64,000 nt of DNA from Sulfobacillus thermotolerans (lineage in GTDB: Bacteria > Bacillota > Sulfobacillia > Sulfobacillales > Sulfobacillaceae). Position 1 is the first letter of the stretch; every line of letters starts with the position of its first letter. The stretch is from contig CP019454.1 of NCBI GenBank assembly GCA_002951815.1, positions 496,001 to 560,000 of the forward strand. Reading direction: 5' to 3'. This document shows positions 1-64,000 of the stretch, in pieces. Made by a program: the position numbers and the translations under genes. The notes beneath the pieces were generated by a model. The model had not been told where the DNA came from, did no database searches, and saw only the letters and a program-made list of their open reading frames with translations.

Positions 1-28
1 CCGGCACACAGAGGTAGGAGGTAAACTC

Positions 29-463
29 ATGTCCACTTATATGGCCCGGTCCCAGGATGTCGATCGCAAATGGTACGTGATTGATGCCGCCGGATTGCCG
101 CTGGGTCGTGTTGCCACTGCTGCGGCAACGATTCTGCGCGGAAAACACAAACCCACATATACACCGCACGTTGACACCGGAGACTACGTCATTATTGTCA
201 ATGCGGCTGATGTTTTATTGACAGGTCGGAAACTGGATCAAAAAATTTATTTTCACCATTCCGGGTATCTTGGCGGACTCAAACGGACCGTCTACCGCCA
301 GTTAATGCAAAAGAAACCCGCTTTCGCTATGGAAAAGGCTGTGCGTGGAATGTTACCGCATAATCGTCTGGGACGCGCGATGTACAGGAAGTTGAAAGTA
401 TATCCGCATGCGGAACATCCCCATAGTGCACAGCAGCCACAAGTATGGGAGGTAAAAATTTAA
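29..463 (+). CDS. rplM: 50S ribosomal protein L13
   Basis: The 144-residue product is the large-subunit protein L13, which binds 23S rRNA early in 50S assembly. The family pattern is clear: a WYVIDAAG segment near residue 16, LGRVAT, the [10 protein letters not shown] stretch, and the PHNRLGR block near residue 110. Length matches the family (about 143-148). A strong ribosome-binding site (GTAGGAGG) lies 7 bases before the ATG. The gene ends in TAATG, so its stop overlaps the rpsI start by one base, as in the usual rplM-rpsI operon. The operon's promoter lies outside the window. Confidence 0.97.
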
Positions 464-855
464 TGGCCGTTGCGCAATTCTGGGGAACAGGGCGCCGCAA
501 GAATGCCGTAGCTCGCGTCCGCTTGGTGCCGGGTACGGGCAGGATTTTCATTAACGGGCGGTCTATGGAAGACTATTTTCCATTGTTAACGCTGCAAAAG
601 GCCATTATGGCTCCGCTCAATTCGGTGGATCTATCGGGTCGTTTTGATGTATTAGTACGTGTAGAAGGTGGCGGAGTTTCCGGACAGGCCGGTGCGGTGC
701 GTCATGGTATCGCGCGTGCTTTGCTTCGGGTGGACACCAACTTGCGTGTGCCCCTAAAGCAACGGGGATTTCTTACACGGGATGCACGAATGAAAGAGCG
801 CCGGAAATATGGATTAAAGAAGGCGCGTAAAGCCCCGCAATTCTCCAAACGCTAA
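463..855 (+). CDS. rpsI: 30S ribosomal protein S9
   Basis: A 130-residue S9. It carries the [14 protein letters not shown] block at the start and the basic tail [12 protein letters not shown] that reaches the P-site tRNA in the 30S subunit. The ATG at 463 overlaps the rplM stop and is preceded by GGGAGG at 446-452. An in-frame ATG at 445 sits inside that ribosome-binding site and would add six residues not typical of the family, so 463 is preferred. It is the last gene of the operon; a terminator follows directly. Confidence 0.97.
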
Positions 856-878
856 AAGCCCTTTTGGGCTTTTTTTGT
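855..878 (+). terminator. rplM-rpsI operon terminator
   Basis: The hairpin AAAGCCC-TTTT-GGGCTTT runs into a seven-T stretch directly after the rpsI stop codon. This is a classical intrinsic terminator. Confidence 0.85.
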
Positions 879-941
879 TGGCATTACGCGTTGTAAAGTC
901 ATGGTCAGCTTCCCATTTCACACAAAACTGTTGCAAACAAA

Positions 942-980
942 AAACAAGGCCCACCTGTTTGAAACAGAAGGGCCTTGTTT
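942..980 (-). terminator. Terminator of the XRE-TPR gene, possibly bidirectional
   Basis: The 11-base inverted repeat AAACAAGGCCC / GGGCCTTGTTT encloses a second inner repeat (CTGTTT / AAACAG). On the minus strand the stem ends in a T-rich run just after the stop of the regulator gene at 982. The plus side also ends in TTT, so it may back up the rpsI terminator. Confidence 0.75.
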
Positions 981-981
981 A

Positions 982-2310
982 TTAGCTAATGCCGACGCCG
1001 GCCATCTCGGGAGCTGAAATGACGGGAAGGCGTGGAGTAAATTTACGCGGTTCGGTCGTTTCATCGTTAGCCTCACTCAAATGCTCCCACAGTCGAGACA
1101 AAGCGCCTGGATCTCCTAAACGGGATTGGACAATGTAGTACTCGCATTCGAGGTCCCGGTGACGTTCGTTAGGAGCCATGGCGAGAGCGCGGCTAAGATA
1201 GTCTTTGGCCAGCGCATAATCTTCGGCAGCCACGGCACGCCGTGCTAAGACGCGAAGGGCATAAATTTTGGTATCTTGCCATGGCCAGCCATCAGGCGCA
1301 TGCAGAATGCGGGTCGTATAGCGTTCGACCAAGGGCTCCGAATCGGTTGTGCGAAGAAGCGCCTCTAATATGACCGCTTGCCCTTCTTGAAAGTGAACGC
1401 GGTCAAAAACGGTCAAGGAGGATTCTAGCAATTCCCGGGCTTTGTCTAGCCTCCCTAAGTCCGTTAAGACTTGCGCAATGTCCGCTTGCAGGGCAGCGCG
1501 TTCTTCATTGCCGCGGATGTCGGGCAACAAGCCTAAGGCTTCATCGATAGCGCTGGTGGCTTCCGCCTGATGGCCCAAGCGCCATTCAGCGGCCGCTATA
1601 CGGGTTAATAGTTCTGCCCGCCGCGGAGCGCTAATTAACTTTTGGGGTTCGTCAAGCGCCATACGGTACAGCTCTAAAGACGAAACCCATTGCCTTTGAC
1701 TATAGCAAAAATCTCCGTAATGCTGCGCCGCTTCGGCCCGAATGTTAGGACCTTCTCGGCTGGTAAGGCGTCCCGCATACTCCAGAGCCTGCTGAAATGA
1801 ATTCATGGCTTTATGAAACGAACCGTGACGCGCAGCTGCCATTCCTAAAGTGTTGGCAATTTCAATCGCTTGGACAGGGTGGTCATCGGGATGAATGAGC
1901 AACAAACTTTCTTCCAAGTGCGCTAGCGCGGCGTCCAAATTGCCTTGAGACATTTCTAATTTGCCCATCGTAGCCTTAATGCGCGCGAGAATGTCTTCGC
2001 GTCCCGTTCGCTCGGCAAGCGTTAAGGCTTCTTGCAGGCCTAACATGCCATCTTCTAGGCGTCCGCTGTTCCACAGCGCTTGGGCTGCTTTCAACAGCAC
2101 TTCAATGGTGCGCATATCATCGCCGTTCTCCAAAAAGAATCCCAACGGCTTGCCTAGGCGACCGGCCATGATATCCAAGGCTTTGTGGGATGGATGGATA
2201 CGGCCTAACTCGACTTGGCTTACATAACTCTTGGTCAGCTCGTCGCCTGCGAGCTGTTCTTGGGTTAATCCCAGCTTCTTTCTCAGGTCGCGAATCTTAG
2301 TACCCACCAT
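982..2310 (-). CDS. XRE-family transcription regulator with TPR repeats
   Basis: A 442-residue cytoplasmic protein. Residues 4-60 form a Cro/C1-type helix-turn-helix (IRDLRKKLGLTQEQLAG, then SYVSQVELGRIHPS as recognition helix). The rest, from about 75 to 420, is all helical with several tetratricopeptide-like repeats. This layout is that of peptide- or partner-sensing regulators (PlcR/Rap-like or sporulation-linked XRE-TPR proteins). The target is unknown. A strong AGGAGGG site lies 9 bases before the ATG. The gene stands alone and faces away from the amidase gene, with a long AT-rich region between them. Confidence 0.82.
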   Translation of the reverse strand: MVGTKIRDLRKKLGLTQEQLAGDELTKSYVSQVELGRIHPSHKALDIMAGRLGKPLGFFLENGDDMRTIEVLLKAAQALWNSGRLEDGMLGLQEALTLAERTGREDILARIKATMGKLEMSQGNLDAALAHLEESLLLIHPDDHPVQAIEIANTLGMAAARHGSFHKAMNSFQQALEYAGRLTSREGPNIRAEAAQHYGDFCYSQRQWVSSLELYRMALDEPQKLISAPRRAELLTRIAAAEWRLGHQAEATSAIDEALGLLPDIRGNEERAALQADIAQVLTDLGRLDKARELLESSLTVFDRVHFQEGQAVILEALLRTTDSEPLVERYTTRILHAPDGWPWQDTKIYALRVLARRAVAAEDYALAKDYLSRALAMAPNERHRDLECEYYIVQSRLGDPGALSRLWEHLSEANDETTEPRKFTPRLPVISAPEMAGVGIS

Positions 2311-2651
2311 AATTCATCCCTCCTAGCTGATAATGTACCACAAGTAAAAGAAATAAACATCGTGAGGACGCTACAAATCTTTAAAAAAATTCGCTTAGGT
2401 CAAATAAGAAAATGTATAGGGTAATTTTTTATATCGCGGTTATTTAACTAAACTGCCGCGAGGAAGAGTTAATGAATATAGCCTAAGAGAACTAGGAAAT
2501 AAATACATGACAAATTATGTCGTGTATATTATGACCGCGTTCATACTCTGAGGCCATCTCGCTCACACTATGGGTACGACCGTGATGACAATCGCTAGGG
2601 TAAGTGGGCATATGGACCATCTTATGAACAATTGAACAAAGGGGCGACGAT
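2311..2651. other. AT-rich intergenic region between divergent genes
   Basis: This stretch of about 340 bases is clearly more AT-rich than its surroundings. It must hold the promoters of both the XRE-TPR gene (minus) and the amidase gene (plus). On the minus strand a CATTAT hexamer at 2330-2335 could be a -10 element, but I see no convincing -35 partner. No RNA gene or open frame with a ribosome-binding site is visible. Confidence 0.5.
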
Positions 2652-3386
2652 GTGAAGATAAATGGCACATTACAGCAATTGCTGAAGCGCTGGTTGGGTG
2701 CGGGGATTGTGGTGGGAGCGTGTTTGTTGTTATCAGGAGCGGGCACGGCTCCGAGTGGTGGAATTGCGGGGGCACTTTTGCGGGGGCGTACGATTATCAT
2801 AGACCCAGGGCATGGGGGTTATGACCCTGGGGCCAAGGGGCGTGTAGCGCAAGAGGATCAGGTGAACTTGGCAATGTCTTTAGCATTAAAGCAGTGGTTT
2901 GAGGAGGCGGGGGCTCGGGTGCTGCTGACGTGGGATCGTCCGGGCGCCATTCCTAGTCACCGCAAATATCGGGTGCAGCAGCGTACGACGTGGATTAATC
3001 AAACGGGGGGCAACGTTCTCATTGATATCCATTGCAACTCGGCGGACCCTGGCTCCCATGGGCCGCAAACCTTTTACTGGGACGGGAAAGGCTCCTATCA
3101 TCTAGCCCATGATGTGCAAGAAGAGTTGCAATATTTTACGAAAACGCGACGCAAGGTCACGCGCATTGACCAGTATGTGCTACGGCAAGCGCAAATGCCG
3201 GCCATTAATGTGGAAGTCGGCTTTATCACCAATCGAAAAGAGGAACAGCTGTTAATCAACCCGGCCTATCAACGGAAATTGACATGGTACATTTTTCTAG
3301 GAACCGAGCGGTGGTTCCTCAAAGGGCGTTGGCCGGAAAAACTTTTGCAAGCACCGCCTCCGACGCATTTACTCATCCGGGATTGA
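2652..3386 (+). CDS. N-acetylmuramoyl-L-alanine amidase (CwlD-like, Amidase_3)
   Basis: A 244-residue secreted or membrane-anchored amidase that cleaves the lactyl-amide bond between MurNAc and L-Ala in peptidoglycan. A hydrophobic segment at residues 15-32 (GAGIVVGACLLLSGAG) acts as signal or anchor. Zinc site residues are visible: His in DPGHGG (about 54), Glu in the AQEDQVNL segment (about 69), His in DIHCNSA (about 127), and the catalytic Glu in NVEVGFITN (about 190). Size and layout resemble CwlD, which makes muramic-delta-lactam in spore cortex; that role is inferred. The start is GTG with AAAGGGG upstream; the ATG two bases earlier is out of frame and stops at once. Confidence 0.85.
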   Translation: MKINGTLQQLLKRWLGAGIVVGACLLLSGAGTAPSGGIAGALLRGRTIIIDPGHGGYDPGAKGRVAQEDQVNLAMSLALKQWFEEAGARVLLTWDRPGAIPSHRKYRVQQRTTWINQTGGNVLIDIHCNSADPGSHGPQTFYWDGKGSYHLAHDVQEELQYFTKTRRKVTRIDQYVLRQAQMPAINVEVGFITNRKEEQLLINPAYQRKLTWYIFLGTERWFLKGRWPEKLLQAPPPTHLLIRD

Positions 3387-3398
3387 GGTTGCCTCAGG

Positions 3399-3404
3399 TA
3401 TAAT
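3399..3404 (+). promoter_or_regulatory. Candidate -10 element for arginase gene
   Basis: A perfect TATAAT hexamer sits 33 bases before the chosen arginase start, in the short gap after the amidase gene. No good -35 box is seen at the normal distance, so this is a weak call. Confidence 0.4.
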
Positions 3405-3436
3405 GGGAGAAGATGCACGGTAAGGGAGGATTTCTG

Positions 3437-4336
3437 GTGGGACCAAAAACCGTACGGATTATTGGTGTGCCTTTGGATTACGGTGCGGACAGGCGTGGGG
3501 TCGATATGGGCCCCAGTGCCATCCGCTACGCAGGACTGCATGAAAAACTGCGTCAAGCCGGGCATCAAGTCGTGGATTTAGGCAATTTACCGGTGCCGGT
3601 TCCCGAAAGCCGAGAAGTGGCGCAGACCAACCTTAAATATCTGGACGAAATTGTGAAAGTCAGCCGGGTGTTGGCCCGTGCCGTCGAGAAGGCGGTGGAA
3701 GAGGATGCCTACCCTTTAGTGCTCGGCGGAGATCACAGTATTGCCATTGGGACCATTGGCGGTTTAGTGCGTCATTTCCAAAATCTTGGCGTGCTGTGGT
3801 TTGATGCGCACGGGGACTACAATACAGATCAGACGTCCCCTTCGGGTAATATTCACGGCATGCCGGTAGCAACGGCCGTTGGGTTGGGGCATCCGGCGCT
3901 GCAGGCCTCCTTTCATGGTCGCTTCGTGAATCCCGCCAAAATTGTCTATGTGGGCGTCAGAACTCTAGACCCCGAAGAAGCTCAAGCGTTGCGTCAATCG
4001 GGCACGACAGTATTTTCCATGCATGAAATTGACCGTTACGGCATGCGCGACGTAATGGCCAAGGCTATGGATATTGTGACAGACGGCACCGATGGCGTGC
4101 ATTTAAGCTTCGATATTGACGCGGTAGACCCCTTATACGCCCCGGGCTCTGGGACGCCCTTTTCTGGGGGTCTCACCGAACGAGAGGCTCATTTGGCACT
4201 CGAACTGCTGGCGGAAAGTGACATTCTCTCCTCTATGGAAATGGTCGAGGTCAATCCCATTTTGGACGAACATAACCGAACAGGCCAATTAGCAGCCAAT
4301 CTTATTGCGTCAGCGCTTGGCCACCGCATTATTTAA
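3437..4336 (+). CDS. rocF: Arginase
   Basis: A 299-residue manganese enzyme of the ureohydrolase family, hydrolysing L-arginine to ornithine and urea. All metal-binding signatures are present: GGDHSIAIG (His), DAHGDYN (Asp-His-Asp) and SFDIDAVDP (Asp-Asp). The N-terminal GPSAIRYAGL and the substrate-loop Asn region around NIHGMP fit arginase rather than agmatinase. I choose GTG at 3437, preceded by AAGGGAGGA at a normal distance; an in-frame ATG at 3413 lacks a site and adds eight untypical residues. It is followed by an M20 hydrolase and by argF, so ornithine made here can feed citrulline formation. Confidence 0.92.
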   Translation: MGPKTVRIIGVPLDYGADRRGVDMGPSAIRYAGLHEKLRQAGHQVVDLGNLPVPVPESREVAQTNLKYLDEIVKVSRVLARAVEKAVEEDAYPLVLGGDHSIAIGTIGGLVRHFQNLGVLWFDAHGDYNTDQTSPSGNIHGMPVATAVGLGHPALQASFHGRFVNPAKIVYVGVRTLDPEEAQALRQSGTTVFSMHEIDRYGMRDVMAKAMDIVTDGTDGVHLSFDIDAVDPLYAPGSGTPFSGGLTEREAHLALELLAESDILSSMEMVEVNPILDEHNRTGQLAANLIASALGHRII

Positions 4337-4356
4337 TAAGGGGAGGAGAATCAGCC

Positions 4357-5490
4357 ATGGCATGGGATACCGATATTATTACATACCGTCGCGATTTGCA
4401 TAAAATTCCGGAGCTTGGCTTTCAAGAACGGCAAACCCAGGCGTATTTGGTACAAGCCCTAAAAAACATGGGACTCACGCCGGTTGAAGTAGCCGAGACC
4501 GGAGTCATGGCGGATATTCTAGGCAGCCAACCGGGCAAGATGATTGCTGTGCGCGCGGATATTGATGGGTTGCCTCTGCGGGAAGAAACGGGTCTTGATT
4601 TTAGTTCCGAACACCCGGGGGTGATGCATGCGTGTGGACATGATGGGCATATGGCCATCGTCTTAGGGCTGGCAGAGCGCTTAACGGCGGACCGAAATTT
4701 TCCAGGGACTGTGCGTGTATTTTTCCAACCCTCCGAAGAGAAGCCCCCGGGGGGAGCGCCAGCCATGATTGCGGGCGGCTGTTTGGAGGGCGTGGATGAG
4801 GTGCTGGGACTGCATTTGTGGTCCAATGATCCCGTAGGCACTGTTGGAATCCGTAGTGGCCCTTTAATGGCGAATGCTGATGAATTTACCATTCGTGTCA
4901 AGGGCAAAGGCGGGCACGGTTCCGAGCCGGCTCATACGAAAGATGCCGTGCTGATTGCATCGCAAATTGTCGTGAATTTGCAAACCATTGTGTCCAGGCG
5001 CCTTAACGCTTTTGATATTGCCGTGGTATCTTGCGGGATGATTCAATCGGGGGTCACGTTCAATATTATTGCGGAGACGGCTGAAATTAAAGGAACGGTG
5101 CGGACGTTGTCGCACACCGTGCAGAATACCGTGATGCATGAAATTGAGCATATTGCCAAGACTACGGCGGCGTTGTATGACGCGGATGCCGAACTGTCGT
5201 ATGTATTTGGCTACCCCGCTGTTATTAATCACGAATCTAGTGTGAAGCGATTGGAAGAGGCATGGAAGGGAATGGTCGACATCATCCATCCCGACCCCGC
5301 TATGGGTGGGGAAGATTTTGCTTACTACCTGCAAGAAAAACCTGGCGCCTTTTTCTTCGTGGGATGTCGCCCCGAGGACGATAATCAAGTGTATCCGCAT
5401 CATTCTCCTCATTTTATGGTGAATGAGAAAGCGTTGCCTCTTGGGGTCGAGTTGCTTTACCGTGGCGTCATGAGCTTTCTTAACCCGTAA
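4357..5490 (+). CDS. M20-family amidohydrolase (N-acyl-amino-acid deacylase type)
   Basis: A 377-residue dinuclear metallo-hydrolase of the M20D group (hippurate hydrolase, IAA-amino acid hydrolase, N-acetyl-diaminopimelate deacetylase). Signatures: RRDLHKIPELGFQE at the start, the Cys/His ligands in MHACGHDGHM (near residue 91), Glu pair in PSEEKPPGGA, and a late His in PHHSPHFMV. The insertion domain (about 180-295) fits a lid. The substrate cannot be read from sequence; N-acyl-diaminopimelate or an N-acyl amino acid is likely. It follows arginase by 20 bases with GGGGAGGAG before its ATG, so the two are co-transcribed, and a strong terminator closes the unit. Confidence 0.85.
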   Translation: MAWDTDIITYRRDLHKIPELGFQERQTQAYLVQALKNMGLTPVEVAETGVMADILGSQPGKMIAVRADIDGLPLREETGLDFSSEHPGVMHACGHDGHMAIVLGLAERLTADRNFPGTVRVFFQPSEEKPPGGAPAMIAGGCLEGVDEVLGLHLWSNDPVGTVGIRSGPLMANADEFTIRVKGKGGHGSEPAHTKDAVLIASQIVVNLQTIVSRRLNAFDIAVVSCGMIQSGVTFNIIAETAEIKGTVRTLSHTVQNTVMHEIEHIAKTTAALYDADAELSYVFGYPAVINHESSVKRLEEAWKGMVDIIHPDPAMGGEDFAYYLQEKPGAFFFVGCRPEDDNQVYPHHSPHFMVNEKALPLGVELLYRGVMSFLNP

Positions 5491-5510
5491 ATAGTCATTG
5501 TCATTGATTT

Positions 5511-5542
5511 GAGCGGAACCTTTTGGGTTCCGCTCTTTTTTA
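5511..5542 (+). terminator. Terminator after M20 amidohydrolase
   Basis: The hairpin GAGCGGAACC-TTTT-GGGTTCCGCTC is followed by six T residues. It separates the arginase unit from argF. Confidence 0.9.
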
Positions 5543-5571
5543 TGGACATGCGCAAAGAATTTCCCAAAGGG

Positions 5572-5600
5572 TTGAATAAATATCCTAATCATTGTATAGT
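5572..5600 (+). promoter_or_regulatory. argF promoter
   Basis: A TTGAAT box (5572-5577) and a TATAGT box (5595-5600) are separated by 17 bases, a good vegetative sigma-factor match. The predicted transcript start lies only about 15 bases before the TTG start of argF. Confidence 0.7.
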
Positions 5601-5622
5601 AATGCGGTAGGGGGCGGTAAAA

Positions 5623-6582
5623 TTGGTAGAGCGGGTATCGGCCAAAGAAATGCGTGTGCAAGGACGTTCGGTGATTTCTCTCAAAGAATGGACACCAGCG
5701 GAAATCAAGCAAGTACTGATGACGGCGCAATGGATGAAAGCCAATCCAAAGGTCGCAGAAATTCAATATGCCTTAAGGGGCAAGTCGGTCGCGATGATCT
5801 TTGAGTTGCCATCCACGCGAACGCGGGTATCATTTCAGGTTGCCATCCAGTCGCTTGGTGCGGCTCCCGTGATTTTGGACTGGGAGAACAGCCAGTTGGG
5901 ACGCGGGGAGCCCATTGAAGACACGGCGCGCGTCTTGTCCCGGTATGTGGATGCCTTGGTTGTTCGGGCGAAGAGTCATGAGATGGTGCAACAATTGCAA
6001 AAATGGGCGACTGTTCCGGTGTTTAATGCCTTAACGGATGCGGCGCATCCTTTTCAGGTGTTAGCCGATGCATTGACCATTTGGGAGAACACGGGCTACT
6101 TGGCCGGCGCGAAGCTGACCTATGTAGGGGACGGCAATAACATGGCCAATTCGTATCTAGTGATTGGGGCGAAGTTGGGGATGCACGTGAGTGTGGCCTG
6201 TCCTGCTGGTTGGATGCCCAAAGAGGACGTGGTCGCCTATGCCCAGCAGGAAGCGGAGGTTACGGGGGGGTCGATTCACATTACGTCGGATCCTGAGCAA
6301 GCCGTTTTTGGAGCCGATGCTGTGGCCACGGATGTCTTTGTATCCATGGGAGATGAGGACAGCGAGCAAAAGCGAGAGGCTTTAAAACCCTACCAGGTCA
6401 ATGCCCGGCTGATGGCAATGGCCAAATCAAATGCAATCTTTTTGCACTGCTTACCAGCACATCGAGGGGAAGAAGTGACGGCTGATGTGTTGGAAGGCCC
6501 CCAGTCAGTCGTTTTTGATGAAGCCGAAAATCGTTTGCACGTTCAAAAGAGTGTTTTGTACCATACCTTGGCGGAGTTTTAG
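5623..6582 (+). CDS. argF: Ornithine carbamoyltransferase
   Basis: A 319-residue transferase joining ornithine and carbamoyl phosphate to give citrulline. The carbamoyl-phosphate loop PSTRTRVSF (about residue 64), HPFQVLAD with its His-Pro-x-Gln, the SMGDE ornithine-side motif and FLHCLPAHRGEEV (catalytic Cys near 277) are intact. The TTG start has TAGGGGGCGG six bases upstream; the next ATG (5650) lacks a site. It has its own promoter and terminator and sits beside arginase, so it may act in arginine synthesis or, in the reverse sense, in arginine use; carbamate kinase and deiminase genes are not nearby. Confidence 0.93.
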   Translation: MVERVSAKEMRVQGRSVISLKEWTPAEIKQVLMTAQWMKANPKVAEIQYALRGKSVAMIFELPSTRTRVSFQVAIQSLGAAPVILDWENSQLGRGEPIEDTARVLSRYVDALVVRAKSHEMVQQLQKWATVPVFNALTDAAHPFQVLADALTIWENTGYLAGAKLTYVGDGNNMANSYLVIGAKLGMHVSVACPAGWMPKEDVVAYAQQEAEVTGGSIHITSDPEQAVFGADAVATDVFVSMGDEDSEQKREALKPYQVNARLMAMAKSNAIFLHCLPAHRGEEVTADVLEGPQSVVFDEAENRLHVQKSVLYHTLAEF

Positions 6583-6611
6583 GGCAAGGACCTAAAGCCT
6601 TTTCTAACACC

Positions 6612-6653
6612 AAAGCCGTGGATCTCTAACACAGAGGTCCATGGCTTCTTTTA
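6612..6653 (+). terminator. argF terminator
   Basis: The stem AAGCCGTGGATCT / AGGTCCATGGCTT, with two G-T pairs, is followed by a short T-rich run shortly after argF. Confidence 0.7.
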
Positions 6654-7238
6654 TGGGATGGGCTAAAGAAGTCATGCCGTATACCGAACAGACGATTTGA
6701 CTCTCTGGCGTGAAGAAGCGCAACATGGTGCGGCTAAGAGGGGGCGAGCTGGAGAAAACGGTCGTAGTCCGTTTTCATGCAATAACGGGGTATGACGGTA
6801 CTGATGTCTTGTAAAGACGCCTCTCTATTCCGTATATCGCCTCAAAGTTTCGTGCAAATCAACACGGTTATGATCAGGGCAATGGGAATCGATTGCAAAA
6901 ATTTCTCAACCCTAAAGAAGGACTTTCTGGTTCGGACGTCTAAAATACTGGGTTTATGGAGAGATAACGGAACCATTGCGTCCCGAAGGCGTGATGTCGT
7001 GCTTTTGAGCCTACGAAGGATATCGTGGGCCGCGACAAGGGGCGCATCTTTCTCATGTGGGGATACCCTAAGCTATAGGGAACGTTAGACCGCCAGCGAC
7101 TGTCTTCTATCGTGATGTCTCGGCTAAGGATGCGACAGGCCTATGAATAAGTGCTATTTGCTAATCACGACGGGCTCACAGCCGAGGCGGTCGTGCTTTA
7201 GGGAAATCCGATTAGAACATGTAGGAGAGAGGATTAAA
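6654..7238. other. Gene-poor region, possibly decayed coding sequence
   Basis: About 585 bases with no gene I can support. The longest open frame (6792-7088) has no ribosome-binding site and an unnatural composition. In one plus frame several stretches look protein-like but are broken by six or more stop codons, as expected of an old pseudogene; no family is recognisable. A perfect 8-base inverted repeat GAAAACGG / CCGTTTTC lies at 6754-6776. I looked for a c-di-GMP riboswitch because of the downstream GGDEF gene and found no match. Confidence 0.4.
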
Positions 7239-10200
7239 ATGCCGAGTATTGTCTGGTGGGATGACGACGACAATGCGCTTCTAGCAACCATTGACTGGGA
7301 CGAGATCGCCGCCTTTATCGCTCAGACACTTGCTGATAACGGAGTCGGTAGTGAGCAGGTGCAATGGATCGTCAACCAGGTCCCACAATTTCGCTACCCG
7401 CCGGGGAGCCCGGAGGATCAACACCGCATGCGCCAAGCGGTGCAGCTATTCATTGAGCACCATCAGTCCGTAGAGCTTTATATTGAGGCCTATCCCCGGT
7501 TAGCCCAGGTCCTTCGGCGTCATCTCCCAGTTTCCGTTGGGCCTGTCGCCCTTAACCGCCTGATAGCTGACCTCGTACTGTTGGCGGAAGCTTATCTTCC
7601 CCGGATTGAGTATGAGCGCTCGCGGATGATCCAAGCCTACCGCACCGTTGTGACAATGAACGGCGAAATAGGGAAGGCCCAGGACCCCATTCATCTCTAT
7701 CACATGTTATGTGAGGTGGCTGTTCGTGTGGGCGGAATGCGGTTGGCCTGGGTGGGGATGGCAGATGCCCGTTCGGGTTTTATGCGAGTGGTTGCGCAGG
7801 CCGGTGATATTCGCTATCTCGAGGAACTCCGTCGACCCGAGCAGGACGATTTGCTCGATCTTCCCCTGGACCGCCTGGGGGTGCCAGCACTAGAAGCCTT
7901 GCACCAAGGCCAGCCACAGTTTATCAACCGTTTGGGCCCCGACTTGCCGCGAATTATCCGCCGACGCTTGCAGCAATATCATTTAGGTTCTGGAGCGGCT
8001 CTGCCGATTCGGGTGCGGGGGCGTGTGGAAGCCGTTTTCGCGGTCTACCATCAAGAGCAGGACTATTTTGATGCGCCCATGCGTGGCCTCTTAAAAGAAC
8101 TCATTGTGTCCGCCGAAGAAGGCTTGGACCGATTGTGGGCCCAGCAAGCGGAACTCGCCGCGCACAGGGAACAAGCACAACTGGCACAGCATCTCCGGGA
8201 TGTGAGCGCGTTAAATAGCGTGTTGGCGGAAACTAACCAAATCCTCCCGACGCTAGACAGTTCGTTTCAAGTCTATGAGACGGTCTGCCGCATCCTCGTC
8301 GAGCGCGGCAAGATGGCTTTGGCATGGGTTGGTGTCCCTAGTCGGGACGGTTTTGTCCGGGTGGTGGCGGCCGTCGGTGAAACGCACTATTTATCGGCAA
8401 TGCGGCGGCCGGGTCACCCCAAGCAGGTGGCGATTTCCTGGCAGCCGGGGCGACCAGAAAGTTTAGGGCCAACCGGACACGCATTAATGACCGGTCAGCC
8501 CCAGTTTGTTGACGTGGTTGATCATCCGCCCAAGGGCATCGACATGGGGCCCTGGCGGGATTGGCTAAATCGGTTTAGCTTACGTTCCAGCGCCGCCTTG
8601 CCGATTCGTCACGGATCCCAGGTGGCGGCCGTTCTCACCGTTTATCATCGTCAGATGGTAGGATTTAACCCGGAACTACAAACCCTCTTAAAAGAACTTG
8701 TTGTCGATATCGAAGAGGGGATTCGGCGTATTGGATTGCAACGCTCCGAACGTGTGGCCCGACAACGACTGTCTCGTACGGTCACGACCCTTTTGGAACT
8801 GCAAAACCTCTACCGGTCGTTGTTGCGGCAAGGCGATACGATCTTACAAGCCAAGACGGCGGACGAGATTTTGACTTCCAGTTGCGAACGATTGGTTGAA
8901 GGCGGTTTGTTTCTCGTCGCTTGGGTGGGGCAACCGGTAGAGAATGCGCCGCCTTTGCGTTGGCGTTTCTTAGCAATAGCGGGACCTGGTCAAGACGCCA
9001 ATCAAAAATTTACTCCCTTTTTTGATCACAGTCCCGTCCCCCCGCCGGAGGCTGCGTGGCAGAGCCAGCAACCCGTGTCCCATCCGGATTTGGCGAGTGA
9101 CCCCGTGATGCCAGATACGCTTCGTCAATTCTTTGAGGAGATTGGGGGCCGCGCCGCAGCATCCATTCCCTTGCGCCGCGGTGGGCAACGCTATGCGGTT
9201 CTTACCGTGATCAGCGCCAAGCCGCACGCGATGACCGACAAAATCATGGAGCTGTTGTCGCATATCGGCGATTTGATGAGTCACGGACTAGATGCCTTAG
9301 ATGCGAGGCACAGGCTCGAACAATCACAACAACAAGCATGGGATTTAGCACACCATGACCCCTTAACGGGCTTACCGAACCGGCTCTGGTTAGCAGACTA
9401 TTTGCCCCAAGCGCTAAAGCGGGCCGAAGCTGAAGGACGCCAACTGGCAGTCGGTATGATCGATTTGGATGATTTTAAGACGGTCAACGATACGTGGGGC
9501 CACGACCACGGCGATCGCGTGTTGCAAATCGTCGCCCAAAGCCTTTCCCGGCGTTTAGCCGGGCACGGGCATTTGGTGCGCCTCGGCGGGGATGAATGGC
9601 TCATGGTGTTGGAGCCGGATCACACGCTGACGATAGAGGCCTTGTTAAAAGGCATGAGTCATGAATTGAACGCGCCGATACCGGTGAGCGCTGATGTCAG
9701 GGTGAAAGTGGGCGCCAGTGCCGGCATTGCCTATTTTCCTGACGACGCACGGGAAGCGGAAACTTTGATTCGGTTAGCTGACATCGCTTTGTACCAGTCC
9801 AAAGCCCAAAAAGGCCAGCGTTCCCAGTGGGTCGTCCGTTATCAACCTCTTACCCGGCAACTACCCGAGAACCAGCCTGGTGTACCGTTTCAGTTTACGC
9901 TGGATCAAGTGGTTGTGGTCTATCAGCCGATTGTGGATCTGGCCACGGGCGCCGTGCAAGAGGTGGAGGCATTGGCGCGCCTGCAAATGGGAGAGCGGAT
10001 GTTGGGACCCGCGGAATTTTTGACGCGCTTAAGTTCCGACGAACAATATCAATTAAGCCTTACGGTGTTGGAGCAGGCCTTAAGCCAATGGCAAAGGTGG
10101 TACCGGCACGATCACTTGGACCTCATGATCGGGGTCAATTTTGCTGCGAGCGACTTTCTCCGGACCGGATTTGTGGAAGCGATTGCTTCGCGTCTTGAGG

Positions 10201-10979
10201 CGTCTGGTGTTCCGCCCCAGCGCTTGGTGCTGGAAATTTTGGAAGAAGATGAGTTTCTTTCTCTGCCGCGTGCCAAGGGACAACTGGCCTCCCTTAAGCA
10301 CCTCGGGGTGCAAATTGCTTTGGACGATATGGGGCGTGCTTATGCCAGCCTCTTTCGGTTAGCAGAATTACCGATCGATATCATCAAAATCGACCAAGGA
10401 TTTATGCGGGACTTGGAACGTCATCCGCATAATATCCGGTTGGTGGCCGCGCTTATGCAAATCGCGGATTTCATGCGGCTCAAGCTCGTCATCGAGGGCG
10501 TCGAGACGGTTCCGGTGCGTGATGCGATTCGGTTGATGGCACGACAACAAGTTCCGGCGGTGCAAGGCTACGTCTTTTCACGGCCGGTTCCTCCTGATGA
10601 GATTGTCGCCGTGGGCCACTTAGGTTACCAGATTCCGCCGGTCCCAACGATAGGCCCTGACCAGTGGTTTTTGGCTTATGCTCGCCGTGTTGTCTTCCAA
10701 GAGGCCTTTAGCGGGATGGTTTATTATGCCCCGGGGTTATTGGATATCGACAAAGTGAGCGATCTACACGCCTGTCATCTCAATCCTTCGTTTATCCACG
10801 ATCCCAGGCTCACTCCCGTGTACGAGGAACTGCATCGCGAGATGGCTCGCTGGGCCTCCCACGCAGGGAACGTCGCCGTGATGCAACACGTCTCACAATT
10901 GGAAGTGGAGCTTTTATCGCGGCTGGAATCGCTCATCTTAACGCGTGGTGCGACCCTTGACGGGCTCCCAACCGCTTAA
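7239..10979 (+). CDS. Multi-GAF diguanylate cyclase/phosphodiesterase (GGDEF-EAL)
   Basis: A 1246-residue cytoplasmic signalling protein for c-di-GMP turnover. The first 130 residues are unassigned helices. Three GAF-like sensor repeats follow (about 140-310, 330-500, 525-690), each with the LAWVG core and a late ALPIR or SIPLR strand. The GGDEF domain (about 704-865) has LTGLPNR and reads GGDEW at 783-787, close to consensus; I see no RxxD inhibitory site just before it. The EAL domain (about 885-1110) keeps EAL (910), the Asn strand VNFAASDF, LEILEE, DDMG, KID and EGVET, so phosphodiesterase activity looks possible. About 110 extra residues follow. The ATG at 7239 has GTAGGAGAGAGG upstream; earlier in-frame codons lack a site. 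The gene stands alone. Confidence 0.88.
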   Translation: MPSIVWWDDDDNALLATIDWDEIAAFIAQTLADNGVGSEQVQWIVNQVPQFRYPPGSPEDQHRMRQAVQLFIEHHQSVELYIEAYPRLAQVLRRHLPVSVGPVALNRLIADLVLLAEAYLPRIEYERSRMIQAYRTVVTMNGEIGKAQDPIHLYHMLCEVAVRVGGMRLAWVGMADARSGFMRVVAQAGDIRYLEELRRPEQDDLLDLPLDRLGVPALEALHQGQPQFINRLGPDLPRIIRRRLQQYHLGSGAALPIRVRGRVEAVFAVYHQEQDYFDAPMRGLLKELIVSAEEGLDRLWAQQAELAAHREQAQLAQHLRDVSALNSVLAETNQILPTLDSSFQVYETVCRILVERGKMALAWVGVPSRDGFVRVVAAVGETHYLSAMRRPGHPKQVAISWQPGRPESLGPTGHALMTGQPQFVDVVDHPPKGIDMGPWRDWLNRFSLRSSAALPIRHGSQVAAVLTVYHRQMVGFNPELQTLLKELVVDIEEGIRRIGLQRSERVARQRLSRTVTTLLELQNLYRSLLRQGDTILQAKTADEILTSSCERLVEGGLFLVAWVGQPVENAPPLRWRFLAIAGPGQDANQKFTPFFDHSPVPPPEAAWQSQQPVSHPDLASDPVMPDTLRQFFEEIGGRAAASIPLRRGGQRYAVLTVISAKPHAMTDKIMELLSHIGDLMSHGLDALDARHRLEQSQQQAWDLAHHDPLTGLPNRLWLADYLPQALKRAEAEGRQLAVGMIDLDDFKTVNDTWGHDHGDRVLQIVAQSLSRRLAGHGHLVRLGGDEWLMVLEPDHTLTIEALLKGMSHELNAPIPVSADVRVKVGASAGIAYFPDDAREAETLIRLADIALYQSKAQKGQRSQWVVRYQPLTRQLPENQPGVPFQFTLDQVVVVYQPIVDLATGAVQEVEALARLQMGERMLGPAEFLTRLSSDEQYQLSLTVLEQALSQWQRWYRHDHLDLMIGVNFAASDFLRTGFVEAIASRLEASGVPPQRLVLEILEEDEFLSLPRAKGQLASLKHLGVQIALDDMGRAYASLFRLAELPIDIIKIDQGFMRDLERHPHNIRLVAALMQIADFMRLKLVIEGVETVPVRDAIRLMARQQVPAVQGYVFSRPVPPDEIVAVGHLGYQIPPVPTIGPDQWFLAYARRVVFQEAFSGMVYYAPGLLDIDKVSDLHACHLNPSFIHDPRLTPVYEELHREMARWASHAGNVAVMQHVSQLEVELLSRLESLILTRGATLDGLPTA

Positions 10980-11108
10980 GCCATAGAGGTTGGAAGCAGC
11001 TTTGCAATGATTCGTCATAAGTTGTGAATCTTTCTGTTAAGACGCGAAGACGAAATGGCGATTGCCATGATAGACTATTCTCAAGGGATTGAGAACGGAG
11101 GGGTGCGC

Positions 11109-11570
11109 GTGGTACGACTATCATCCGTATACCGGAAGCTGGAAGAGGGGTCGAAGCGGCTGACGCCTCAACGCGAACTGGTCATCCGCATCTTCTCTGA
11201 GCACCCGGGGGAGCATCTCTCGGCGGAAGAAGTGCATCAGCTCGTTAAAAAGAAATTTCAGGACATCGGTTTGGCGACGGTCTACCGGTCTTTGGAATTA
11301 TTAACCCACCTCGAAATTTTGACGCGGATTAATTTTGATGATGGGCGGGCGCGGTATGAATTTAACCAAGAAGAAACTCACCGCCATCACCACCTCGTTT
11401 GTGTGCGCTGTGGACGTGTCGAGGAATATGGGGAAGATTTGCTGGATACGCTGGAAACGCGGATATTTAAAGAACGTGGCTTTACCGTGCTTGATCATGA
11501 ACTAAAATTCTATGGCATTTGCCATGCTTGCGCGGCCAAACGCGGAACCGATAAGGGGGAGAAGATATGA
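11109..11570 (+). CDS. Fur/PerR-family metal or peroxide regulator
   Basis: A 153-residue Fur-family repressor. The N-terminal winged helix has RLTPQRELVIRIF and LATVYRSLELL (recognition helix). The metal part shows HHHLVCVRCGRVEE (first CxxC of the structural zinc) and the terminal CHAC (second CxxC). I cannot decide between Fur, PerR and Zur by eye. The GTG at 11109 lies five bases after GGAGGGG; an in-frame GTG at 11103 and the upstream ATG-rich region fit worse. Its stop overlaps the next gene by ATGA, so it is translationally coupled with an ArsC/Spx-type protein, pointing to redox or metal stress control. Confidence 0.87.
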   Translation: MVRLSSVYRKLEEGSKRLTPQRELVIRIFSEHPGEHLSAEEVHQLVKKKFQDIGLATVYRSLELLTHLEILTRINFDDGRARYEFNQEETHRHHHLVCVRCGRVEEYGEDLLDTLETRIFKERGFTVLDHELKFYGICHACAAKRGTDKGEKI

Positions 11571-11923
11571 CGACGCAGCTCTATTGTTATAGACGGTGAA
11601 GCACCTGTGCTAAAGCGCGAGCGTGGCTTGGCGCACACCGTATTGCCTTTTCCGAACGGGACTTGATTGAGCAGCCTCTGAACGTTGAAGAACTGAGGGA
11701 GTTGGCTCAGAGGGTGGGGGGCATTGCAGCCATTGTATCCAAAAGGAGCCCTGCGTATAAAGGGTACGTCCAGCAGATTCAAGATGAGGCCGATTGGCTG
11801 GAAGCCATGGCTAAAGAGCCGCGGTTGATTCGTCGCCCTATTTGGTTCGTGAATGGTCACCACCGGATTGGATTTGATGTGGATGCTTGGGAGAGCGCCA
11901 TAGAGGGACATCAAAATCCGTGA
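11567..11923 (+). CDS. ArsC/Spx-family thioredoxin-fold protein with in-frame UGA at the catalytic Cys (candidate selenoprotein or pseudogene)
   Basis: The frame starts at an ATG that overlaps the fur stop (ATGA) and has GGGGGAG upstream. It runs MTTQLYCYRR, then TGA at 11597-11599, then STCAKARAWLG and on without a stop to 11923. Read through, it gives 118 residues, the normal ArsC/Spx size. Family members such as YusI have CxTC at this place, so the UGA replaces exactly the first, redox-active Cys, giving U-S-T-C. Downstream family features are intact: SERDLIEQPLNVEEL, VSKRSPAYK, and the late RRPIWFVNG with its conserved Arg-Pro. A hairpin suited to a bacterial SECIS follows the UGA. The alternative is a Cys-to-stop mutation or sequence error. 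The last 13 bases overlap the convergent oxidoreductase gene. Confidence 0.72.
11600..11637 (+). promoter_or_regulatory. Candidate SECIS-like hairpin after the UGA
   Basis: Directly 3' of the UGA (11597-11599), TGTGC (11606-11610) pairs with GCACA (11633-11637), and AAGC (11613-11616) pairs with GCTT (11626-11629). The apical loop GCGAGCGTG begins with G about 18 bases after the UGA and contains GU. Bacterial SECIS elements place a loop G at about this distance. The fold was drawn by hand and the sequence is also coding, so this is suggestive only. Confidence 0.4.
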
Positions 11924-12996
11924 TAGGATCCCCAATAGGCATTTTGCGGATACCCACGCTGTTCCCAATAGCCTAACTGGTCGTGGGGAGAAAACGCGAT
12001 CCGCACCAGCCACTTTAAGGACTTGTACCCATACATGCCGGGGACGAGCAAGCGCAGCGGATATCCTTGCGAGGCCGCCAATGGCTGACCATCCATGGCG
12101 TAGACCAATAGGGGTTGATATTGGTGAATTTGTTCCGCGCTTAAAGACTCTGTGTAGACGCCGTCGCCGGAAAAGAATAGGACCCACGGCGTGTGCTCGG
12201 GTTGCCATCCTACAGATTCGAGGAAATGCAAGAGGTCAATGCCCTCCACCTGCACACCATTCACGGCCCACCCGGTCACACATTCGAAGTTGAGACGCCT
12301 TGAGGTGGGAGGCATGTGCTGCAATTCATCTAGACGATACGTGCGCTTCACGGGGCTATCGACCCAAAGCCGCCACGTCTGTGGTGTGAATTGAGGGTAG
12401 CCATCAATGACGGTGTAAGGCACAAAGCCGGGTAAGGCTCCTTGCGTGCGCCCTTGCTGAAAGATCCGCCCGCTCAACATCATGAGTAAATTGGGTAAGG
12501 CGATGACAAAAGGGGCGGTGGCAACTGTGGCTAAGATCCAGTGCAGAGCGCGCCGTCTTGATGAGGGGGTAGCGCGTGACAAGGGTGTCGGCCGATGGGT
12601 CAGCAGGTGCGTAAGCACCCAGATGACCAATCCCGCGGCGCTCGCTCCATGCACCACCGTGGCGATTGACCGTGTCCACGAGGGTCCTATAAACAGGGCC
12701 ACGCCACTGACGCAGAGCAGCACTAAGAAAAAGAGGGCCCAGCGGGTAAAGGCCGGTTGTGTTCTGCCCACCGGGGCTGGCCAGGGATAGAAGCGCGCGG
12801 ACCATCCCAACAAGGCGAGGGCATAAATAATGCCTCCCCACTCGTGAATCGTTTGGATCGCCGGAAACCAAGGTCCGAGCGCGCGCCGCCAACTCGACAG
12901 AAAGAGACCAAATCCTGTGGCGACAAATAGTCCGACCCAAAGCGCGTGACGCCAATGGCGCTGGGAAAAGGATGTAGGGGGCCTTTTCGGTATCAT
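11911..12996 (-). CDS. Membrane-anchored molybdopterin oxidoreductase (sulfite-oxidase fold) with N-terminal cytochrome b-like domain
   Basis: A 361-residue fusion. Residues 15-190 hold about five membrane segments with His residues placed as in b-type cytochromes (IHEWGG near 49, VVHGASAAG near 118, THLLTH near 130). Residues 200-361 form a sulfite-oxidase-type molybdenum domain: the Mo-ligand Cys in FECVTGW (about 239), GDGVYTES, and the cofactor block LLVPGMYGYKSLKWL. This resembles an MsrQ-like heme part joined to an MsrP-like catalytic part in one chain. The substrate is unknown. It starts in ATGA overlap with the upstream beta-lactamase-fold gene and lies just downstream of mobA-mobB-moeA, which supply its cofactor. 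Confidence 0.82.
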   Translation of the reverse strand: MIPKRPPTSFSQRHWRHALWVGLFVATGFGLFLSSWRRALGPWFPAIQTIHEWGGIIYALALLGWSARFYPWPAPVGRTQPAFTRWALFFLVLLCVSGVALFIGPSWTRSIATVVHGASAAGLVIWVLTHLLTHRPTPLSRATPSSRRRALHWILATVATAPFVIALPNLLMMLSGRIFQQGRTQGALPGFVPYTVIDGYPQFTPQTWRLWVDSPVKRTYRLDELQHMPPTSRRLNFECVTGWAVNGVQVEGIDLLHFLESVGWQPEHTPWVLFFSGDGVYTESLSAEQIHQYQPLLVYAMDGQPLAASQGYPLRLLVPGMYGYKSLKWLVRIAFSPHDQLGYWEQRGYPQNAYWGSYHGF

Positions 12997-13829
12997 GGCA
13001 GGTAATGCCCGAGAAAATGGTCAAACAGCAGCCGGGTGAGGCGTGGTAACAGGCGCATGGCTTCATTGTCGACATGAAAACGCAAGTCTTCACACTCTGC
13101 GCTAAAGATCGCGACGGTATAGTCCCCCCATTTGGACGTGACGATGCCCACATCATTGCGAATACCTTCGAGGGATCCGCTTTTGCTGCCGATTTGCACC
13201 AGGGCCGGCGTGTCATTCTCCTCGTTTAGCAGATGATAAGGCAGTTCGCGGGTCATGATCGTATTGTATTGCTGGCGTGTGAGAATGTCCCACATAATAC
13301 CGGAGGCCCAGGGGCTAATAAGTGTGCGGTGATAGAGGCTTTTGAGCAGCACACCAATTTCCTCGGCCGGAGCTAGACCAATAGGTCCAGGTTGTGCGAA
13401 ATCAATGCGCTTATATAAATGGATATGAGGCGTTCCCAAGCGGTGCATCACCGCATTGACCGTCTCCAATCCGATCTGCCGTAGCACCATGTTGGTGGCG
13501 ACATTGTCACTGACTGTAATCATCAAGGTCAGGGCGTCGTGGAGTGACAGGGCGAATCCCGGGGTGAGATTTTGCACTACCCCGGAACCTTCGACATAAT
13601 CGTCACGAGTGTACACCAGTGGGGTGGCTAAATCGAGATGACCGGCTTCCACTTGGTCCATCGCAGCAATCATAATAGGCAATTTAATGACCGATGCGGT
13701 CTCCATTAGGCGGGTTGGCTCATGGGCGACGACTTCATGGGTCTGCAAATGTTCTGCATAAAGTGTGAACCTGCCAGAAAAGTGCTGGGACCATTGTGCA
13801 ATGGCCTGATGTATATTCGAGATAGACAT
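12993..13829 (-). CDS. Serine beta-lactamase-fold hydrolase, no signal peptide
   Basis: A 278-residue protein of the class A beta-lactamase superfamily. Visible motifs: SVIK (SxxK, Ser near 46), SDN (near 109) and KSG (near 215), in the right order and spacing. Two points are odd. There is no signal peptide, whereas true class A enzymes are exported. The omega-loop Glu-x-x-x-Asn motif between SDN and KSG is not evident, so deacylation as in a real lactamase is doubtful. It may be an esterase or peptidase. AGGAGGG lies about 14 bases before the ATG, rather far. It sits between moeA and the molybdenum oxidoreductase and overlaps the latter by ATGA. Confidence 0.75.
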   Translation of the reverse strand: MSISNIHQAIAQWSQHFSGRFTLYAEHLQTHEVVAHEPTRLMETASVIKLPIMIAAMDQVEAGHLDLATPLVYTRDDYVEGSGVVQNLTPGFALSLHDALTLMITVSDNVATNMVLRQIGLETVNAVMHRLGTPHIHLYKRIDFAQPGPIGLAPAEEIGVLLKSLYHRTLISPWASGIMWDILTRQQYNTIMTRELPYHLLNEENDTPALVQIGSKSGSLEGIRNDVGIVTSKWGDYTVAIFSAECEDLRFHVDNEAMRLLPRLTRLLFDHFLGHYLP

Positions 13830-13886
13830 GATGGCTTTGTTTCCCTCCTGGCCAAGTTTTTAAATAATTCCCGAACAATCCATGGT

Positions 13887-15140
13887 CTAAGAATTCGGAT
13901 CCGACGCTATATTTTCGCGAGCTAGCCACGTCAAATGCAAGGAGCCTAGTCCTGGAATTTTTCTGCCTTCTAACACGGTGCCGGCAGGAACTGGAGGACT
14001 ACCATGCGGGATGACGACCAAGACATCCGCCGCTTCATACGTGGTAATCCGGTCGGATTGCTGGGGGAGGTTGGTATCAAAATACCAACCGTCTGGTTGC
14101 CTTATCAGTTTCGCGCGTAGAAAGCGGGTTTCCCGTGTTTTTTTTGGAAAATCTTGCAGTAATCGTCCGGACATTCGTTCTATTGGCAGTTGCGCATGCA
14201 ACAGCGCGACCAAAAAGGGTAGAGCAATATTGTACCAAGACATTAACGCGGCGCCTGGATTGCCTGACAAAGCGAGGATCGTCGTTCCCTGATACCGTGC
14301 TGCGGCAATAGATTTGCCAGGGTGCATGTCAGTACGCCAAAAAAGCAATTGGGCGCGTTGTTGTAAGAAATGAATAATGTGATCTTTGTCCCCCACCGAC
14401 ACCCCGCCGGTTGTGAGTACCAGATCATAAGCCGCGAGATCGGGGCGATTAAAGAACTCATGGACCGCGTCTAGGGTGTCGGGAAGGTGCTGGACTGTCA
14501 CATCGGCGCCTAACTCGTGCAGTAAGCTATAGAATAATGAGGCGTTCACATTATAAATTTGTCCAGGTCCCAGGGCATTGCCTGGATCTATGAGTTCGTC
14601 ACCTGAGGTGACGAGTAGTACGCGAAGTCGGCGGTAGACTGCGATGTGGGCATAGCCTCCGAGGGCTAAGACTCCGATCTGCAAAGAGCCTAATCGCTGT
14701 CCGGGCCGCATTAAGACTGTGCCTTGAGGGAATTCCGATCCTTGCAGCGTGACATTGCGTCCAGGCTGAACCCGTTGTGCGACATGTACTACCCCTGCTT
14801 GCTGCTCGACGGCCTCTTGTTCGATGACCGCATCGAGTCCTTCGGGTAGTGGGGCCCCGGTCATAATGCGTACAGCATCGCCTGCTTGCAGGGGCTTCGT
14901 CAAAACCTCCCCGGCCGACACGTAACCAGCGATGCGGAAAGTGCCTGGGGTATCTAGCGCTTTGAGGGCATAGCCGTCCATGGCTGAGCGTGCAAACGGG
15001 GGCGCGGCGCTTTGGGCCGTGATGGTCATGGCCAGGGTACGCCCGCTCGACTGGGTGAGTGGCACCCACTCGGTCTCTTGTAGGGGCGGGGTGTGGTGAA
15101 TGAGGAGGGCTATAGCCTCCTCGACGGAGATATATCTCAT
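13887..15140 (-). CDS. moeA: Molybdopterin molybdenumtransferase MoeA
   Basis: A 417-residue enzyme inserting molybdate into adenylated molybdopterin. Family blocks are present: PPFARSAMDGYAL (about 47-59), MTGAPLPEG, the MoCF-like core TTGGVSVGDKDH (about 245) and LSGNPGAAL (about 293), with the usual C-terminal beta domain. Its start overlaps the mobB stop by ATGA, so the two are translationally coupled. It is the third gene of a mobA-mobB-moeA unit. Confidence 0.93.
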   Translation of the reverse strand: MRYISVEEAIALLIHHTPPLQETEWVPLTQSSGRTLAMTITAQSAAPPFARSAMDGYALKALDTPGTFRIAGYVSAGEVLTKPLQAGDAVRIMTGAPLPEGLDAVIEQEAVEQQAGVVHVAQRVQPGRNVTLQGSEFPQGTVLMRPGQRLGSLQIGVLALGGYAHIAVYRRLRVLLVTSGDELIDPGNALGPGQIYNVNASLFYSLLHELGADVTVQHLPDTLDAVHEFFNRPDLAAYDLVLTTGGVSVGDKDHIIHFLQQRAQLLFWRTDMHPGKSIAAARYQGTTILALSGNPGAALMSWYNIALPFLVALLHAQLPIERMSGRLLQDFPKKTRETRFLRAKLIRQPDGWYFDTNLPQQSDRITTYEAADVLVVIPHGSPPVPAGTVLEGRKIPGLGSLHLTWLARENIASDPNS

Positions 15141-15679
15141 AGCGGTTCCTTTCCTAGTGGGCGCTCGCTAGACCTGGGTGGCAGAACAGGAATGTTATCC
15201 ACCGAAAAACTGAGCGCCATGTGATGTTCAATGATCCAAGCCGCGGCTTGTGAGGCTAGGGCCAGTGTTAAAGGCAAGGGGGCTTTAAACCAGAGATCGA
15301 CCTCTGACGGTGGGGTGGGTCCGATAACGGCGCGCACGTTGTCAAGTTCCTGTACTAAGAGCTCTGACCCGACAACAATTTTCGGCGTCGCGACCGATTT
15401 TGCTCCTTCCCAAAGAATCCATGGATACCACCGGTCTACTTGCCTCCAATCGATGGGAAGTGGAAAAGGACTCCGCCAGGTGGCTTGATAGGGCTGCATG
15501 AGCACGGTGTGGGCACCTGCATGGGCGAATCGGTCGGTGTCTGAGCCCACGCGGTCAGGGCGAGGTCGGTGATGAGAAAATTTCACAACCAGAACAGGCC
15601 CAGGGAGTTGCTGGCAGAGAGCTTCAATGAGGCGGGTTTTACCCGTATTGGAATATCCCGCGATCTGCATCACAGCCAT
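15137..15679 (-). CDS. mobB: Molybdopterin-guanine dinucleotide biosynthesis adaptor MobB
   Basis: A 180-residue P-loop GTPase. The Walker A motif GYSNTGKTRL is at residues 8-17, followed by KFSHHRPRPD and DTDRF, typical of MobB. It helps MobA or MoeA in cofactor maturation, though its exact job is not settled. Its ATG follows the mobA stop without any gap (TAAATG), and its own stop overlaps moeA. Confidence 0.9.
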   Translation of the reverse strand: MAVMQIAGYSNTGKTRLIEALCQQLPGPVLVVKFSHHRPRPDRVGSDTDRFAHAGAHTVLMQPYQATWRSPFPLPIDWRQVDRWYPWILWEGAKSVATPKIVVGSELLVQELDNVRAVIGPTPPSEVDLWFKAPLPLTLALASQAAAWIIEHHMALSFSVDNIPVLPPRSSERPLGKEPL

Positions 15680-16267
15680 TTAGGGCACGCTCCCTTCGGG
15701 GAGACTAGTCGACTGCCAATGTGCCCAGTCTTCGGGAGTGTTGATATTGACGATCCAGGTTGGCTCGGGCACAAGAACCCAAAGAATGCGCTGCGATGCC
15801 AAAAACTCTTGAACTTTATGGCCACCGTGCGATAGAAACTGCTGGAGGGCGGGCAGTAGATGAACGGACCAATATCCGGCCAGCGGTTGCCGGTCCTGAC
15901 GCCAGTACGGAAAGATGCCGTCGGCCTCCCTCAAGTGCGAGAAGAGATGAGCAAATAATCGGGGGCTGGCAAAAGGCAAATCGGTGGCGAGGACGGCGAG
16001 AAAATCTGCAGATGATACCGTGAGGGCTTGCGCGATACCGCCTAAGGGACCAGGATGCGGCGTATTATCAACCACATCGTAAAAAGTCCGGGGTTGATAG
16101 CCGAACGGACGCGAGATCCAAATGGTTTGAGCGCCGGATTGTTGTAGGGTATGGCGGGCATATTCGGCCCACGTGACACCGCTGGGGTGCAACAACTCCG
16201 CTTTATCGCGGCCCATTCGTTGAGATTGTCCCCCGGCTAGCACTAAGCCGTCTACGCAGATGGTCAT
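15680..16267 (-). CDS. mobA: Molybdenum cofactor guanylyltransferase MobA
   Basis: A 195-residue nucleotidyltransferase that adds GMP to Mo-molybdopterin. The signature LAGGQSQRMGRDKA is at residues 9-22, and the Mg-binding Asp lies in LATDLPF (about 93). GGI and AGYW blocks fit MobA. AAGGGGC precedes the ATG. Enzymes of the sulfite-oxidase family, like the one encoded downstream, use the cofactor without GMP, so MobA implies that a DMSO-reductase-type enzyme exists elsewhere in the genome. Confidence 0.92.
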   Translation of the reverse strand: MTICVDGLVLAGGQSQRMGRDKAELLHPSGVTWAEYARHTLQQSGAQTIWISRPFGYQPRTFYDVVDNTPHPGPLGGIAQALTVSSADFLAVLATDLPFASPRLFAHLFSHLREADGIFPYWRQDRQPLAGYWSVHLLPALQQFLSHGGHKVQEFLASQRILWVLVPEPTWIVNINTPEDWAHWQSTSLPEGSVP

Positions 16268-16296
16268 GGCGCCAAGCCCCTTTGCCTTTTACGGAT

Positions 16297-16302
16297 ATTA
16301 TA
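16297..16302 (-). promoter_or_regulatory. Candidate -10 element of the mobA operon
   Basis: TATAAT on the minus strand in the 75-base gap between the DMT transporter gene and mobA, about 30 bases before the mobA start. No clear -35 box is seen. Confidence 0.4.
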
Positions 16303-16342
16303 TCGGTATTTGTGGGGAACTAAAATGCTAGAGCTTTAACCG

Positions 16343-17233
16343 TTAAGACCGCATGCGTTCCGTGCTTAACGCGATAGCAATGCCGCATGTAATCAGGAGA
16401 ATACTGAGCCACATGGCAAAGGTGGGCAGCTGGTGTAACACGAGCCACGCTAAGAGAGCAGCCCCGGGGATTTCCCCGACCATCGCTAATGAGACATGGG
16501 AGGCGGGCACAAACCGGAGCATCCAATTAAATAGCGTATGGCCGCCCAAAGTAGGAATCACCGCCATCAGCCCATAGAGCAGCAGAAGATGCCAAGACAT
16601 AGGGCCGAAATTGCCTTGGCGGCCCCAGAGCCCAAGTGCGAGTATGAAAGAGGCTGCAGTGTAAGTGCCCCACGAATAAGTCGTCGCCGAGAGGGTACGA
16701 CGGGCATAAGCGCCCGTTAGGATGTAGGCGCCTGCAAATAAGGACCCCGCCAACGCATCGGCAATCCCTAGCCAGGACACATGAGGGCCTGCCCCCAGCG
16801 CCAATGTGGCGAGCCCGGCAGCTAAGAGCCCCAGGCCCCATTGGGTACCACGAGGCAAGGGATGATGTCCTTGAAGGCGGCGAAACAAGGCGACCAGGAG
16901 AGGATGGGTGGAAACCAGGGCGGTGGAGAGAGCTACCGGAAGCAAGGACAATGAGTGAATCCAGAAAATGAAATGAGCGGCTAAAAAAATGCCAGACAGG
17001 GCCATCATAGGCCACGCTTGGCGCGTAACAGAGAGCGCAGGGCGTTTGAGCACCGGAAGTAAAAGGAGGCTGGTTAAGAAAAGGCGCCAAAAAGCAATGG
17101 CGGATGCAGGAGCATGGGCTAAACGAATCAGAACAGCCGCGCTCGACACAGATAACACCCCAACGGCCAATGCCCCGTAGAGCTGAATGGCAGCTGGGGT
17201 GTTAGAAGACGGCGAACCGTCAGACTTTGGCAT
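16343..17233 (-). CDS. EamA/DMT-family transporter
   Basis: A 296-residue integral membrane protein with about ten membrane helices and the internal duplication typical of the drug/metabolite transporter (EamA) family; the first half has SAIAFWRLFLTSLLLLP, the second GGHTLFNWMLRFVPAS and GEIPGAALLAWL. Such carriers export amino acids or other metabolites; the substrate here is unknown. It overlaps the end of the upstream SirB1-like gene by 14 bases, so the two are probably co-transcribed. Confidence 0.85.
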   Translation of the reverse strand: MPKSDGSPSSNTPAAIQLYGALAVGVLSVSSAAVLIRLAHAPASAIAFWRLFLTSLLLLPVLKRPALSVTRQAWPMMALSGIFLAAHFIFWIHSLSLLPVALSTALVSTHPLLVALFRRLQGHHPLPRGTQWGLGLLAAGLATLALGAGPHVSWLGIADALAGSLFAGAYILTGAYARRTLSATTYSWGTYTAASFILALGLWGRQGNFGPMSWHLLLLYGLMAVIPTLGGHTLFNWMLRFVPASHVSLAMVGEIPGAALLAWLVLHQLPTFAMWLSILLITCGIAIALSTERMRS

Positions 17234-18071
17234 AGGACTGGGTCAGCATGTCGCGGAATGCACTGAGCGAGTCTGCCCGATCGGGATCTTGCGTGCTGTA
17301 GATCTGAATGAGGTTGGTGAGCATGCGGACCAACATGAACCTGGTTGGCGTCGGACTCAAATAGGCTGGATGGAATCCAAATCCATTGGTCATGAGAAAC
17401 TGCACACATTCTCCGCGATTGAGCAGCTGTCCTTTCTCGAAGGCATCAATGAACAGACTGTCATTATATTGCAACAGAAAATGCCCTGGCATGCTGATGC
17501 CCACCACAGGAATGCGCAAGCGGCGCGCAATGAGAAGGTAGACAAGAGACAGACTGATAGGAATGCCCAACCGACGATCTAACACCTGATTGAGGTAGCT
17601 ATTATCCGCGTCGTAATAATTGTCGCGGTTGCCGGTAAATCCTAGTTCTTCAAAGAAATAGTGATTTAACGCCTCAATTAGTTCGCGCCCTTTGAGCCCT
17701 TGCTCTTCCATCCGCTCCTTAAAGGTTTGAGCCATACTATCGAGCATGTCCCGGTAGTGTTGGCGATTGATGGTGGGGTATCCGGATTCCGCAATGAGAA
17801 ACGCGCCTTCTTCTAAATCGATCCAAGCGGAGGGCATGGCCGCGAAATGACGAAAACGTTCCCCTAATTCGTCGAGGCGCAGGCGTTCCAGAATACTGTA
17901 TACGCGTGTGCGCACATGAGGATCGAGGGACGTACGAGCATCTTCGAGAAATGGCTGAGCCTCCTGGCGAGATTCAATCAGTCTCTGCCGTGCGATTTGA
18001 GCCGTTTTGATATCGTCATCTCCCAGGAGATGAATCAATGCTTTGATTTCTCTCTCTGTCAATGTTTTCAT
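17220..18071 (-). CDS. SirB1/transglutaminase-like domain protein
   Basis: A 283-residue protein of the SirB1 (transglutaminase-like) family. The diagnostic block is YYDADNSYLNQVLDRR followed by GIPISLSLVYLLIARR (about 150-185) and VGISMPGHFLLQY; the Cys of classical transglutaminases is replaced by Ser in this family, so enzymatic activity is doubtful. The N-terminal 70 residues look like a HEAT-type helical repeat. The ATG at 18071 follows AAAGGAG at a good distance; an open frame extends further upstream but lacks a site. Function unknown. Confidence 0.8.
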   Translation of the reverse strand: MKTLTEREIKALIHLLGDDDIKTAQIARQRLIESRQEAQPFLEDARTSLDPHVRTRVYSILERLRLDELGERFRHFAAMPSAWIDLEEGAFLIAESGYPTINRQHYRDMLDSMAQTFKERMEEQGLKGRELIEALNHYFFEELGFTGNRDNYYDADNSYLNQVLDRRLGIPISLSLVYLLIARRLRIPVVGISMPGHFLLQYNDSLFIDAFEKGQLLNRGECVQFLMTNGFGFHPAYLSPTPTRFMLVRMLTNLIQIYSTQDPDRADSLSAFRDMLTQSYAKV

Positions 18072-18522
18072 GGCCGCCGCTCCTTTCTTCTCTACTTCAA
18101 TGCGGCCGAGATACCGTGGGTTGCTCCAGTTTATGGAACACATACCGGTGACGAGTGTCCGGTATGTTCAGCCGTTATCATAGTATTCGCGGTGTCGGCC
18201 AATTTTCCTGCCTATTCTGAAATACTTTGATCGAAGTCGGCTTCACTCTTATTATACAGGGCCTGACAAGAGTCGGAACCGGGTTAATTCCAAATACCCG
18301 CATGGTTTCTCCATGTTTCCATTAGTAAAGGTTAGCACGTCAGGATAATCTTCCCACTTAGTATACCCAGCTTTTAGGCGGTCAAAGGAGCTCGTGGGCA
18401 AAAACCTGTTATGACATAACGGGCTGTGCTATGCTACTAAGGAAAGTAATTCCACTGAGTGACGGAACCATTTACGGGGCATGTTTTTAATAGCGTGTTC
18501 GCCGAAAAAGGAGGCAAAGCGG
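18072..18522. other. Intergenic region between SirB1-like gene and encapsulin operon
   Basis: About 450 bases between divergent genes. It should contain promoters for both sides. A TTATGA / TATGCT pair at 18409-18435 (spacer 15) is a weak candidate for the plus operon. No RNA gene or supported small gene is seen; an ATG-started extension of the next gene at 18481 lacks a good ribosome-binding site. Confidence 0.4.
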
Positions 18523-19083
18523 GTGGTAGCCGATCAACAAAAGATTTTGACCTATATTGGCCGGATAGCCTATAACAGCCCGGTCATTCAAACGGTCGTC
18601 GGGTACTTGATGGCCGATCCCGCACGTGTGGTATTTGTGAGGCAATGGCCCGAAGATCAAACGCTAGCGATGACGATGTCGATTCATCGCCGCATTGAAC
18701 TGGCGGGTCCGTTATGGCAAGGGTATGTGCGCGGTGTGCCCGTTCCAGATCCGTTGACGTGGATTCAGGCAGCAACTCCGTTTCGGTCCGCGGCGATTGC
18801 ATTGCGGCTGTCAACGGATGACGTGTGGTTGATGGAAGCGGTTCAGCCTTTAATTCAGTCGGAAGAGGCGGCCGAATACCGCGCGCAGTTAGAGGAGCGG
18901 ATGCAAACCGTGCGGCAAGAGTTGGATCGGGCGTTGGACTTGTATAATGAATTGCGCCATATTATGGAAGTCGACCGGGAGCGTCAACCCCAGCTGGAAA
19001 AGTTTTTAACGCTGGCGCAAACTCAAATGCAAACCATGGGACAAGAACTCAAGGTGCTTAAGGACAACTTGGATAAGGCCTAG
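18523..19083 (+). CDS. Unknown protein with C-terminal coiled coil, first gene of encapsulin operon
   Basis: A 186-residue protein I do not recognise. The first 110 residues are a mixed alpha/beta region (RVVFVRQWPEDQTLAM, RSAAIALRLSTDDVWL); residues 125-186 are highly charged and helical, probably a coiled coil (EERMQTVRQELDRALDLYNE). No signal peptide or membrane segment. The GTG start has AAAGGAGG eight bases upstream, much better than the ATG at 18481. It ends 16 bases before the ferritin-like cargo gene, so it is probably co-transcribed and may serve the nanocompartment. I see no cargo-loading peptide at its C terminus. Confidence 0.75.
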   Translation: MVADQQKILTYIGRIAYNSPVIQTVVGYLMADPARVVFVRQWPEDQTLAMTMSIHRRIELAGPLWQGYVRGVPVPDPLTWIQAATPFRSAAIALRLSTDDVWLMEAVQPLIQSEEAAEYRAQLEERMQTVRQELDRALDLYNELRHIMEVDRERQPQLEKFLTLAQTQMQTMGQELKVLKDNLDKA

Positions 19084-19099
19084 CGATTCTCAAGAGGAG

Positions 19100-19948
19100 A
19101 TGGTCGATACGAACAACGACGAACAAATTCGGCTCCTCAATGCAGATATTCGGGGAGAACATGATGCCATTGTCCACTATTTGACGCATGCTTGGACGGT
19201 TGCTGAAGTCTATGGGCCGCGTATCGAATCCATCGCTCGCGATGAAATGCGCCACTTAAAATGGCTCGCGCATACGGTCGTGTCTCTGCAAGGCGTCCCG
19301 GATTTGACGCCGCGCCATGCGGAGCCCGTCGCGGTGCTCAAAGAGGCGTTAGTGATAGACATTGCGGCCGAAAACGAGGCCATTGCGCAATACGCGGATC
19401 ATCGCGAACGTATTGATGATCCGCGTATTCAGGCCCTGTTGTCCCGCATAATTGTGGACGAAAAGGACCACCGGCGCCAATTTCAGGAGATGGCGGAGCA
19501 AACCGAGGGGACTGCACCTGATTTTGAGGCGGGGCCAAACGTCGCAGTCGCCGAGGTGGCGCAGCATCTGCAAACGCTGTTGGGCTTTGAATACCAACAA
19601 ATTTTGAACTACCTTTTCCAGTATTTTGTCGCAGTGCATGGCCCATCTCTTGGCATGAACGATGAAGACCGGGCTGTGGAGGAAATGAAACATTTGGGAT
19701 GGATCGCCGAAGCCTTAACGCCTATGGGCCAATATCCTGACTGGCGTAAAGCTTCAGGGCATCGTGTATCCCCCGACTCACCGCAGAAACCGGTCTATCA
19801 ACATGTTTTAGCGTGGGCAGAACAAGAAAGCCCAGACTTCGCGCCCTTAATGCGGCGCATTTTGGCACATCAGGAATATCAATGGCACAACGCTGATGCT
19901 AGTGGGTGGACCGTAGGCCCCTTAAAAGACGCCGGAAAGAAGGCATAA
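19100..19948 (+). CDS. Tandem ferritin-like protein, probable encapsulin cargo
   Basis: A 282-residue di-iron protein with two ferritin-like halves. The first four-helix unit has Glu20 (GEHDAI), Glu49/His52 (DEMRH), Glu91 or Glu93 (AENEAI) and Glu121/His124 (DEKDH), a full di-iron site. The second half repeats the pattern more loosely: FEYQQILNY, EEMKHL, AEQES and HQEYQWH. The C terminus reads GWTVGPLKDAGKKA; TVGPLK closely resembles known encapsulin targeting peptides of the LTVGSLK type. The encapsulin gene follows two bases later. Role inferred: iron oxidation and storage inside the shell. Oddly, its ribosome-binding sequence GAGGAG touches the ATG with almost no spacer. Confidence 0.85.
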   Translation: MVDTNNDEQIRLLNADIRGEHDAIVHYLTHAWTVAEVYGPRIESIARDEMRHLKWLAHTVVSLQGVPDLTPRHAEPVAVLKEALVIDIAAENEAIAQYADHRERIDDPRIQALLSRIIVDEKDHRRQFQEMAEQTEGTAPDFEAGPNVAVAEVAQHLQTLLGFEYQQILNYLFQYFVAVHGPSLGMNDEDRAVEEMKHLGWIAEALTPMGQYPDWRKASGHRVSPDSPQKPVYQHVLAWAEQESPDFAPLMRRILAHQEYQWHNADASGWTVGPLKDAGKKA

Positions 19949-19950
19949 TC

Positions 19951-20793
19951 ATGGAGTTTTTGCAACGTGACCAAGCACCGCTAAATGAGCGTGAGTGGGC
20001 TTTGCTGGATGAGGCCGTACGGCGCGTTATCGCTCAGCAAGTCACCGGCCGTCGCTTTTTGTCACTGTTTGGACCGGTCGGATCAGGGGTTCAAGTGATT
20101 CCCGTCGACCGCACACCGCCTAGTGGTCAAGGCCAGGTGGATATGGTAGGTGAAACCAATGATGCGGTTCGTCTAGCCCACCGCCTTTATCAAAAGATTC
20201 CCCTGCTGCACAGGGATTTTTTCGTGTTTTGGCGAGACATTGAGTCGGCGCGGGCTCAGGGAATCCCCATCGACTGGTCCATGGCAGAGGCGGCGGCCTC
20301 ATTAGTTGCGCAAGCAGAGGATCGTTTGATTTTAGAGGGCGACGCTAGCAATCAGATTGAGGGGCTTCTGACCGTTTCTGGCCGGCAGGTATTGACGCCT
20401 GGTGAAGAGCAGCCGAATAGTGGGTTTCATGATGTGGTGCGAGCGATCAACGTCTTAAGTGCCGCGGGTTTTTACCCCCCTTATACCGTTGTCGTTGGCC
20501 CAGAACTGTTTGCAACATGGCACCGGCTGTATGGCAATACGGGTGTGTTGGAAATCGAACAAATTCGGAAACTGGCCGAGCAAGGCGTTTATGTTTCGCC
20601 CTTGATGCCAACCCATACGGTATTGGTCTTGGCAGCGGGAGCAGAAAATATGGACTTGGCGGTCGGCATCGATGCGGTCGTTGGGTATGTGGAATCCACG
20701 TCGATGAATCACCGGTTGCGTGTGCTGGAAACCTTGACGCTGCGCATCAAACGCCCTGCGGCGATTTGCCACATTGCGCCCGCTAATGCCTAA
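19951..20793 (+). CDS. Encapsulin shell protein (family 1, linocin-type)
   Basis: A 280-residue HK97-fold protein forming an icosahedral protein nanocompartment. The start MEFLQRDQAPLNEREW matches the conserved N terminus of family 1 encapsulins (MEFLxRxxAPLxxxxW), which makes the inner cargo-binding surface. Further matches are DEAVRRV, the E-loop region (about 50-100), EDRLILEGDASNQIEGLL (about 120-136), PYTVVVGPELF and the final ETLTLRIKRPAAICHI. AAAGAAGG lies seven bases before the ATG. It directly follows its probable cargo gene. Shell size (T number) cannot be read from the sequence. Confidence 0.93.
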   Translation: MEFLQRDQAPLNEREWALLDEAVRRVIAQQVTGRRFLSLFGPVGSGVQVIPVDRTPPSGQGQVDMVGETNDAVRLAHRLYQKIPLLHRDFFVFWRDIESARAQGIPIDWSMAEAAASLVAQAEDRLILEGDASNQIEGLLTVSGRQVLTPGEEQPNSGFHDVVRAINVLSAAGFYPPYTVVVGPELFATWHRLYGNTGVLEIEQIRKLAEQGVYVSPLMPTHTVLVLAAGAENMDLAVGIDAVVGYVESTSMNHRLRVLETLTLRIKRPAAICHIAPANA

Positions 20794-20907
20794 AGAGGAG
20801 ATTTTCAGAAGCTTGCCGTGGGGTGGCTTCCATGGGAAGATGTAATGAGAGGCGGTAGAGTCTATCGGCATAATCCTAAGGCCGGGAAATGATTAGGGTG
20901 AGAACAG

Positions 20908-21489
20908 ATGGCAAAAGACTCTGAGACAAATGACTTTGTACAGTGGCGACATGCTCCAGCATCTCAGTGGAAGTTTTGTCCGCTCTGCGGGCAGCCACTC
21001 TCTGCTCATGAATGGGACGGTAAAGAACGCCGTTATTGCCAACATTGTGGATTCGTATATTGGGAACGGGCATTGCCCGCAGCAGCGGTATTGGTGTACG
21101 AGCCACGCCAACAGCAGATTGTCCTCGTGACGCGCCGCTACCCGCCGGCTGTGGGCGGGCTGACGTTACCGGGAGGCGGGGTAGAATTCGGCGAAAGCGT
21201 AGCACAGGCGGCCATCCGCGAAGTCAAAGAGGAAACAGGACTTGATGTTGTGCTCGATCGCCAGTTTGGGACGTGGTCGACTCCAACCAATGAAACGATT
21301 ATCAGCTTCTTCTTGGGGCATCCTGTAGGAGGAAGCTTGCGTGCGGGCACTGATGCCGCCGATGCTCAATATTTCTCATTGGCTCAAGCCCCCTCATTGG
21401 TCTTTAGTCTTCATGACCGAGTCCTACAACTCTTCCGTACCGAAATGCGCATGGCGTTCCATTTGCCGACGGATGGGCAAGGGTCCTGA
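20908..21489 (+). CDS. Nudix hydrolase with N-terminal zinc ribbon
   Basis: A 193-residue hydrolase. A Cys4 zinc ribbon (CPLCG at 24-28, CQHCG at 44-48) precedes a Nudix domain with an intact box, GGGVEFGES...REVKEETGL (about 90-112). The layout is like NADH pyrophosphatase (NudC) and related ADP-ribose or nucleotide pyrophosphatases; the exact substrate is open. The ribosome-binding site is weak. It lies 114 bases after the encapsulin gene in the same direction and could be a late member of that operon. Its 3' end overlaps a small convergent gene. Confidence 0.85.
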   Translation: MAKDSETNDFVQWRHAPASQWKFCPLCGQPLSAHEWDGKERRYCQHCGFVYWERALPAAAVLVYEPRQQQIVLVTRRYPPAVGGLTLPGGGVEFGESVAQAAIREVKEETGLDVVLDRQFGTWSTPTNETIISFFLGHPVGGSLRAGTDAADAQYFSLAQAPSLVFSLHDRVLQLFRTEMRMAFHLPTDGQGS

Positions 21490-21663
21490 AACGACAGGCA
21501 GTTGAACCGCCAAGGCCTCTAAAATTTCATGCATTAAAACGAGATGCTGGTAAATGCGAGAAGGACTGGCATGATGGTGATAGTCGTCGGCCATGCAGCC
21601 GATGGCGTCTTGCAAACGCTGCATCAGACTATCGACGTGCCAGGGATCGGGGCCGCTATTCAT
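21424..21663 (-). CDS. Small hypothetical protein
   Basis: A 79-residue helical protein, unknown to me. It contains a His-rich ADDYHHH turn and no Cys or signal peptide. The ATG at 21663 is preceded by GAGAGGAG at a proper distance, which argues for a real gene although the last 66 bases overlap the convergent Nudix gene. Confidence 0.55.
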   Translation of the reverse strand: MNSGPDPWHVDSLMQRLQDAIGCMADDYHHHASPSRIYQHLVLMHEILEALAVQLPVVSGPLPIRRQMERHAHFGTEEL

Positions 21664-21800
21664 GAACACCGCTCCTCTCCATGATGATGGGGTGGTGAAA
21701 CTCTTGACTGTACACCAATATGGAGAGGGGAATAAGAATGTGAGCCAGTGGACAGGCGACTGGCTCACAGGCTATTCATCAGGCACAAATTCCGTCGTTG

Positions 21801-22208
21801 TTAGGAGGCATGGGAGGAAGACTGGGAACGTTTGCGGTCTTTCCATAGGGAGTAGCCCAAGGCGAGACCGGATACCCACCAAGGACGTGATTTCTTCGGA
21901 CGCGTTAGCTCTTTGGCGCCGCGCCGTGACTGAAGAAATCCGGCAATGCCTGCGGCTAAGAGTCCAACCCGGTATGCTGAGGAACGCACTTCTTGGACCG
22001 TTTGACCAATCCGTGTGGTCGATTCTTTAGCAACATGGAGAATGTCAGCCAGCTGGTCCTTGATGCCGGCGATTTCTTGCCCAATGCTTTTTTCCAAACG
22101 AATCACACGCAATGCGATAACCAGGAGCGCGATGCCGGACCCCACAACCAAAAGCGTCAGAACGGCAAAACAAATTGCAATAACCGTCAGCGCGCCAGCA
22201 ATGCTCAT
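21801..22208 (-). CDS. YtxG-like (DUF948) general stress protein
   Basis: A 135-residue protein with one N-terminal membrane helix (residues 5-33, ALTVIAICFAVLTLLVVG) followed by an amphipathic coiled-coil part (EKSIGQEIAGIKDQLADIL) and a basic tail. This matches the DUF948/YtxG family, which in Bacillus belongs to the general stress response. Its start overlaps the ytxH-like stop by ATGA, giving the known ytxG/ytxH pairing in reversed order. Confidence 0.75.
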   Translation of the reverse strand: MSIAGALTVIAICFAVLTLLVVGSGIALLVIALRVIRLEKSIGQEIAGIKDQLADILHVAKESTTRIGQTVQEVRSSAYRVGLLAAGIAGFLQSRRGAKELTRPKKSRPWWVSGLALGYSLWKDRKRSQSSSHAS

Positions 22209-22486
22209 GCACCTTGGTCCTCGTGAGAGTCGGTGTCCGCAAGATCCGCATCATCCAGCGGAATTTCTGTTACGGCTTTCTTAAAAAGGGTTTGGCTTTT
22301 TTGCGTTAATGAATCACGAATGTCTCGCACACTGTTTTGAAGTTGACCTAAAGAATCTTGAGTCTTTTGCTTAATGGTGCCGCGTGTATCTTCTCCGGCG
22401 CTTGGAGCTAGCAATATCCCTGCCACCACTCCAATTGCTGCGCCGATAATCAACCCACTTAGCCGATCCCATGATCGATCATTCAT
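22205..22486 (-). CDS. YtxH-like general stress protein
   Basis: A 93-residue protein with the YtxH signature: a glycine-rich membrane helix LIIGAAIGVVAGILLAPSAGEDTR (shown only in part: GVVAGILLAPSAGEDTR, residues 19-35) and then an amphipathic helix. Members are small membrane-linked stress proteins of unknown action. The ATG at 22486 follows AGGGGGCGATAGG. An open frame continues far upstream but has no site. Confidence 0.8.
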   Translation of the reverse strand: MNDRSWDRLSGLIIGAAIGVVAGILLAPSAGEDTRGTIKQKTQDSLGQLQNSVRDIRDSLTQKSQTLFKKAVTEIPLDDADLADTDSHEDQGA

Positions 22487-22572
22487 CCTATCGCCCCCTG
22501 GTTTTTCTTTATATTGTGACACATTTTGGGACGAGGCGAAAGAGCTGGCGATTGATGAGTTTGCCAAAGGAA

Positions 22573-22601
22573 ACGACAGGATCATACGGCTATGGTATAC
22601 T
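22573..22601 (+). promoter_or_regulatory. Promoter of glycosyltransferase gene
   Basis: ACGACA (22573-22578) and TATACT (22596-22601) are 17 bases apart, and TGG before the -10 box gives an extended -10 element. It lies about 90 bases before the glycosyltransferase start. Confidence 0.55.
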
Positions 22602-22689
22602 ATGTGGGTTTCAAAGTCACAGTGCGGTTTAACTTGGACAATATGGTGGGATTTGGCGTGCGAATCAAGCACTTGGGGACGGCAGCCGA

Positions 22690-23820
22690 ATGAAAATTGC
22701 AATCGTGACCGAAACTTGGTGGCCATCAACAGATGGTGTGGTAACACGTGTGACCGCGACGGTGCGCGAACTTCGGCGGATGGGTCATGAGATTTTAATC
22801 GTGGCACCGGAAGGCGGAGAAGCCGAATTTGAAGGCATTCCGGTGAAGCCTGTGCCGACCTTTTCGGTTGGGTTTGTCTATGGTGGCAAGCCATGGGGAT
22901 GGCCTACGCCTCGGGTTACACGCTATTTGCGGGAATTTAGTCCGGATATTGTCCATGTTGTCAATCCCTTCGTCCTGGGCATTGCAGGCGTATGGGCGGC
23001 TCGCCAATTAAAGTGTCCGCTTGTTGCGTCGTATCATACCAATATTGCTCAATACGCTGATTTTTATCATTTGGGATTCACCAAACCCGCTGTGTGGGGA
23101 TTATTGCGGCTGCTACACAATCAAGCCGTTTATAATTTAGCGACATCGGCGGCCATTCAGAATGAGATCACGTCGCATGGCATTGAACGTGTCCGGGTAT
23201 GGCGGCGCGGCGTTGATTTGAATGTTTTTCATCCCCGGCAACGGGACAAGTCGATGCGGGCGCGCTTAAGCTCGGGAAACCCCGATCAAATTATTGCGTT
23301 ATATGTGGGCCGGATTGCCAAGGAAAAAGGGTTGGCACGCCTCTTATCGCTTTTTCAGCGCAATCCGTCGGTTCATCTGGCTTTAGTGGGGGATGGACCG
23401 GCCGTCGAGTATTTCCAGGAACGGTTCGAGAAGACGCCAACGACCTTTGTGGGTAAGTTGCTTGGGCAAGAATTAGCAGCAGCTTATGCATCCGCCGATT
23501 TTTTTGTCTTTCCCAGCACCACCGAGACGCTAGGTCTCGTCTTATTGGAGGCGATGGCATCGGGTCTGCCCATCGTGGCGGCGGAATCCGCGCCTTCTCA
23601 TGAATTGATCGACCATTCAGGCGCTGGCCGATTATTTCCCAGCGATCAGCCTTATTTACTAGGCGAAATGGTGCATGGACTCATTCATGACCAGCCGGGA
23701 TTAGCGGTGTTGTCCACTAAAGCGCGGCAAGAAGCGGAGAAATGGGGATGGCAGGAACCGACGAAAGAACTCGTGCAGCTGTACGAACAAGCGATCAGAG
23801 AGTTTCGGGCCGGCAGATGA
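22690..23820 (+). CDS. Glycosyltransferase family 4 (GT-B fold)
   Basis: A 376-residue transferase. The N-terminal half has TETWWPSTDGVVTRV (acceptor-side loop) and HVVNPFVLG; the C-terminal half has the donor site: YVGRIAKEKGL, LVGDGP, and the E-x7-E motif ETLGLVLLE (about 277-285). It resembles the GT4 subgroup of GDP-mannose-dependent alpha-mannosyltransferases and sulfoquinovosyl- or glycolipid synthases, so a membrane glycolipid or cell-surface sugar is a likely product. It overlaps the gtrA-like gene by ATGA. Confidence 0.87.
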   Translation: MKIAIVTETWWPSTDGVVTRVTATVRELRRMGHEILIVAPEGGEAEFEGIPVKPVPTFSVGFVYGGKPWGWPTPRVTRYLREFSPDIVHVVNPFVLGIAGVWAARQLKCPLVASYHTNIAQYADFYHLGFTKPAVWGLLRLLHNQAVYNLATSAAIQNEITSHGIERVRVWRRGVDLNVFHPRQRDKSMRARLSSGNPDQIIALYVGRIAKEKGLARLLSLFQRNPSVHLALVGDGPAVEYFQERFEKTPTTFVGKLLGQELAAAYASADFFVFPSTTETLGLVLLEAMASGLPIVAAESAPSHELIDHSGAGRLFPSDQPYLLGEMVHGLIHDQPGLAVLSTKARQEAEKWGWQEPTKELVQLYEQAIREFRAGR

Positions 23821-24242
23821 CGCGGCTCTACCAATTTATCCAATTCGTTTCCGTGGGATTTGGCAATGCGGTCATTGATTTGTTATTTTTTAATGGCCTC
23901 TACTGGCTATTTCCGACGCGAAACGTGGATCAGCTGGTGGTGTATAACACCATTGCTGTCATTGCCGCGATTCTTAATAGTTATATTTGGAATAGCCGTT
24001 GGACCTTCCGCCATCAAGTGCGGTCCAAGGGCAAAGATGCGGTGCGTCAGCGCGTTTTGTTTGTGATTCAGTCGGTCATCAATATTGTGGTGAACGACTT
24101 AATTTTATGGGTAATCGCGCCGTTAGTGCTCGAAGTGCACATCATTCCTCATGTCATGGCCAATAATATTGCCAAATTGGCGGCGATGTTCTTAGCATCT
24201 TTGACCAGTTTCATCATGATGAAACTGTTTGTTTTTGTCTAA
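23817..24242 (+). CDS. GtrA-family membrane protein
   Basis: A 141-residue protein with four membrane helices and the GtrA pattern FVSVGFGNAVIDLLFFNGL, YNTIAVIAAILNSYIWNSRWTF and LTSFIMMKLFVF. GtrA-like proteins are thought to flip or carry polyprenol-linked sugars across the membrane. The ATG overlaps the glycosyltransferase stop (ATGA), supporting a joint role in surface glycosylation. Confidence 0.87.
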   Translation: MTRLYQFIQFVSVGFGNAVIDLLFFNGLYWLFPTRNVDQLVVYNTIAVIAAILNSYIWNSRWTFRHQVRSKGKDAVRQRVLFVIQSVINIVVNDLILWVIAPLVLEVHIIPHVMANNIAKLAAMFLASLTSFIMMKLFVFV

Positions 24243-24496
24243 TCGCCCGACAGCATTAAGATTTTCTTCCAATTTCTTTTCCGTGATTTTGCCAACACCT
24301 CAATTTTTTTGCCCTTTTTCTCCCGTTTTCATGCGCATTCATCATAGGGTTTCTATTCCTGAGTCCAAATGATGGAATCATATTGGAATCGTGGGAAGCT
24401 TGTCCCTTTACGTCCCATGGCTGGCGCAGCCTGGTGTCATCTCCTCTCAGCAGCAAAGAGTGTATCTGACAGGCTTGTTAATGTTCATTACACTGG

Positions 24497-24615
24497 CGCT
24501 AGCCAAATTGTTGGAAACAACAACCGGGGGACCCAATTGTGGGGGTGAATCCAGAATACGACTGGAAGGGCCACTCTCCGCGCCCTAACCCGTCAGCTAA
24601 CTCCGGAGGCAATAT
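24497..24615 (+). promoter_or_regulatory. c-di-AMP riboswitch (ydaO/yuaA class)
   Basis: The conserved ydaO core is readable in order: GCCAAAT, ACCGGGGGACCC, GGGGGTGAATCC, and the 3' signature CCCGTCAGCTAACTCCGG followed by GAGGCAAT. It ends about 20 bases before the start of a secreted peptidoglycan-binding/3D-domain gene, the classical target of this riboswitch; c-di-AMP normally turns such genes off. The 5' limit is approximate. The rest of the 394-base gap (from 24243) shows nothing else I can support beyond a probable promoter region. Confidence 0.9.
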
Positions 24616-24636
24616 TTCTAAGGGGAGAATGACTGC

Positions 24637-25761
24637 ATGCGATTTGCATTATGGCAAGGAATGACCGTTGCGGGCGTCACATTGGCAGCTGGGATGATGG
24701 CTTCACAAGGTGCCATGGCGGCCTCCGTATCGGCGACCACCGCGGCGTTGGCCCAAGAGCATCCGGCAATGAACCAAGTGTTGCAACAAGGAGATGTTTC
24801 TCATTGGGTGGCCACGCTGCAAGCCGATCTGTACCTTTTAGGGTACCACAGTGTGGGTTCTGATGACGGAATTTTTGGCCCCAAGACGCTTGCCGCGTTG
24901 AAGGCTTTTCAGACGGCGAATGGATTTCAACCGACCGGTGTGACCAGTGCGCCCGTATGGCAAGACATTTTAGCGGGATTCCAATTGGTGCCCCGTTATC
25001 AAGGACCCACAACCTTTACGGTCACGCCTCCAGCCATTTCCGAACAAGCCCATCCGGCAATGTATCAACGGCTGAGCATGGGAAGTCAAGGGCATTGGGT
25101 GGCCACCTTGCAAGCCGATTTGAAGTTGCTTGGCTATTCCCAAGTGGGGCCGACTGACGGAATATTTGGTCCTAAGACACAACAGGCACTCGAAGATTTC
25201 CAGACCAGCCAGAACCTGGCGCCTTCAGGCGTCACCACCTTTCAGACCTGGCGGCAGATTCTTACCGGATTGGGTATCTTTGGGCCAAACACTATCATAA
25301 AGCAAACCTCACAGACTCCAAGCAGCGCCAACACGACGACTGCACCTAGCAGCGCTTCGCAAACCTCTTCAGTTGACGCGGGGTATGCGCGGACGGGTCC
25401 GGTGTCGCCCAATGCCCAGTCGATTGATGGGCGCCCCATTATTGCCGTGTATCAGGTACGGGCAACGGCTTATGGCCCGAGTCTGCAAGACAATTATCCC
25501 TATGGGCCGGTTGACGCGTTTGGACAGCCGCTCGAACCCGGGATGATTGCCGTGGATCCCTCGCTGATTCCTCTCAAGTCATATCTCTATGTGACGGGGT
25601 ATACAGATCCCAATTTGCCCCAAGGGGGATTTTTAGGACGGGCGATGGACACAGGTGGTGCCATTGTGGGACACCGCATCGATATTTACATGGATGCTAA
25701 CGCCCAGACGGTTTCTAATTTTGGCATTGAGCCTGTGACCGTTTATGTGTTAGGTCAATAA
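24637..25761 (+). CDS. Secreted cell-wall protein: two peptidoglycan-binding domains plus 3D domain
   Basis: A 374-residue exported protein. A signal peptide (about residues 1-28, ending GAMAAS) is followed by two peptidoglycan-binding units (about 40-112 and 138-208), each with HWVATLQADL...LGY and GIFGPKT. A Ser/Thr-rich linker leads to a C-terminal 3D domain (about 275-374) with RATAYGPS, DPSLIPLKSYLYV, GRAMDTGGAI and HRIDIY, whose Asp residues are the catalytic ones of Sps/RpfB/MltA-like lytic enzymes. It likely remodels peptidoglycan. AAGGGGAG precedes the ATG. It is under a c-di-AMP riboswitch. Confidence 0.9.
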   Translation: MRFALWQGMTVAGVTLAAGMMASQGAMAASVSATTAALAQEHPAMNQVLQQGDVSHWVATLQADLYLLGYHSVGSDDGIFGPKTLAALKAFQTANGFQPTGVTSAPVWQDILAGFQLVPRYQGPTTFTVTPPAISEQAHPAMYQRLSMGSQGHWVATLQADLKLLGYSQVGPTDGIFGPKTQQALEDFQTSQNLAPSGVTTFQTWRQILTGLGIFGPNTIIKQTSQTPSSANTTTAPSSASQTSSVDAGYARTGPVSPNAQSIDGRPIIAVYQVRATAYGPSLQDNYPYGPVDAFGQPLEPGMIAVDPSLIPLKSYLYVTGYTDPNLPQGGFLGRAMDTGGAIVGHRIDIYMDANAQTVSNFGIEPVTVYVLGQ

Positions 25762-25781
25762 GCGTATTAAGCGGAGAATCT

Positions 25782-25817
25782 CCCCAGGGCGCCATGCGCT
25801 CTGGGGTTTTTTTCTTT
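25782..25817 (+). terminator. Terminator of the 3D-domain gene
   Basis: The stem CCCCAGGGCGC / GCGCTCTGGGG is followed by seven T residues. Confidence 0.9.
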
Positions 25818-25894
25818 GGGACAGGGTTTTGCGTCCCTAGTAGGAAGGATTTTCCGTGCGTCCTCGCGAATTACTATAGAGAGGTGAAGCAGAG

Positions 25895-26242
25895 ATGAGA
25901 ATTCACTCATTTAACGAGTTCTGGCCATTTTATTTGCAAGAACACCAAAAGCCAGCCACCCGCTTATTCCATTTTATTGGGACTGGGGGAGCTATTGTGT
26001 TGCTGCTGCTTGCGCTGTTGACGTTAAATGCTTGGTACCTTGTTCTTAGCGTGGGGGTGGGGTATGCTTTGGCTTGGTACAGCCATTTCTTTATTGAGAA
26101 AAATCGCCCCGCAACATGGCGTTATCCGGTGTATTCTCTTCAAGCGGATGTGTTGCTGTTTTGGCTCATGCTGACAAGGGGATTTGTTTTTGAAGATGTC
26201 TCGTTGCCGCGAAACCCGTTAAAGGGCCGGCGGCAGGTCTAG
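25895..26242 (+). CDS. DUF962/Mpo1-like membrane protein
   Basis: A 115-residue protein with FNEFWPFYLQEHQKPATR at the start, two or three membrane helices, and the block YSHFFIEKNRPATWRYPVYS, all typical of the DUF962 (Mpo1/YGL010w) family. The yeast member is a dioxygenase acting on 2-hydroxy fatty acids; the conserved His residues in LFHFIG and SHFFIEKN are kept here. Function in bacteria is not established. GAGAGGTGA precedes the ATG. Confidence 0.85.
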   Translation: MRIHSFNEFWPFYLQEHQKPATRLFHFIGTGGAIVLLLLALLTLNAWYLVLSVGVGYALAWYSHFFIEKNRPATWRYPVYSLQADVLLFWLMLTRGFVFEDVSLPRNPLKGRRQV

Positions 26243-26302
26243 GCCTTCTGGCATACCCCGATCCTCTTTTCTATATAGATGGGAAAAGAGGAGGCGAGCC
26301 CT

Positions 26303-26812
26303 GTGAGACGACGTATGGTCCGTCGTACCCTGATGTTTGTTGGGTTTTTGAGTCTAGGGTCTGTGTTGGCTGGCTGTGGAAGTCCCACCAGCATGGGCAA
26401 TATGCCAGGCCCTGTTCGGCGTGTGATTAACATCCCAACGCTGTCGGGTAGTAATATTGCTGTCAATATGCTTAAGGTGACAGGCAATCAATCCTATATC
26501 GGTACGGGGAGAATTCCGGGTTACTATAGCTACGGCCCGGCGTATGATGATGGTTCTAACACCTACTATGTGACGTTTGAAGTCCCCGTCAACATGCAAG
26601 GCATTGAGAAACAATTAAGTTATTTGCCCCGTCCGATTGCTTCGACCACCATTGTTGATGATGTGTACATCAATATTCCGCAATTGCCGGGGCTTGCGTA
26701 TGATCGTCTGTATTATGATCCAAGTACGCGATTAGCCCCCTTTTCTTTTAAGCTGTTGCCGTCCGGAGCCGTGCTCGATGAATCGTGGGATGCCGTCTTA
26801 GTCAATAGTTGA
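26303..26812 (+). CDS. Putative lipoprotein
   Basis: A 169-residue exported lipoprotein. The N terminus is basic (RRRMVRR), then hydrophobic, then a lipobox LAGCG with the lipidated Cys at about residue 25. The mature part is rich in beta-forming residues and has no family I recognise. I chose GTG at 26303, eight bases after AGAGGAGG; an ATG at 26279 would overlap that site. Confidence 0.75.
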   Translation: MRRRMVRRTLMFVGFLSLGSVLAGCGSPTSMGNMPGPVRRVINIPTLSGSNIAVNMLKVTGNQSYIGTGRIPGYYSYGPAYDDGSNTYYVTFEVPVNMQGIEKQLSYLPRPIASTTIVDDVYINIPQLPGLAYDRLYYDPSTRLAPFSFKLLPSGAVLDESWDAVLVNS

Positions 26813-26942
26813 GATGCATAGGCCACCGATAATTTGTCGCTCAAAAATGGACAACTCGTAGGTCATGTTTGGTGTACCCGATTCCCATCATCACATGTTT
26901 TCGATTTTACTGCGTACTACGAAGAATTTTGTTGGCCGGGTG

Positions 26943-28085
26943 CTAGGGATCCGATGAGGCGATGAGGTCGGCTAGACGACTGACACCTGCGTCCAAATCG
27001 GCCTCCGATGAGGCCAAAGAGACGCGGACGTAAGAGGCTGTTTGCGACCCAAAAGCTTGGCCAGGGGCTACCGCAATGTGTTCGTTTTGCAGGAGATCCA
27101 AGGCGAATGACCGGGAATCTTGCCCAAGACGCGCGATATCGACCAGAAGATAGAAGGCGCCTTGCGGAGTGGTGACAGGAATATGTCGGCTGTGCAATAT
27201 GTCGAGACAATGGTCACGGCGGGCACGGTACCGGGCTAAACGCTCCACAATTCCTGCTTGATCATATCGCAAGGCTGCAAGACCTGCGTATTGCAAAGGT
27301 TCGGAGACCGATGACCAGAGTCCCATGGCAATGCGGCCTAACGATTCTGTAGCGGATTTAGGGGCTGCCAGGTATCCCAGTCGCCATCCCGTCATGGCGT
27401 ACGTTTTGGAGAACGAGTAGATGGAGATGGTACGGTCTGGGGCTAACGTGGCGGGAGACAAGGCGGAGCCTTCATACACAATTTGATCGTAGACTTCGTC
27501 TGAAATAATCCACAAGTCGTGCTGCTCGGCAAAAGCCACTAATGCCTTGAGATGGTTCGCATCCGGTAAGCTTCCGGCGGGATTGCCGGGAAAATTTAGG
27601 ACAATGGCGCGCGTCTTGGGGGTGACACATTGCGTCAATGTGTCGAGATCCGGCCAAAAGTCCGGGGCGCGCAGGGGATAGGGATGCGCGTTGAGATGAA
27701 GGGCTTGCACACCGCCCAGGTAATCGGGCCATCCCGGATTGGGCACCAAAAGGTCGTCGCCGGGCTGTAAAATGCCCATGAATGCAACAAATAGGGCGGG
27801 ACTGCCGCCTGGGGTGACCAGAATTTCGTCGGGGGTGCGTGCGACGTGATTGACGCGCCAGATTTTTTCTGCCAGCGCCTCGCGCAAAGGTAAGATGCCT
27901 TGCGAGGCGGTGTAGCGATTATAGCCATCGCGGGCGGCCTGGCAATATGCGTCGATGACACAAGGCGCCGGAGGGAAGTTGGGTTCTCCGGTTTCCAATC
28001 GAATGACGTCAGGCATCTGAAGAGCGAGGTCGAGAATTTCTCGGATGCCAGAGGTTGGCAAGTTTACGCTTTGAGCCCAGTGCAC
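26943..28085 (-). CDS. PLP-dependent class I/II aminotransferase
   Basis: A 380-residue fold-type I enzyme. The PLP lysine lies in SFSKTYAMTGWRLGY (about 230), with NFPGNPAG (about 165), SDEVYDQIVY (about 195) and the late carboxylate-binding RVSLASSE. The family covers aspartate, aromatic and branched-chain aminotransferases; substrate is unknown. The start is GTG at 28085, preceded by GAAAGGAGATCA; upstream ATGs at 28121 and 28172 have no comparable site, and the chosen N terminus (SGIREILDLA) is standard. It is divergent from recQ. Confidence 0.85.
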   Translation of the reverse strand: MHWAQSVNLPTSGIREILDLALQMPDVIRLETGEPNFPPAPCVIDAYCQAARDGYNRYTASQGILPLREALAEKIWRVNHVARTPDEILVTPGGSPALFVAFMGILQPGDDLLVPNPGWPDYLGGVQALHLNAHPYPLRAPDFWPDLDTLTQCVTPKTRAIVLNFPGNPAGSLPDANHLKALVAFAEQHDLWIISDEVYDQIVYEGSALSPATLAPDRTISIYSFSKTYAMTGWRLGYLAAPKSATESLGRIAMGLWSSVSEPLQYAGLAALRYDQAGIVERLARYRARRDHCLDILHSRHIPVTTPQGAFYLLVDIARLGQDSRSFALDLLQNEHIAVAPGQAFGSQTASYVRVSLASSEADLDAGVSRLADLIASSDP

Positions 28086-28225
28086 AGCAAAATGATCTCC
28101 TTTCGCGAATGGCTTTGCCATTGCTTCTCTAGTGTAAGGGTTTGTGCCGTGCCAACCAAGAGCATTGTGCACAAAGGCGGATGCAAAGAAATTCGGATTG
28201 TGTCAGAATGCGGACAGGAATGTGG

Positions 28226-30322
28226 ATGAATGATGGCGAATCTTATGGTATGGATGATAAAGGAATTGCGCCAGAACTTTACCATAAGATGATGCAGAGC
28301 TTGCATGAGGTGTTCCATCTCAACGAATTTCGGCCCAAGCAACAAGAAATCATTACGCGCGTGCTTTTGAAGCAACATCAATTGGCGATTATGCCGACGG
28401 GAGCAGGAAAGTCCTTATGCTATCAGCTTCCGGCCACGATTTTGCCAGGGGTCACCGTGGTGATTTCACCCCTGCTGGCTTTGATGAAAGATCAAGTGGA
28501 CCGTTTACAGTCGCTCGGTATCGCGGCCTATCAGTTAAGTCATTGGGATGCGGTGGCGGAACAACGGCGCGTGTTGCAGCGTTGGGAACAACGCGAGCTG
28601 AAAATCGTATTTATGGCTCCCGAACGCTTACAGCATCCAGAGATTGCTGCGAGACTGCCCGTGCTGTCTTGTGATTTGCTGGTGGTCGATGAAGCACACT
28701 CGATTTCGGAGTGGGGGCATGACTTCCGACCTGATTACCGGCGCATTCGCCAGTTTCATGAACGTATGGGCCAGCCGCCAATTTTAGCTCTCACAGCGAC
28801 CGCCACGTCCGCCGTGGAGGATGACATTTTGCGGCAACTGGGACTTGACCGCGCGTCATGCCATGTGACGCGCCTGCCTATTGACCGGCCCAATATCCAT
28901 CTGAGCGTGCAGGTTGTGTCGAATCGCAACGAGCAGCGTGACCAAGTGCTCGCGCGTATTCAGAAAGAACCTGGGGCCATCATTATTTACGCGGACACTA
29001 GGCGTCAAGCGGAGGAGTGGGCGGTATGGCTCGAGTCCATGCTGTCAGAACCCGTTGCCGTCTATCATGCGGGGCTGCCACACACCGTGCGTTTGACCGT
29101 GCAAGAGGCGTTTTCAGCGCGGCGCTTGCGTCTTGTGGTAGCGACGACCGCATTTGGGATGGGTATTGATCGATCGGATGTTAAAGGCGTGATTAATGTC
29201 GGTATGCCCGAGTCGGTCGATGCCTATAGCCAGCAATGGGGCCGCGCCGGCCGCGATGAAAACGCGGCATGGTCCTTTATGGTGGTGACTCCCTCGGCTA
29301 TGCACCGTAGGCGCCATATGATTGAACGGGACAGGCCAAGGCGTGAGGATGTGGTGCAGTTGGTGCAGCGATTACAGCAACTGCCGATCCACAGACCCTT
29401 TTGGTGGAGTCTGAACACAGAGTTCGAGCCGGAATGGGTTGAAAATCATTTAGCCGCGCTCGAAGAAATGGGACAGATTCAGGTGTTATCGAAACGGGCG
29501 ACGGACGTGCAATTACGGGTCCATGGGCCGTTGCCCGATTGGACCATTGCCGCGTTATTCGACCGTATGCAAAGACAATATCGGCACCGCATGGAGCGCT
29601 TTGAATCCATGCGCGCCTACGTCCAGACGAAGACATGCCGCCGGCAGATGCTTGGGGCCTATTTCGAGCAAGACCTGGTCAAACGCCCTGAATCCTGTTG
29701 CGATTGCTGTGATGTGCAAAAGGTGCCAGACGCCTCTGGTGAGGTGGCAGATTCTGGTCTCGAAGATCGCCTGAGGCAATGGCGTAGGGAGAGGGCCCGA
29801 AGGGATCAAGTGGCGCCTTATATTATTTTTAGCGATAGGGTGCTTCACCAGTTGTGCCTAAGGCGCCCGCGCGATTTAGCCTCTTTGGCGCAGTGCCCAG
29901 GCATGGGCCCTGTACGCATCGGTCGGTATGGGGAGGAGCTGGTGTCCCTCTTAAGCACGGGGGAAGCCGATGCGGTGAGCCCGCCAGGAATGAAATCGGC
30001 AAAGGAAGAAGCGTGGATTTTATTTGGGGAAGGGATGCCGCTGGCGGACATTGCCCGCCGCGTGCATCGCCAACCCTCGACCGTCACGGGCTATTTGGAG
30101 GAGTGGATTGCCGCGTCTCAAAGTTCCTCATGGCAATGGTATTGCGGCAGTATCTTGCCCCAGTCCGCCCAACGTGCGATTGTTAGGGCTTGCGAGGAGA
30201 TGCCAGGCGCCACCTTGCGCCAGCTTTATGAGGCCTTTCATGGCGAGTATTCGTTTGATGCTTTGCGCATCGGGCGCGCCATTTATCAGAAATTAAGGGG
30301 CGCGGCCTACGCGAGCCGCTAG
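28226..30322 (+). CDS. recQ: RecQ-family ATP-dependent DNA helicase
   Basis: A protein of about 698 residues. It has FRPKQQEII (motif 0), PTGAGKSLCYQLPA (Walker A), VDEAHSISEWGHDFRPDY (DEAH and the RecQ aromatic loop), TATAT, and ATTAFGMGIDRSDV with QQWGRAGRD (motif VI). A zinc-binding RQC cluster (CRRQM...CCDCCD, about 510-535) and an HRDC-type domain (about 575-625) follow, then a C-terminal helix-turn-helix (LADIARRVHRQPSTVTGYL). It unwinds DNA in recombination and repair. The exact start is uncertain: ATG 28226 has AGGA seven bases upstream; 28250 and 28211 are alternatives. The 3' end overlaps the convergent ytpB gene by 30 bases. Confidence 0.9.
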   Translation: MNDGESYGMDDKGIAPELYHKMMQSLHEVFHLNEFRPKQQEIITRVLLKQHQLAIMPTGAGKSLCYQLPATILPGVTVVISPLLALMKDQVDRLQSLGIAAYQLSHWDAVAEQRRVLQRWEQRELKIVFMAPERLQHPEIAARLPVLSCDLLVVDEAHSISEWGHDFRPDYRRIRQFHERMGQPPILALTATATSAVEDDILRQLGLDRASCHVTRLPIDRPNIHLSVQVVSNRNEQRDQVLARIQKEPGAIIIYADTRRQAEEWAVWLESMLSEPVAVYHAGLPHTVRLTVQEAFSARRLRLVVATTAFGMGIDRSDVKGVINVGMPESVDAYSQQWGRAGRDENAAWSFMVVTPSAMHRRRHMIERDRPRREDVVQLVQRLQQLPIHRPFWWSLNTEFEPEWVENHLAALEEMGQIQVLSKRATDVQLRVHGPLPDWTIAALFDRMQRQYRHRMERFESMRAYVQTKTCRRQMLGAYFEQDLVKRPESCCDCCDVQKVPDASGEVADSGLEDRLRQWRRERARRDQVAPYIIFSDRVLHQLCLRRPRDLASLAQCPGMGPVRIGRYGEELVSLLSTGEADAVSPPGMKSAKEEAWILFGEGMPLADIARRVHRQPSTVTGYLEEWIAASQSSSWQWYCGSILPQSAQRAIVRACEEMPGATLRQLYEAFHGEYSFDALRIGRAIYQKLRGAAYASR

Positions 30323-31351
30323 CCAGATGCCAATACTGATACTGCCGCCAGTGGCCAGCAGCTGACAAGCCGGCTTATTTAAATGGCGCCTAACCTTGCG
30401 ATCTGATAGGTAGAAGCCTAATAGGCCTCGCGCCACATAGCGGTGGAATGCGGCATCGGGAAGGGATTGGGCTTGCTGCATCACGCGGTGGTAAATCCTT
30501 TGAATCCGGGCCGTCGCTTGTTCTGTGGAGGCGTAATACGTCACAAAGTTCAAGTCGCCTCCTTGCAAATCTTCTTCCTGATCGATGAGATAGTCTAAGA
30601 GAATATGGAGGGCGCCTATCCACGGAAAATATAAGTTGAAAACGCGTTGGACTGCGTCGGCATCCGGGTGGGGATTAAGGGCCACGCCTAGCAATGCAAA
30701 CAATCCTAAAGTCGAACCGGTGGCGGCGGCAAATTCCCACCAAAATAAACCATCTTGGGGATTGGCTTCCTGGTGATACCACGCGGTGAGATTTTGCACG
30801 CGGGTCGGTTGGGGGCCGTGCTTATAGACTTGGAGGTCGATATAGAGTTCGACTAAGCGGCGCATGGGTTTGGCAATGGCCTCATAGCCAGGAAAATACT
30901 GCAGAGCGCTCTGCGCACTTTGGACCAGCGATGCCATATAGCCCCCATCTTCGCCTTGAGGATGCTGCCGGTAATAATCCTGGACAGGGGCTAAAGGGGT
31001 TACGGCATCTAGCAAGGCTTGGTGCAGCCAGCGCAAATTCTCGGGATCCTGGGATGGTCCGCGGTCGGTTACCGTATCGAGATAGTCGCAAAGCGTTTGA
31101 TACGGCACGAGGAATTGCAATAAATACCCGCCAGGATCCCGAGAAGGTCCGCCAAACACGCCCCCGCCTTCGCAATGAAACTGCTTTTCTTGCAGCGAGC
31201 TCAGCGCTTGCTGACGCAGGGTCGGGTCAGGAATATGCGCGGCCGTTTCTTTTAACTGCGTTATGGCTTGGACCACGCGGGGACGAACGGACCGGAAGTA
31301 CTCTTGGCCCCAGCGCCACGATCTGACAAAATCAACGGACTTAACGCTCAT
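30293..31351 (-). CDS. ytpB: Tetraprenyl-beta-curcumene synthase (YtpB/DUF2600)
   Basis: A 352-residue, all-helical class I terpene synthase of the DUF2600 family. Metal-binding motifs are DYLDTVTDRG (about 95) and DYLIDQEEDLQGGDLNF (about 265), with the CEGGGVFGG block near residue 60. The Bacillus homologue cyclises all-trans-heptaprenyl or tetraprenyl diphosphates into C35/C30 sesquarterpenoids, membrane lipids linked to sporulation. AAAGGA lies about ten bases before the ATG at 31351. Confidence 0.85.
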   Translation of the reverse strand: MSVKSVDFVRSWRWGQEYFRSVRPRVVQAITQLKETAAHIPDPTLRQQALSSLQEKQFHCEGGGVFGGPSRDPGGYLLQFLVPYQTLCDYLDTVTDRGPSQDPENLRWLHQALLDAVTPLAPVQDYYRQHPQGEDGGYMASLVQSAQSALQYFPGYEAIAKPMRRLVELYIDLQVYKHGPQPTRVQNLTAWYHQEANPQDGLFWWEFAAATGSTLGLFALLGVALNPHPDADAVQRVFNLYFPWIGALHILLDYLIDQEEDLQGGDLNFVTYYASTEQATARIQRIYHRVMQQAQSLPDAAFHRYVARGLLGFYLSDRKVRRHLNKPACQLLATGGSISIGIWLAARVGRAP

Positions 31352-31461
31352 GATCTTCTGGTCCTTTCTCGAGGGCGATTGTGCCCGGTATCGCCCGAAC
31401 TGACAAGCTGGCACTCTTCTATGCCTATGCCACATCATGCCGGGCCTATACCTTTTTTGGA

Positions 31462-31515
31462 ACATAAGAAAGCCCCCTGAGGGGCTCCTCCAGAAGAGGT
31501 CACGCGTTCTGGAGG
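31462..31515 (-). terminator. Tricorn gene terminator with tandem hairpins
   Basis: On the minus strand a stem CCTCCAGAA / TTCTGGAGG (31487-31515) is followed at once by AGCCCC / GGGGCT (31471-31486) and a short T-rich run. It lies between the tricorn gene and ytpB. The two adjacent stems could also be an attenuator for ytpB. Confidence 0.55.
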
Positions 31516-31557
31516 AAGTTTCCTCATTGTACCATGTCTTGGATAAGAACTCGGGAC

Positions 31558-34500
31558 TTACGCTTGTCGTTTGGGCAATGACGGAGGCGCTAGTACAGGT
31601 TTTCTCGAGAAATCTGGCATGTGTGGCGGATTTTGAGCCAATAAATCAAGCGCCTCTTGGACGGCCCGGTGCAATTGCGCATCATGGTGCTGGGCATAGT
31701 CCCACGGCGTATTTTCAATGGGGATCGTCGGCTCTGTTCCATAATTTTCTACCCCCCATCCCGCGTCACGGAACCAAAAGGAAAACTCGGGCTGGGTGGT
31801 TATGCTCCCATCAACCAGACGGTGCCGGGCCCATATGCCAATCACCCCACCCCAGGTGCGTTGACCCACCAAAGGCCCTATCCCCATCAACTTGAAGGCA
31901 TGCGAGAAAATATCACCATCCGAGCCGGCATACTCATTGGTCAGCGCGACAATGGGCCCCATAATACTGTCGCCAGGATAGGGCTCAGGTTGTCCGTGAC
32001 GGGGGACGTCATAGCCAAGGCGTTGGCGCCGCAAATTTTCCAAAATGAGCTGGGACACGTGGCCGCCGCCATTAAAGCGCACGTCTACAATGAGCCCGTC
32101 TCGCTCCGATTCGGCTAAATAGGCACGATAAAATTCCGAGAAGCCGCGGGGGCCCATGTCAGGAATGTGCACATACCCAAGGCGCCCTTGGGACAGCTGG
32201 CGCACCGTATCGCGGTTGCGATTGACCCATTCCCGGTACCGCGCCGGCATTTCTTGGGACAAAGGCACCACGGTTGCGGAAAACTTTTCTTGGGTCGATC
32301 CTTTGATGAGTTCGAGAGCCACTTCTTGACCCGCTTGATTGACCAAATGGGCTAATGGCGGTAGATCCGGAGCTAGCGGTTTGTGATCCACTGTCAGCAG
32401 AATATCGCCTTCCTCAATGCGTGTGCCGGGAGCCGCAAGAGGAGAGGTTTCTCCCACTTGGGCGCTGTCGCCACGCACAATATGCACAATCTTATAGCCG
32501 CCCGTGTGCGTATCCCATTCCCAATCAGCCGCTAACAAGCCGACGTGATTATGAGGTTCAGCCCGGTAGTCGCCTCCCATCTCATAGGCGTGCGACGTGC
32601 CGAGTTCGCCTTGCATTTCCCAGACGACATCGGAGAACTCGGAGCGCGTCGCCACGCGAGGCAGCAAGCGCTGGTAGCGCAAGAACATGCCTTCCCAATC
32701 GAGGCCGGACATCGCCTGGGCCCAGAAATTGTCTCGCATAAGCCGCCAAGCTTCGCGCAACATTTGATTCCACTCCGCTGGGCGATTGACCGATACGACA
32801 ATGCGTTGCCAATCCACATATCCGTTGGCCCGCCCCGGCTTTTTAGGCGTCTTGTCATCCGTTTTCTCACCGCTTTTCACGATGCGCAGGTGTTTGTTGG
32901 AGCGAATAGCCATCGTGGTCCGGTCCGCGCTGAGTGTAAAGCTGTTGACGTGGCTGGCCAACGTTTCTTCTTTGAGATCCTTCAGCGAAAACTGCTGCAA
33001 GGTGGCACGCGCGCCCTCCTCATCGAAAAATGAGGACTGCAAACTCCCGTGGGGGACACTCATGGTCCAATACACGGCATTCGCATCGCAGGCTAATTGG
33101 TGGTAAATCCCTTCACGGACCGGAAACGGCACGACCCGGCTGGCGATGTCCTCAAAGTCAATGATGGTTGTTGGCGTCTCCTTGTCGGAGGAATCGGCTG
33201 CAGACGCCCCGTTTTCTTGCAAGGGATGCGGATCCAGTTGGAAAGGGGAGCGCCTGTCTTTTTGAAGAGGGATCGCGTAAGGCATCATGCCGCTAGGAAA
33301 CCCTAAGTCGAACCGTAAGTTGTCATAGACCGGATTGAAGACCCGGTGAGAGAGAAAGTACAAATAGCGGCCGCTGGGGTCAAAGACAGGATTTTGATCA
33401 ACCAGGACAGGCTGTGTGACCGTGTGCGTTTCATGACTGGGGATGTGATGAATTTTAATCGCACTGGTTTTGGAGGTGCTATGTAAGGCGTAAGCTAACC
33501 ACTGACTGTCTTTAGAGAAGTCTATGCCGCGGACAGGGCCATAGGCTGAGGCATCGATTTGCAGGACGCTGAATGTGCCGAGGTCGACCAACCAAAGTTC
33601 ATGGCGTTCATTGCTGAATGCCGCGAATGCCCCGTTTGCTGATACGGTGAGCGCGGTGATTTCGCCATGGTGGCCGGGCAGACGCGTGGTGGCACCTGTC
33701 TTTACGTCAATCAGCTCGAGGCCTTCTTCGCCGCCATCGTCTGACACGGTAAGAATACGGTCTTGTCCCGGGATAAATCGGCTCAGGCGATAGCGGACTC
33801 CTTGCGTCACCCCAAGTGGTGTACAAGGACCTTCCCAATTTCCCATGTAATAGAGTTTGCCACGGGTGGTGATGAGCACGTGGTCGCCTTGCTCAGAAAG
33901 TTGATACTCGGTCCAATAGTCGGCCGCGGGGACATAATGGGTTTCGGCTTGGGTGCGCTGACTGTAATAGGCAATGGGAACCAGGGACTCTTGGTTTTGG
34001 GCCGGGTCCAGGACATAGAGATCGGCCCCCGCGTGATAGACAATAACGCGACCATCTGTTGAGGCATTGCGCACATAATACGTCTCATGATCCGTATGCC
34101 GACGCAAATCGCCTCCGTCAGCGGTTGTGGAGTAAATGTTGGCATAGCCTTCGTGGTCAGAAATGAAGTAGAGCCGCGATCCAATCCACATAGGACTGGC
34201 GAGGTTGCCGTTAATGCCGTCTAGGCGCTCGAAATGTGCCGTATCAGGTCGTCCAATCCAAATTTGCCCGCGCGTGCCCCCGCGGTAGCGTTTCCAGCGA
34301 GCGGGGTCGGCGGTATTACGCCCTAGGGCGACCAGCTGATTCGGGCCAAAGGCAATGTTGTTGGCGGGACCTAAATTCAAGGGCTTGGGTTCACCGCCGG
34401 ATAAGGGCACGCGGTATAACATAAATAGTGACCGGAAAGGTTGTCCCGCATTCGATGAGATAATCACATCCCCTTCGCTAGAGAAAGCGACGGGCTGGGT

Positions 34501-34767
34501 ATTGGCGGCTAAATAGGTCAGACGGGTAATGGGACCGCCTTGAGCCGGCATTATGTAAATTTCATTGTCACCCTCTTCGCGGCCCACAAACGCGACGGTG
34601 TTCCCGTCGGGGGACAACAACGGACGGCTGGCAGTGCCCCATCCGGCTGTTAAACGGCGAGCTGTTCCGCCAGTGAGAGGAACCCGCCATAAATCGTCTT
34701 CAGATACGAAAATGATGTGCCCTTGGGCAGTAGTGGGATAGCGGTAATATCCAGGCTGCTCTATCAC
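31558..34767 (-). CDS. Tricorn protease (S41B)
   Basis: A 1069-residue cytoplasmic protease, nearly the length of the Thermoplasma enzyme. Two beta-propellers come first (about 1-330 and 340-680), with repeated SPDG/SADG strands. A helical C1 domain, a PDZ domain (about 775-840) and the S41 core follow: VRFNGGGHVSQLILENL (about 930) and EYAGSDGDIFSHAFK with the nucleophilic Ser near 968; the Glu of the catalytic tetrad is probably in the ENYGTEP stretch. It degrades peptides released by other proteases into short pieces. The GTG start has AGGAGGG six bases upstream. Pyroglutamyl peptidase and an S9 peptidase lie nearby. Confidence 0.92.
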   Translation of the reverse strand: MIEQPGYYRYPTTAQGHIIFVSEDDLWRVPLTGGTARRLTAGWGTASRPLLSPDGNTVAFVGREEGDNEIYIMPAQGGPITRLTYLAANTQPVAFSSEGDVIISSNAGQPFRSLFMLYRVPLSGGEPKPLNLGPANNIAFGPNQLVALGRNTADPARWKRYRGGTRGQIWIGRPDTAHFERLDGINGNLASPMWIGSRLYFISDHEGYANIYSTTADGGDLRRHTDHETYYVRNASTDGRVIVYHAGADLYVLDPAQNQESLVPIAYYSQRTQAETHYVPAADYWTEYQLSEQGDHVLITTRGKLYYMGNWEGPCTPLGVTQGVRYRLSRFIPGQDRILTVSDDGGEEGLELIDVKTGATTRLPGHHGEITALTVSANGAFAAFSNERHELWLVDLGTFSVLQIDASAYGPVRGIDFSKDSQWLAYALHSTSKTSAIKIHHIPSHETHTVTQPVLVDQNPVFDPSGRYLYFLSHRVFNPVYDNLRFDLGFPSGMMPYAIPLQKDRRSPFQLDPHPLQENGASAADSSDKETPTTIIDFEDIASRVVPFPVREGIYHQLACDANAVYWTMSVPHGSLQSSFFDEEGARATLQQFSLKDLKEETLASHVNSFTLSADRTTMAIRSNKHLRIVKSGEKTDDKTPKKPGRANGYVDWQRIVVSVNRPAEWNQMLREAWRLMRDNFWAQAMSGLDWEGMFLRYQRLLPRVATRSEFSDVVWEMQGELGTSHAYEMGGDYRAEPHNHVGLLAADWEWDTHTGGYKIVHIVRGDSAQVGETSPLAAPGTRIEEGDILLTVDHKPLAPDLPPLAHLVNQAGQEVALELIKGSTQEKFSATVVPLSQEMPARYREWVNRNRDTVRQLSQGRLGYVHIPDMGPRGFSEFYRAYLAESERDGLIVDVRFNGGGHVSQLILENLRRQRLGYDVPRHGQPEPYPGDSIMGPIVALTNEYAGSDGDIFSHAFKLMGIGPLVGQRTWGGVIGIWARHRLVDGSITTQPEFSFWFRDAGWGVENYGTEPTIPIENTPWDYAQHHDAQLHRAVQEALDLLAQNPPHMPDFSRKPVLAPPSLPKRQA

Positions 34768-34849
34768 GGTGACCCTCCTGTCATTGAATGTGCTTGCAAG
34801 GTCTTAGATCGGCAATAGTATGGAGAAAACACGGCGACTCCATGTTTTG

Positions 34850-35446
34850 TCATGCGGGTGACATCAGCCACTGCCATAAGGTGCGCAGTACGATATCTAA
34901 GACCGCCGTCTGGTCTTCTAAGCTCATAGAAGGGGTTTTAGGATGCCTTAAGGCCTGCGACGGCAATAAGGGCAAGTGAAGAAATCCGGCCGGGAGGGCT
35001 TGGGCTGTATGACGTGCCCAATACAGCGCTTGATTGCACATAAACGTGCCGGCTGAGAGTGAGAGTTCTAAAGGATATCCCTGAGCGTGCACGGCCTCTT
35101 GCAACTGTCGGAGCGGAAGCGTGCTGAAATAGGCATCGGGGCCGTCTGCGACAATGCGATGGTCATGGTAGACTTCCTGACGGTTATCAGCAATGCGGCT
35201 ATCCAGCAAATTGATGGCCACGCGTTCTAACGTTGGGACGGCGCGTCCTTGAGCTTGCCCCAGACACAAGATAGCATGGGGACTGGTTTCTTGAATGAAA
35301 GCGGGCAATTGGCGTTCGACATCTTGCTTGCTGGTGGCTAATTCACGGCGGATGACATAATCGCGAGAGGGCAAATGTAACGCGACTTCACGCGACACAT
35401 TGACCGGATCATCGCCGAACGGATCGAAATAAGTTAACAAAATCAT
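34850..35446 (-). CDS. pcp: Pyroglutamyl-peptidase I (C15)
   Basis: A 198-residue cysteine peptidase removing N-terminal pyroglutamate. The triad is visible: Glu in VPTLERVAIN (about 75), Cys in SAGTFMCNQALYW (about 139) and His in FLHLPLLP (about 162). Length is slightly short of the usual 205-215. It lies 82 bases upstream of the tricorn gene in the same direction and fits a peptide-recycling group. Confidence 0.88.
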   Translation of the reverse strand: MILLTYFDPFGDDPVNVSREVALHLPSRDYVIRRELATSKQDVERQLPAFIQETSPHAILCLGQAQGRAVPTLERVAINLLDSRIADNRQEVYHDHRIVADGPDAYFSTLPLRQLQEAVHAQGYPLELSLSAGTFMCNQALYWARHTAQALPAGFLHLPLLPSQALRHPKTPSMSLEDQTAVLDIVLRTLWQWLMSPA

Positions 35447-35493
35447 GAAAGCTTCGCCACCTCTTCATGCAATTAGGGAGGGTGCCGCTATGC

Positions 35494-35532
35494 ACAAAAA
35501 CACGGCAGGTCGACCAGATGCCCTGCCGTGTT
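35494..35532 (-). terminator. Terminator of zinc-ribbon gene
   Basis: The 11-base inverted repeat AACACGGCAGG / CCTGCCGTGTT has a T-run on its minus-strand exit side, downstream of the small minus-strand gene at 35603. Confidence 0.7.
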
Positions 35533-35602
35533 GGTATAATCGCGCAGACTTCATCGTCCCAAACCCTTTTCTAGTATATGGAAGTCTTGGAATTCGAGCA
35601 AC

Positions 35603-35794
35603 TCATGCACTGTGAGGCACCTGCAGCGGTTGGTCGGCAGCAATTAAATCTAAAGGAATCCATGGCTCGAGATCTTCAACATACGAACAAATCGGGTAAT
35701 TGTCGCAAATCTTATAAATATCGCCCGAAACCGGGTTCGTCAGGGTGCGCACCGGGTGGCGACGGCACTTGGGACAAATCATAATGGTCAACAT
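35603..35794 (-). CDS. Small zinc-ribbon protein
   Basis: A 63-residue protein with four Cys placed as a zinc site: CPKC (residues 7-10) and CDNYPIC (30-36), resembling the small zinc fingers of topoisomerase I tails. AAAGGAGG stands eight bases before the ATG, and a good terminator follows, which supports a real gene. Function unknown; nucleic-acid binding is a guess. Confidence 0.72.
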   Translation of the reverse strand: MLTIMICPKCRRHPVRTLTNPVSGDIYKICDNYPICSYVEDLEPWIPLDLIAADQPLQVPHSA

Positions 35795-35968
35795 GGATCA
35801 TGCCTCCTTTACCTTCTGCAATCGCGTAATCGCTTAGCTTTATTAAAAGGAGCAGATGTTTCCAATGTGTTACAGGAAGCTTAAGATCCGCTGCTTTTTA
35901 TTGCCAGCCAAGAAGGGCTATCCACGGCGAGAAGGTGGGGCGCTTGGTTTGGACAAGTGCGGACACCA

Positions 35969-35999
35969 CATACCATGATGGGTATGGACGGTATATAAT
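35969..35999 (+). promoter_or_regulatory. csoR promoter with overlapping operator-like inverted repeat
   Basis: A perfect TATAAT box (35994-35999) has no good -35 box. In the -35 area lies CATACC-6-GGTATG (35969-35986), an inverted repeat similar to the GC-flanked TACC/GGTA operators of CsoR-family repressors. It precedes the csoR-like gene, so autoregulation is likely. Confidence 0.6.
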
Positions 36000-36075
36000 A
36001 TGGCGTGAAGCCATAATGAGCATTAGATTAAGATACCAAGGACATCCTACGGGAAGTAAGGGCGGTGACCGCGAT

Positions 36076-36369
36076 ATGGATTCTACGAAGCGCCCTGTTA
36101 TCGGAAAATACTGGGATCGAGATGACTTAATTCGGCGCATGCGACGAATTGAGGGTCAAGCCCGGGGCGTTCAGGCGATGCTGGACCGTGATGAGGATTG
36201 CAAAGCAATTTTGACGCAGCTGGCGGCTATCTCGGGGGCGCTGAGCCAAGTGGCTCGAGTCGTCAGCGCCTGTGGTGTGGTGGATGGTATTGAGCAGGCC
36301 GCAGGTCCCCTCGATCCAGAACAAATTCGTGCAATTTTGTCCGAACTCAATGCTAAAGGACGCCTATAA
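36076..36369 (+). CDS. CsoR/FrmR-family (DUF156) transcriptional repressor, atypical ligands
   Basis: A 97-residue all-helical repressor. LIRRMRRIEGQARGVQAML at residues 14-32 is the family hallmark. The first ligand Cys is kept (DEDCKAIL, about 37). By alignment with Mycobacterium CsoR, the positions of His61 and Cys65 hold Gly, and a different Cys stands one place before the His position (SACGVV). It thus lacks the copper set Cys-His-Cys and also the formaldehyde or nickel His pattern. A two-Cys redox or sulfur sensor (CstR-like) is possible. AAGGGCGGTG precedes the ATG. Confidence 0.85.
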   Translation: MDSTKRPVIGKYWDRDDLIRRMRRIEGQARGVQAMLDRDEDCKAILTQLAAISGALSQVARVVSACGVVDGIEQAAGPLDPEQIRAILSELNAKGRL

Positions 36370-36417
36370 CGGAACGATAGGGCATTGCTAGAAATGATGG
36401 TGTGACAGGGAGGACGC

Positions 36418-37977
36418 GTGGCAGGGCGAACACGGCTGGCAAAGGCCGCCTTGGTGGTATTGTTGGCATGGGCGGGAATGCAGTGGAATACGGGGACAAC
36501 GCTTGTCACGGTATCTGGTCCGGCGAATGGCGTGTTGCCGGTGCCATTTACCCCGTTTGGACCCTATTCGACACGGGCCAATCATGGGTATGAGGGTGCC
36601 AATGTGATGAGCCCCGTGGTTCCGTCTTCATATACCGCCTACTTCTCACCCCAGACCATCGGCATTCAATTTATTGGGGATGCACCTAACCATTTATCTG
36701 CAGACCATTTAAGCTTGTTGGTGACATCGCCGCATGGATCTATCAAAACCGGTCCCCTATTTTATCAAAGCACGGGATTTGTCGGCGTGCACCTTTTGGC
36801 GGCATTAAAACCCGGGCATTACCGGGTGGTCTTTAAAAGTCCTGGTTTTCAAACGGCCCAAAGTGTCTGGGGATTGACCATTCACCCGTTGCCAAAGGCC
36901 CAGCTAGCACAGGAACGTCAGGCTTTAGTAACAGCGCAAGTGCCCCAATATCTAGCCGCGCTTAATGCGGTGCGTACGTCCTTAGGGGAATCGCCGGTGG
37001 CGTGGAATAACGCATTAGCATGGGCTGCAGCGTCTCACGCATTGTATGTCAAAGACAATGGTTATGATGCGCCTTCCTTCCACTTAGAAACGACTGGACA
37101 CGAAAATTTTACGGGGATTAATCCGTGGGATCGCGATATGGCTTTTGGGTGGCAAAGCCCATTAGATGGCGAGGTGGGCATTGAATGGACGACGTCTTTG
37201 CCGCCTGTGGCGGTCATACAAAATCTCGTAGATACGGTCTATCATCGTCTATCTTTACTCTCTCCGAATGTGGTGGCCGTAGGTGCCGGACAGACCACGG
37301 GCAGTACAGGCGCTGTGGTGATGGATTTAGGGTATGGCTACCGGGCCCATTTGCCCTTAGCGATTGTTTATCCGGCGTCGGGACAAAGCGGGGTGCCTAC
37401 CGGGTGGACGGATATGGAAAGTCCTAATCCGGTACCCAATGGCTTTAGCCAAGAATTTGGATATCCTATTACGGTGGATTTTCCGACCGTTCAACAGCTC
37501 CGCCAGATCCGTGCGCAACTGTTTGCGAACGGGAAAACGGTCCCTATCTATCTGGACGCGCCGGGCGTTGATGATATGGCGGACAATCAATTAGGTATGG
37601 TGCCCCGCACACGCCTTGAGCCAGGGACGACTTATACGGTAAAGATTTCGGGACAAGCGTTATTTAATAACGAGGTACGCCTACCCGTGGCGCTGCATTG
37701 GCAATTTACGACGGGGGGGACGGATGCGTCCGTGGCGGTGGATCCCGTCCATGCCGGAGATCTCTTAGTGTCGGTAGCGCAGGCGGGCAGCGGGCGTCCC
37801 GTGCCCAACGATCCCGTCCGCCTTTATCAAGTAGAGGCGGGCAATCGTCTGACATTAGCCGCCCAAGCTGTCACCCATAGAAATGGCATTGCTGTGTGTC
37901 ATTTAGCAAAACCCGCGACCCGCCACCTGTTTGAAGCGGTCTCTGGTGGGGAGACAAGTATGCAATTTTGGTGGTGA
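36418..37977 (+). CDS. Secreted CAP/SCP-domain protein
   Basis: A 519-residue exported protein. A basic start and a hydrophobic segment (residues 8-22) form the signal peptide. Residues 180-320 form a CAP (cysteine-rich secretory, antigen 5, PR-1) domain: LNAVRTSLGESPVAWNNALAWAAASHALY, with His in SHA and HENFTG. Beta-sandwich-like regions flank it on both sides; the last 60 residues look like a carboxypeptidase-regulatory-like fold. The role of bacterial CAP proteins is mostly unknown. GTG start with GGGAGG five bases upstream. It is 48 bases after csoR and 6 bases before the hydrolase gene, so all three may be one operon. Confidence 0.8.
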   Translation: MAGRTRLAKAALVVLLAWAGMQWNTGTTLVTVSGPANGVLPVPFTPFGPYSTRANHGYEGANVMSPVVPSSYTAYFSPQTIGIQFIGDAPNHLSADHLSLLVTSPHGSIKTGPLFYQSTGFVGVHLLAALKPGHYRVVFKSPGFQTAQSVWGLTIHPLPKAQLAQERQALVTAQVPQYLAALNAVRTSLGESPVAWNNALAWAAASHALYVKDNGYDAPSFHLETTGHENFTGINPWDRDMAFGWQSPLDGEVGIEWTTSLPPVAVIQNLVDTVYHRLSLLSPNVVAVGAGQTTGSTGAVVMDLGYGYRAHLPLAIVYPASGQSGVPTGWTDMESPNPVPNGFSQEFGYPITVDFPTVQQLRQIRAQLFANGKTVPIYLDAPGVDDMADNQLGMVPRTRLEPGTTYTVKISGQALFNNEVRLPVALHWQFTTGGTDASVAVDPVHAGDLLVSVAQAGSGRPVPNDPVRLYQVEAGNRLTLAAQAVTHRNGIAVCHLAKPATRHLFEAVSGGETSMQFWW

Positions 37978-37983
37978 GAGTCC

Positions 37984-38820
37984 ATGTTGTATGATCCCCA
38001 AAAGAAAACAGCGATGGTGACGGTGCGGGGTCGACCGGTTCGTTTAGCTTGGTCGGAGTGGCCGGGGACTGGCCAATCCCAAAGCTGGATTTTTTTGCAT
38101 GGCATGGGGTCATCGCGCTGGGCCTATGCTGATTTGCTGCAGCAAGCGCCTGTGGCTGGTCACTATTACGCGCTCGATCTGCCGGGATTTGGCGATTCAA
38201 GTTTACCGCCATTTCGGCAGACGCTGAACGATTTTCAAGAGGCGTTGGGACGGTTTATTGCCCATCTGGGAGAACCTAAGCCTATACTTGTCGGACACTC
38301 ATTTGGGGGGATGGTGGCCGGAGTCTTTGCCGCTGCCCATCCGCGCCGGGTGAAGGGGGTGATTTTAGTGTCTAGCGCGGGTTATTTTCCTCCTCTTAAC
38401 GCTTTAAGCCCGACGCGCTGGCGCTGGATTAACCAAATCGGCTTGTGGGTGACGAGCATGGACTTTTTTGGAAACCGGATGCTGCGCGCGTTAGGCCTCG
38501 ATCCGCATCAGGTGTCTCCCATTTCGCGCCGGCGCATGCGGTACGGATGGCGCCGTGCGCGGGAAATGGCGCGCATGGGTCAGTTTTATGACGCTCCCGA
38601 TTTTGTCGCACGCCTTGTGGCTGCGGATATACCGATAGCGGCCATTCATGGCGACCGCGACATTTTATTTCCCCTGAGCGATGTTAAGCGGCTTGTGCAG
38701 GGCGCTTTTCCCATTTTCGTGGCCCAGGGAGCGGGGCACTTGCCTTATGACTATGATTTAATGACCTTTGTCCGCCTGCTCAAGCAAGCGGGGGACGTGG
38801 TGAGCATACAAAAGCCGTGA
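37984..38820 (+). CDS. Alpha/beta hydrolase
   Basis: A 278-residue hydrolase. The oxyanion HGMGSSRWAY (about 39) and nucleophile elbow GHSFGG (Ser near 101) are clear; the acid is probably Asp in HGDRDILFP (about 220) and the base His in GAGHLPYD (about 248). No signal peptide. The substrate (ester, lactone or similar) cannot be read. It follows the CAP gene by six bases. Confidence 0.85.
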   Translation: MLYDPQKKTAMVTVRGRPVRLAWSEWPGTGQSQSWIFLHGMGSSRWAYADLLQQAPVAGHYYALDLPGFGDSSLPPFRQTLNDFQEALGRFIAHLGEPKPILVGHSFGGMVAGVFAAAHPRRVKGVILVSSAGYFPPLNALSPTRWRWINQIGLWVTSMDFFGNRMLRALGLDPHQVSPISRRRMRYGWRRAREMARMGQFYDAPDFVARLVAADIPIAAIHGDRDILFPLSDVKRLVQGAFPIFVAQGAGHLPYDYDLMTFVRLLKQAGDVVSIQKP

Positions 38821-38845
38821 GGTACTGTCCCACGGCTTTTGTATG
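38805..38845. terminator. Bidirectional terminator between convergent genes
   Basis: A perfect 15-base inverted repeat, CATACAAAAGCCGTG / CACGGCTTTTGTATG, overlaps the last codons of the hydrolase gene and ends five bases before the S9 peptidase stop. Each arm supplies T residues for its strand. Confidence 0.75.
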
Positions 38846-38849
38846 CTGT

Positions 38850-40854
38850 TTACTTTACGTATTGTTCGAGCCAGTCGGTAAAGCTATTGAGACGAAACAC
38901 CCGGTGCCAAGGTTTGCCGTTGCGACTCATGCCATGAAATTCACCGGGGTAGCGGATGAATTTCGTTGGGGCTTTATTCAAGTATTTCACGGCGCTATAT
39001 AAGATTTCCCCTTGCTCGATGGGGCAGCGCAAGTCTCCTTCTTGATGTTCGATGAGTAAGGGAGTTGTAATGTTTTCGACATAGGTAATGGGGCTTTGTT
39101 CGCGGTACCAGGCATCATCAGGCTGCCATGGTGCGACGTTGTCGGCTCTGCGCATCCAGTGCCATCCGCCATCTCCGGTTCCCACCATGGCACGCCAGTC
39201 GACGACAGAACGCATGGTAATGGCGGCTTTAAAGCGCTGGGTATGGCCTATAATCCAGTTGGTCATATAACCCCCATAAGAGCCCCCCGCGACGCCGAGA
39301 CGTTCGGGGTCGATCCATGGATTAGCGGCCAAAGCCGTATCAAGCCCCGCCATGATGTCATCATAATCTTTGTGACCCCATTCTTTTTGGATGGCCAGAC
39401 AAAAGTCGCGGCCATACCCTTGAGATCCTCGGGGATTGGTATAAATGACACCGTAGCCATGAGCAGCGAGCCACTGAAACTCAAGGAAGAAGCTATCGGC
39501 ATACATCATCATAGGTCCCCCATGAATCTCTAACACGGCGGGATAGGTGTGATTTTCTTCGGCGCCGATGGGCTTCATCACCCAGCCGTCGATTTCCGGC
39601 CCGCCTGCGGCATGATAATGGAAGCGGGCGGGAGCAGATAGTTGCACGGTTTGCAACAATTCGCGGTTCGGGTCGGCGACGGGCGTCAGCTCATCGTTTT
39701 CAATGTCTAGCCATTCGAGTTGGCTGGGGTTGGTCGGGACACTTTTGGCGAGGAGCACGGATGAGCCATCGGCCGAGAGGTCATAGCTGTAATAGACATG
39801 AGGTCCTTGAGTCAATAAATCGACGGTATCGTTTTCTAGGTCGATTTCGGCCAGTTGTACCGTGCCGTGATTACTTGTTAGGCTCAGCAGGGAACGGCCA
39901 TTATGACGAAAATGCAGAGGATTGCTCCCGGTGCCGATCATATCGGATAAGGATTCGTCCGCAAATGGGCGATCCCATGAAGGGGCGACGCGCTGTACGT
40001 GCTCGGGGGCGTCGAAGGTTGTGACATATAACGACGGGTTGTCGTAACCTAAGTCCTCTGTGCGGTCGGCCACAAAGAAGACGCGGTGGCCATCGGGATG
40101 GATGACGGCTTGACGGGCCGACAAACCGGCAGGGCTGATGCGAATAGGCGCCTTTGGGCTATGCAATGGGTTGGCCAAGGCATAGACATGTTCTTCAAAT
40201 GACTCCCGGTCATAGTCGTCACCGTAGCGCGACGTGAATACCAGCCATTGTCCATCAGGCGAGATGGCGAGTGCATCATGCCGGTACGGTCCGTGGGTCA
40301 GTTGTACCGCGTCTTTGGCGTCTAATGTCATGCGCACAATATGAGGACGCCGGGGGCCGTAATAGCCGATGCCGTCCATTTTATGGGCGAGTTCCGTGAT
40401 GACCTTGACGTCCTGATTGAATTTATGGTATTCATCGTCGCTTGGTGCCTGCGACTCGTCTTGAATGCCGTCTTCGTCCAGTTGCGCAATGGCATACAAG
40501 GTGCGAGAATCCGGGCCCCAAATAAAAGAATCAATTCCTCCGGCGATCCGGCTTTGTTGGCGCGCCTCCCCCCCTTGCGTGGACATCACCCAAATTTGTT
40601 TGTGGCCACTGCGTTTGGATAGGAATGCCAGCCATTGGCCGTCGGGGGAAAAACGGGGATGGGTGTCTTCGGGCCCTTGGGTAAAGGGGGTCGGGGCTTT
40701 CGCCCGGCCACACTTTCATAATGCGGGTATGATAGGTGTTGTCTTTGCGGTTGGCCTGACTTTCCACGTATACGGCTAAGTTTTTGCCAGGACATAGGCG
40801 CACATCTCCTGCCAATTTAAAGGCAAATAGGTCATCAGCATTGAGCCTACGCAT
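38850..40854 (-). pseudogene. S9 prolyl-oligopeptidase/acylaminoacyl-peptidase, interrupted by a frameshift
   Basis: Two frames together make a protein of about 667 residues, normal for S9C peptidases. The first frame begins MRRLNADDLFAFKLAG (ATG 40854, with AAAGGAGG upstream) and runs to VWPGESPDP. There a C5 run on the minus strand (40686-40690) shifts the frame; with one C fewer it continues as FTQGPEDTHPRFSPDGQW into the rest. The catalytic domain is intact: GGSYGGYM (Ser), HQEGDLRCP (Asp) and GEFHGMSR (His). The beta-propeller precedes it. The break may be a real mutation, a homopolymer read error or slippage. Confidence 0.85.
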
Positions 40855-41030
40855 CGCATGAGCCTCCTTTGTGGTTTCGTACCCAGTCTATGTACCAATC
40901 TGAGGACAAAGGTGGCAAAGAACCAAAGAAATGGTCAGCGCCTTGCTATAATGTCCTGGAACCGTTATTCGCGAAAACAGGTGAAAAGTCCTGCACGGTG
41001 CGTTGAGGAAAGGGCGGTTATCGAAAGGTC

Positions 41031-41516
41031 ATGTCCCAAGCGCTTTGGAAACCTGCCGCTGTCTGTGTGTGCCTGGTGTGGGAGCACGAATGGCAGGTGT
41101 TGGTGATAAGGCGGGCTGATGCCTTGAGCGAACATCCCGGACAATGTGGCTTGCCCGGGGGCCGTCCGGATCCCCAAGACCGGTCGTTGTGGGAGACCGC
41201 GCGCCGAGAAACCTTCGAAGAAGTGGGCGTATGGTTAACCGATGCCCAATGTCAGGGCGCTTTGGAGCCTGTTGTGGTACGCGGCAGTGGGTATGAGATT
41301 GTGCCATGGATTGCCCTATGCGAGTCGCGCCCCGAGTGCGTGTTAAACGCGGCCGAAGTGGCCAGTGCACACTGGATTTCGCAAACTCATCTGGCGGCAA
41401 GCCGGCGTCAAACGGAGAGCGGGTGGGTGTATAAATGCCCAGATGGAACGATTTGGGGGGCGACGGCTCGCATCCTGCATCAATTGGAATTATGGGAAGG
41501 CTGGATACGTTCATGA
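41031..41516 (+). CDS. Nudix hydrolase, CoA pyrophosphatase-like (NudL)
   Basis: A 161-residue Nudix protein. The NudL pattern precedes the box: LVIRRADALSEHPGQCGLPGG, then DPQDRSLWETARRETFEEVGV (quoted in part: TARRETFEEVGV). Such enzymes split CoA to phosphopantetheine and 3',5'-ADP. The ribosome-binding site (GAAAGG) lies very close to the ATG. It opens a chain of overlapping genes and shares ATGA with the GNAT gene. Confidence 0.8.
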   Translation: MSQALWKPAAVCVCLVWEHEWQVLVIRRADALSEHPGQCGLPGGRPDPQDRSLWETARRETFEEVGVWLTDAQCQGALEPVVVRGSGYEIVPWIALCESRPECVLNAAEVASAHWISQTHLAASRRQTESGWVYKCPDGTIWGATARILHQLELWEGWIRS

Positions 41517-42226
41517 AAGATCGAGAGTCCCCGGAGATCCGCGTCCTTCATACCTTGCATGAATTTGCAGCCGTCAAACGCATTGAAGACGCCGTTTGGC
41601 AAGAGGGTGAAGGCACTCCAGCGGCTTTGCTCAAAGTCTTTGCGGATCATGGCGGCCTCATTTTAGGGGCATTTGTCAAAGAAGAGATGGTGGGCATGGC
41701 CGTCGCGATGCCAGCGCGCATGGGAGATCATTGGTATTTGCATTCCCACATGATGGCCATTATGCCAGGCTACCGCAGTTTGGGCTTGGGATCGCATTTG
41801 AAGCAGGAACAAGTCCGGTGGGCCAAAACTTATGGCTATGAATTCGTAGGATGGACGTTTGATCCTCTCCAGGTCCGCAATGCGATCTTTAATTTACGCG
41901 TGCTTAAGGCCCACGTGTTGGACTTTGCTCCGAATTATTACGGCACGATGGGTGATACCCTCAACGGGAATTTTCCCAGCCACCGGTTTTTTGCGGTGTC
42001 TGAAGATCTTGAGGGCATTTCGCAGAAGCCCCAAGGATTGTTGCCGATACCTCAAGACATCACGGCGCTTAGACGCGAACATCCTGCCCAAGCCCAAAAA
42101 TGGGCTGACCGCTATGCACGGTTTTTTGCCAGCCCAACACGTCGGCGCATTGTGGGCTTGGTGCGTTCGCCCTTAGGACAGTGGTGTTATGCGTGGACAG
42201 AGGCAAGGCCGTTAGACCAATCGTGA
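41513..42226 (+). CDS. GNAT-family N-acyltransferase
   Basis: A 237-residue acyltransferase of the GNAT fold. The acyl-CoA loop is MPGYRSLGLGSHLKQEQ (about 83-99), followed by GWTFDPLQVRNAIFNLR, characteristic of the subgroup that sits beside N-acylamino-acid racemases. In Geobacillus such a partner is a succinyl-CoA:D-amino-acid N-succinyltransferase; the same role is inferred here from position. ATG 41513 overlaps the Nudix stop by ATGA; another ATG at 41492 is possible. Confidence 0.83.
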   Translation: MKDRESPEIRVLHTLHEFAAVKRIEDAVWQEGEGTPAALLKVFADHGGLILGAFVKEEMVGMAVAMPARMGDHWYLHSHMMAIMPGYRSLGLGSHLKQEQVRWAKTYGYEFVGWTFDPLQVRNAIFNLRVLKAHVLDFAPNYYGTMGDTLNGNFPSHRFFAVSEDLEGISQKPQGLLPIPQDITALRREHPAQAQKWADRYARFFASPTRRRIVGLVRSPLGQWCYAWTEARPLDQS

Positions 42227-42251
42227 AAAACGACTCAGGGAGGGATAGGCA

Positions 42252-43412
42252 ATGCGTCTCGAACAAGTGGTTTTGCAATTTGTGTCGCTGCCATTGAAAT
42301 CACCATTTGAGACCTCATTTGGTCTTGAACGCGACAAACGCACGTGGCTCGTGACCGTCCGCGGGGAAGGCATTGAAGGCTACGCGGAATCGGTCGCCTC
42401 AGATGCACCGCTTTACAGCGAAGAAACCAGTGCCAGCGTCTATTATGCTATTCGCGACCACATTGTGCCCAGACTGACCGGCGATATTCCACACCCGGAG
42501 GCGGTGTGGGAAAAGCTTTCTGGGCTAAGGGGCAACCGCATGGCCAAAGCAGCCGTTGAAATGGCTATTTGGGATTGGTTTGCCCGGGCTCAAGGCGTGC
42601 CGCTGTTTCAGCTTTTGGGGGGACAAGAGGCGGTCCACCGCATTCCGGTGGGGGTGTCGATTGGGATTCAACCGTCGACCAACGAGCTAGTCAAAGTGGC
42701 TCGGGATTATTGGTCTCAAGGATATCGGCGCTTAAAAATTAAAATTCGTCCGGGTTGGGACTTAGAACCGCTCACAGCGGTTCGTGACGCGTTAGGGCCA
42801 GAGGTGCCAATGATGGCAGATGCTAATTCCGCATACACGTTGGACGATATTTCGACCTTGCAAGCCCTAGATCCGCTCCATTTGATGATGATCGAACAAC
42901 CCTTAGGGTATGATGATTATGTGGACCATGCCGTCCTAGCTCGCCACATCGCCACCCCTATTTGTTTAGATGAAGCGGTGCATTCCCCCGCTGATGCGCG
43001 CAAGGCCTTTGAGATGGGCTCGTGTCAAATTATCAATCTTAAAGTCGGACGGGTCGGAGGATACCAGCAAGCTTTGGGCATCAACCGCTTTGCTCTTGAG
43101 CACCAGCTTCCGCTGTGGTGCGGAGGGATGTTGGAAACGGGAGTGGGACGCGCGCATAACCTGCACTTAACGACGTTAGCTGGGTTTACGCTGCCAGGAG
43201 ACACCTCCGCGAGCGATCGCTATTTTGACGAAGACATTATTTCCACCCCGTTTGTGTTGAACCCAGACGGAACCTTAACCGTTCCCACGGGGCCGGGTAT
43301 TGGGGTGGACGTGAATGCGAAACGGTTGCAGAGCGTCTGTACGTATGAGGAAGTCTTGGCTGTTGCTCAGGGCCCAAAGGGGGGATTTCCTGAACATGAC
43401 TTGGGACGATGA
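42252..43412 (+). CDS. Enolase-superfamily N-succinylamino-acid racemase / o-succinylbenzoate synthase
   Basis: A 386-residue (beta/alpha)7-barrel enzyme. Both catalytic lysines are visible: LKIKIRPG (second Lys near 165) and NLKVGRVGG (near 264). Metal ligands are Asp in MADANSAY (about 190), Glu in MIEQP (about 215) and Asp in CLDEAV (about 240). NSAR and MenC activities occur in the same family and cannot be parted by eye. The neighbours (GNAT before, M20 hydrolase after) argue for the racemase role in D- to L-amino-acid conversion. No other men genes are near. Confidence 0.88.
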   Translation: MRLEQVVLQFVSLPLKSPFETSFGLERDKRTWLVTVRGEGIEGYAESVASDAPLYSEETSASVYYAIRDHIVPRLTGDIPHPEAVWEKLSGLRGNRMAKAAVEMAIWDWFARAQGVPLFQLLGGQEAVHRIPVGVSIGIQPSTNELVKVARDYWSQGYRRLKIKIRPGWDLEPLTAVRDALGPEVPMMADANSAYTLDDISTLQALDPLHLMMIEQPLGYDDYVDHAVLARHIATPICLDEAVHSPADARKAFEMGSCQIINLKVGRVGGYQQALGINRFALEHQLPLWCGGMLETGVGRAHNLHLTTLAGFTLPGDTSASDRYFDEDIISTPFVLNPDGTLTVPTGPGIGVDVNAKRLQSVCTYEEVLAVAQGPKGGFPEHDLGR

Positions 43413-44499
43413 ACGATTAAAACAGCTGATCAAGGATTTGGTGTTGATCGAATCGCCCTCGTTTGATGCGGTGGGCGTGGAGCGCGTCGAACAGCGGCTG
43501 GTGGATGCACTCGGTGCAGTAGGAGCACAGTGCACGTTTCATCCGACGCCGCGTGGACCGATTTTGGAAGTGCGCAGGGGACAAGGGGGGGCCCTGCTGT
43601 TAGGTCACGCGGACACGGTTTGGCCCGCAGGGACCTTGAAGACCATGCCATTTATAGATTCAGGTGGTGGTTTGGCAGGACCTGGGGTCTTGGATATGAA
43701 GGCTGGCTTAGCTTATACCGCAGCGGCGGTATCCCAACTGCCCGCGGATGTGCCATTCGATTGGCTCGTCACGCCCGATGAGGAAGTGGGCAGTGAAGTC
43801 AGCCGAAGTCTCATTGAAGACCGTGCCAAAATGGCCTCGTTAGTGTTGGTCGCGGAGCCTGGAGCGGAAGCGGGTGCTTTGAAAATTGGCCGAGCGGGTG
43901 TGGGGAGCTTCCTGTTAGAAATTGTCGGGATTGCCAGCCATGCCGGACTCGATCCGCGCCAAGGCGCCAGCGCTATCCGCGAATTAGCGCAGCAAATCTT
44001 GTGGCTCGGCAGTCTCGAAAACCAAGTACTAGGCACGACGGTTAATGTTGGGGTCGTCGAAGGCGGCACACGTTCGAATGTGATTGCGGGCCATGCGAAA
44101 GCGCAAATCGATATCCGCGTGCGCACTGTGAAGGAAATGGAACGGATGCAGGAAACTTTGAATCATCCGCCACACTTCGATACACGCACATCGATCCGCT
44201 ATGTGGGCGGATTTAGTCGCCCTCCCATGGATTTGCGCCCCGAGGCGGCTTGGTGGTTTGATTGGGCCGCGAGCGTGTGGCATGAGATGACGGGTCAGGT
44301 TTTGGCGGGCGTCAATGTTGGAGGGGCCAGCGATGGCAATTTCACGGCCACTTTGGCACCCACGTTGGACGGCTTGGGCGCGGTAGGACAAGGGGCGCAT
44401 GCCCTGCACGAGCGCATGGAATGGGATTATACCATGCCGCGCATCCATTTGCTCCAAGCGTTAATCACCCACGCTGCCCTCAAGGAGGAGAGGCCGTGA
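43396..44499 (+). CDS. M20-family peptidase/deacylase (carboxypeptidase G2-like)
   Basis: A 367-residue di-zinc hydrolase. Ligands and catalytic residues: GHADTVWPAG (His, Asp), GVLDMKAGL (bridging Asp), TPDEEVGS (catalytic and ligand Glu), VAEPG (Glu) and the late ALHERMEWD (His). The dimerisation domain has IASHAGLDP. In its place after GNAT and NSAR it is the natural candidate for the L-specific N-succinyl-amino-acid hydrolase. The ATG at 43396 has AAAGGGGGGA upstream and lies 17 bases inside the racemase gene; its own stop overlaps the next gene by GTGA. Confidence 0.85.
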   Translation: MTWDDERLKQLIKDLVLIESPSFDAVGVERVEQRLVDALGAVGAQCTFHPTPRGPILEVRRGQGGALLLGHADTVWPAGTLKTMPFIDSGGGLAGPGVLDMKAGLAYTAAAVSQLPADVPFDWLVTPDEEVGSEVSRSLIEDRAKMASLVLVAEPGAEAGALKIGRAGVGSFLLEIVGIASHAGLDPRQGASAIRELAQQILWLGSLENQVLGTTVNVGVVEGGTRSNVIAGHAKAQIDIRVRTVKEMERMQETLNHPPHFDTRTSIRYVGGFSRPPMDLRPEAAWWFDWAASVWHEMTGQVLAGVNVGGASDGNFTATLAPTLDGLGAVGQGAHALHERMEWDYTMPRIHLLQALITHAALKEERP

Positions 44500-45338
44500 A
44501 GGTCTATGCACTGGTGGGTCCGAGTGGAACCGGGAAAAGCCACCGGGCCTCGATGGTCGCCTTGGAGAAGAATGCCGAGGCCATTATCGATGATGGGCTC
44601 TTGATTTCAGAAGGACGCATTGTGGCAGGATACTCTGCCAAACGGGAAGCGACCATGGTCGCCGCTGTTAAACGGGCGATATTGGCCGATCCCGAGCATG
44701 CCCGGCTCATCAAAGAGGCGATTGCCCGGTTGCATTTGTCATCGCTTTTGATCTTAGGGACGTCCGCCCACATGATTCAGCGGATTTTGAAGGCGTTGGA
44801 CATGGAAGGCGTTCCGGTGCATTGGATTTTAATCGAATCGGTGACGACCTCTGAGGAACGGGCCTTAGCCCAACGAATTCGCCGCGAAGAGGGTAAGCAT
44901 GTTATCCCCGCACCCACGATGGAAGTGCGCAAGTCATTTTCGGGATATCTCATTGATCCCTTGCGTTTTATTTTCCGCCGCAAAGGTCGGGCCGTGATGG
45001 TCGAGAAATCCATCGTGCGGCCAACGTATTCCGGCCTGGGCCGCTTTTACATTTCGGATACCGTGGTCACCGCCTTGGTGATGCATGTGGCGCGGCAGTG
45101 CCCAGGCCTTTACCGCGTTCGCCGGGTGAGTGTGCAAACCGTTCCCGCGGGTCTTAGTATCGCCTTGGATGTAAGCCTTTCGATGTCTGGCAATTTATTC
45201 GCCATCTTAAAAGACGTGCAACTGCATGTGAAGCAGGAAATTGAGATGATGACCGCGCTGAACGTTCTCGTGCTCGACGTCGTCGCGCGGCGCGTTGTGC
45301 CGACAACAATCGTCCAGTCCCCGAAGCAGCTGGCATAA
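44496..45338 (+). CDS. P-loop NTPase fused to Asp23/Gls24-like domain
   Basis: A 280-residue two-part protein. Residues 6-13 are a Walker A motif (GPSGTGKS), and the next 150 residues look like a kinase or ATPase core, with IDDGLLI as a possible Walker B. From about 185 a separate domain (ISDTVVTALVMHVARQCPG to VVARRVVP) matches the Asp23/Gls24 envelope-stress family. The function is unknown. The GTG overlaps the M20 stop (GTGA) and has AAGGAGGAGAGG upstream. It lies 44 bases before phoP. Confidence 0.75.
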   Translation: MKVYALVGPSGTGKSHRASMVALEKNAEAIIDDGLLISEGRIVAGYSAKREATMVAAVKRAILADPEHARLIKEAIARLHLSSLLILGTSAHMIQRILKALDMEGVPVHWILIESVTTSEERALAQRIRREEGKHVIPAPTMEVRKSFSGYLIDPLRFIFRRKGRAVMVEKSIVRPTYSGLGRFYISDTVVTALVMHVARQCPGLYRVRRVSVQTVPAGLSIALDVSLSMSGNLFAILKDVQLHVKQEIEMMTALNVLVLDVVARRVVPTTIVQSPKQLA

Positions 45339-45381
45339 GGTGCATGGGGTGACGCAAATATCTGGAGAAAGGCAGGACACT

Positions 45382-46092
45382 ATGCCGCAGCGAGTGCTGG
45401 TGGTCGATGATGAATCCGCGATTGTGGAGCTCGTGGCCTACAATTTGGGCCGTGAGGGCTTTGACGTGTTGACAGAGAGTGACGGTGAGCGCGGGCTAAA
45501 ACGCGCTTTGGCGGAGAAGCCGGATTTGATTGTGTTGGATGTCATGTTGCCGGGATTGTCCGGGATGGACGTGTGTCGGTCCATTCGCAAGGAAACGGAT
45601 ATTCCGGTGATTATGCTCACCGCCCGCAAAGATGAATTAGACCGAGTTTTGGGATTAGAACTCGGGGCAGATGACTACGTCACAAAACCTTTTTCGCCGC
45701 GCGAGCTTGTTGCCCGAGTCAAAGCCATCTTGCGCCGTGCGAAGAGGCCGCGTGATAAGGAAACCGAAGAGAGCGGCGACATCGAGCGTAACGGCTTGCG
45801 CTTGGAGTTGGATAAGAGGGAGGCCCTTTTGGACAACAAGCCGCTTCATCTGACCTTTACCGAATTTGAATTGTTGGCTATCTTAGCGCGCAATCCGGGG
45901 CGGGCCTTTACCCGCGATGATCTCTTGGTGCGGGTCTGGGGCCAAGATTTTTTTGGTGATGCGCGGACGGTGGATGTGCACATTCGCCACTTGCGCGAAA
46001 AATTGCAAGAAGATCCGCAAGCCCCCCGCTTTATTGAGACGGTGCGCGGCGTTGGATACCGGTTTAAGGAATTGTCTAATGCCCCGAGTTAA
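45382..46092 (+). CDS. phoP: OmpR/PhoB-family response regulator, phosphate control
   Basis: A 236-residue regulator. The receiver domain (1-120) has DDE (residues 10-12), the phospho-acceptor Asp in VLDVML (about 53), Thr in MLTARK and Lys in TKPFSP. The C-terminal winged helix (about 140-232) has FTEFELLAILARNPG and DVHIRHLREKL. Gene order (kinase, pstSCAB, phoU follow) identifies it as the phosphate regulator. Under low phosphate it should activate the pst genes. GGAGAAAGGCAGGA precedes the ATG. Confidence 0.9.
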   Translation: MPQRVLVVDDESAIVELVAYNLGREGFDVLTESDGERGLKRALAEKPDLIVLDVMLPGLSGMDVCRSIRKETDIPVIMLTARKDELDRVLGLELGADDYVTKPFSPRELVARVKAILRRAKRPRDKETEESGDIERNGLRLELDKREALLDNKPLHLTFTEFELLAILARNPGRAFTRDDLLVRVWGQDFFGDARTVDVHIRHLREKLQEDPQAPRFIETVRGVGYRFKELSNAPS

Positions 46093-46109
46093 GGGAGGGT
46101 AAGGCGGCA

Positions 46110-46169
46110 GTGGAGCGACAAGACCTGAGAGGCACGGGGCTTTGGCGAAGTGTCCGGGTGAGGGAATGA
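46110..46169 (+). CDS. Possible 19-residue leader peptide before phoR
   Basis: A GTG with AAGGGAGGGTAAGGCGG upstream opens a 19-codon frame (VERQDLRGTGLWRSVRVRE) whose TGA overlaps the phoR ATG (ATGA). The phoR ATG itself has only a poorly spaced site, so translation of the leader may bring ribosomes to phoR. A sequence error joining the two frames is the alternative. Confidence 0.4.
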   Translation: MERQDLRGTGLWRSVRVRE

Positions 46170-47548
46170 AGAAGTGTAAACGCTGTTTTTTATTGCCGCT
46201 GGGGATTTTAGGGCTGGCGACGCTAGCGGGGATTGTCATGCCGACGGCACATGGCCCCGTGGAAGCACTGATCTTATATATTGCTGCGTGGCTATGGGCC
46301 TTGCGCTTTGCAGATTGGTTGCGCCAGCGAGACCGGTTGTTGGATGAGACGGTGGTGCAGTTAACGGAGACGGTGGACCGGTGGGCATCAGGCGATCTAC
46401 AAGCGCGTGTGTATTTAGATCAAGCCGACCCGCTAGACTCTTTGGCCCACGGAATGAACCGCGTCGCTGAGGTGCTAGCGGAGCGGACCGAGGATTTGCA
46501 GCAAGACAAGGAGCGGCTCGAAGCCATCCTGAGTAGTATGGCCAATGGCATTATCATTTTAGGGCACGGGCTCACAATTACCTTGATTAATCAAGCGGCG
46601 TATGAACTCTTTGGAATTCCCCCGGGCAACGTGATTGGTCGCCATCTCTTGGAAGTGGTCCGGGATATGGCGCTCGATGACGCCGTCGCCAAGGTCACTC
46701 AAGAAGGCGGGACGGAAACGGTGTTATGGAGCCCACCGGATAATGATAGTCTTGTGGTGGAAGTGACAGCCGGGGCGCTCAACCAACCGATTGGCGGGTT
46801 GGGGGCGGTATTGGTCGCACGCAATGTGTCCGCCCAAAAGCAAGTGGAGCGTATGCGCCAGGATTTCGTGGCGAACGTCAGTCATGAGCTGCAAACGCCT
46901 CTGACCGTAATTCGCGGTTTTACAGAGACGCTTTTGGATAATCCGGATGACCCGTCTGCCAGACGGTTTTTGGAACTCATTCATGAAGAAGCAGGACGCA
47001 TGAGCCGCCTGGTCGATGACTTGCTGACGCTGTCACGGATGGAGCATCATTCGATGCCGATGACCAGACAGCCTGTCGATATTCCTGTCTTAGTGGAGTC
47101 CATGGCGGTCAAGTTGGCGCCCCGCATTGAAGCGGCCGAGTTGACACTGGATAACCGCGTGCCGCAGCACATGCCACTAGTGTCAGGCGATCCCGATTTG
47201 CTGGCCGAAGTCTTAATGAATTTGGTGGCCAATGCCGTGCAGTATACACCTGCGGGAGGACTCATCACAGTCAGTATGGCGCTGGACGTGGGGAGTCATA
47301 TGGTGGGGATCTCCGTAAAAGATACGGGGATTGGAATTCCTGCGCAGGATTTGCCGAGAATTTTCGAGCGCTTCTACCGCGTCGATCGGGCGCGTTCGCG
47401 GGCCTCGGGCGGGACCGGCTTAGGGTTGGCCATTGTTAAACATATCATGGAACTGCATGGGGGCCGCATAGAAGTAAAGAGTACGGTCGGAGCCGGAACT
47501 GAATTTATTGTGTGGTTAATGGAGTATGAGAGCGAGCAGGGTGGATGA
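46166..47548 (+). CDS. phoR: Sensor histidine kinase, PhoR type
   Basis: A 460-residue membrane kinase. Two short membrane helices span residues 9-50 (PLGILGLATLAGIVM; ALILYIAAWLW) with hardly any loop between them, so no large external sensor domain. A HAMP-like part (about 70-115), a PAS domain (about 115-225, NGIIILGHGLTITLINQAAYELFGI in part) and the kinase core follow: phospho-His in VSHELQTPL (about 240), NLVANAVQYT, DTGIGIP and GGTGLGLAIVKH. The partner is the upstream regulator. Its stop overlaps pstS by ATGA. Confidence 0.9.
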   Translation: MKKCKRCFLLPLGILGLATLAGIVMPTAHGPVEALILYIAAWLWALRFADWLRQRDRLLDETVVQLTETVDRWASGDLQARVYLDQADPLDSLAHGMNRVAEVLAERTEDLQQDKERLEAILSSMANGIIILGHGLTITLINQAAYELFGIPPGNVIGRHLLEVVRDMALDDAVAKVTQEGGTETVLWSPPDNDSLVVEVTAGALNQPIGGLGAVLVARNVSAQKQVERMRQDFVANVSHELQTPLTVIRGFTETLLDNPDDPSARRFLELIHEEAGRMSRLVDDLLTLSRMEHHSMPMTRQPVDIPVLVESMAVKLAPRIEAAELTLDNRVPQHMPLVSGDPDLLAEVLMNLVANAVQYTPAGGLITVSMALDVGSHMVGISVKDTGIGIPAQDLPRIFERFYRVDRARSRASGGTGLGLAIVKHIMELHGGRIEVKSTVGAGTEFIVWLMEYESEQGG

Positions 47549-48375
47549 TGATATCGCGCAGACAATTTCTGATAGCGGTGGGAGCGGCCAGTATGGCCGC
47601 TTTGGGCGGACGATTCAGCGCCATGGCCCAAAGGCGGCAACGCTACGTGAGCATCATGGGTGCCACGTCTTGTATTCCCTTTGTGAAGGCGTACCTGCCC
47701 CAGTGGGAACATGACCATCCGGGCATGACGGTTGCTGTCACGGGGGGTGGCTCCTACGCGGGCTTGCGCGCTCTAGGATTAGGCCAAGCAGATATTGCGA
47801 TGGCAGACCTTGCACCACCTCCCGGCTTTCTGGTGGTACCTGTTCAGCGCTACCCTCTGGGCCGCTTGCCGATTGTGTTGGTTGCGGGGCCCCAGGTAGG
47901 AATTAGGGGCTTATCGTGGAATCAGGCCCGAGCGGTGTTTGCCGGAGACATTGTCAATTGGAGAGAGCTGGGGGGCGCCAATTTACCTGTAATTGCGGTG
48001 TCACGCCCGGAAAGCTCAGGCGCGCGGGATGTGATGCAGCACAGGATTTTAGGGGCCCGGCCTTTTTCACCGCATTGCATTATCCAGTTATCGAACGGGG
48101 CGGTGATGCGCACGGTCGTGGAAACGCCGGGGGCTATTGGTTATGTAGAAGCCACCGCGCCCTTAAGGGAGATTACGGTCCTGACCTTACAGGGCAACGT
48201 TTTTGATCCCACTAGGTGGCAGCAGTGGCCGCTTTATGCTGAGCCTGCTTTGTATCTGCGCGCCCAAGCACCAAAGGAGGTAAAAGATTTGGCCGCCTTT
48301 TTGCAAAGCCGCCCCGGGCGGCGACAATTTGGCTTCTATGCGGCGTCTGAACAAGGATTCGTCTATGCGCGCTGA
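47545..48375 (+). CDS. pstS: Phosphate-binding protein PstS with Tat-type signal
   Basis: A 276-residue substrate-binding protein of the PBP-like family. The N terminus has SRRQFLIAVGAASMAALGG, a perfect twin-arginine motif (SRRxFL), not a lipobox, so export by Tat is predicted. The phosphate-site pattern appears in TGGGSYAGLRAL (about 66) and SRPESSGARDVM (about 152), with the GAIGYVEA strand near 195. The ATG overlaps the phoR stop; pstC follows. Confidence 0.87.
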   Translation: MMISRRQFLIAVGAASMAALGGRFSAMAQRRQRYVSIMGATSCIPFVKAYLPQWEHDHPGMTVAVTGGGSYAGLRALGLGQADIAMADLAPPPGFLVVPVQRYPLGRLPIVLVAGPQVGIRGLSWNQARAVFAGDIVNWRELGGANLPVIAVSRPESSGARDVMQHRILGARPFSPHCIIQLSNGAVMRTVVETPGAIGYVEATAPLREITVLTLQGNVFDPTRWQQWPLYAEPALYLRAQAPKEVKDLAAFLQSRPGRRQFGFYAASEQGFVYAR

Positions 48376-49213
48376 CCGGTGGGCGCAAGGAATTTTTCAA
48401 GCGGCGTTTGGCCTGTTTATCGCCGTCTGGACTGTATTTCTTGCGGTGATTGCGGTAGGCGCCTGGCATTTTGTCGTCATTAATGGCTGGATTACGCCCC
48501 TCTTGTCGACCCATTGGAGTCCCTTGGCAGGGCATTACGGTATGCTGGCCTTTATTTTAGGGAGCATCACGGTCACCGCATTGGCGCTGATTTTAGCCGC
48601 TCCGTGGGTGTTGGCACTGGCCGTCGCGGGTGGGCGCATCTTGCGCGGAACAATGCAGCAAACCTTTATTCAGCTTTTGACGGTCTTTGTGGCGGTGCCG
48701 TCTGTGATTTATGGGTGGTGGGGACTCACGATCATCGTGCCCCTAGTGCGGCGCCTGAGCGGGACTTCGGGCTTTGGGCCCCTCAGCGCAGGGGTGGTAT
48801 TGGCGCTTATGATTGTGCCGACTTTCAGCATTATGGCGCTGCATGCGGTGCGTCAAGTCCCATCCGCGTTGGTGGAGGGATCTTTGGCGTTAGGTGCGAC
48901 CGATGATCAGACGCTGTGGCATATGGTCTTGCCAAGTGCTTGGCCAGCGCTGGCGCAGGCTTTTTTGGTGGCAGTGGGACGAGCCTTGGGGGAGACGATT
49001 GCCGTGCAGATGGTCATTGGCGGCCAAAGCCGTTTGACGTCGTTGCTAAAGCCCAGTGCAACGTTGACGTCGCAGCTTTTGACCGATTTAGCGCTGATGC
49101 CACCGAAAACGCCCGGCCATGATGCTTTGGACTTTATGGCCATTTGGTTGGTGCTACTCATGGCCGTTTTAGTGGGACTGCAGTACCGGATGAGGAGGGG
49201 ACTTAGGGGATGA
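48365..49213 (+). CDS. pstC: Phosphate ABC transporter permease PstC
   Basis: A 282-residue permease with six membrane helices. The PstC/CysTW family features are FVAVPSVIYGWWGL (about 105), ALMIVPTFSIMAL (about 145), and the cytoplasmic EAA-like loop GSLALGATDDQTLWHMVLPSAWP (in part: SLALGATDDQTLW, about 170), with GRALGETIAVQMVIGG near 205. The ATG lies inside the end of pstS, and the stop overlaps pstA by ATGA. Confidence 0.9.
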   Translation: MRADRWAQGIFQAAFGLFIAVWTVFLAVIAVGAWHFVVINGWITPLLSTHWSPLAGHYGMLAFILGSITVTALALILAAPWVLALAVAGGRILRGTMQQTFIQLLTVFVAVPSVIYGWWGLTIIVPLVRRLSGTSGFGPLSAGVVLALMIVPTFSIMALHAVRQVPSALVEGSLALGATDDQTLWHMVLPSAWPALAQAFLVAVGRALGETIAVQMVIGGQSRLTSLLKPSATLTSQLLTDLALMPPKTPGHDALDFMAIWLVLLMAVLVGLQYRMRRGLRG

Positions 49214-50061
49214 ATGAGCAACCATTAAATCTCAAGCGCCTTCATCCGACGCGTCACGGTCGCACGGCGCATGGACTACTTGCCGCTTTGGCCATAGTGG
49301 CATTGCTGCTGTTATTGTCGGTCCTGTTGCCTTTGGTTTGGGAGGCGCTGCCGGCGCTTACGGCGCCGTTTTTGTGGGGCAAAGGACAGGGGGCTATAGG
49401 GCCTGAAGTCCTCAACACCCTGAGCTTGGTGGGGGGCAGCGAACTGCTTTCTTTTCCCCTAGCCCTGTTGGTGGGGTTGTACCGGGTGGAGTGGGTCAAG
49501 TCCCAAGGTCCATTGCTGCGTGTTTTTGATCAATTTGCGACAACAATGCTGAGCGTGCCGAGTATTGTGATAGGCCTTGTCGTGGTGGATGTGGCGATCG
49601 CCCGGTGGCATTGGCCGGTATCGACGATGACCGGCATTGTCGCGTTGGCGTTAATGAACTGGCCCTTGTCGGTAGCCTATGTGGTGGAAGCGCTGCAGCA
49701 AATTCCCGGACGTTATCGCGAAGGATCTTGGGCTTTAGGGGCTTCGCGCTGGCAAACGGTGCGCTATTTAATCTTGCCCTTGGCCTGGCCGCAGATGGTC
49801 GAACAAGCGGGCCTAGCCACGGCCCGTCTCATGGGTGAGACGGCTGTGCTGATTTATACAGCAGGGGTCAATGCCGCTGTCCATTGGTCTTTGTGGGGGC
49901 CGGGAGAATCGTTAGCTGTGCATTTGTGGCTTTTGCGTACAGAAGGGGTGGGGCAAAATGCCCAAGCTCAAGCTGCTGCAACGGGTGTGGTGTTGCTGGC
50001 TTTCGTCGTATTGGTGCTGTGGGGGAGCAAGCGTATGGCACAATGGTTGAAAAACGCCTAA
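49210..50061 (+). CDS. pstA: Phosphate ABC transporter permease PstA
   Basis: A 283-residue permease with six membrane helices. It shows SVPSIVIGLVVVDVAIA (about 115), the EAA-like loop GSWALGASRWQTVRYLILP (about 175) and ARLMGETAVLIYTAG (about 205). It pairs with PstC as the membrane channel of the high-affinity phosphate importer. Confidence 0.9.
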   Translation: MNEQPLNLKRLHPTRHGRTAHGLLAALAIVALLLLLSVLLPLVWEALPALTAPFLWGKGQGAIGPEVLNTLSLVGGSELLSFPLALLVGLYRVEWVKSQGPLLRVFDQFATTMLSVPSIVIGLVVVDVAIARWHWPVSTMTGIVALALMNWPLSVAYVVEALQQIPGRYREGSWALGASRWQTVRYLILPLAWPQMVEQAGLATARLMGETAVLIYTAGVNAAVHWSLWGPGESLAVHLWLLRTEGVGQNAQAQAAATGVVLLAFVVLVLWGSKRMAQWLKNA

Positions 50062-50087
50062 CGAAAAGGGAGGGAGTCAGCACGATC

Positions 50088-50837
50088 TTGGATATTCGCG
50101 TGCAAGAATTAGAGGTGTGGTATGGGCCGGCTAAGGCGCTGGAAAATGTCAGCTTGCACCTTGAACAAGGAGCGGTGTTAGCGCTCATTGGCCCGTCAGG
50201 CTGCGGCAAGTCGACCTTTTTGCGGGTTTTAAACAGGATGATTGATCAGGTTCCAACGGTGCGGGTGAAAGGTTCGGTACACATTGGAGCATTTAATGTG
50301 TTGGACGATGACATTGACGTCACCGCGCTGAGGCGCACCGTCGGCATGGTGTTTCAACAACCGAATCCCTTTCCCATGACGATATTTGATAACGTGGCCT
50401 ATGGCCCGCGTTTGGCGGGCGTGCGGTCTGCGACCAAGCTCCGCCAAATTGTGGAGGACAGTCTCAAAAAATCGGCATTGTGGGATGAAGTGCGCGGCAA
50501 ACTGCGGCGTAGCGCGATGACGCTGTCCGGGGGACAGCAGCAGCGGCTGTGTATGGCCCGGGCGTTGGCGGTGCATCCGCATGTGCTGTTATTGGACGAG
50601 CCCACCGCGAGTCTCGACCCGGTTTCGACGGCGAAAATTGAGGAATTGATTGTGCAATTTAAAGGACGGTATACCATGGTCATCGTGACGCACAATTTGC
50701 AGCAAGCGGCGCGCGTCTCGGATCTCGTGGCATTTTTTGAACAGGGCCACCTCGTGGAAATGGGGCCCACGCACGATATTTTTACCGCCCCGCAAGAACG
50801 CCGGACGGAAGAGTTTTTGACAGGGCGTTTTGAATAA
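50088..50837 (+). CDS. pstB: Phosphate ABC transporter ATP-binding protein PstB
   Basis: A 249-residue ABC ATPase. Walker A is GPSGCGKST (about 37), Q-loop FQQPNPFPMTI, signature LSGGQQQRLCMARAL (about 145) and Walker B HVLLLDEPTASLDP (about 165), then the switch His in VTHNLQQA. The FQQPNPFP block is diagnostic of PstB. I take TTG at 50088, with AAAAGGGAGGGAG upstream, though the spacer is somewhat long; an in-frame ATG at 50043 inside pstA would add 15 residues. Confidence 0.9.
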   Translation: MDIRVQELEVWYGPAKALENVSLHLEQGAVLALIGPSGCGKSTFLRVLNRMIDQVPTVRVKGSVHIGAFNVLDDDIDVTALRRTVGMVFQQPNPFPMTIFDNVAYGPRLAGVRSATKLRQIVEDSLKKSALWDEVRGKLRRSAMTLSGGQQQRLCMARALAVHPHVLLLDEPTASLDPVSTAKIEELIVQFKGRYTMVIVTHNLQQAARVSDLVAFFEQGHLVEMGPTHDIFTAPQERRTEEFLTGRFE

Positions 50838-50863
50838 GCTTGGGGGTATGGGAGGCAGGGCGT

Positions 50864-51520
50864 ATGATCAGGCAGTCATTCCATCAAGAATTAATGCAAT
50901 TGGAACAAGAATTGATTCGTATGGGCGCCTTAGTGGAAGATCAGTTGCGCCGGGCGGTGCGGTCTTTAACGGAGCGCAATTTAGTGTTGGCCAGACAAGT
51001 CATTGCTGAGGATGACCGGGTGGATGCCATGGAAATGGATATTGAGCGCCGTTGCCTTACGCTTTTGGCGCTGCAGCAGCCCTTAGCCAGCGATCTGCGG
51101 GTCGTGTCCACGGCCCTTAAAATCATCACCGACTTGGAGCGGATGGCAGACCATGCCTCAGATATCGCCAAGGTAACTGTGCGGCTCAATCAAGAGCCGT
51201 TAATCAAACCGCTCGTGGACATTCCAGAAATGGCGCGATTGGCAAGTTCTATGGTGCGCTTAGCGCTTAATGCCTATATTCACCGCAGTATTGAAGAAGC
51301 CATGACGATGATTCGATTAGATGATGATGTCGACCATCTCTATGCCAGTGTATTTCGCGAGCTCTTGGAGATCATGCGGACGCGGCCGGATACGGTGGCC
51401 CAAGGCACGTATCTGCTGTTTGTGGCGAATTACATCGAACGCGTGGCCGACCACGCGACGAATCTTGGCGAATGGGTGATTTATATGGTCACTGGCCAGC
51501 GAAAAGAGTTGAATGACTGA
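50864..51520 (+). CDS. phoU: Phosphate uptake regulator PhoU
   Basis: A 218-residue protein of two three-helix bundles. The metal motifs are DLERMADHASDIAK (about 95) and YIERVADHATNLGEW (about 197), in the expected tandem arrangement. PhoU links the Pst transporter to PhoR and shuts off the regulon when phosphate is plentiful. GGGAGGCAGG precedes the ATG at 50864. It ends the Pho operon. Confidence 0.93.
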   Translation: MIRQSFHQELMQLEQELIRMGALVEDQLRRAVRSLTERNLVLARQVIAEDDRVDAMEMDIERRCLTLLALQQPLASDLRVVSTALKIITDLERMADHASDIAKVTVRLNQEPLIKPLVDIPEMARLASSMVRLALNAYIHRSIEEAMTMIRLDDDVDHLYASVFRELLEIMRTRPDTVAQGTYLLFVANYIERVADHATNLGEWVIYMVTGQRKELND

Positions 51521-51580
51521 CCGTTCACCCCTGTCAGTCCACAAAATTGGCAAAACTCTATTCATTTCGCGTCCGAATAG

Positions 51581-53865
<2,285 letters not shown>

Positions 53866-53884
53866 GAGAAAGGGGGGGACATCT

Positions 53885-54643
53885 ACGCGGGAACAGTTTC
53901 TCATCGCGAACTGGAAAATGCATAAAACCGTCGAAGAAGGACGGGCGTTTGGCCGCCACTTGATTCGGCGTCTCTCTGAAGCGGGGGACCAACCTCCGAC
54001 TTTGGTGGTTTGCCCGACGTTGCCGGGACTTTGGCCGTTGGCCCGCGAGTTTGCGGGTACACCGGTAGGGGTCGGGGCCCAGAACTTGGACTTAGGACGC
54101 GAAGGCGCTTTGACGGGGGCTGTGTCAGGCTATCTTCTGCGCGAAGCGGGCGCCCAGTTTGTCATCATCGGCCATTCCGAACGGCGGCAAGTGTTCCACG
54201 AAACGGATGATGTGATTGGCCAGAAGGTGGCGCAAGCATATCAATCGCGTCTACGGCCCATTCTCTGTGTTGGGGAGTCCGCTCAAGAATATCGTCAAGG
54301 CAGTACGTTGTCTGTGGTGGAGCGGCAATTGCAGGCTCTAGCGCCGTACGTGGATGACAAGATGATGCAAACCTTGATCGTGGCCTATGAACCCGTTTGG
54401 GCGATTGGGACGGGCGAAGTTCCCGAGCCCGGGCAAGCTAACCATGTGGCCGCCGCTATTCGTGAGGTGTTGGACCGTATGGCGCCAGGGTCAGGGGAAA
54501 ACGTGCCCATATTGTATGGGGGCAGTGTCAACGCAAAAAATATTCGACCGTTTATGGGCGAGAAGGATATTGACGGAGCTCTAGTCGGCGGGGCATCATT
54601 GCAAGTGGAAGAGTTTCTGGCAATGGCCCGGAACAGCTGCTGA
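53885..54643 (+). CDS. tpiA: Triosephosphate isomerase with non-standard start (ACG)
   Basis: A 252-residue TIM-barrel enzyme joining dihydroxyacetone phosphate and glyceraldehyde 3-phosphate. Catalytic residues: Asn9 and Lys11 (ANWKM), His in IIGHSERR (about 100) and Glu in VAYEPVWAIGTG (about 170); the phosphate loop is YGGSVN. The frame has no ATG, GTG or TTG before residue 12, and starting at that Met (53918) would lose the essential Lys. ACG at 53885 stands six bases after AAAGGGGGGG and aligns with the usual MREQFLI-type start. A missing G in the G7 run (53872-53878), joining the ATG at the pgk stop, is the alternative. Confidence 0.9.
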   Translation, partial: TREQFLIANWKMHKTVEEGRAFGRHLIRRLSEAGDQPPTLVVCPTLPGLWPLAREFAGTPVGVGAQNLDLGREGALTGAVSGYLLREAGAQFVIIGHSERRQVFHETDDVIGQKVAQAYQSRLRPILCVGESAQEYRQGSTLSVVERQLQALAPYVDDKMMQTLIVAYEPVWAIGTGEVPEPGQANHVAAAIREVLDRMAPGSGENVPILYGGSVNAKNIRPFMGEKDIDGALVGGASLQVEEFLAMARNSC

Positions 54644-54702
54644 CGCGAGAAAGAAGGGTCGATTTTGTGGGGCGTTTTCACAAACGACTGGGTAATCGAC
54701 AA

Positions 54703-54740
54703 GAACGGGCGGCGACAATGGGCCGCCCGTTCCCTTTTTG
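54703..54740 (+). terminator. Terminator between tpiA and eno genes
   Basis: The stem GAACGGGCGGC / GCCGCCCGTTC is followed by CCTTTTTG. It splits the glycolytic cluster, so eno probably has its own promoter. Confidence 0.85.
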
Positions 54741-54834
54741 TCTTCTAAGAGCGGAGTCTTGTGATGTATTGGGGGACGTCCAGAAACTTTTCTTCAACGA
54801 ACCGGCCCGTATTTTTTGTTGAAAGGTGCTAATC

Positions 54835-55026
54835 GTGATATGGTTGAACGGACGAATCGACACGGACCGTGTTGCGAAGAGTAGCTCCGTCCCGCTTTCG
54901 GGAGTGGTGTTGAGGGCAGGTGGGCATTCTAACGTGTTGAGAGGCGGGCAGCCGCTGCATTCCCAAGACGTGGCTGCACTGTTGATGGTCGTGAAAATGC
55001 AGGCAAAGGGGTCGGAGTCACGATGA
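54835..55026 (+). CDS. Small ORF coupled to eno
   Basis: A 63-residue frame with GTG start and GAAAGG six bases before it. Its TGA overlaps the eno ATG (ATGA), like the real gene pairs in this genome. The product ([16 protein letters not shown]..., then [14 protein letters not shown]) has no family I know and no membrane segment. It stands where other Firmicutes have phosphoglycerate mutase but is far too short to be that. Confidence 0.5.
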
Positions 55027-56297
55027 TGGATGATGCCATCCGTAGTATTCATGCAATGGAAATTTTGGATTCGCGCGGCAATCCTACGCTGGCGGTCCAG
55101 CTGGAGTTAGCGGACGGGTCGGCCGTGGTGTCGCGGGTCCCATCAGGAGCGTCGACGGGCGCGCACGAAGCGGTTGAGCTACGGGACCATGACAAGGCGC
55201 GTTATGGTGGCAAGGGCGTATTAAAGGCCATTGACCATGTGAATACCATTATTGCTCCCGCGTTGAAAGGGATGTCGGCCACTGACCAAGTCGCGATCGA
55301 CCAGCGCATGATTGAAATGGACGGCGATCCGCAAAAGGCGCGTTTAGGGGCCAATGCGATTCTTTCTGTGTCCTTAGCGGTGGCCGCGGCGGGAGCCCAC
55401 AGTCGGCGCCAGCCCTTGTACCGCTACCTTGGTGGACTCAATGCGGCATTATTGCCGGTGCCGCTGCTCAATGTGTTGAATGGTGGCGCTCATGCCGATA
55501 ACAATGTGGATATTCAGGAGTTTATGTTGGTTCCGGTTGGTGCCTCGACATTCCGTGAAGCGATGCAAATGGCCCAAGAAACCTATCAAGCCTTGAAATC
55601 TTTGCTCCAAGCCAAGGGATTGCGGACGGCGGTGGGGGATGAAGGGGGATTTGCACCCGACTTGGAATCCAACCGGGAGGCGCTTGATCTCCTCGTGGAA
55701 GCCATGGAGAAAGCCCATGTGAAACCAGGCGAGGATATGGTGTTGGCCTTAGATGTTGCGGCCACGGAATTGAAAAAAGATGATGGCTATCAATTTGAAG
55801 GCCAATTGCTCACGGGGATGCAGCTCATTGATTACTATCAGCTTTTGGTGCGGGATTACCCGATTATTTCCATAGAAGATGGTTTGTCGGAGGACGATTG
55901 GGACCACTGGCAGCTTCTGACGGACCGTTTAGGCGACCGGATCCAATTGGTGGGGGACGATTTATTTGTGACCAATCCCGAGCGCATTGCCCGCGGGATT
56001 GATGAGGCGAGTGCCAATGCCGTCTTAATTAAGCCCAATCAGATTGGCACGGTGACCGAAACGCTCGAGGCTATTCGTCTTGCACGCAGTGCCGGGTGGA
56101 ATGCGGTGGTGTCGCACCGATCAGGAGAGACCGAAGATACGATGATTGCGGATTTGGCGGTTGGCGTGAATGGTGGACAAATCAAAACCGGGGCGCCGGC
56201 ACGGGGTGAACGCATTGCCAAATACAATCGTTTGTTGACGATTGAGCAGTCCGATTCAGCGTTGACCTATGCGGGATGGGAGGCTTTTCGGCGATGA
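55023..56297 (+). CDS. eno: Enolase
   Basis: A 424-residue enzyme dehydrating 2-phosphoglycerate. Motifs: [12 protein letters not shown] at the start, [10 protein letters not shown] with the mobile-loop Ser, GDEGGFAPD (Glu near 205), the metal ligands Asp in ALDVAATE (about 241), Glu in SIEDGL (about 283) and Asp in VGDDLFVTN, Lys in LIKPNQIGT and the signature [12 protein letters not shown]. The ribosome-binding site is GTCGGAG. Overlaps the small ORF before and the HAD gene after. Confidence 0.96.
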
Positions 56298-57304
56298 ATC
56301 TCGAGCTGGCTCAAGTTGGTGACGGTGTGTTCGCGACCAATCGTGCCGCCATGCAGGCGGAAGTCGCGGATGTCATCGTGTTTGACATGGATGGGGTGTT
56401 GATTAACGTCCATGGCAGTTACCCCGTCGTGATTTGTCAAACCGTCACCGCCTATTTGCACGAGCAAGGCTTTGTGGGCGATGAGCTGGCCGTCACGCCT
56501 GATGAAACTGCCTATTTTAAAGCAGCAGGCGGCTTTAACAGCGATTGGGCACTGTCTCAAGGTCTGGTGCTCGTGTTCTTGGTCAAGGCGGTTATGGCTG
56601 GGAGCCGGGAAATCGCAGGGTTGCGTCACGTGGATCCGAGCTTTTTGAGTCTGTCCCGGGCCGTGGCACAACAAGGCGGGGGGCTTGAGGGATTGAGCCG
56701 CGCCTTGCAAGGGCTGGTCGATGAAAAGGACTTTGAGGACATCTTGCAGCGTTGGGACCGCAAGCGGATTTCGCAATTGGCGATGGAGTATTATGCCGGG
56801 GATGAAATGCTTGAGGTCTTTGGCGTACCGAACGAAACGGTGAAGGGCCAAGGGCTTATGCACCAAGAGCATGCCCTGATTTCTCGCGAGGAATTGTTGC
56901 GGGCGCCTTTTAGATACGGACTTTATACGGGGCGGAATTTTGGCGAGGCCCAGATGGCGATGCGCGCGTCCGGACTTGAAGGCATTTGGACACCAGAAGC
57001 CATGATGACGGAGGATAGGGGAGTTCACAAACCCGATCCGCAAGGCTTGGTCAATATTGCGCGTGCGCTGTCGCCGCGGTTGATGATTTATGTGGGGGAC
57101 AATCTAGATGACTGGCAGGCGGCTTCGCGCTACGAGGCGGAGCGTTCTTTAGATGATCCGCCGTGCTTATTTTGCGGCATGCTGAATGGATCGCCCGGTC
57201 CCATGGCGTACGGACTTTTTCAAGAGCGCGGCGTGGATTTGATGGCACATAGCGTGAGCCAATTGTTGACATGGCTGACACGGCGCCGCCAGCGCACGGC
57301 TTAA
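56294..57304 (+). CDS. HAD-superfamily hydrolase
   Basis: A 336-residue protein of the haloacid dehalogenase superfamily. Motif I is FDMDGVLIN (Asp near 36), motif II is probably in LYTGRN (about 217), Lys in HKPDPQ (about 246), and the acidic pair in YVGDNLDDW (about 264). A long helical cap lies between motifs I and II. It resembles the subfamily IA hypothetical phosphatases. Substrate unknown. Its ATG overlaps the eno stop, and a terminator follows, so it belongs to the glycolytic transcript. Confidence 0.8.
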
Positions 57305-57317
57305 CAAGAAAATTCCT

Positions 57318-57345
57318 GCCCCGGGCTATGGCCCGGGATTTTTTG
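57318..57345 (+). terminator. Terminator after eno-HAD unit
   Basis: The stem CCCCGGGC / GCCCGGG is followed by ATTTTTT. Confidence 0.85.
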
Positions 57346-57426
57346 CTTTCGCTGCCAAAATGCCCCTGGAACATTCCTTTCGGCGGTTTTGTATCATGCA
57401 GTATCGCCGAAGGAGGGCTAAAAATT

Positions 57427-58725
57427 ATGCAGGCAGAAGAGCACTTAGATAATTTGAAGATGACGCGGTTTCACTACCGCCTCATCACGGTGGCGGGTTT
57501 AGGCACATTATTTGATTCCATGGATGTCGGCATCATTTCGTTTGTATTGGCCGCATTGATTGGTGCATGGCGGCTTAACAGTCTGATGATCGGCGTGGTG
57601 GGATCGATAAGTTTGGTGGGCATGGCGATTGGGGCGGCGTTGGCCGGAACAGTGGCGGACCGTCTGGGTCGACGCAAGATTTTTATGTTGACCCTAGCGA
57701 TCTACAGTTTAGCGACGGGCTTGTCGGCTGCGTCGGTCGCGTTATGGATGCTGATTGTGTTTCGTTTCATTGTCGGATTGGGCTTAGGCGGGGAGTTGCC
57801 GGTCACTAGCACTATGGTAACGGAGTTTTTGCCTAGAAAGGACCGAGGCCGCGGCATTGTGCTGCTCGAAAGCTTCTGGGCTGTGGGCTGGTTGGTGGCG
57901 GCACTGGTGGCGTATTTGTTGATTCCGCAATACGGATGGCGCAGCGGGTTCTTGGTGGGCATGTTGCCCGCGTTGTATATTTTGTATTTGCGCCGCAATA
58001 TCCCGGAAAGTCCCCGGTACTTGCTGCGTACGGGCCATGTGAAAGAGGCTGCGGAAGTGATGAGTGTGGCAGCAGGGCATGAAGTGGCGGCGACCACGTT
58101 GAGCGCGCCTAGCCGTGTCACCAAAACGCGGGTATCCGACTTGTTTCGAGGCGGGCAAAGCCCGAAAACGATCATGCTTTGGATCTTGTGGACGGCCATG
58201 AACTTTGCGTATTACGGGATGTTTTTGTGGTTGCCCTCGGTGTTGGTGACACATGGATATTCCCTCGTCAATTCGTTGAAATACACGTTGATTGTGACCA
58301 TCGTGCAATTGCCCGGATATTTTTCCGCCGGTCTTTTAGTGGACCGTATTGGCCGCAAGCCCGTTCTGGTGGTATATATTCTGCTTTCGGCCGTTTCCGC
58401 CTATCTCTTTGGGCATGGCCACGGCACCGCGCAAGTCTTGTTATTTGGATCCATGCTCTCGTTCTTCAATCTCGGGGCATGGGGTGTCACGTATGCTTAT
58501 ACCGTGGAGCAATACCCAACGATGATACGGGGAACGGGGTCCGGATGGGCTATGGGGATTGGCCGTATTGGCGGTATCGTCGGACCCTTTGTAGTAGGAC
58601 TGTTACTGGCCATGAAATTTGGTCTGCCAGCTGTCTTTGGTCTGTTTACCGTTGCTTTGATCGTCGCTGCCTTAGCTGTCTTGATTTTAGGGAAAGAAAC
58701 GAGGGGAGTCGCGCTTGAAGAATAG
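57427..58725 (+). CDS. MFS transporter, NiaP-like
   Basis: A 432-residue carrier with twelve membrane helices. The MFS loop is GTVADRLGRRK (about 75), repeated as LLVDRIGRKP in the second half. The stretches VAGLGTLFDSMDVGIISF and RFIVGLGLGGELPVTSTMVTEF, and ESFWAVGWLVAAL, closely resemble the Bacillus niacin transporter NiaP (YceI). The substrate is inferred; other aromatic acids are possible. AAGGAGGGC precedes the ATG. It stands alone between two terminators. Confidence 0.85.
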   Translation: MQAEEHLDNLKMTRFHYRLITVAGLGTLFDSMDVGIISFVLAALIGAWRLNSLMIGVVGSISLVGMAIGAALAGTVADRLGRRKIFMLTLAIYSLATGLSAASVALWMLIVFRFIVGLGLGGELPVTSTMVTEFLPRKDRGRGIVLLESFWAVGWLVAALVAYLLIPQYGWRSGFLVGMLPALYILYLRRNIPESPRYLLRTGHVKEAAEVMSVAAGHEVAATTLSAPSRVTKTRVSDLFRGGQSPKTIMLWILWTAMNFAYYGMFLWLPSVLVTHGYSLVNSLKYTLIVTIVQLPGYFSAGLLVDRIGRKPVLVVYILLSAVSAYLFGHGHGTAQVLLFGSMLSFFNLGAWGVTYAYTVEQYPTMIRGTGSGWAMGIGRIGGIVGPFVVGLLLAMKFGLPAVFGLFTVALIVAALAVLILGKETRGVALEE

Positions 58726-58741
58726 CGCGGGGGAATCTCAC

Positions 58742-58776
58742 GCCTAATGCCTTTAATACGGGCATTAGGCTTTTTT
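58742..58776 (+). terminator. Terminator of MFS transporter gene
   Basis: A perfect 10-base stem, GCCTAATGCC / GGCATTAGGC, is followed by six T residues. Confidence 0.92.
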
Positions 58777-58777
58777 A

Positions 58778-58786
58778 TGCTATAAT
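58778..58786 (+). promoter_or_regulatory. Extended -10 promoter of secG
   Basis: TGCTATAAT, a perfect -10 hexamer with the TGn extension, directly follows the terminator and lies about 60 bases before secG. No good -35 box is seen, as is usual for extended -10 promoters. Confidence 0.6.
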
Positions 58787-58848
58787 GGACTGACTTGTAA
58801 GACGGCTTAGCTCAAATCAACCTTGCAAAAGAACGGGGTCGAATACTG

Positions 58849-59085
58849 GTGATTGTCACATTGGTCGTGCTCGAAATTGTATTGTCCGTGGGCGTGATTG
58901 CGGCCATTATCTTGCAAACAGGATATAGCGCTGGCATTTCGGGAGCATTTGGCGGAGGTGGCGGCGGACCTGCGGGATATGGCGGCAAGAAGCAAGGGGT
59001 CGACCAGCTGCTAGAAAAAGTTTCATTGTACTTGGCCATTGCGCTGGGGATTGTGACACTGCTTTTAGCCCACTTTTGGCGCTGA
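58849..59085 (+). CDS. secG: Preprotein translocase subunit SecG
   Basis: A 78-residue membrane protein with two helices (about 3-22 and 56-76) and the family loop LQTGYSAGISGAFGGG. SecG supports the SecYEG export channel. GTG start with a weak site. secG upstream of rnr, smpB and ssrA is a conserved Firmicute order. Confidence 0.9.
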   Translation: MIVTLVVLEIVLSVGVIAAIILQTGYSAGISGAFGGGGGGPAGYGGKKQGVDQLLEKVSLYLAIALGIVTLLLAHFWR

Positions 59086-59177
59086 TCTCAGGGCTGCAAC
59101 AGGCATATCATGAGCCTCTTGCGGCCTTCTCCTTTTCGTGAAAAGCCGGATCACGCTGGGGATCGGGAGATCTTGGG

Positions 59178-59208
59178 AGGGGAAAGCCTGGTTTTGAGGC
59201 TTTCCCCT
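59178..59208 (+). terminator. Long hairpin between secG and rnr
   Basis: A perfect 12-base inverted repeat AGGGGAAAGCCT / AGGCTTTCCCCT with a 7-base loop. No T-run follows, so it may be a weak or factor-dependent terminator, or an RNA processing site. Confidence 0.45.
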
Positions 59209-59330
59209 GTTGTGGAATAGGGAAATGGCGGTGTGAGTCTTAGGCGTTATGGAAAAAAGCCCTATGGGCAAAATCCTTAATGAGACCAGAAGAGAGAAAC
59301 GGACAAACACGGGAGACAGGAGGTGGACGA

Positions 59331-61511
59331 TTGGGGAAAAAGAACAAGGCGGCGGGAGTACGAAAGATGCCAGGCAAAGAGTCGGCATATCATGACCGAT
59401 TAAAAAGGTTGCCAGAACGAATTTTTGCGTTGTTGGCCGACCGGCCGCCCTTGCCTGAGGATCAGTTGTTAAAAAAATTGAATATTGCAAGGAGTCCTGG
59501 TAAAGGTCTTTTCAAGTTATATGGGCAATATCGCCGCGAGGGGTGGTTAGTGCGTGATGATGAGGGCCGTATGACCATTCGCACGCGCCACGGCCACTTG
59601 CGTATCAATCCGCGCGGCTTTGGTTTTGTCATGAATACCGAATTTCCGGGCGACGATGTGTTTGTTCCCGAACGCTGGTTTTTTGGTGCCCGCCATGATG
59701 ATGACGTGTTGATTTGGTACCATGACACGCCCAATGGGTTAGAAGGCCGTGTCATGAACGTGTTGTCGCGGGCCACTAACGAAGTGACGGGACGGCTTGA
59801 GCGCAATCGCCTAGGATGGCGGGTGATCCCGGATGATGCCCGCAAGCCCGTGGTGGACGTCACGCTACCGAACGGCCATAAGGCGCGGCCGGGCGATATG
59901 GTGCAGGCGACGATTACCGAGTGGCCTTTAGATCCCAGACGACCGGTCAGGGGCGAGGTTACGCGCACACTGGGCAGTCCATTGCAGCCCGGGGTGGATG
60001 TGTCGGTGGTGGCATTAGAGCATCATTTACCGCTCGAATTTCCCCGTCCGGTGCTAGAGGAGGCTAATCGTCTGCCAGATAGCGTGCAAGAATCGGATTG
60101 GGTAGGACGGCTAGACCTGACCGATGAGCTGATTGTCACGATAGACGGGGCGGACTCTAAAGATCTGGATGACGCGATTTCAGTGCGGGCTTTAGACGAC
60201 GGGGGTTTTGAAGTGGGGGTCCATATCGCCGACGTCAGTTATTACGTAAAAGAAGGATCCCCGCTGGATTTGGAAGCCATGCAGCGGGGAACCAGTGTTT
60301 ATTTGGTGGACCGGGTCATTCCGATGTTGCCCGAACGCCTGTCCAACGGCATCGCCAGTCTTAATCCTGGGGTGCTGCGCTTGTGCGTCTCTGCAATTAT
60401 TCGCCTAGACCGGATGGGGCGGCGGGTGCATGCGGAATTTCACCGCTCCGTTATTCGCTCGCGCCACCGGCTAACGTATGAAGGCGTCAACGCGATTTTG
60501 GCAGGAAAGCAAGACGATGTCGAACATCTGCGTCCCTTTTTAGAGACAGCCGTCCATGTGCGCCATCTGTTGCGGGAATTGCGGCAAGCGCGGGGCGCTG
60601 TTGATTTTGATTTGCCAGAATCCAAAGTGGTGCTCGATGTGAATGGATTTCCTGTGGATATCGTGCCTAGGGAGCGAGGGCTGGCTGAAACATTGATCGA
60701 GGAATTTATGCTGTTGGCCAATGAGACGGTCGCGCATACGCTCTTGGAGTACAAATTGCCGGGGCTATTTCGGATTCATGAAGAGCCAGGGGACCGCATG
60801 GAGCAATTTCGGGAAATGATCGGCGCTTTAGGCTACCGCTTACCAGAAAAAGTGACGCCCAAGCATTTGCAAGACCTTATCGCGCGCGTCAAAGGCAAGC
60901 CAGAGGAGCGGGTGGTCAATAGTGCTTTGTTGAGAACGATGAAGCAAGCTCGCTATCAGCCCGAAAACACGGGCCACTTCGGCTTGGCCACCGACGAATA
61001 CACGCACTTCACCTCGCCGATTCGCCGCTATCCCGACTTATGGGTCCACCGCATTCTCACAGGATGGATGGAGAAGCGAGCGACGGGAGACACCTTGGCG
61101 CGTTGGAAGGCGAAAGTGGCGGAAATTGGGGAAATCGCATCCCAGCGAGAACGGGCCGCGATGGAGGCGGAACGCGATTCGGTCGCCTTAAAAGAGGCCC
61201 AATATATGGCGGACAAGCTCGGGGAACGGTATGATGCGGTGATTTCGGGCGTGACTAATTTTGGCGTGTTTGTGGAACTGCCCAATTTGATTGAGGGACT
61301 AGTGCGGATGGAAGATCTTCCGCCGGACTACTGGGTACATGACCCGGTCCACTATCGCCTGAAAGGCCAGCGAACAGGGCGTGAATATCAACTTGGGCAG
61401 CCGGTGACCGCCGAAGTGGTGCGAGTGGATATTCCCATGAAGCGGATTGACTTTCGTTTGGTTCAAGAAGGTGAAGCACGGATGCCAGCAAAACGCCGCC
61501 AAAAAGTTTAG
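59331..61511 (+). CDS. rnr: Ribonuclease R
   Basis: A 726-residue 3'-5' exoribonuclease of the RNB family. Domains in order: an N-terminal helix-turn-helix-like part (about 20-80), two cold-shock domains (about 80-235), the RNB catalytic core (about 255-590) with IDGADSKDLDDAISV holding the Mg-binding Asp cluster, and a C-terminal S1 domain (about 635-715, YDAVISGVTNFGVFVELP), ending in a basic tail. The TTG start follows AGGAGGTGG at a proper distance; it needs no upstream Met. RNase R works with tmRNA-SmpB in removing faulty mRNA, which fits its neighbours. Confidence 0.94.
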   Translation: MGKKNKAAGVRKMPGKESAYHDRLKRLPERIFALLADRPPLPEDQLLKKLNIARSPGKGLFKLYGQYRREGWLVRDDEGRMTIRTRHGHLRINPRGFGFVMNTEFPGDDVFVPERWFFGARHDDDVLIWYHDTPNGLEGRVMNVLSRATNEVTGRLERNRLGWRVIPDDARKPVVDVTLPNGHKARPGDMVQATITEWPLDPRRPVRGEVTRTLGSPLQPGVDVSVVALEHHLPLEFPRPVLEEANRLPDSVQESDWVGRLDLTDELIVTIDGADSKDLDDAISVRALDDGGFEVGVHIADVSYYVKEGSPLDLEAMQRGTSVYLVDRVIPMLPERLSNGIASLNPGVLRLCVSAIIRLDRMGRRVHAEFHRSVIRSRHRLTYEGVNAILAGKQDDVEHLRPFLETAVHVRHLLRELRQARGAVDFDLPESKVVLDVNGFPVDIVPRERGLAETLIEEFMLLANETVAHTLLEYKLPGLFRIHEEPGDRMEQFREMIGALGYRLPEKVTPKHLQDLIARVKGKPEERVVNSALLRTMKQARYQPENTGHFGLATDEYTHFTSPIRRYPDLWVHRILTGWMEKRATGDTLARWKAKVAEIGEIASQRERAAMEAERDSVALKEAQYMADKLGERYDAVISGVTNFGVFVELPNLIEGLVRMEDLPPDYWVHDPVHYRLKGQRTGREYQLGQPVTAEVVRVDIPMKRIDFRLVQEGEARMPAKRRQKV

Positions 61512-61664
61512 CCCTTTTGGTATTGAAGACCGGCGGAAGACGAGAAGGCTTTGGACGACCGCTGTGAAAAATGGCGCAGTTTTCTCATAAAAAATTCATG
61601 CGTTTCTTATCATCCATGAAACCTTTTGCCCTGTCCGGCGTTATTGCTGGTAGAGGTGAAAAAT

Positions 61665-62063
61665 ATGCGGCTATGGCGAAACTGGTACATCGGCAATCCG
61701 AAACGCGCTATGACTCCGTTTCAAGCCCATATTGCGCTGGCGTTTAACAAGACCCGTATTGTGTGGAGCACGTTCGGTTCGGCCCCGTTATGGATTGAGG
61801 GACGGCTGTTCTGGCAGCAAGAAGAGGTGACATGGACTCGTTTGCAAGAGGGCTCGCATATTTGGTGGTGTGGCCAAAATGGGCAAACGGTGGTGATTGT
61901 GGGCCGTGGGCCGCGTCCGGCTTTGGTGCTGAATCAAGATGCGTGGACGGGTATTGTGCCTGCGGGCCGCGGTTCGACTATGGGCATATTACCCTCTGAC
62001 ACTTTATGCACCGTGAAATTCACGGCTCCTAATCTTGTACATCATCAACAAGTGGCGCGCTGA
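61665..62063 (+). CDS. Hypothetical protein
   Basis: A 132-residue protein, Trp-rich and mostly beta (RIVWSTFGSAPLWIEGRLFW; SHIWWCGQNGQTVVIV), with no signal peptide or family I recognise. The start MRLWRNWYIGNPKRAMTPFQ is basic. AGAGGTGA precedes the ATG at 61665. It lies between rnr and the smpB promoter. Confidence 0.65.
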   Translation: MRLWRNWYIGNPKRAMTPFQAHIALAFNKTRIVWSTFGSAPLWIEGRLFWQQEEVTWTRLQEGSHIWWCGQNGQTVVIVGRGPRPALVLNQDAWTGIVPAGRGSTMGILPSDTLCTVKFTAPNLVHHQQVAR

Positions 62064-62080
62064 CTCCCAGCCGATCGAAT

Positions 62081-62108
62081 TGAAATCCTGGCGAAATGAT
62101 CATATAAT
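62081..62108 (+). promoter_or_regulatory. smpB promoter
   Basis: TTGAAA (62081-62086) and TATAAT (62103-62108) are 16 bases apart, a strong vegetative match, about 33 bases before the smpB start. Confidence 0.75.
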
Positions 62109-62140
62109 TGAACAGCACATCGCCGGGGAGGACGACACAC

Positions 62141-62602
62141 ATGGCCAGAAGCGAGAAGCCGATTGCGGAAAATCGCAAGGCGCGTCATGATTATTTCATT
62201 GACGAAGTCGTCGAGGCCGGTTTAGTGTTGGTGGGTACGGAAGTCAAATCGCTGCGGGCTGGGCGTGTGAATTTGCGCGATAGCTTTGCTCGGTTTGATA
62301 AAGGGGAGCTGTACCTGTTCAATTGTCATATTGCTCCTTATGAATATGGCAATCGCTACAATCATGATCCGTACCGCAGCCGTAAATTGCTGGTGCACCG
62401 GAAGCAGTTGCGGGAACTGGCCGCGCGGGTGAAGCAAGAGGGCATGACGCTGGTGCCATTGCGGATGTATTTTGATGTTCATGGACGGGCTAAATTGGCC
62501 TTAGCGGTAGCGCGCGGTAAAAAGAGTTATGACAAGCGGCAAACCATAGCCGCCAAAGAGGCTAGCCGCCGTATCGAGCGGGCGATGAAACAGCATTTTT
62601 AG
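62141..62602 (+). CDS. smpB: SsrA-binding protein SmpB
   Basis: A 153-residue RNA-binding protein that delivers tmRNA to stalled ribosomes. Conserved parts: [30 protein letters not shown] (in part: [21 protein letters not shown]), [19 protein letters not shown] (in part), and the basic tail [25 protein letters not shown] precedes the ATG. It lies 19 bases before the tmRNA gene, the usual pairing. Confidence 0.95.
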
Positions 62603-62621
62603 CCTGTGCGGTGTATTGTAT

Positions 62622-62977
62622 GGGGGCGAACTAGATTCGACGGGGATGAACGGGATGTTGGAACGCGAGCCGAGGGCCTGAGCCTCGTTAAAAAGCAGGA
62701 AACCATTAAGTGCCAAGAACAACGAAGAAAACTACGCTTTAGCTGCCTAAATCCCAGCTAACGCCAAAGCCTCTGGTTCCTGCCCGGCGACTTTTGGCGT
62801 AAAAAAATGCAGGATACCTGGTATAGTGTCCGATATGCCATGGGAAACTAGGACTGGTTTGGCAACGACCGCGCTGTGGCGATCTTGTCAAATGAGATCA
62901 ATTCCACGGCTACGCTCGTAGGGGTCTAACATGACGTATCTTCGGACGGGACGGGCAGTACGTCCCCGCCTCCACCA
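62622..62977 (+). ncRNA. ssrA: Transfer-messenger RNA (tmRNA)
   Basis: About 356 bases. The 5' end GGGGGCGAACTAGATTCGACGG pattern (partly quoted: GGGGGCG) pairs over seven bases with CGCCTCC just before the 3' ACCA, forming the tRNA-like acceptor stem with one G-U pair. The tag frame runs from GCC at 62712 to TAA at 62748-62750 and encodes AKNNEENYALAA, ending in the typical protease tag ALAA. The T arm is odd: its loop reads GGGCAGTAC or, with one more pair, GGCAGTA, without the usual TTC. No intervening gene. Confidence 0.95.
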
Positions 62978-62983
62978 AGTTTT

Positions 62984-63014
62984 CTCCCGCCTTCCTGGGT
63001 GGGAGTTTTTTTTC
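62984..63014 (+). terminator. tmRNA terminator
   Basis: The stem CTCCCGCC / GGTGGGAG, with one G-T pair, runs into eight T residues, seven bases after the CCA end of tmRNA. Confidence 0.88.
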
Positions 63015-63025
63015 GAAAGGAGATG

Positions 63026-63769
63026 GTGGCCATTCAGCGCCGCGATGGACGCAGTAATGATGCGATTCGGCCGGTCGAATTGCAAATGGGTTTTAATGAG
63101 TGGGCAGAAGGGTCGTGTTTAATTACGGCCGGACACACGCGCGTCCTGGTGACGGCGACGGTGGAGGACCGTGTACCCCCCTTTGTTCGGGGCACGGGCC
63201 AAGGCTGGATTTCCGCGGAATATGGGATGTTGCCGCGGGCGACCAATGATCGCACCTTTCGGGAAGCCACACGCGGCAAACAACAAGGGCGGACGGTGGA
63301 AATTCAGCGATTAATTGGGCGCTCATTGCGGGCCGCGGTGAATCTCAAGGCGATGGGAGAAAAGAGTATTCTTCTCGATTGTGATGTGATTCAAGCTGAT
63401 GGGGGCACGCGGACTGCGGCTATTACCGCGGGTTTTATGGCGCTGACCCAGGCGCTATTGAAAATACATAAGGCGACGCCATTTACCGGGAAGCCGCTGA
63501 AAGATTGGACCGCGGCGATTAGCGTGGGACTATCGATGGGCGAAGTCTATTTAGATCTGGACTATCACGAAGATGTACAGATTGGCGTGGATATGAATGT
63601 GGTGATGACTAGTCAGCACCAGCTGATTGAAATTCAAGGCACCGCCGAGCACGGCTTATTCAGTCGCCAACAATTGGACTTGCTGTTGGATTTTGTGGAG
63701 CCCGGTATTGATGAACTGGTGGCGCTGGAACGGCAAGCGTTGCCAGAAGGAGCGTTGTTGATTGGCTAA
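63026..63769 (+). CDS. rph: Ribonuclease PH
   Basis: A 247-residue phosphorolytic 3' exoribonuclease trimming tRNA ends. Signatures: RRDGRSNDAIRP at the start, GSCLITAGHTRVL, the RNA-binding ATRGKQQGRTVEIQRLIGRSLRA (in part: GRTVEIQRLIGRSLRA, about 90), LDCDVIQADGGTRTAAI (about 115) with the phosphate-site GGTRTA, and EIQGTAEHG (about 205). Start: GTG 63026 just after AAAGGAG, or ATG 63023 which touches that site; both are tight. The terminal TTGGCTAA overlaps the start of rdgB. Confidence 0.93.
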   Translation: MAIQRRDGRSNDAIRPVELQMGFNEWAEGSCLITAGHTRVLVTATVEDRVPPFVRGTGQGWISAEYGMLPRATNDRTFREATRGKQQGRTVEIQRLIGRSLRAAVNLKAMGEKSILLDCDVIQADGGTRTAAITAGFMALTQALLKIHKATPFTGKPLKDWTAAISVGLSMGEVYLDLDYHEDVQIGVDMNVVMTSQHQLIEIQGTAEHGLFSRQQLDLLLDFVEPGIDELVALERQALPEGALLIG

Positions 63770-64000
63770 TTTTCATGAACACCCCATTATTTTGGCCAGC
63801 CACAATCGTGGCAAACTCGAAGAGTTCCGCCGCCTCTTTGCTAGTGTCGATCTCCCTTTGGTGCTGGATGACTATGGCGAAAAGGAAATCATTGAAGAAA
63901 CCGGGGATAGTTACCGGGCCAATGCGCAATTAAAAGCCCAGGCGGTCGCGTCTCGTACAGGACGCTGGGCGCTGGCCGACGATTCCGGGGTCGAAGTCGA
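63762..64000 (+). CDS. rdgB: Non-canonical purine NTP pyrophosphatase RdgB/HAM1, 5' part
   Basis: The first 79 codons of a gene cut by the window edge. It reads IILASHNRGKLEEFRRLF, then EEIIEETGDSYRANAQLKA-like sequence (EETGDSYRANAQLKA) and LADDSGVEV, all typical of the XTP/dITP diphosphatase family that cleans the nucleotide pool of inosine and xanthosine triphosphates. The TTG start lies nine bases after AGAAGGAG and just after an in-frame stop, and overlaps the rph end by eight bases. rph-rdgB is a common operon. Confidence 0.9.
   Translation, partial: MANFHEHPIILASHNRGKLEEFRRLFASVDLPLVLDDYGEKEIIEETGDSYRANAQLKAQAVASRTGRWALADDSGVEV

Follow-up and report, generated by a model that had tools for sequence, protein, structure and literature searches.

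A Probable Selenocysteine-Containing Spx/ArsC-Like Protein Encoded Behind a Fur-Family Gene in Sulfobacillus thermotolerans and Its Relatives

In a stretch of 64,000 nucleotides of the genome of the acidophile Sulfobacillus thermotolerans (contig CP019454.1, positions 496,001 to 560,000; hereafter the window, whose own numbering is used below), the gene at 11567-11923 of the forward strand very probably encodes a small selenoprotein with an Spx/YffB-like oxidoreductase fold, in which selenocysteine (Sec) would be inserted at the UGA of codon 11 by means of SelB and a hairpin. We consider this the best explanation of the comparative data. A preliminary description of the window had already read the in-frame UGA in this way, and the reading is now supported by computational observations on the conservation of the UGA, the exchange of Sec and Cys, the hairpin and the Sec machinery, together with a predicted fold. 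Counterparts in dozens of related bacteria almost certainly make, likewise, an intact protein with Sec at the reactive site.

Results

The Locus and Its Neighbors

The gene is the second cistron behind a Fur-family regulator gene (11055-11570, forward strand; 128 bits against Pfam FUR). Its start ATG (11567-11569) overlaps the stop of the Fur gene in an ATGA, and the ribosome-binding site AAGGGGGAG lies 5′ of the start, the two elements together covering 11545-11570. The only internal in-frame TGA is at 11597-11599, in codon 11; it is followed by 107 open codons and by the terminal TGA at 11921-11923. Read through the TGA, the product has 118 residues, with U11 in a U-S-T-C motif. Reading of the sequence confirmed the coupled frame, interrupted once at codon 11 and then open to its end, that had been described before.

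In 28 of the 30 Sulfobacillales loci examined, the gene is preceded by a Fur gene, nearly always as its immediate neighbor. The proposed pairing with this regulator is conserved across the order, though it was not found at the Chloroflexota homologs. No obvious common neighbor appeared among 10 loci examined outside the Sulfobacillales, and no conserved neighborhood was seen in Chloroflexota. The convergent molybdopterin oxidoreductase gene (11911-12996, reverse strand; Pfam Oxidored_molyb) lies outside the unit; of the other loci among the 30 examined, just one has it beside the selenoprotein gene.

The genome carrying the gene is one contig of 3,317,203 bases, and the length given for the S. 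thermotolerans Kr1 genome is 3,317,203 bp (PMC6803676). According to the genome paper (PMC6803676) and a later paper (PMC7409299), no arsenate reductase gene (arsC) was identified in Kr1, so that the frame 11567-11923 was either not called or not recognized.

The UGA Codon Across Homologs

A homolog was found in 35 of 41 relatives belonging to the same genus, family or order, with 40-55% identity. Read at the DNA level, the codon at the site was exactly TGA in 36/36 Sulfobacillales homologs (the 35 relatives and the window genome), an agreement at one codon that is far beyond chance. The scan of a species-genome collection gave 60 loci, from Sulfobacillales and also from Chloroflexota (Dehalococcoidia, SAR202) and Syntrophaceae; all 58 that reach the site carry TGA, many of the Sulfobacillales loci being from the same genomes as the 41 relatives. 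Members further away within the class mostly have TGA, and the others TGC or TGT. In the tree of the wider family (101 members), the site is TGA in 89, TGC in 10 and TGT in 2, which accounts for every member; the Sec/Cys labels require at least five changes on the tree. Within a single genus, two members that are 84.7% identical carry TGA (L137) and TGT (L142).

U11 aligns with Cys10 of Bacillus subtilis Spx and with Cys12 of Escherichia coli R773 ArsC. The in-frame UGA is found, as had been claimed, at the catalytic Cys of the family, a redox site where distant relatives have Cys codons in the same column. Ten close pairs, compared over the sequence 3′ of the TGA, gave dN/dS values of 0.06-0.28, which indicates purifying selection after the TGA; an eleventh pair had reached synonymous saturation. 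Decay of the frame was sought in related genomes and none was found, the Sulfobacillales homologs keeping both the TGA and the frame. The U-S-T-C motif first described is present in the window protein, but its second Cys is not conserved in the order: the 36 Sulfobacillales members have Cys (23), Ser (9) or Ala (4) at this position, that is UxxC, UxxS or UxxA.

The class-level relatives (L117-L153) hold many more UGA-containing Spx-like genes, so that the group extends far beyond the order. Also, a more distant ArsC-like paralog occurs in two Sulfobacillales genomes (L150 in G023 and L154 in G025); one of them has TGA at the active site, the other a codon for Cys.

A SECIS-Type Hairpin After the UGA

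A putative hairpin of the bacterial SECIS type lies within the coding region (11615-11634, forward strand). It is composed of a 5′ arm (11615-11622), a GUG loop (11623-11625) and a 3′ arm (11626-11634) with G11630 bulged. The stem begins just 3′ of the UGA, at a distance of 16 bases, and the apical loop starts with G, as is expected of a bacterial selenoprotein gene. Folded alone, the window RNA was no more stable than shuffled sequences (z = 0.25); folding of a single sequence is uninformative here, and the evidence for the proposed hairpin comes from comparison among homologs.

When 30 loci were aligned, a 7-pair version of the hairpin had 77.6% of its cells paired. Compensatory double changes occupied 17 cells vs 5.1 in shuffles, a count reached by none of 500 shuffles and also far above slid controls. 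The codons of the hairpin are frozen at A-R-A-x-L (Arg CGA 22/23, Ala GCG 30/30, Leu CTC/CTT 30/30). Other conserved columns show at most a weak codon bias, except for two Ser columns, which cannot be judged fairly because Ser codons fall in separate boxes. The hairpin is mostly missing from Cys-codon members: the uninterrupted stem counted from the loop averages 5.0 bp in TGA members vs 0.8 bp in Cys members, and the mean folding energy is -10.7 vs -4.4 kcal/mol. The stem is shifted by a few bases in some Chloroflexota members. The SECIS-like hairpin with a G-led loop noticed earlier is therefore backed by compensatory changes and by constraint at synonymous sites. When the genome was searched with a covariance model of the hairpin region, the window element alone was recovered (other matches had E > 2), so that the SECIS elements belonging to other selenoproteins have different sequences.

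Selenocysteine Machinery and the Decoding of Codon 11

A genome search for the four components of bacterial Sec insertion, proposed earlier as a check, found all of them: selA (544 bits), selB (354 bits), selD (357 bits) and tRNA-Sec(UCA). Among the relatives, two genomes of one genus (g4: G010 and G019, 96-97% complete) have neither the gene, nor a true selA, nor tRNA-Sec. The complete genome G035 has the Sec machinery and no homolog; the gene is therefore dispensable. With a strict tRNA scan, selA and tRNA-Sec were both undetected in two carriers, G028 (71% complete) and G036 (97%), and a few other draft carriers showed one of the two and not the other. We attribute these gaps, without proof, to draft assemblies and strict filters.

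The selD gene (L021, genome C1 about 198,200-199,140, reverse strand) has an in-frame TGA of its own, in SGUGCK. Just 3′ of this TGA is a strong stem-loop with a GGA loop, GTTAGGTCC-GGA-GGACCTAAC, which differs from the hairpin at 11615-11634. SelD itself is thus likely a selenoprotein, and the gene at 11567-11923 is not the sole candidate of this genome. Also, the proteins reported as upregulated in a proteomic study of S. thermotolerans include a peroxiredoxin named as selenocysteine-containing (PMC7409299).

A second gene scored above the Rfam tRNA-Sec cut-off (L003 1497-1587, reverse strand; genome C1 about 184,370-184,460). This tRNA has a GCA anticodon, a long variable arm, an 8-bp acceptor and U73, and fits the described selC*-type tRNA-Cys (PMC7609411). 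Several relatives also have second matches to the tRNA-Sec family, with similar scores. The gene adjoining the selC*-type tRNA is glutaredoxin-like (L013 4477-4830, reverse strand), with a Cys codon at its active site; its homologous protein in the relative G031 (L156) has TGA at the same position.

UGA readthrough happens in bacteria, and a near-cognate tRNA might place Cys, Trp or Arg instead of Sec at codon 11, in a genome that also has a Sec-like tRNA-Cys. We hold such decoding to be highly unlikely. The anticodon of that tRNA is GCA, which therefore reads UGC/UGU, and the tRNA was rejected as decoder of the codon-11 UGA; the covarying hairpin after the UGA, mostly lost where the codon is Cys, and the absence of the gene from the genus devoid of Sec machinery also speak against near-cognate reading. 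Still less credible is a true stop in a decaying pseudogene. In line with that reading, conventional gene calling would cut the frame in two, and in the published genome of Kr1, 51 pseudogenes are listed and arsC is not. We reject it on conservation and dN/dS: with decay of the stop, TAA, TAG or unrelated sense codons should turn up as well, whereas TGA stands at the same codon in all order homologs, no family member has TAA or TAG there, dN/dS stays low past the TGA and the hairpin is constrained. A genome-wide reassignment of UGA is unsupported, because the selenoprotein gene and its Fur neighbor themselves end in TGA.

Family and Fold

With the TGA translated as Cys, the product scored 45.8 bits against Pfam ArsC (cut-off 24). 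Against TIGR01617 (Spx/MgsR) it reached 73.2 bits, slightly below the cut-off of 75.05, which is passed by the relatives L028 (81.2), L082 (89.1) and L099 (78.2) and not by the others scored. Its scores were 33.6 against TIGR00014 arsC (cut-off 106) and 24 against NF041106 ArsC_rel_Se_1 (cut-off 85), seven relatives giving 27-37 with the latter. The group falls below the cut-offs of both of these catalogued kinds of ArsC-type selenoprotein. At the search threshold, no other ArsC/Spx-family protein was found in the window genome.

The AF2 model of the product has a mean pLDDT of 93.9, and its best matches among solved structures are Spx and YffB (TM about 0.8-0.87), with U11 directly N-terminal to helix 1. 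The arsenate-binding arginines of ArsC (Arg60, Arg94 and Arg107 around the catalytic Cys) are represented by the R94 equivalent alone, R60 being replaced by Ser and R107 by Phe. Thus the protein is Spx/YffB-like rather than a true arsenate reductase.

The window protein shares with B. subtilis Spx (3gfk/1z3e; TIGR01617) the fold (TM about 0.8), the position of the reactive Cys, the kept Arg of the RRP motif and the S-x-[RK]-S region, but it has Sec for Cys, a dispensable second Cys and no C-terminal extension. YffB (1rw1), an ArsC-related protein, has the same size and fold (TM 0.84-0.87), with Sec in the window protein and a low sequence identity (28%) as differences. E. coli R773 ArsC (1i9d) is similar in fold, catalytic Cys position and R94; it differs in R60 and R107, which are not conserved, and its identity is about 20%.

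ArsC-type selenoproteins have been listed since 2005 (PMC1088965, PMC1794560, PMC13188914). The same superfamily includes two kinds of selenoprotein that also have Sec in their motif, the NF041106 proteins (UxxC) and the "arsenate reductase" proteins of the Sargasso Sea (UxxS; COG1393, placed under TIGR00014); they differ from the window protein by the model scores given above, and the available portions of their descriptions mention no Fur operon. Spx and Sulfobacillus are not mentioned in the reviews and method papers searched, and an open-access literature search found no Spx-type selenoprotein. The Spx-like Sec group thus appears not yet catalogued, its separation from the Sargasso Sea sequences being by model score.

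Discussion

The Sec insertion, co-transcription, enzymatic activity and physiological role that we infer are as follows. SelA and SelD would make Sec-tRNA, which SelB, bound to the hairpin just 3′ in the coding sequence, would deliver, so that the ribosome would insert selenocysteine at UGA codon 11. The product would have an Spx/YffB-like fold in which Sec takes the place of the ArsC/Spx reactive Cys at the N-terminus of helix 1. Where the motif is UxxC, a selenenylsulfide could form between Sec and the second Cys; in UxxS and UxxA members, a partner thiol would have to resolve Sec. An internal selenenylsulfide is not the general mechanism, because the second Cys is Ser or Ala in 13/36 Sulfobacillales members. 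The predicted product most likely acts as a selenol/thiol oxidoreductase, perhaps with a role in metal or oxidative stress. The gene is probably co-transcribed with the Fur regulator, and its supply would thus probably be tied to such stress.

We favor this oxidoreductase function, with one serious rival, namely that the protein is an Spx-like redox-switch transcription regulator binding the C-terminal domain of RNA polymerase alpha, Sec replacing the first switch Cys. The closest solved structures include Spx-alpha-CTD complexes, the protein is the only ArsC/Spx-family member found in the genome, and it is coupled to a regulator gene (Fur). However, the protein lacks the C-terminal extension of Spx, the position corresponding to Gly52 of Spx is not fully conserved, and the CxxC-type switch of Spx, with both redox residues kept, is replaced by UxxC here and by UxxS or UxxA elsewhere in the order. 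YffB, for which we know of no regulatory role, also matches at a higher TM-score than Spx. A regulator of this kind is possible, with roughly one chance in several. A wider proposal is somewhat more doubtful: it would see a branch of the Spx family with Sec, widespread and not yet catalogued, in Sulfobacillales, related Bacillota, Chloroflexota and some Syntrophaceae, in which, in Sulfobacillales at least, the Sec switch controls transcription together with Fur, as a selenium-based redox sensor on RNA polymerase.

A Sec arsenate reductase that fills the gap left by the "missing" arsC is less probable again. Membership of the Pfam ArsC family fits such an enzyme, as does the lack of a reported arsC in the arsenic-tolerant S. 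thermotolerans (PMC6803676, PMC7409299). The loss of R60 and R107, with R94 alone kept, makes arsenate reduction unlikely (Spx lacks R60 and R107 too), the TIGR00014 score is far under its cut-off, and no ars gene was seen beside the selenoprotein gene.

The selenol/thiol oxidoreductase that we favor would be the product of a gene apparently missed by standard annotation in an arsenic-tolerant biomining bacterium, Kr1, for which no arsC was reported. Selenoproteins of the general ArsC type are already known, and the Spx-like group is an apparent addition to them: a large group, encoded with UGA in Bacillota and Chloroflexota, whose scores lie under the NCBIfam cut-off for ArsC-type selenoproteins. 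In Sulfobacillales, it reveals a conserved link of a Fur regulator with a selenoprotein. Also, the natural variation between UxxC, UxxS and UxxA within the order, and between Sec and Cys in the wider class, offers a test of what selenium adds to the Spx fold.
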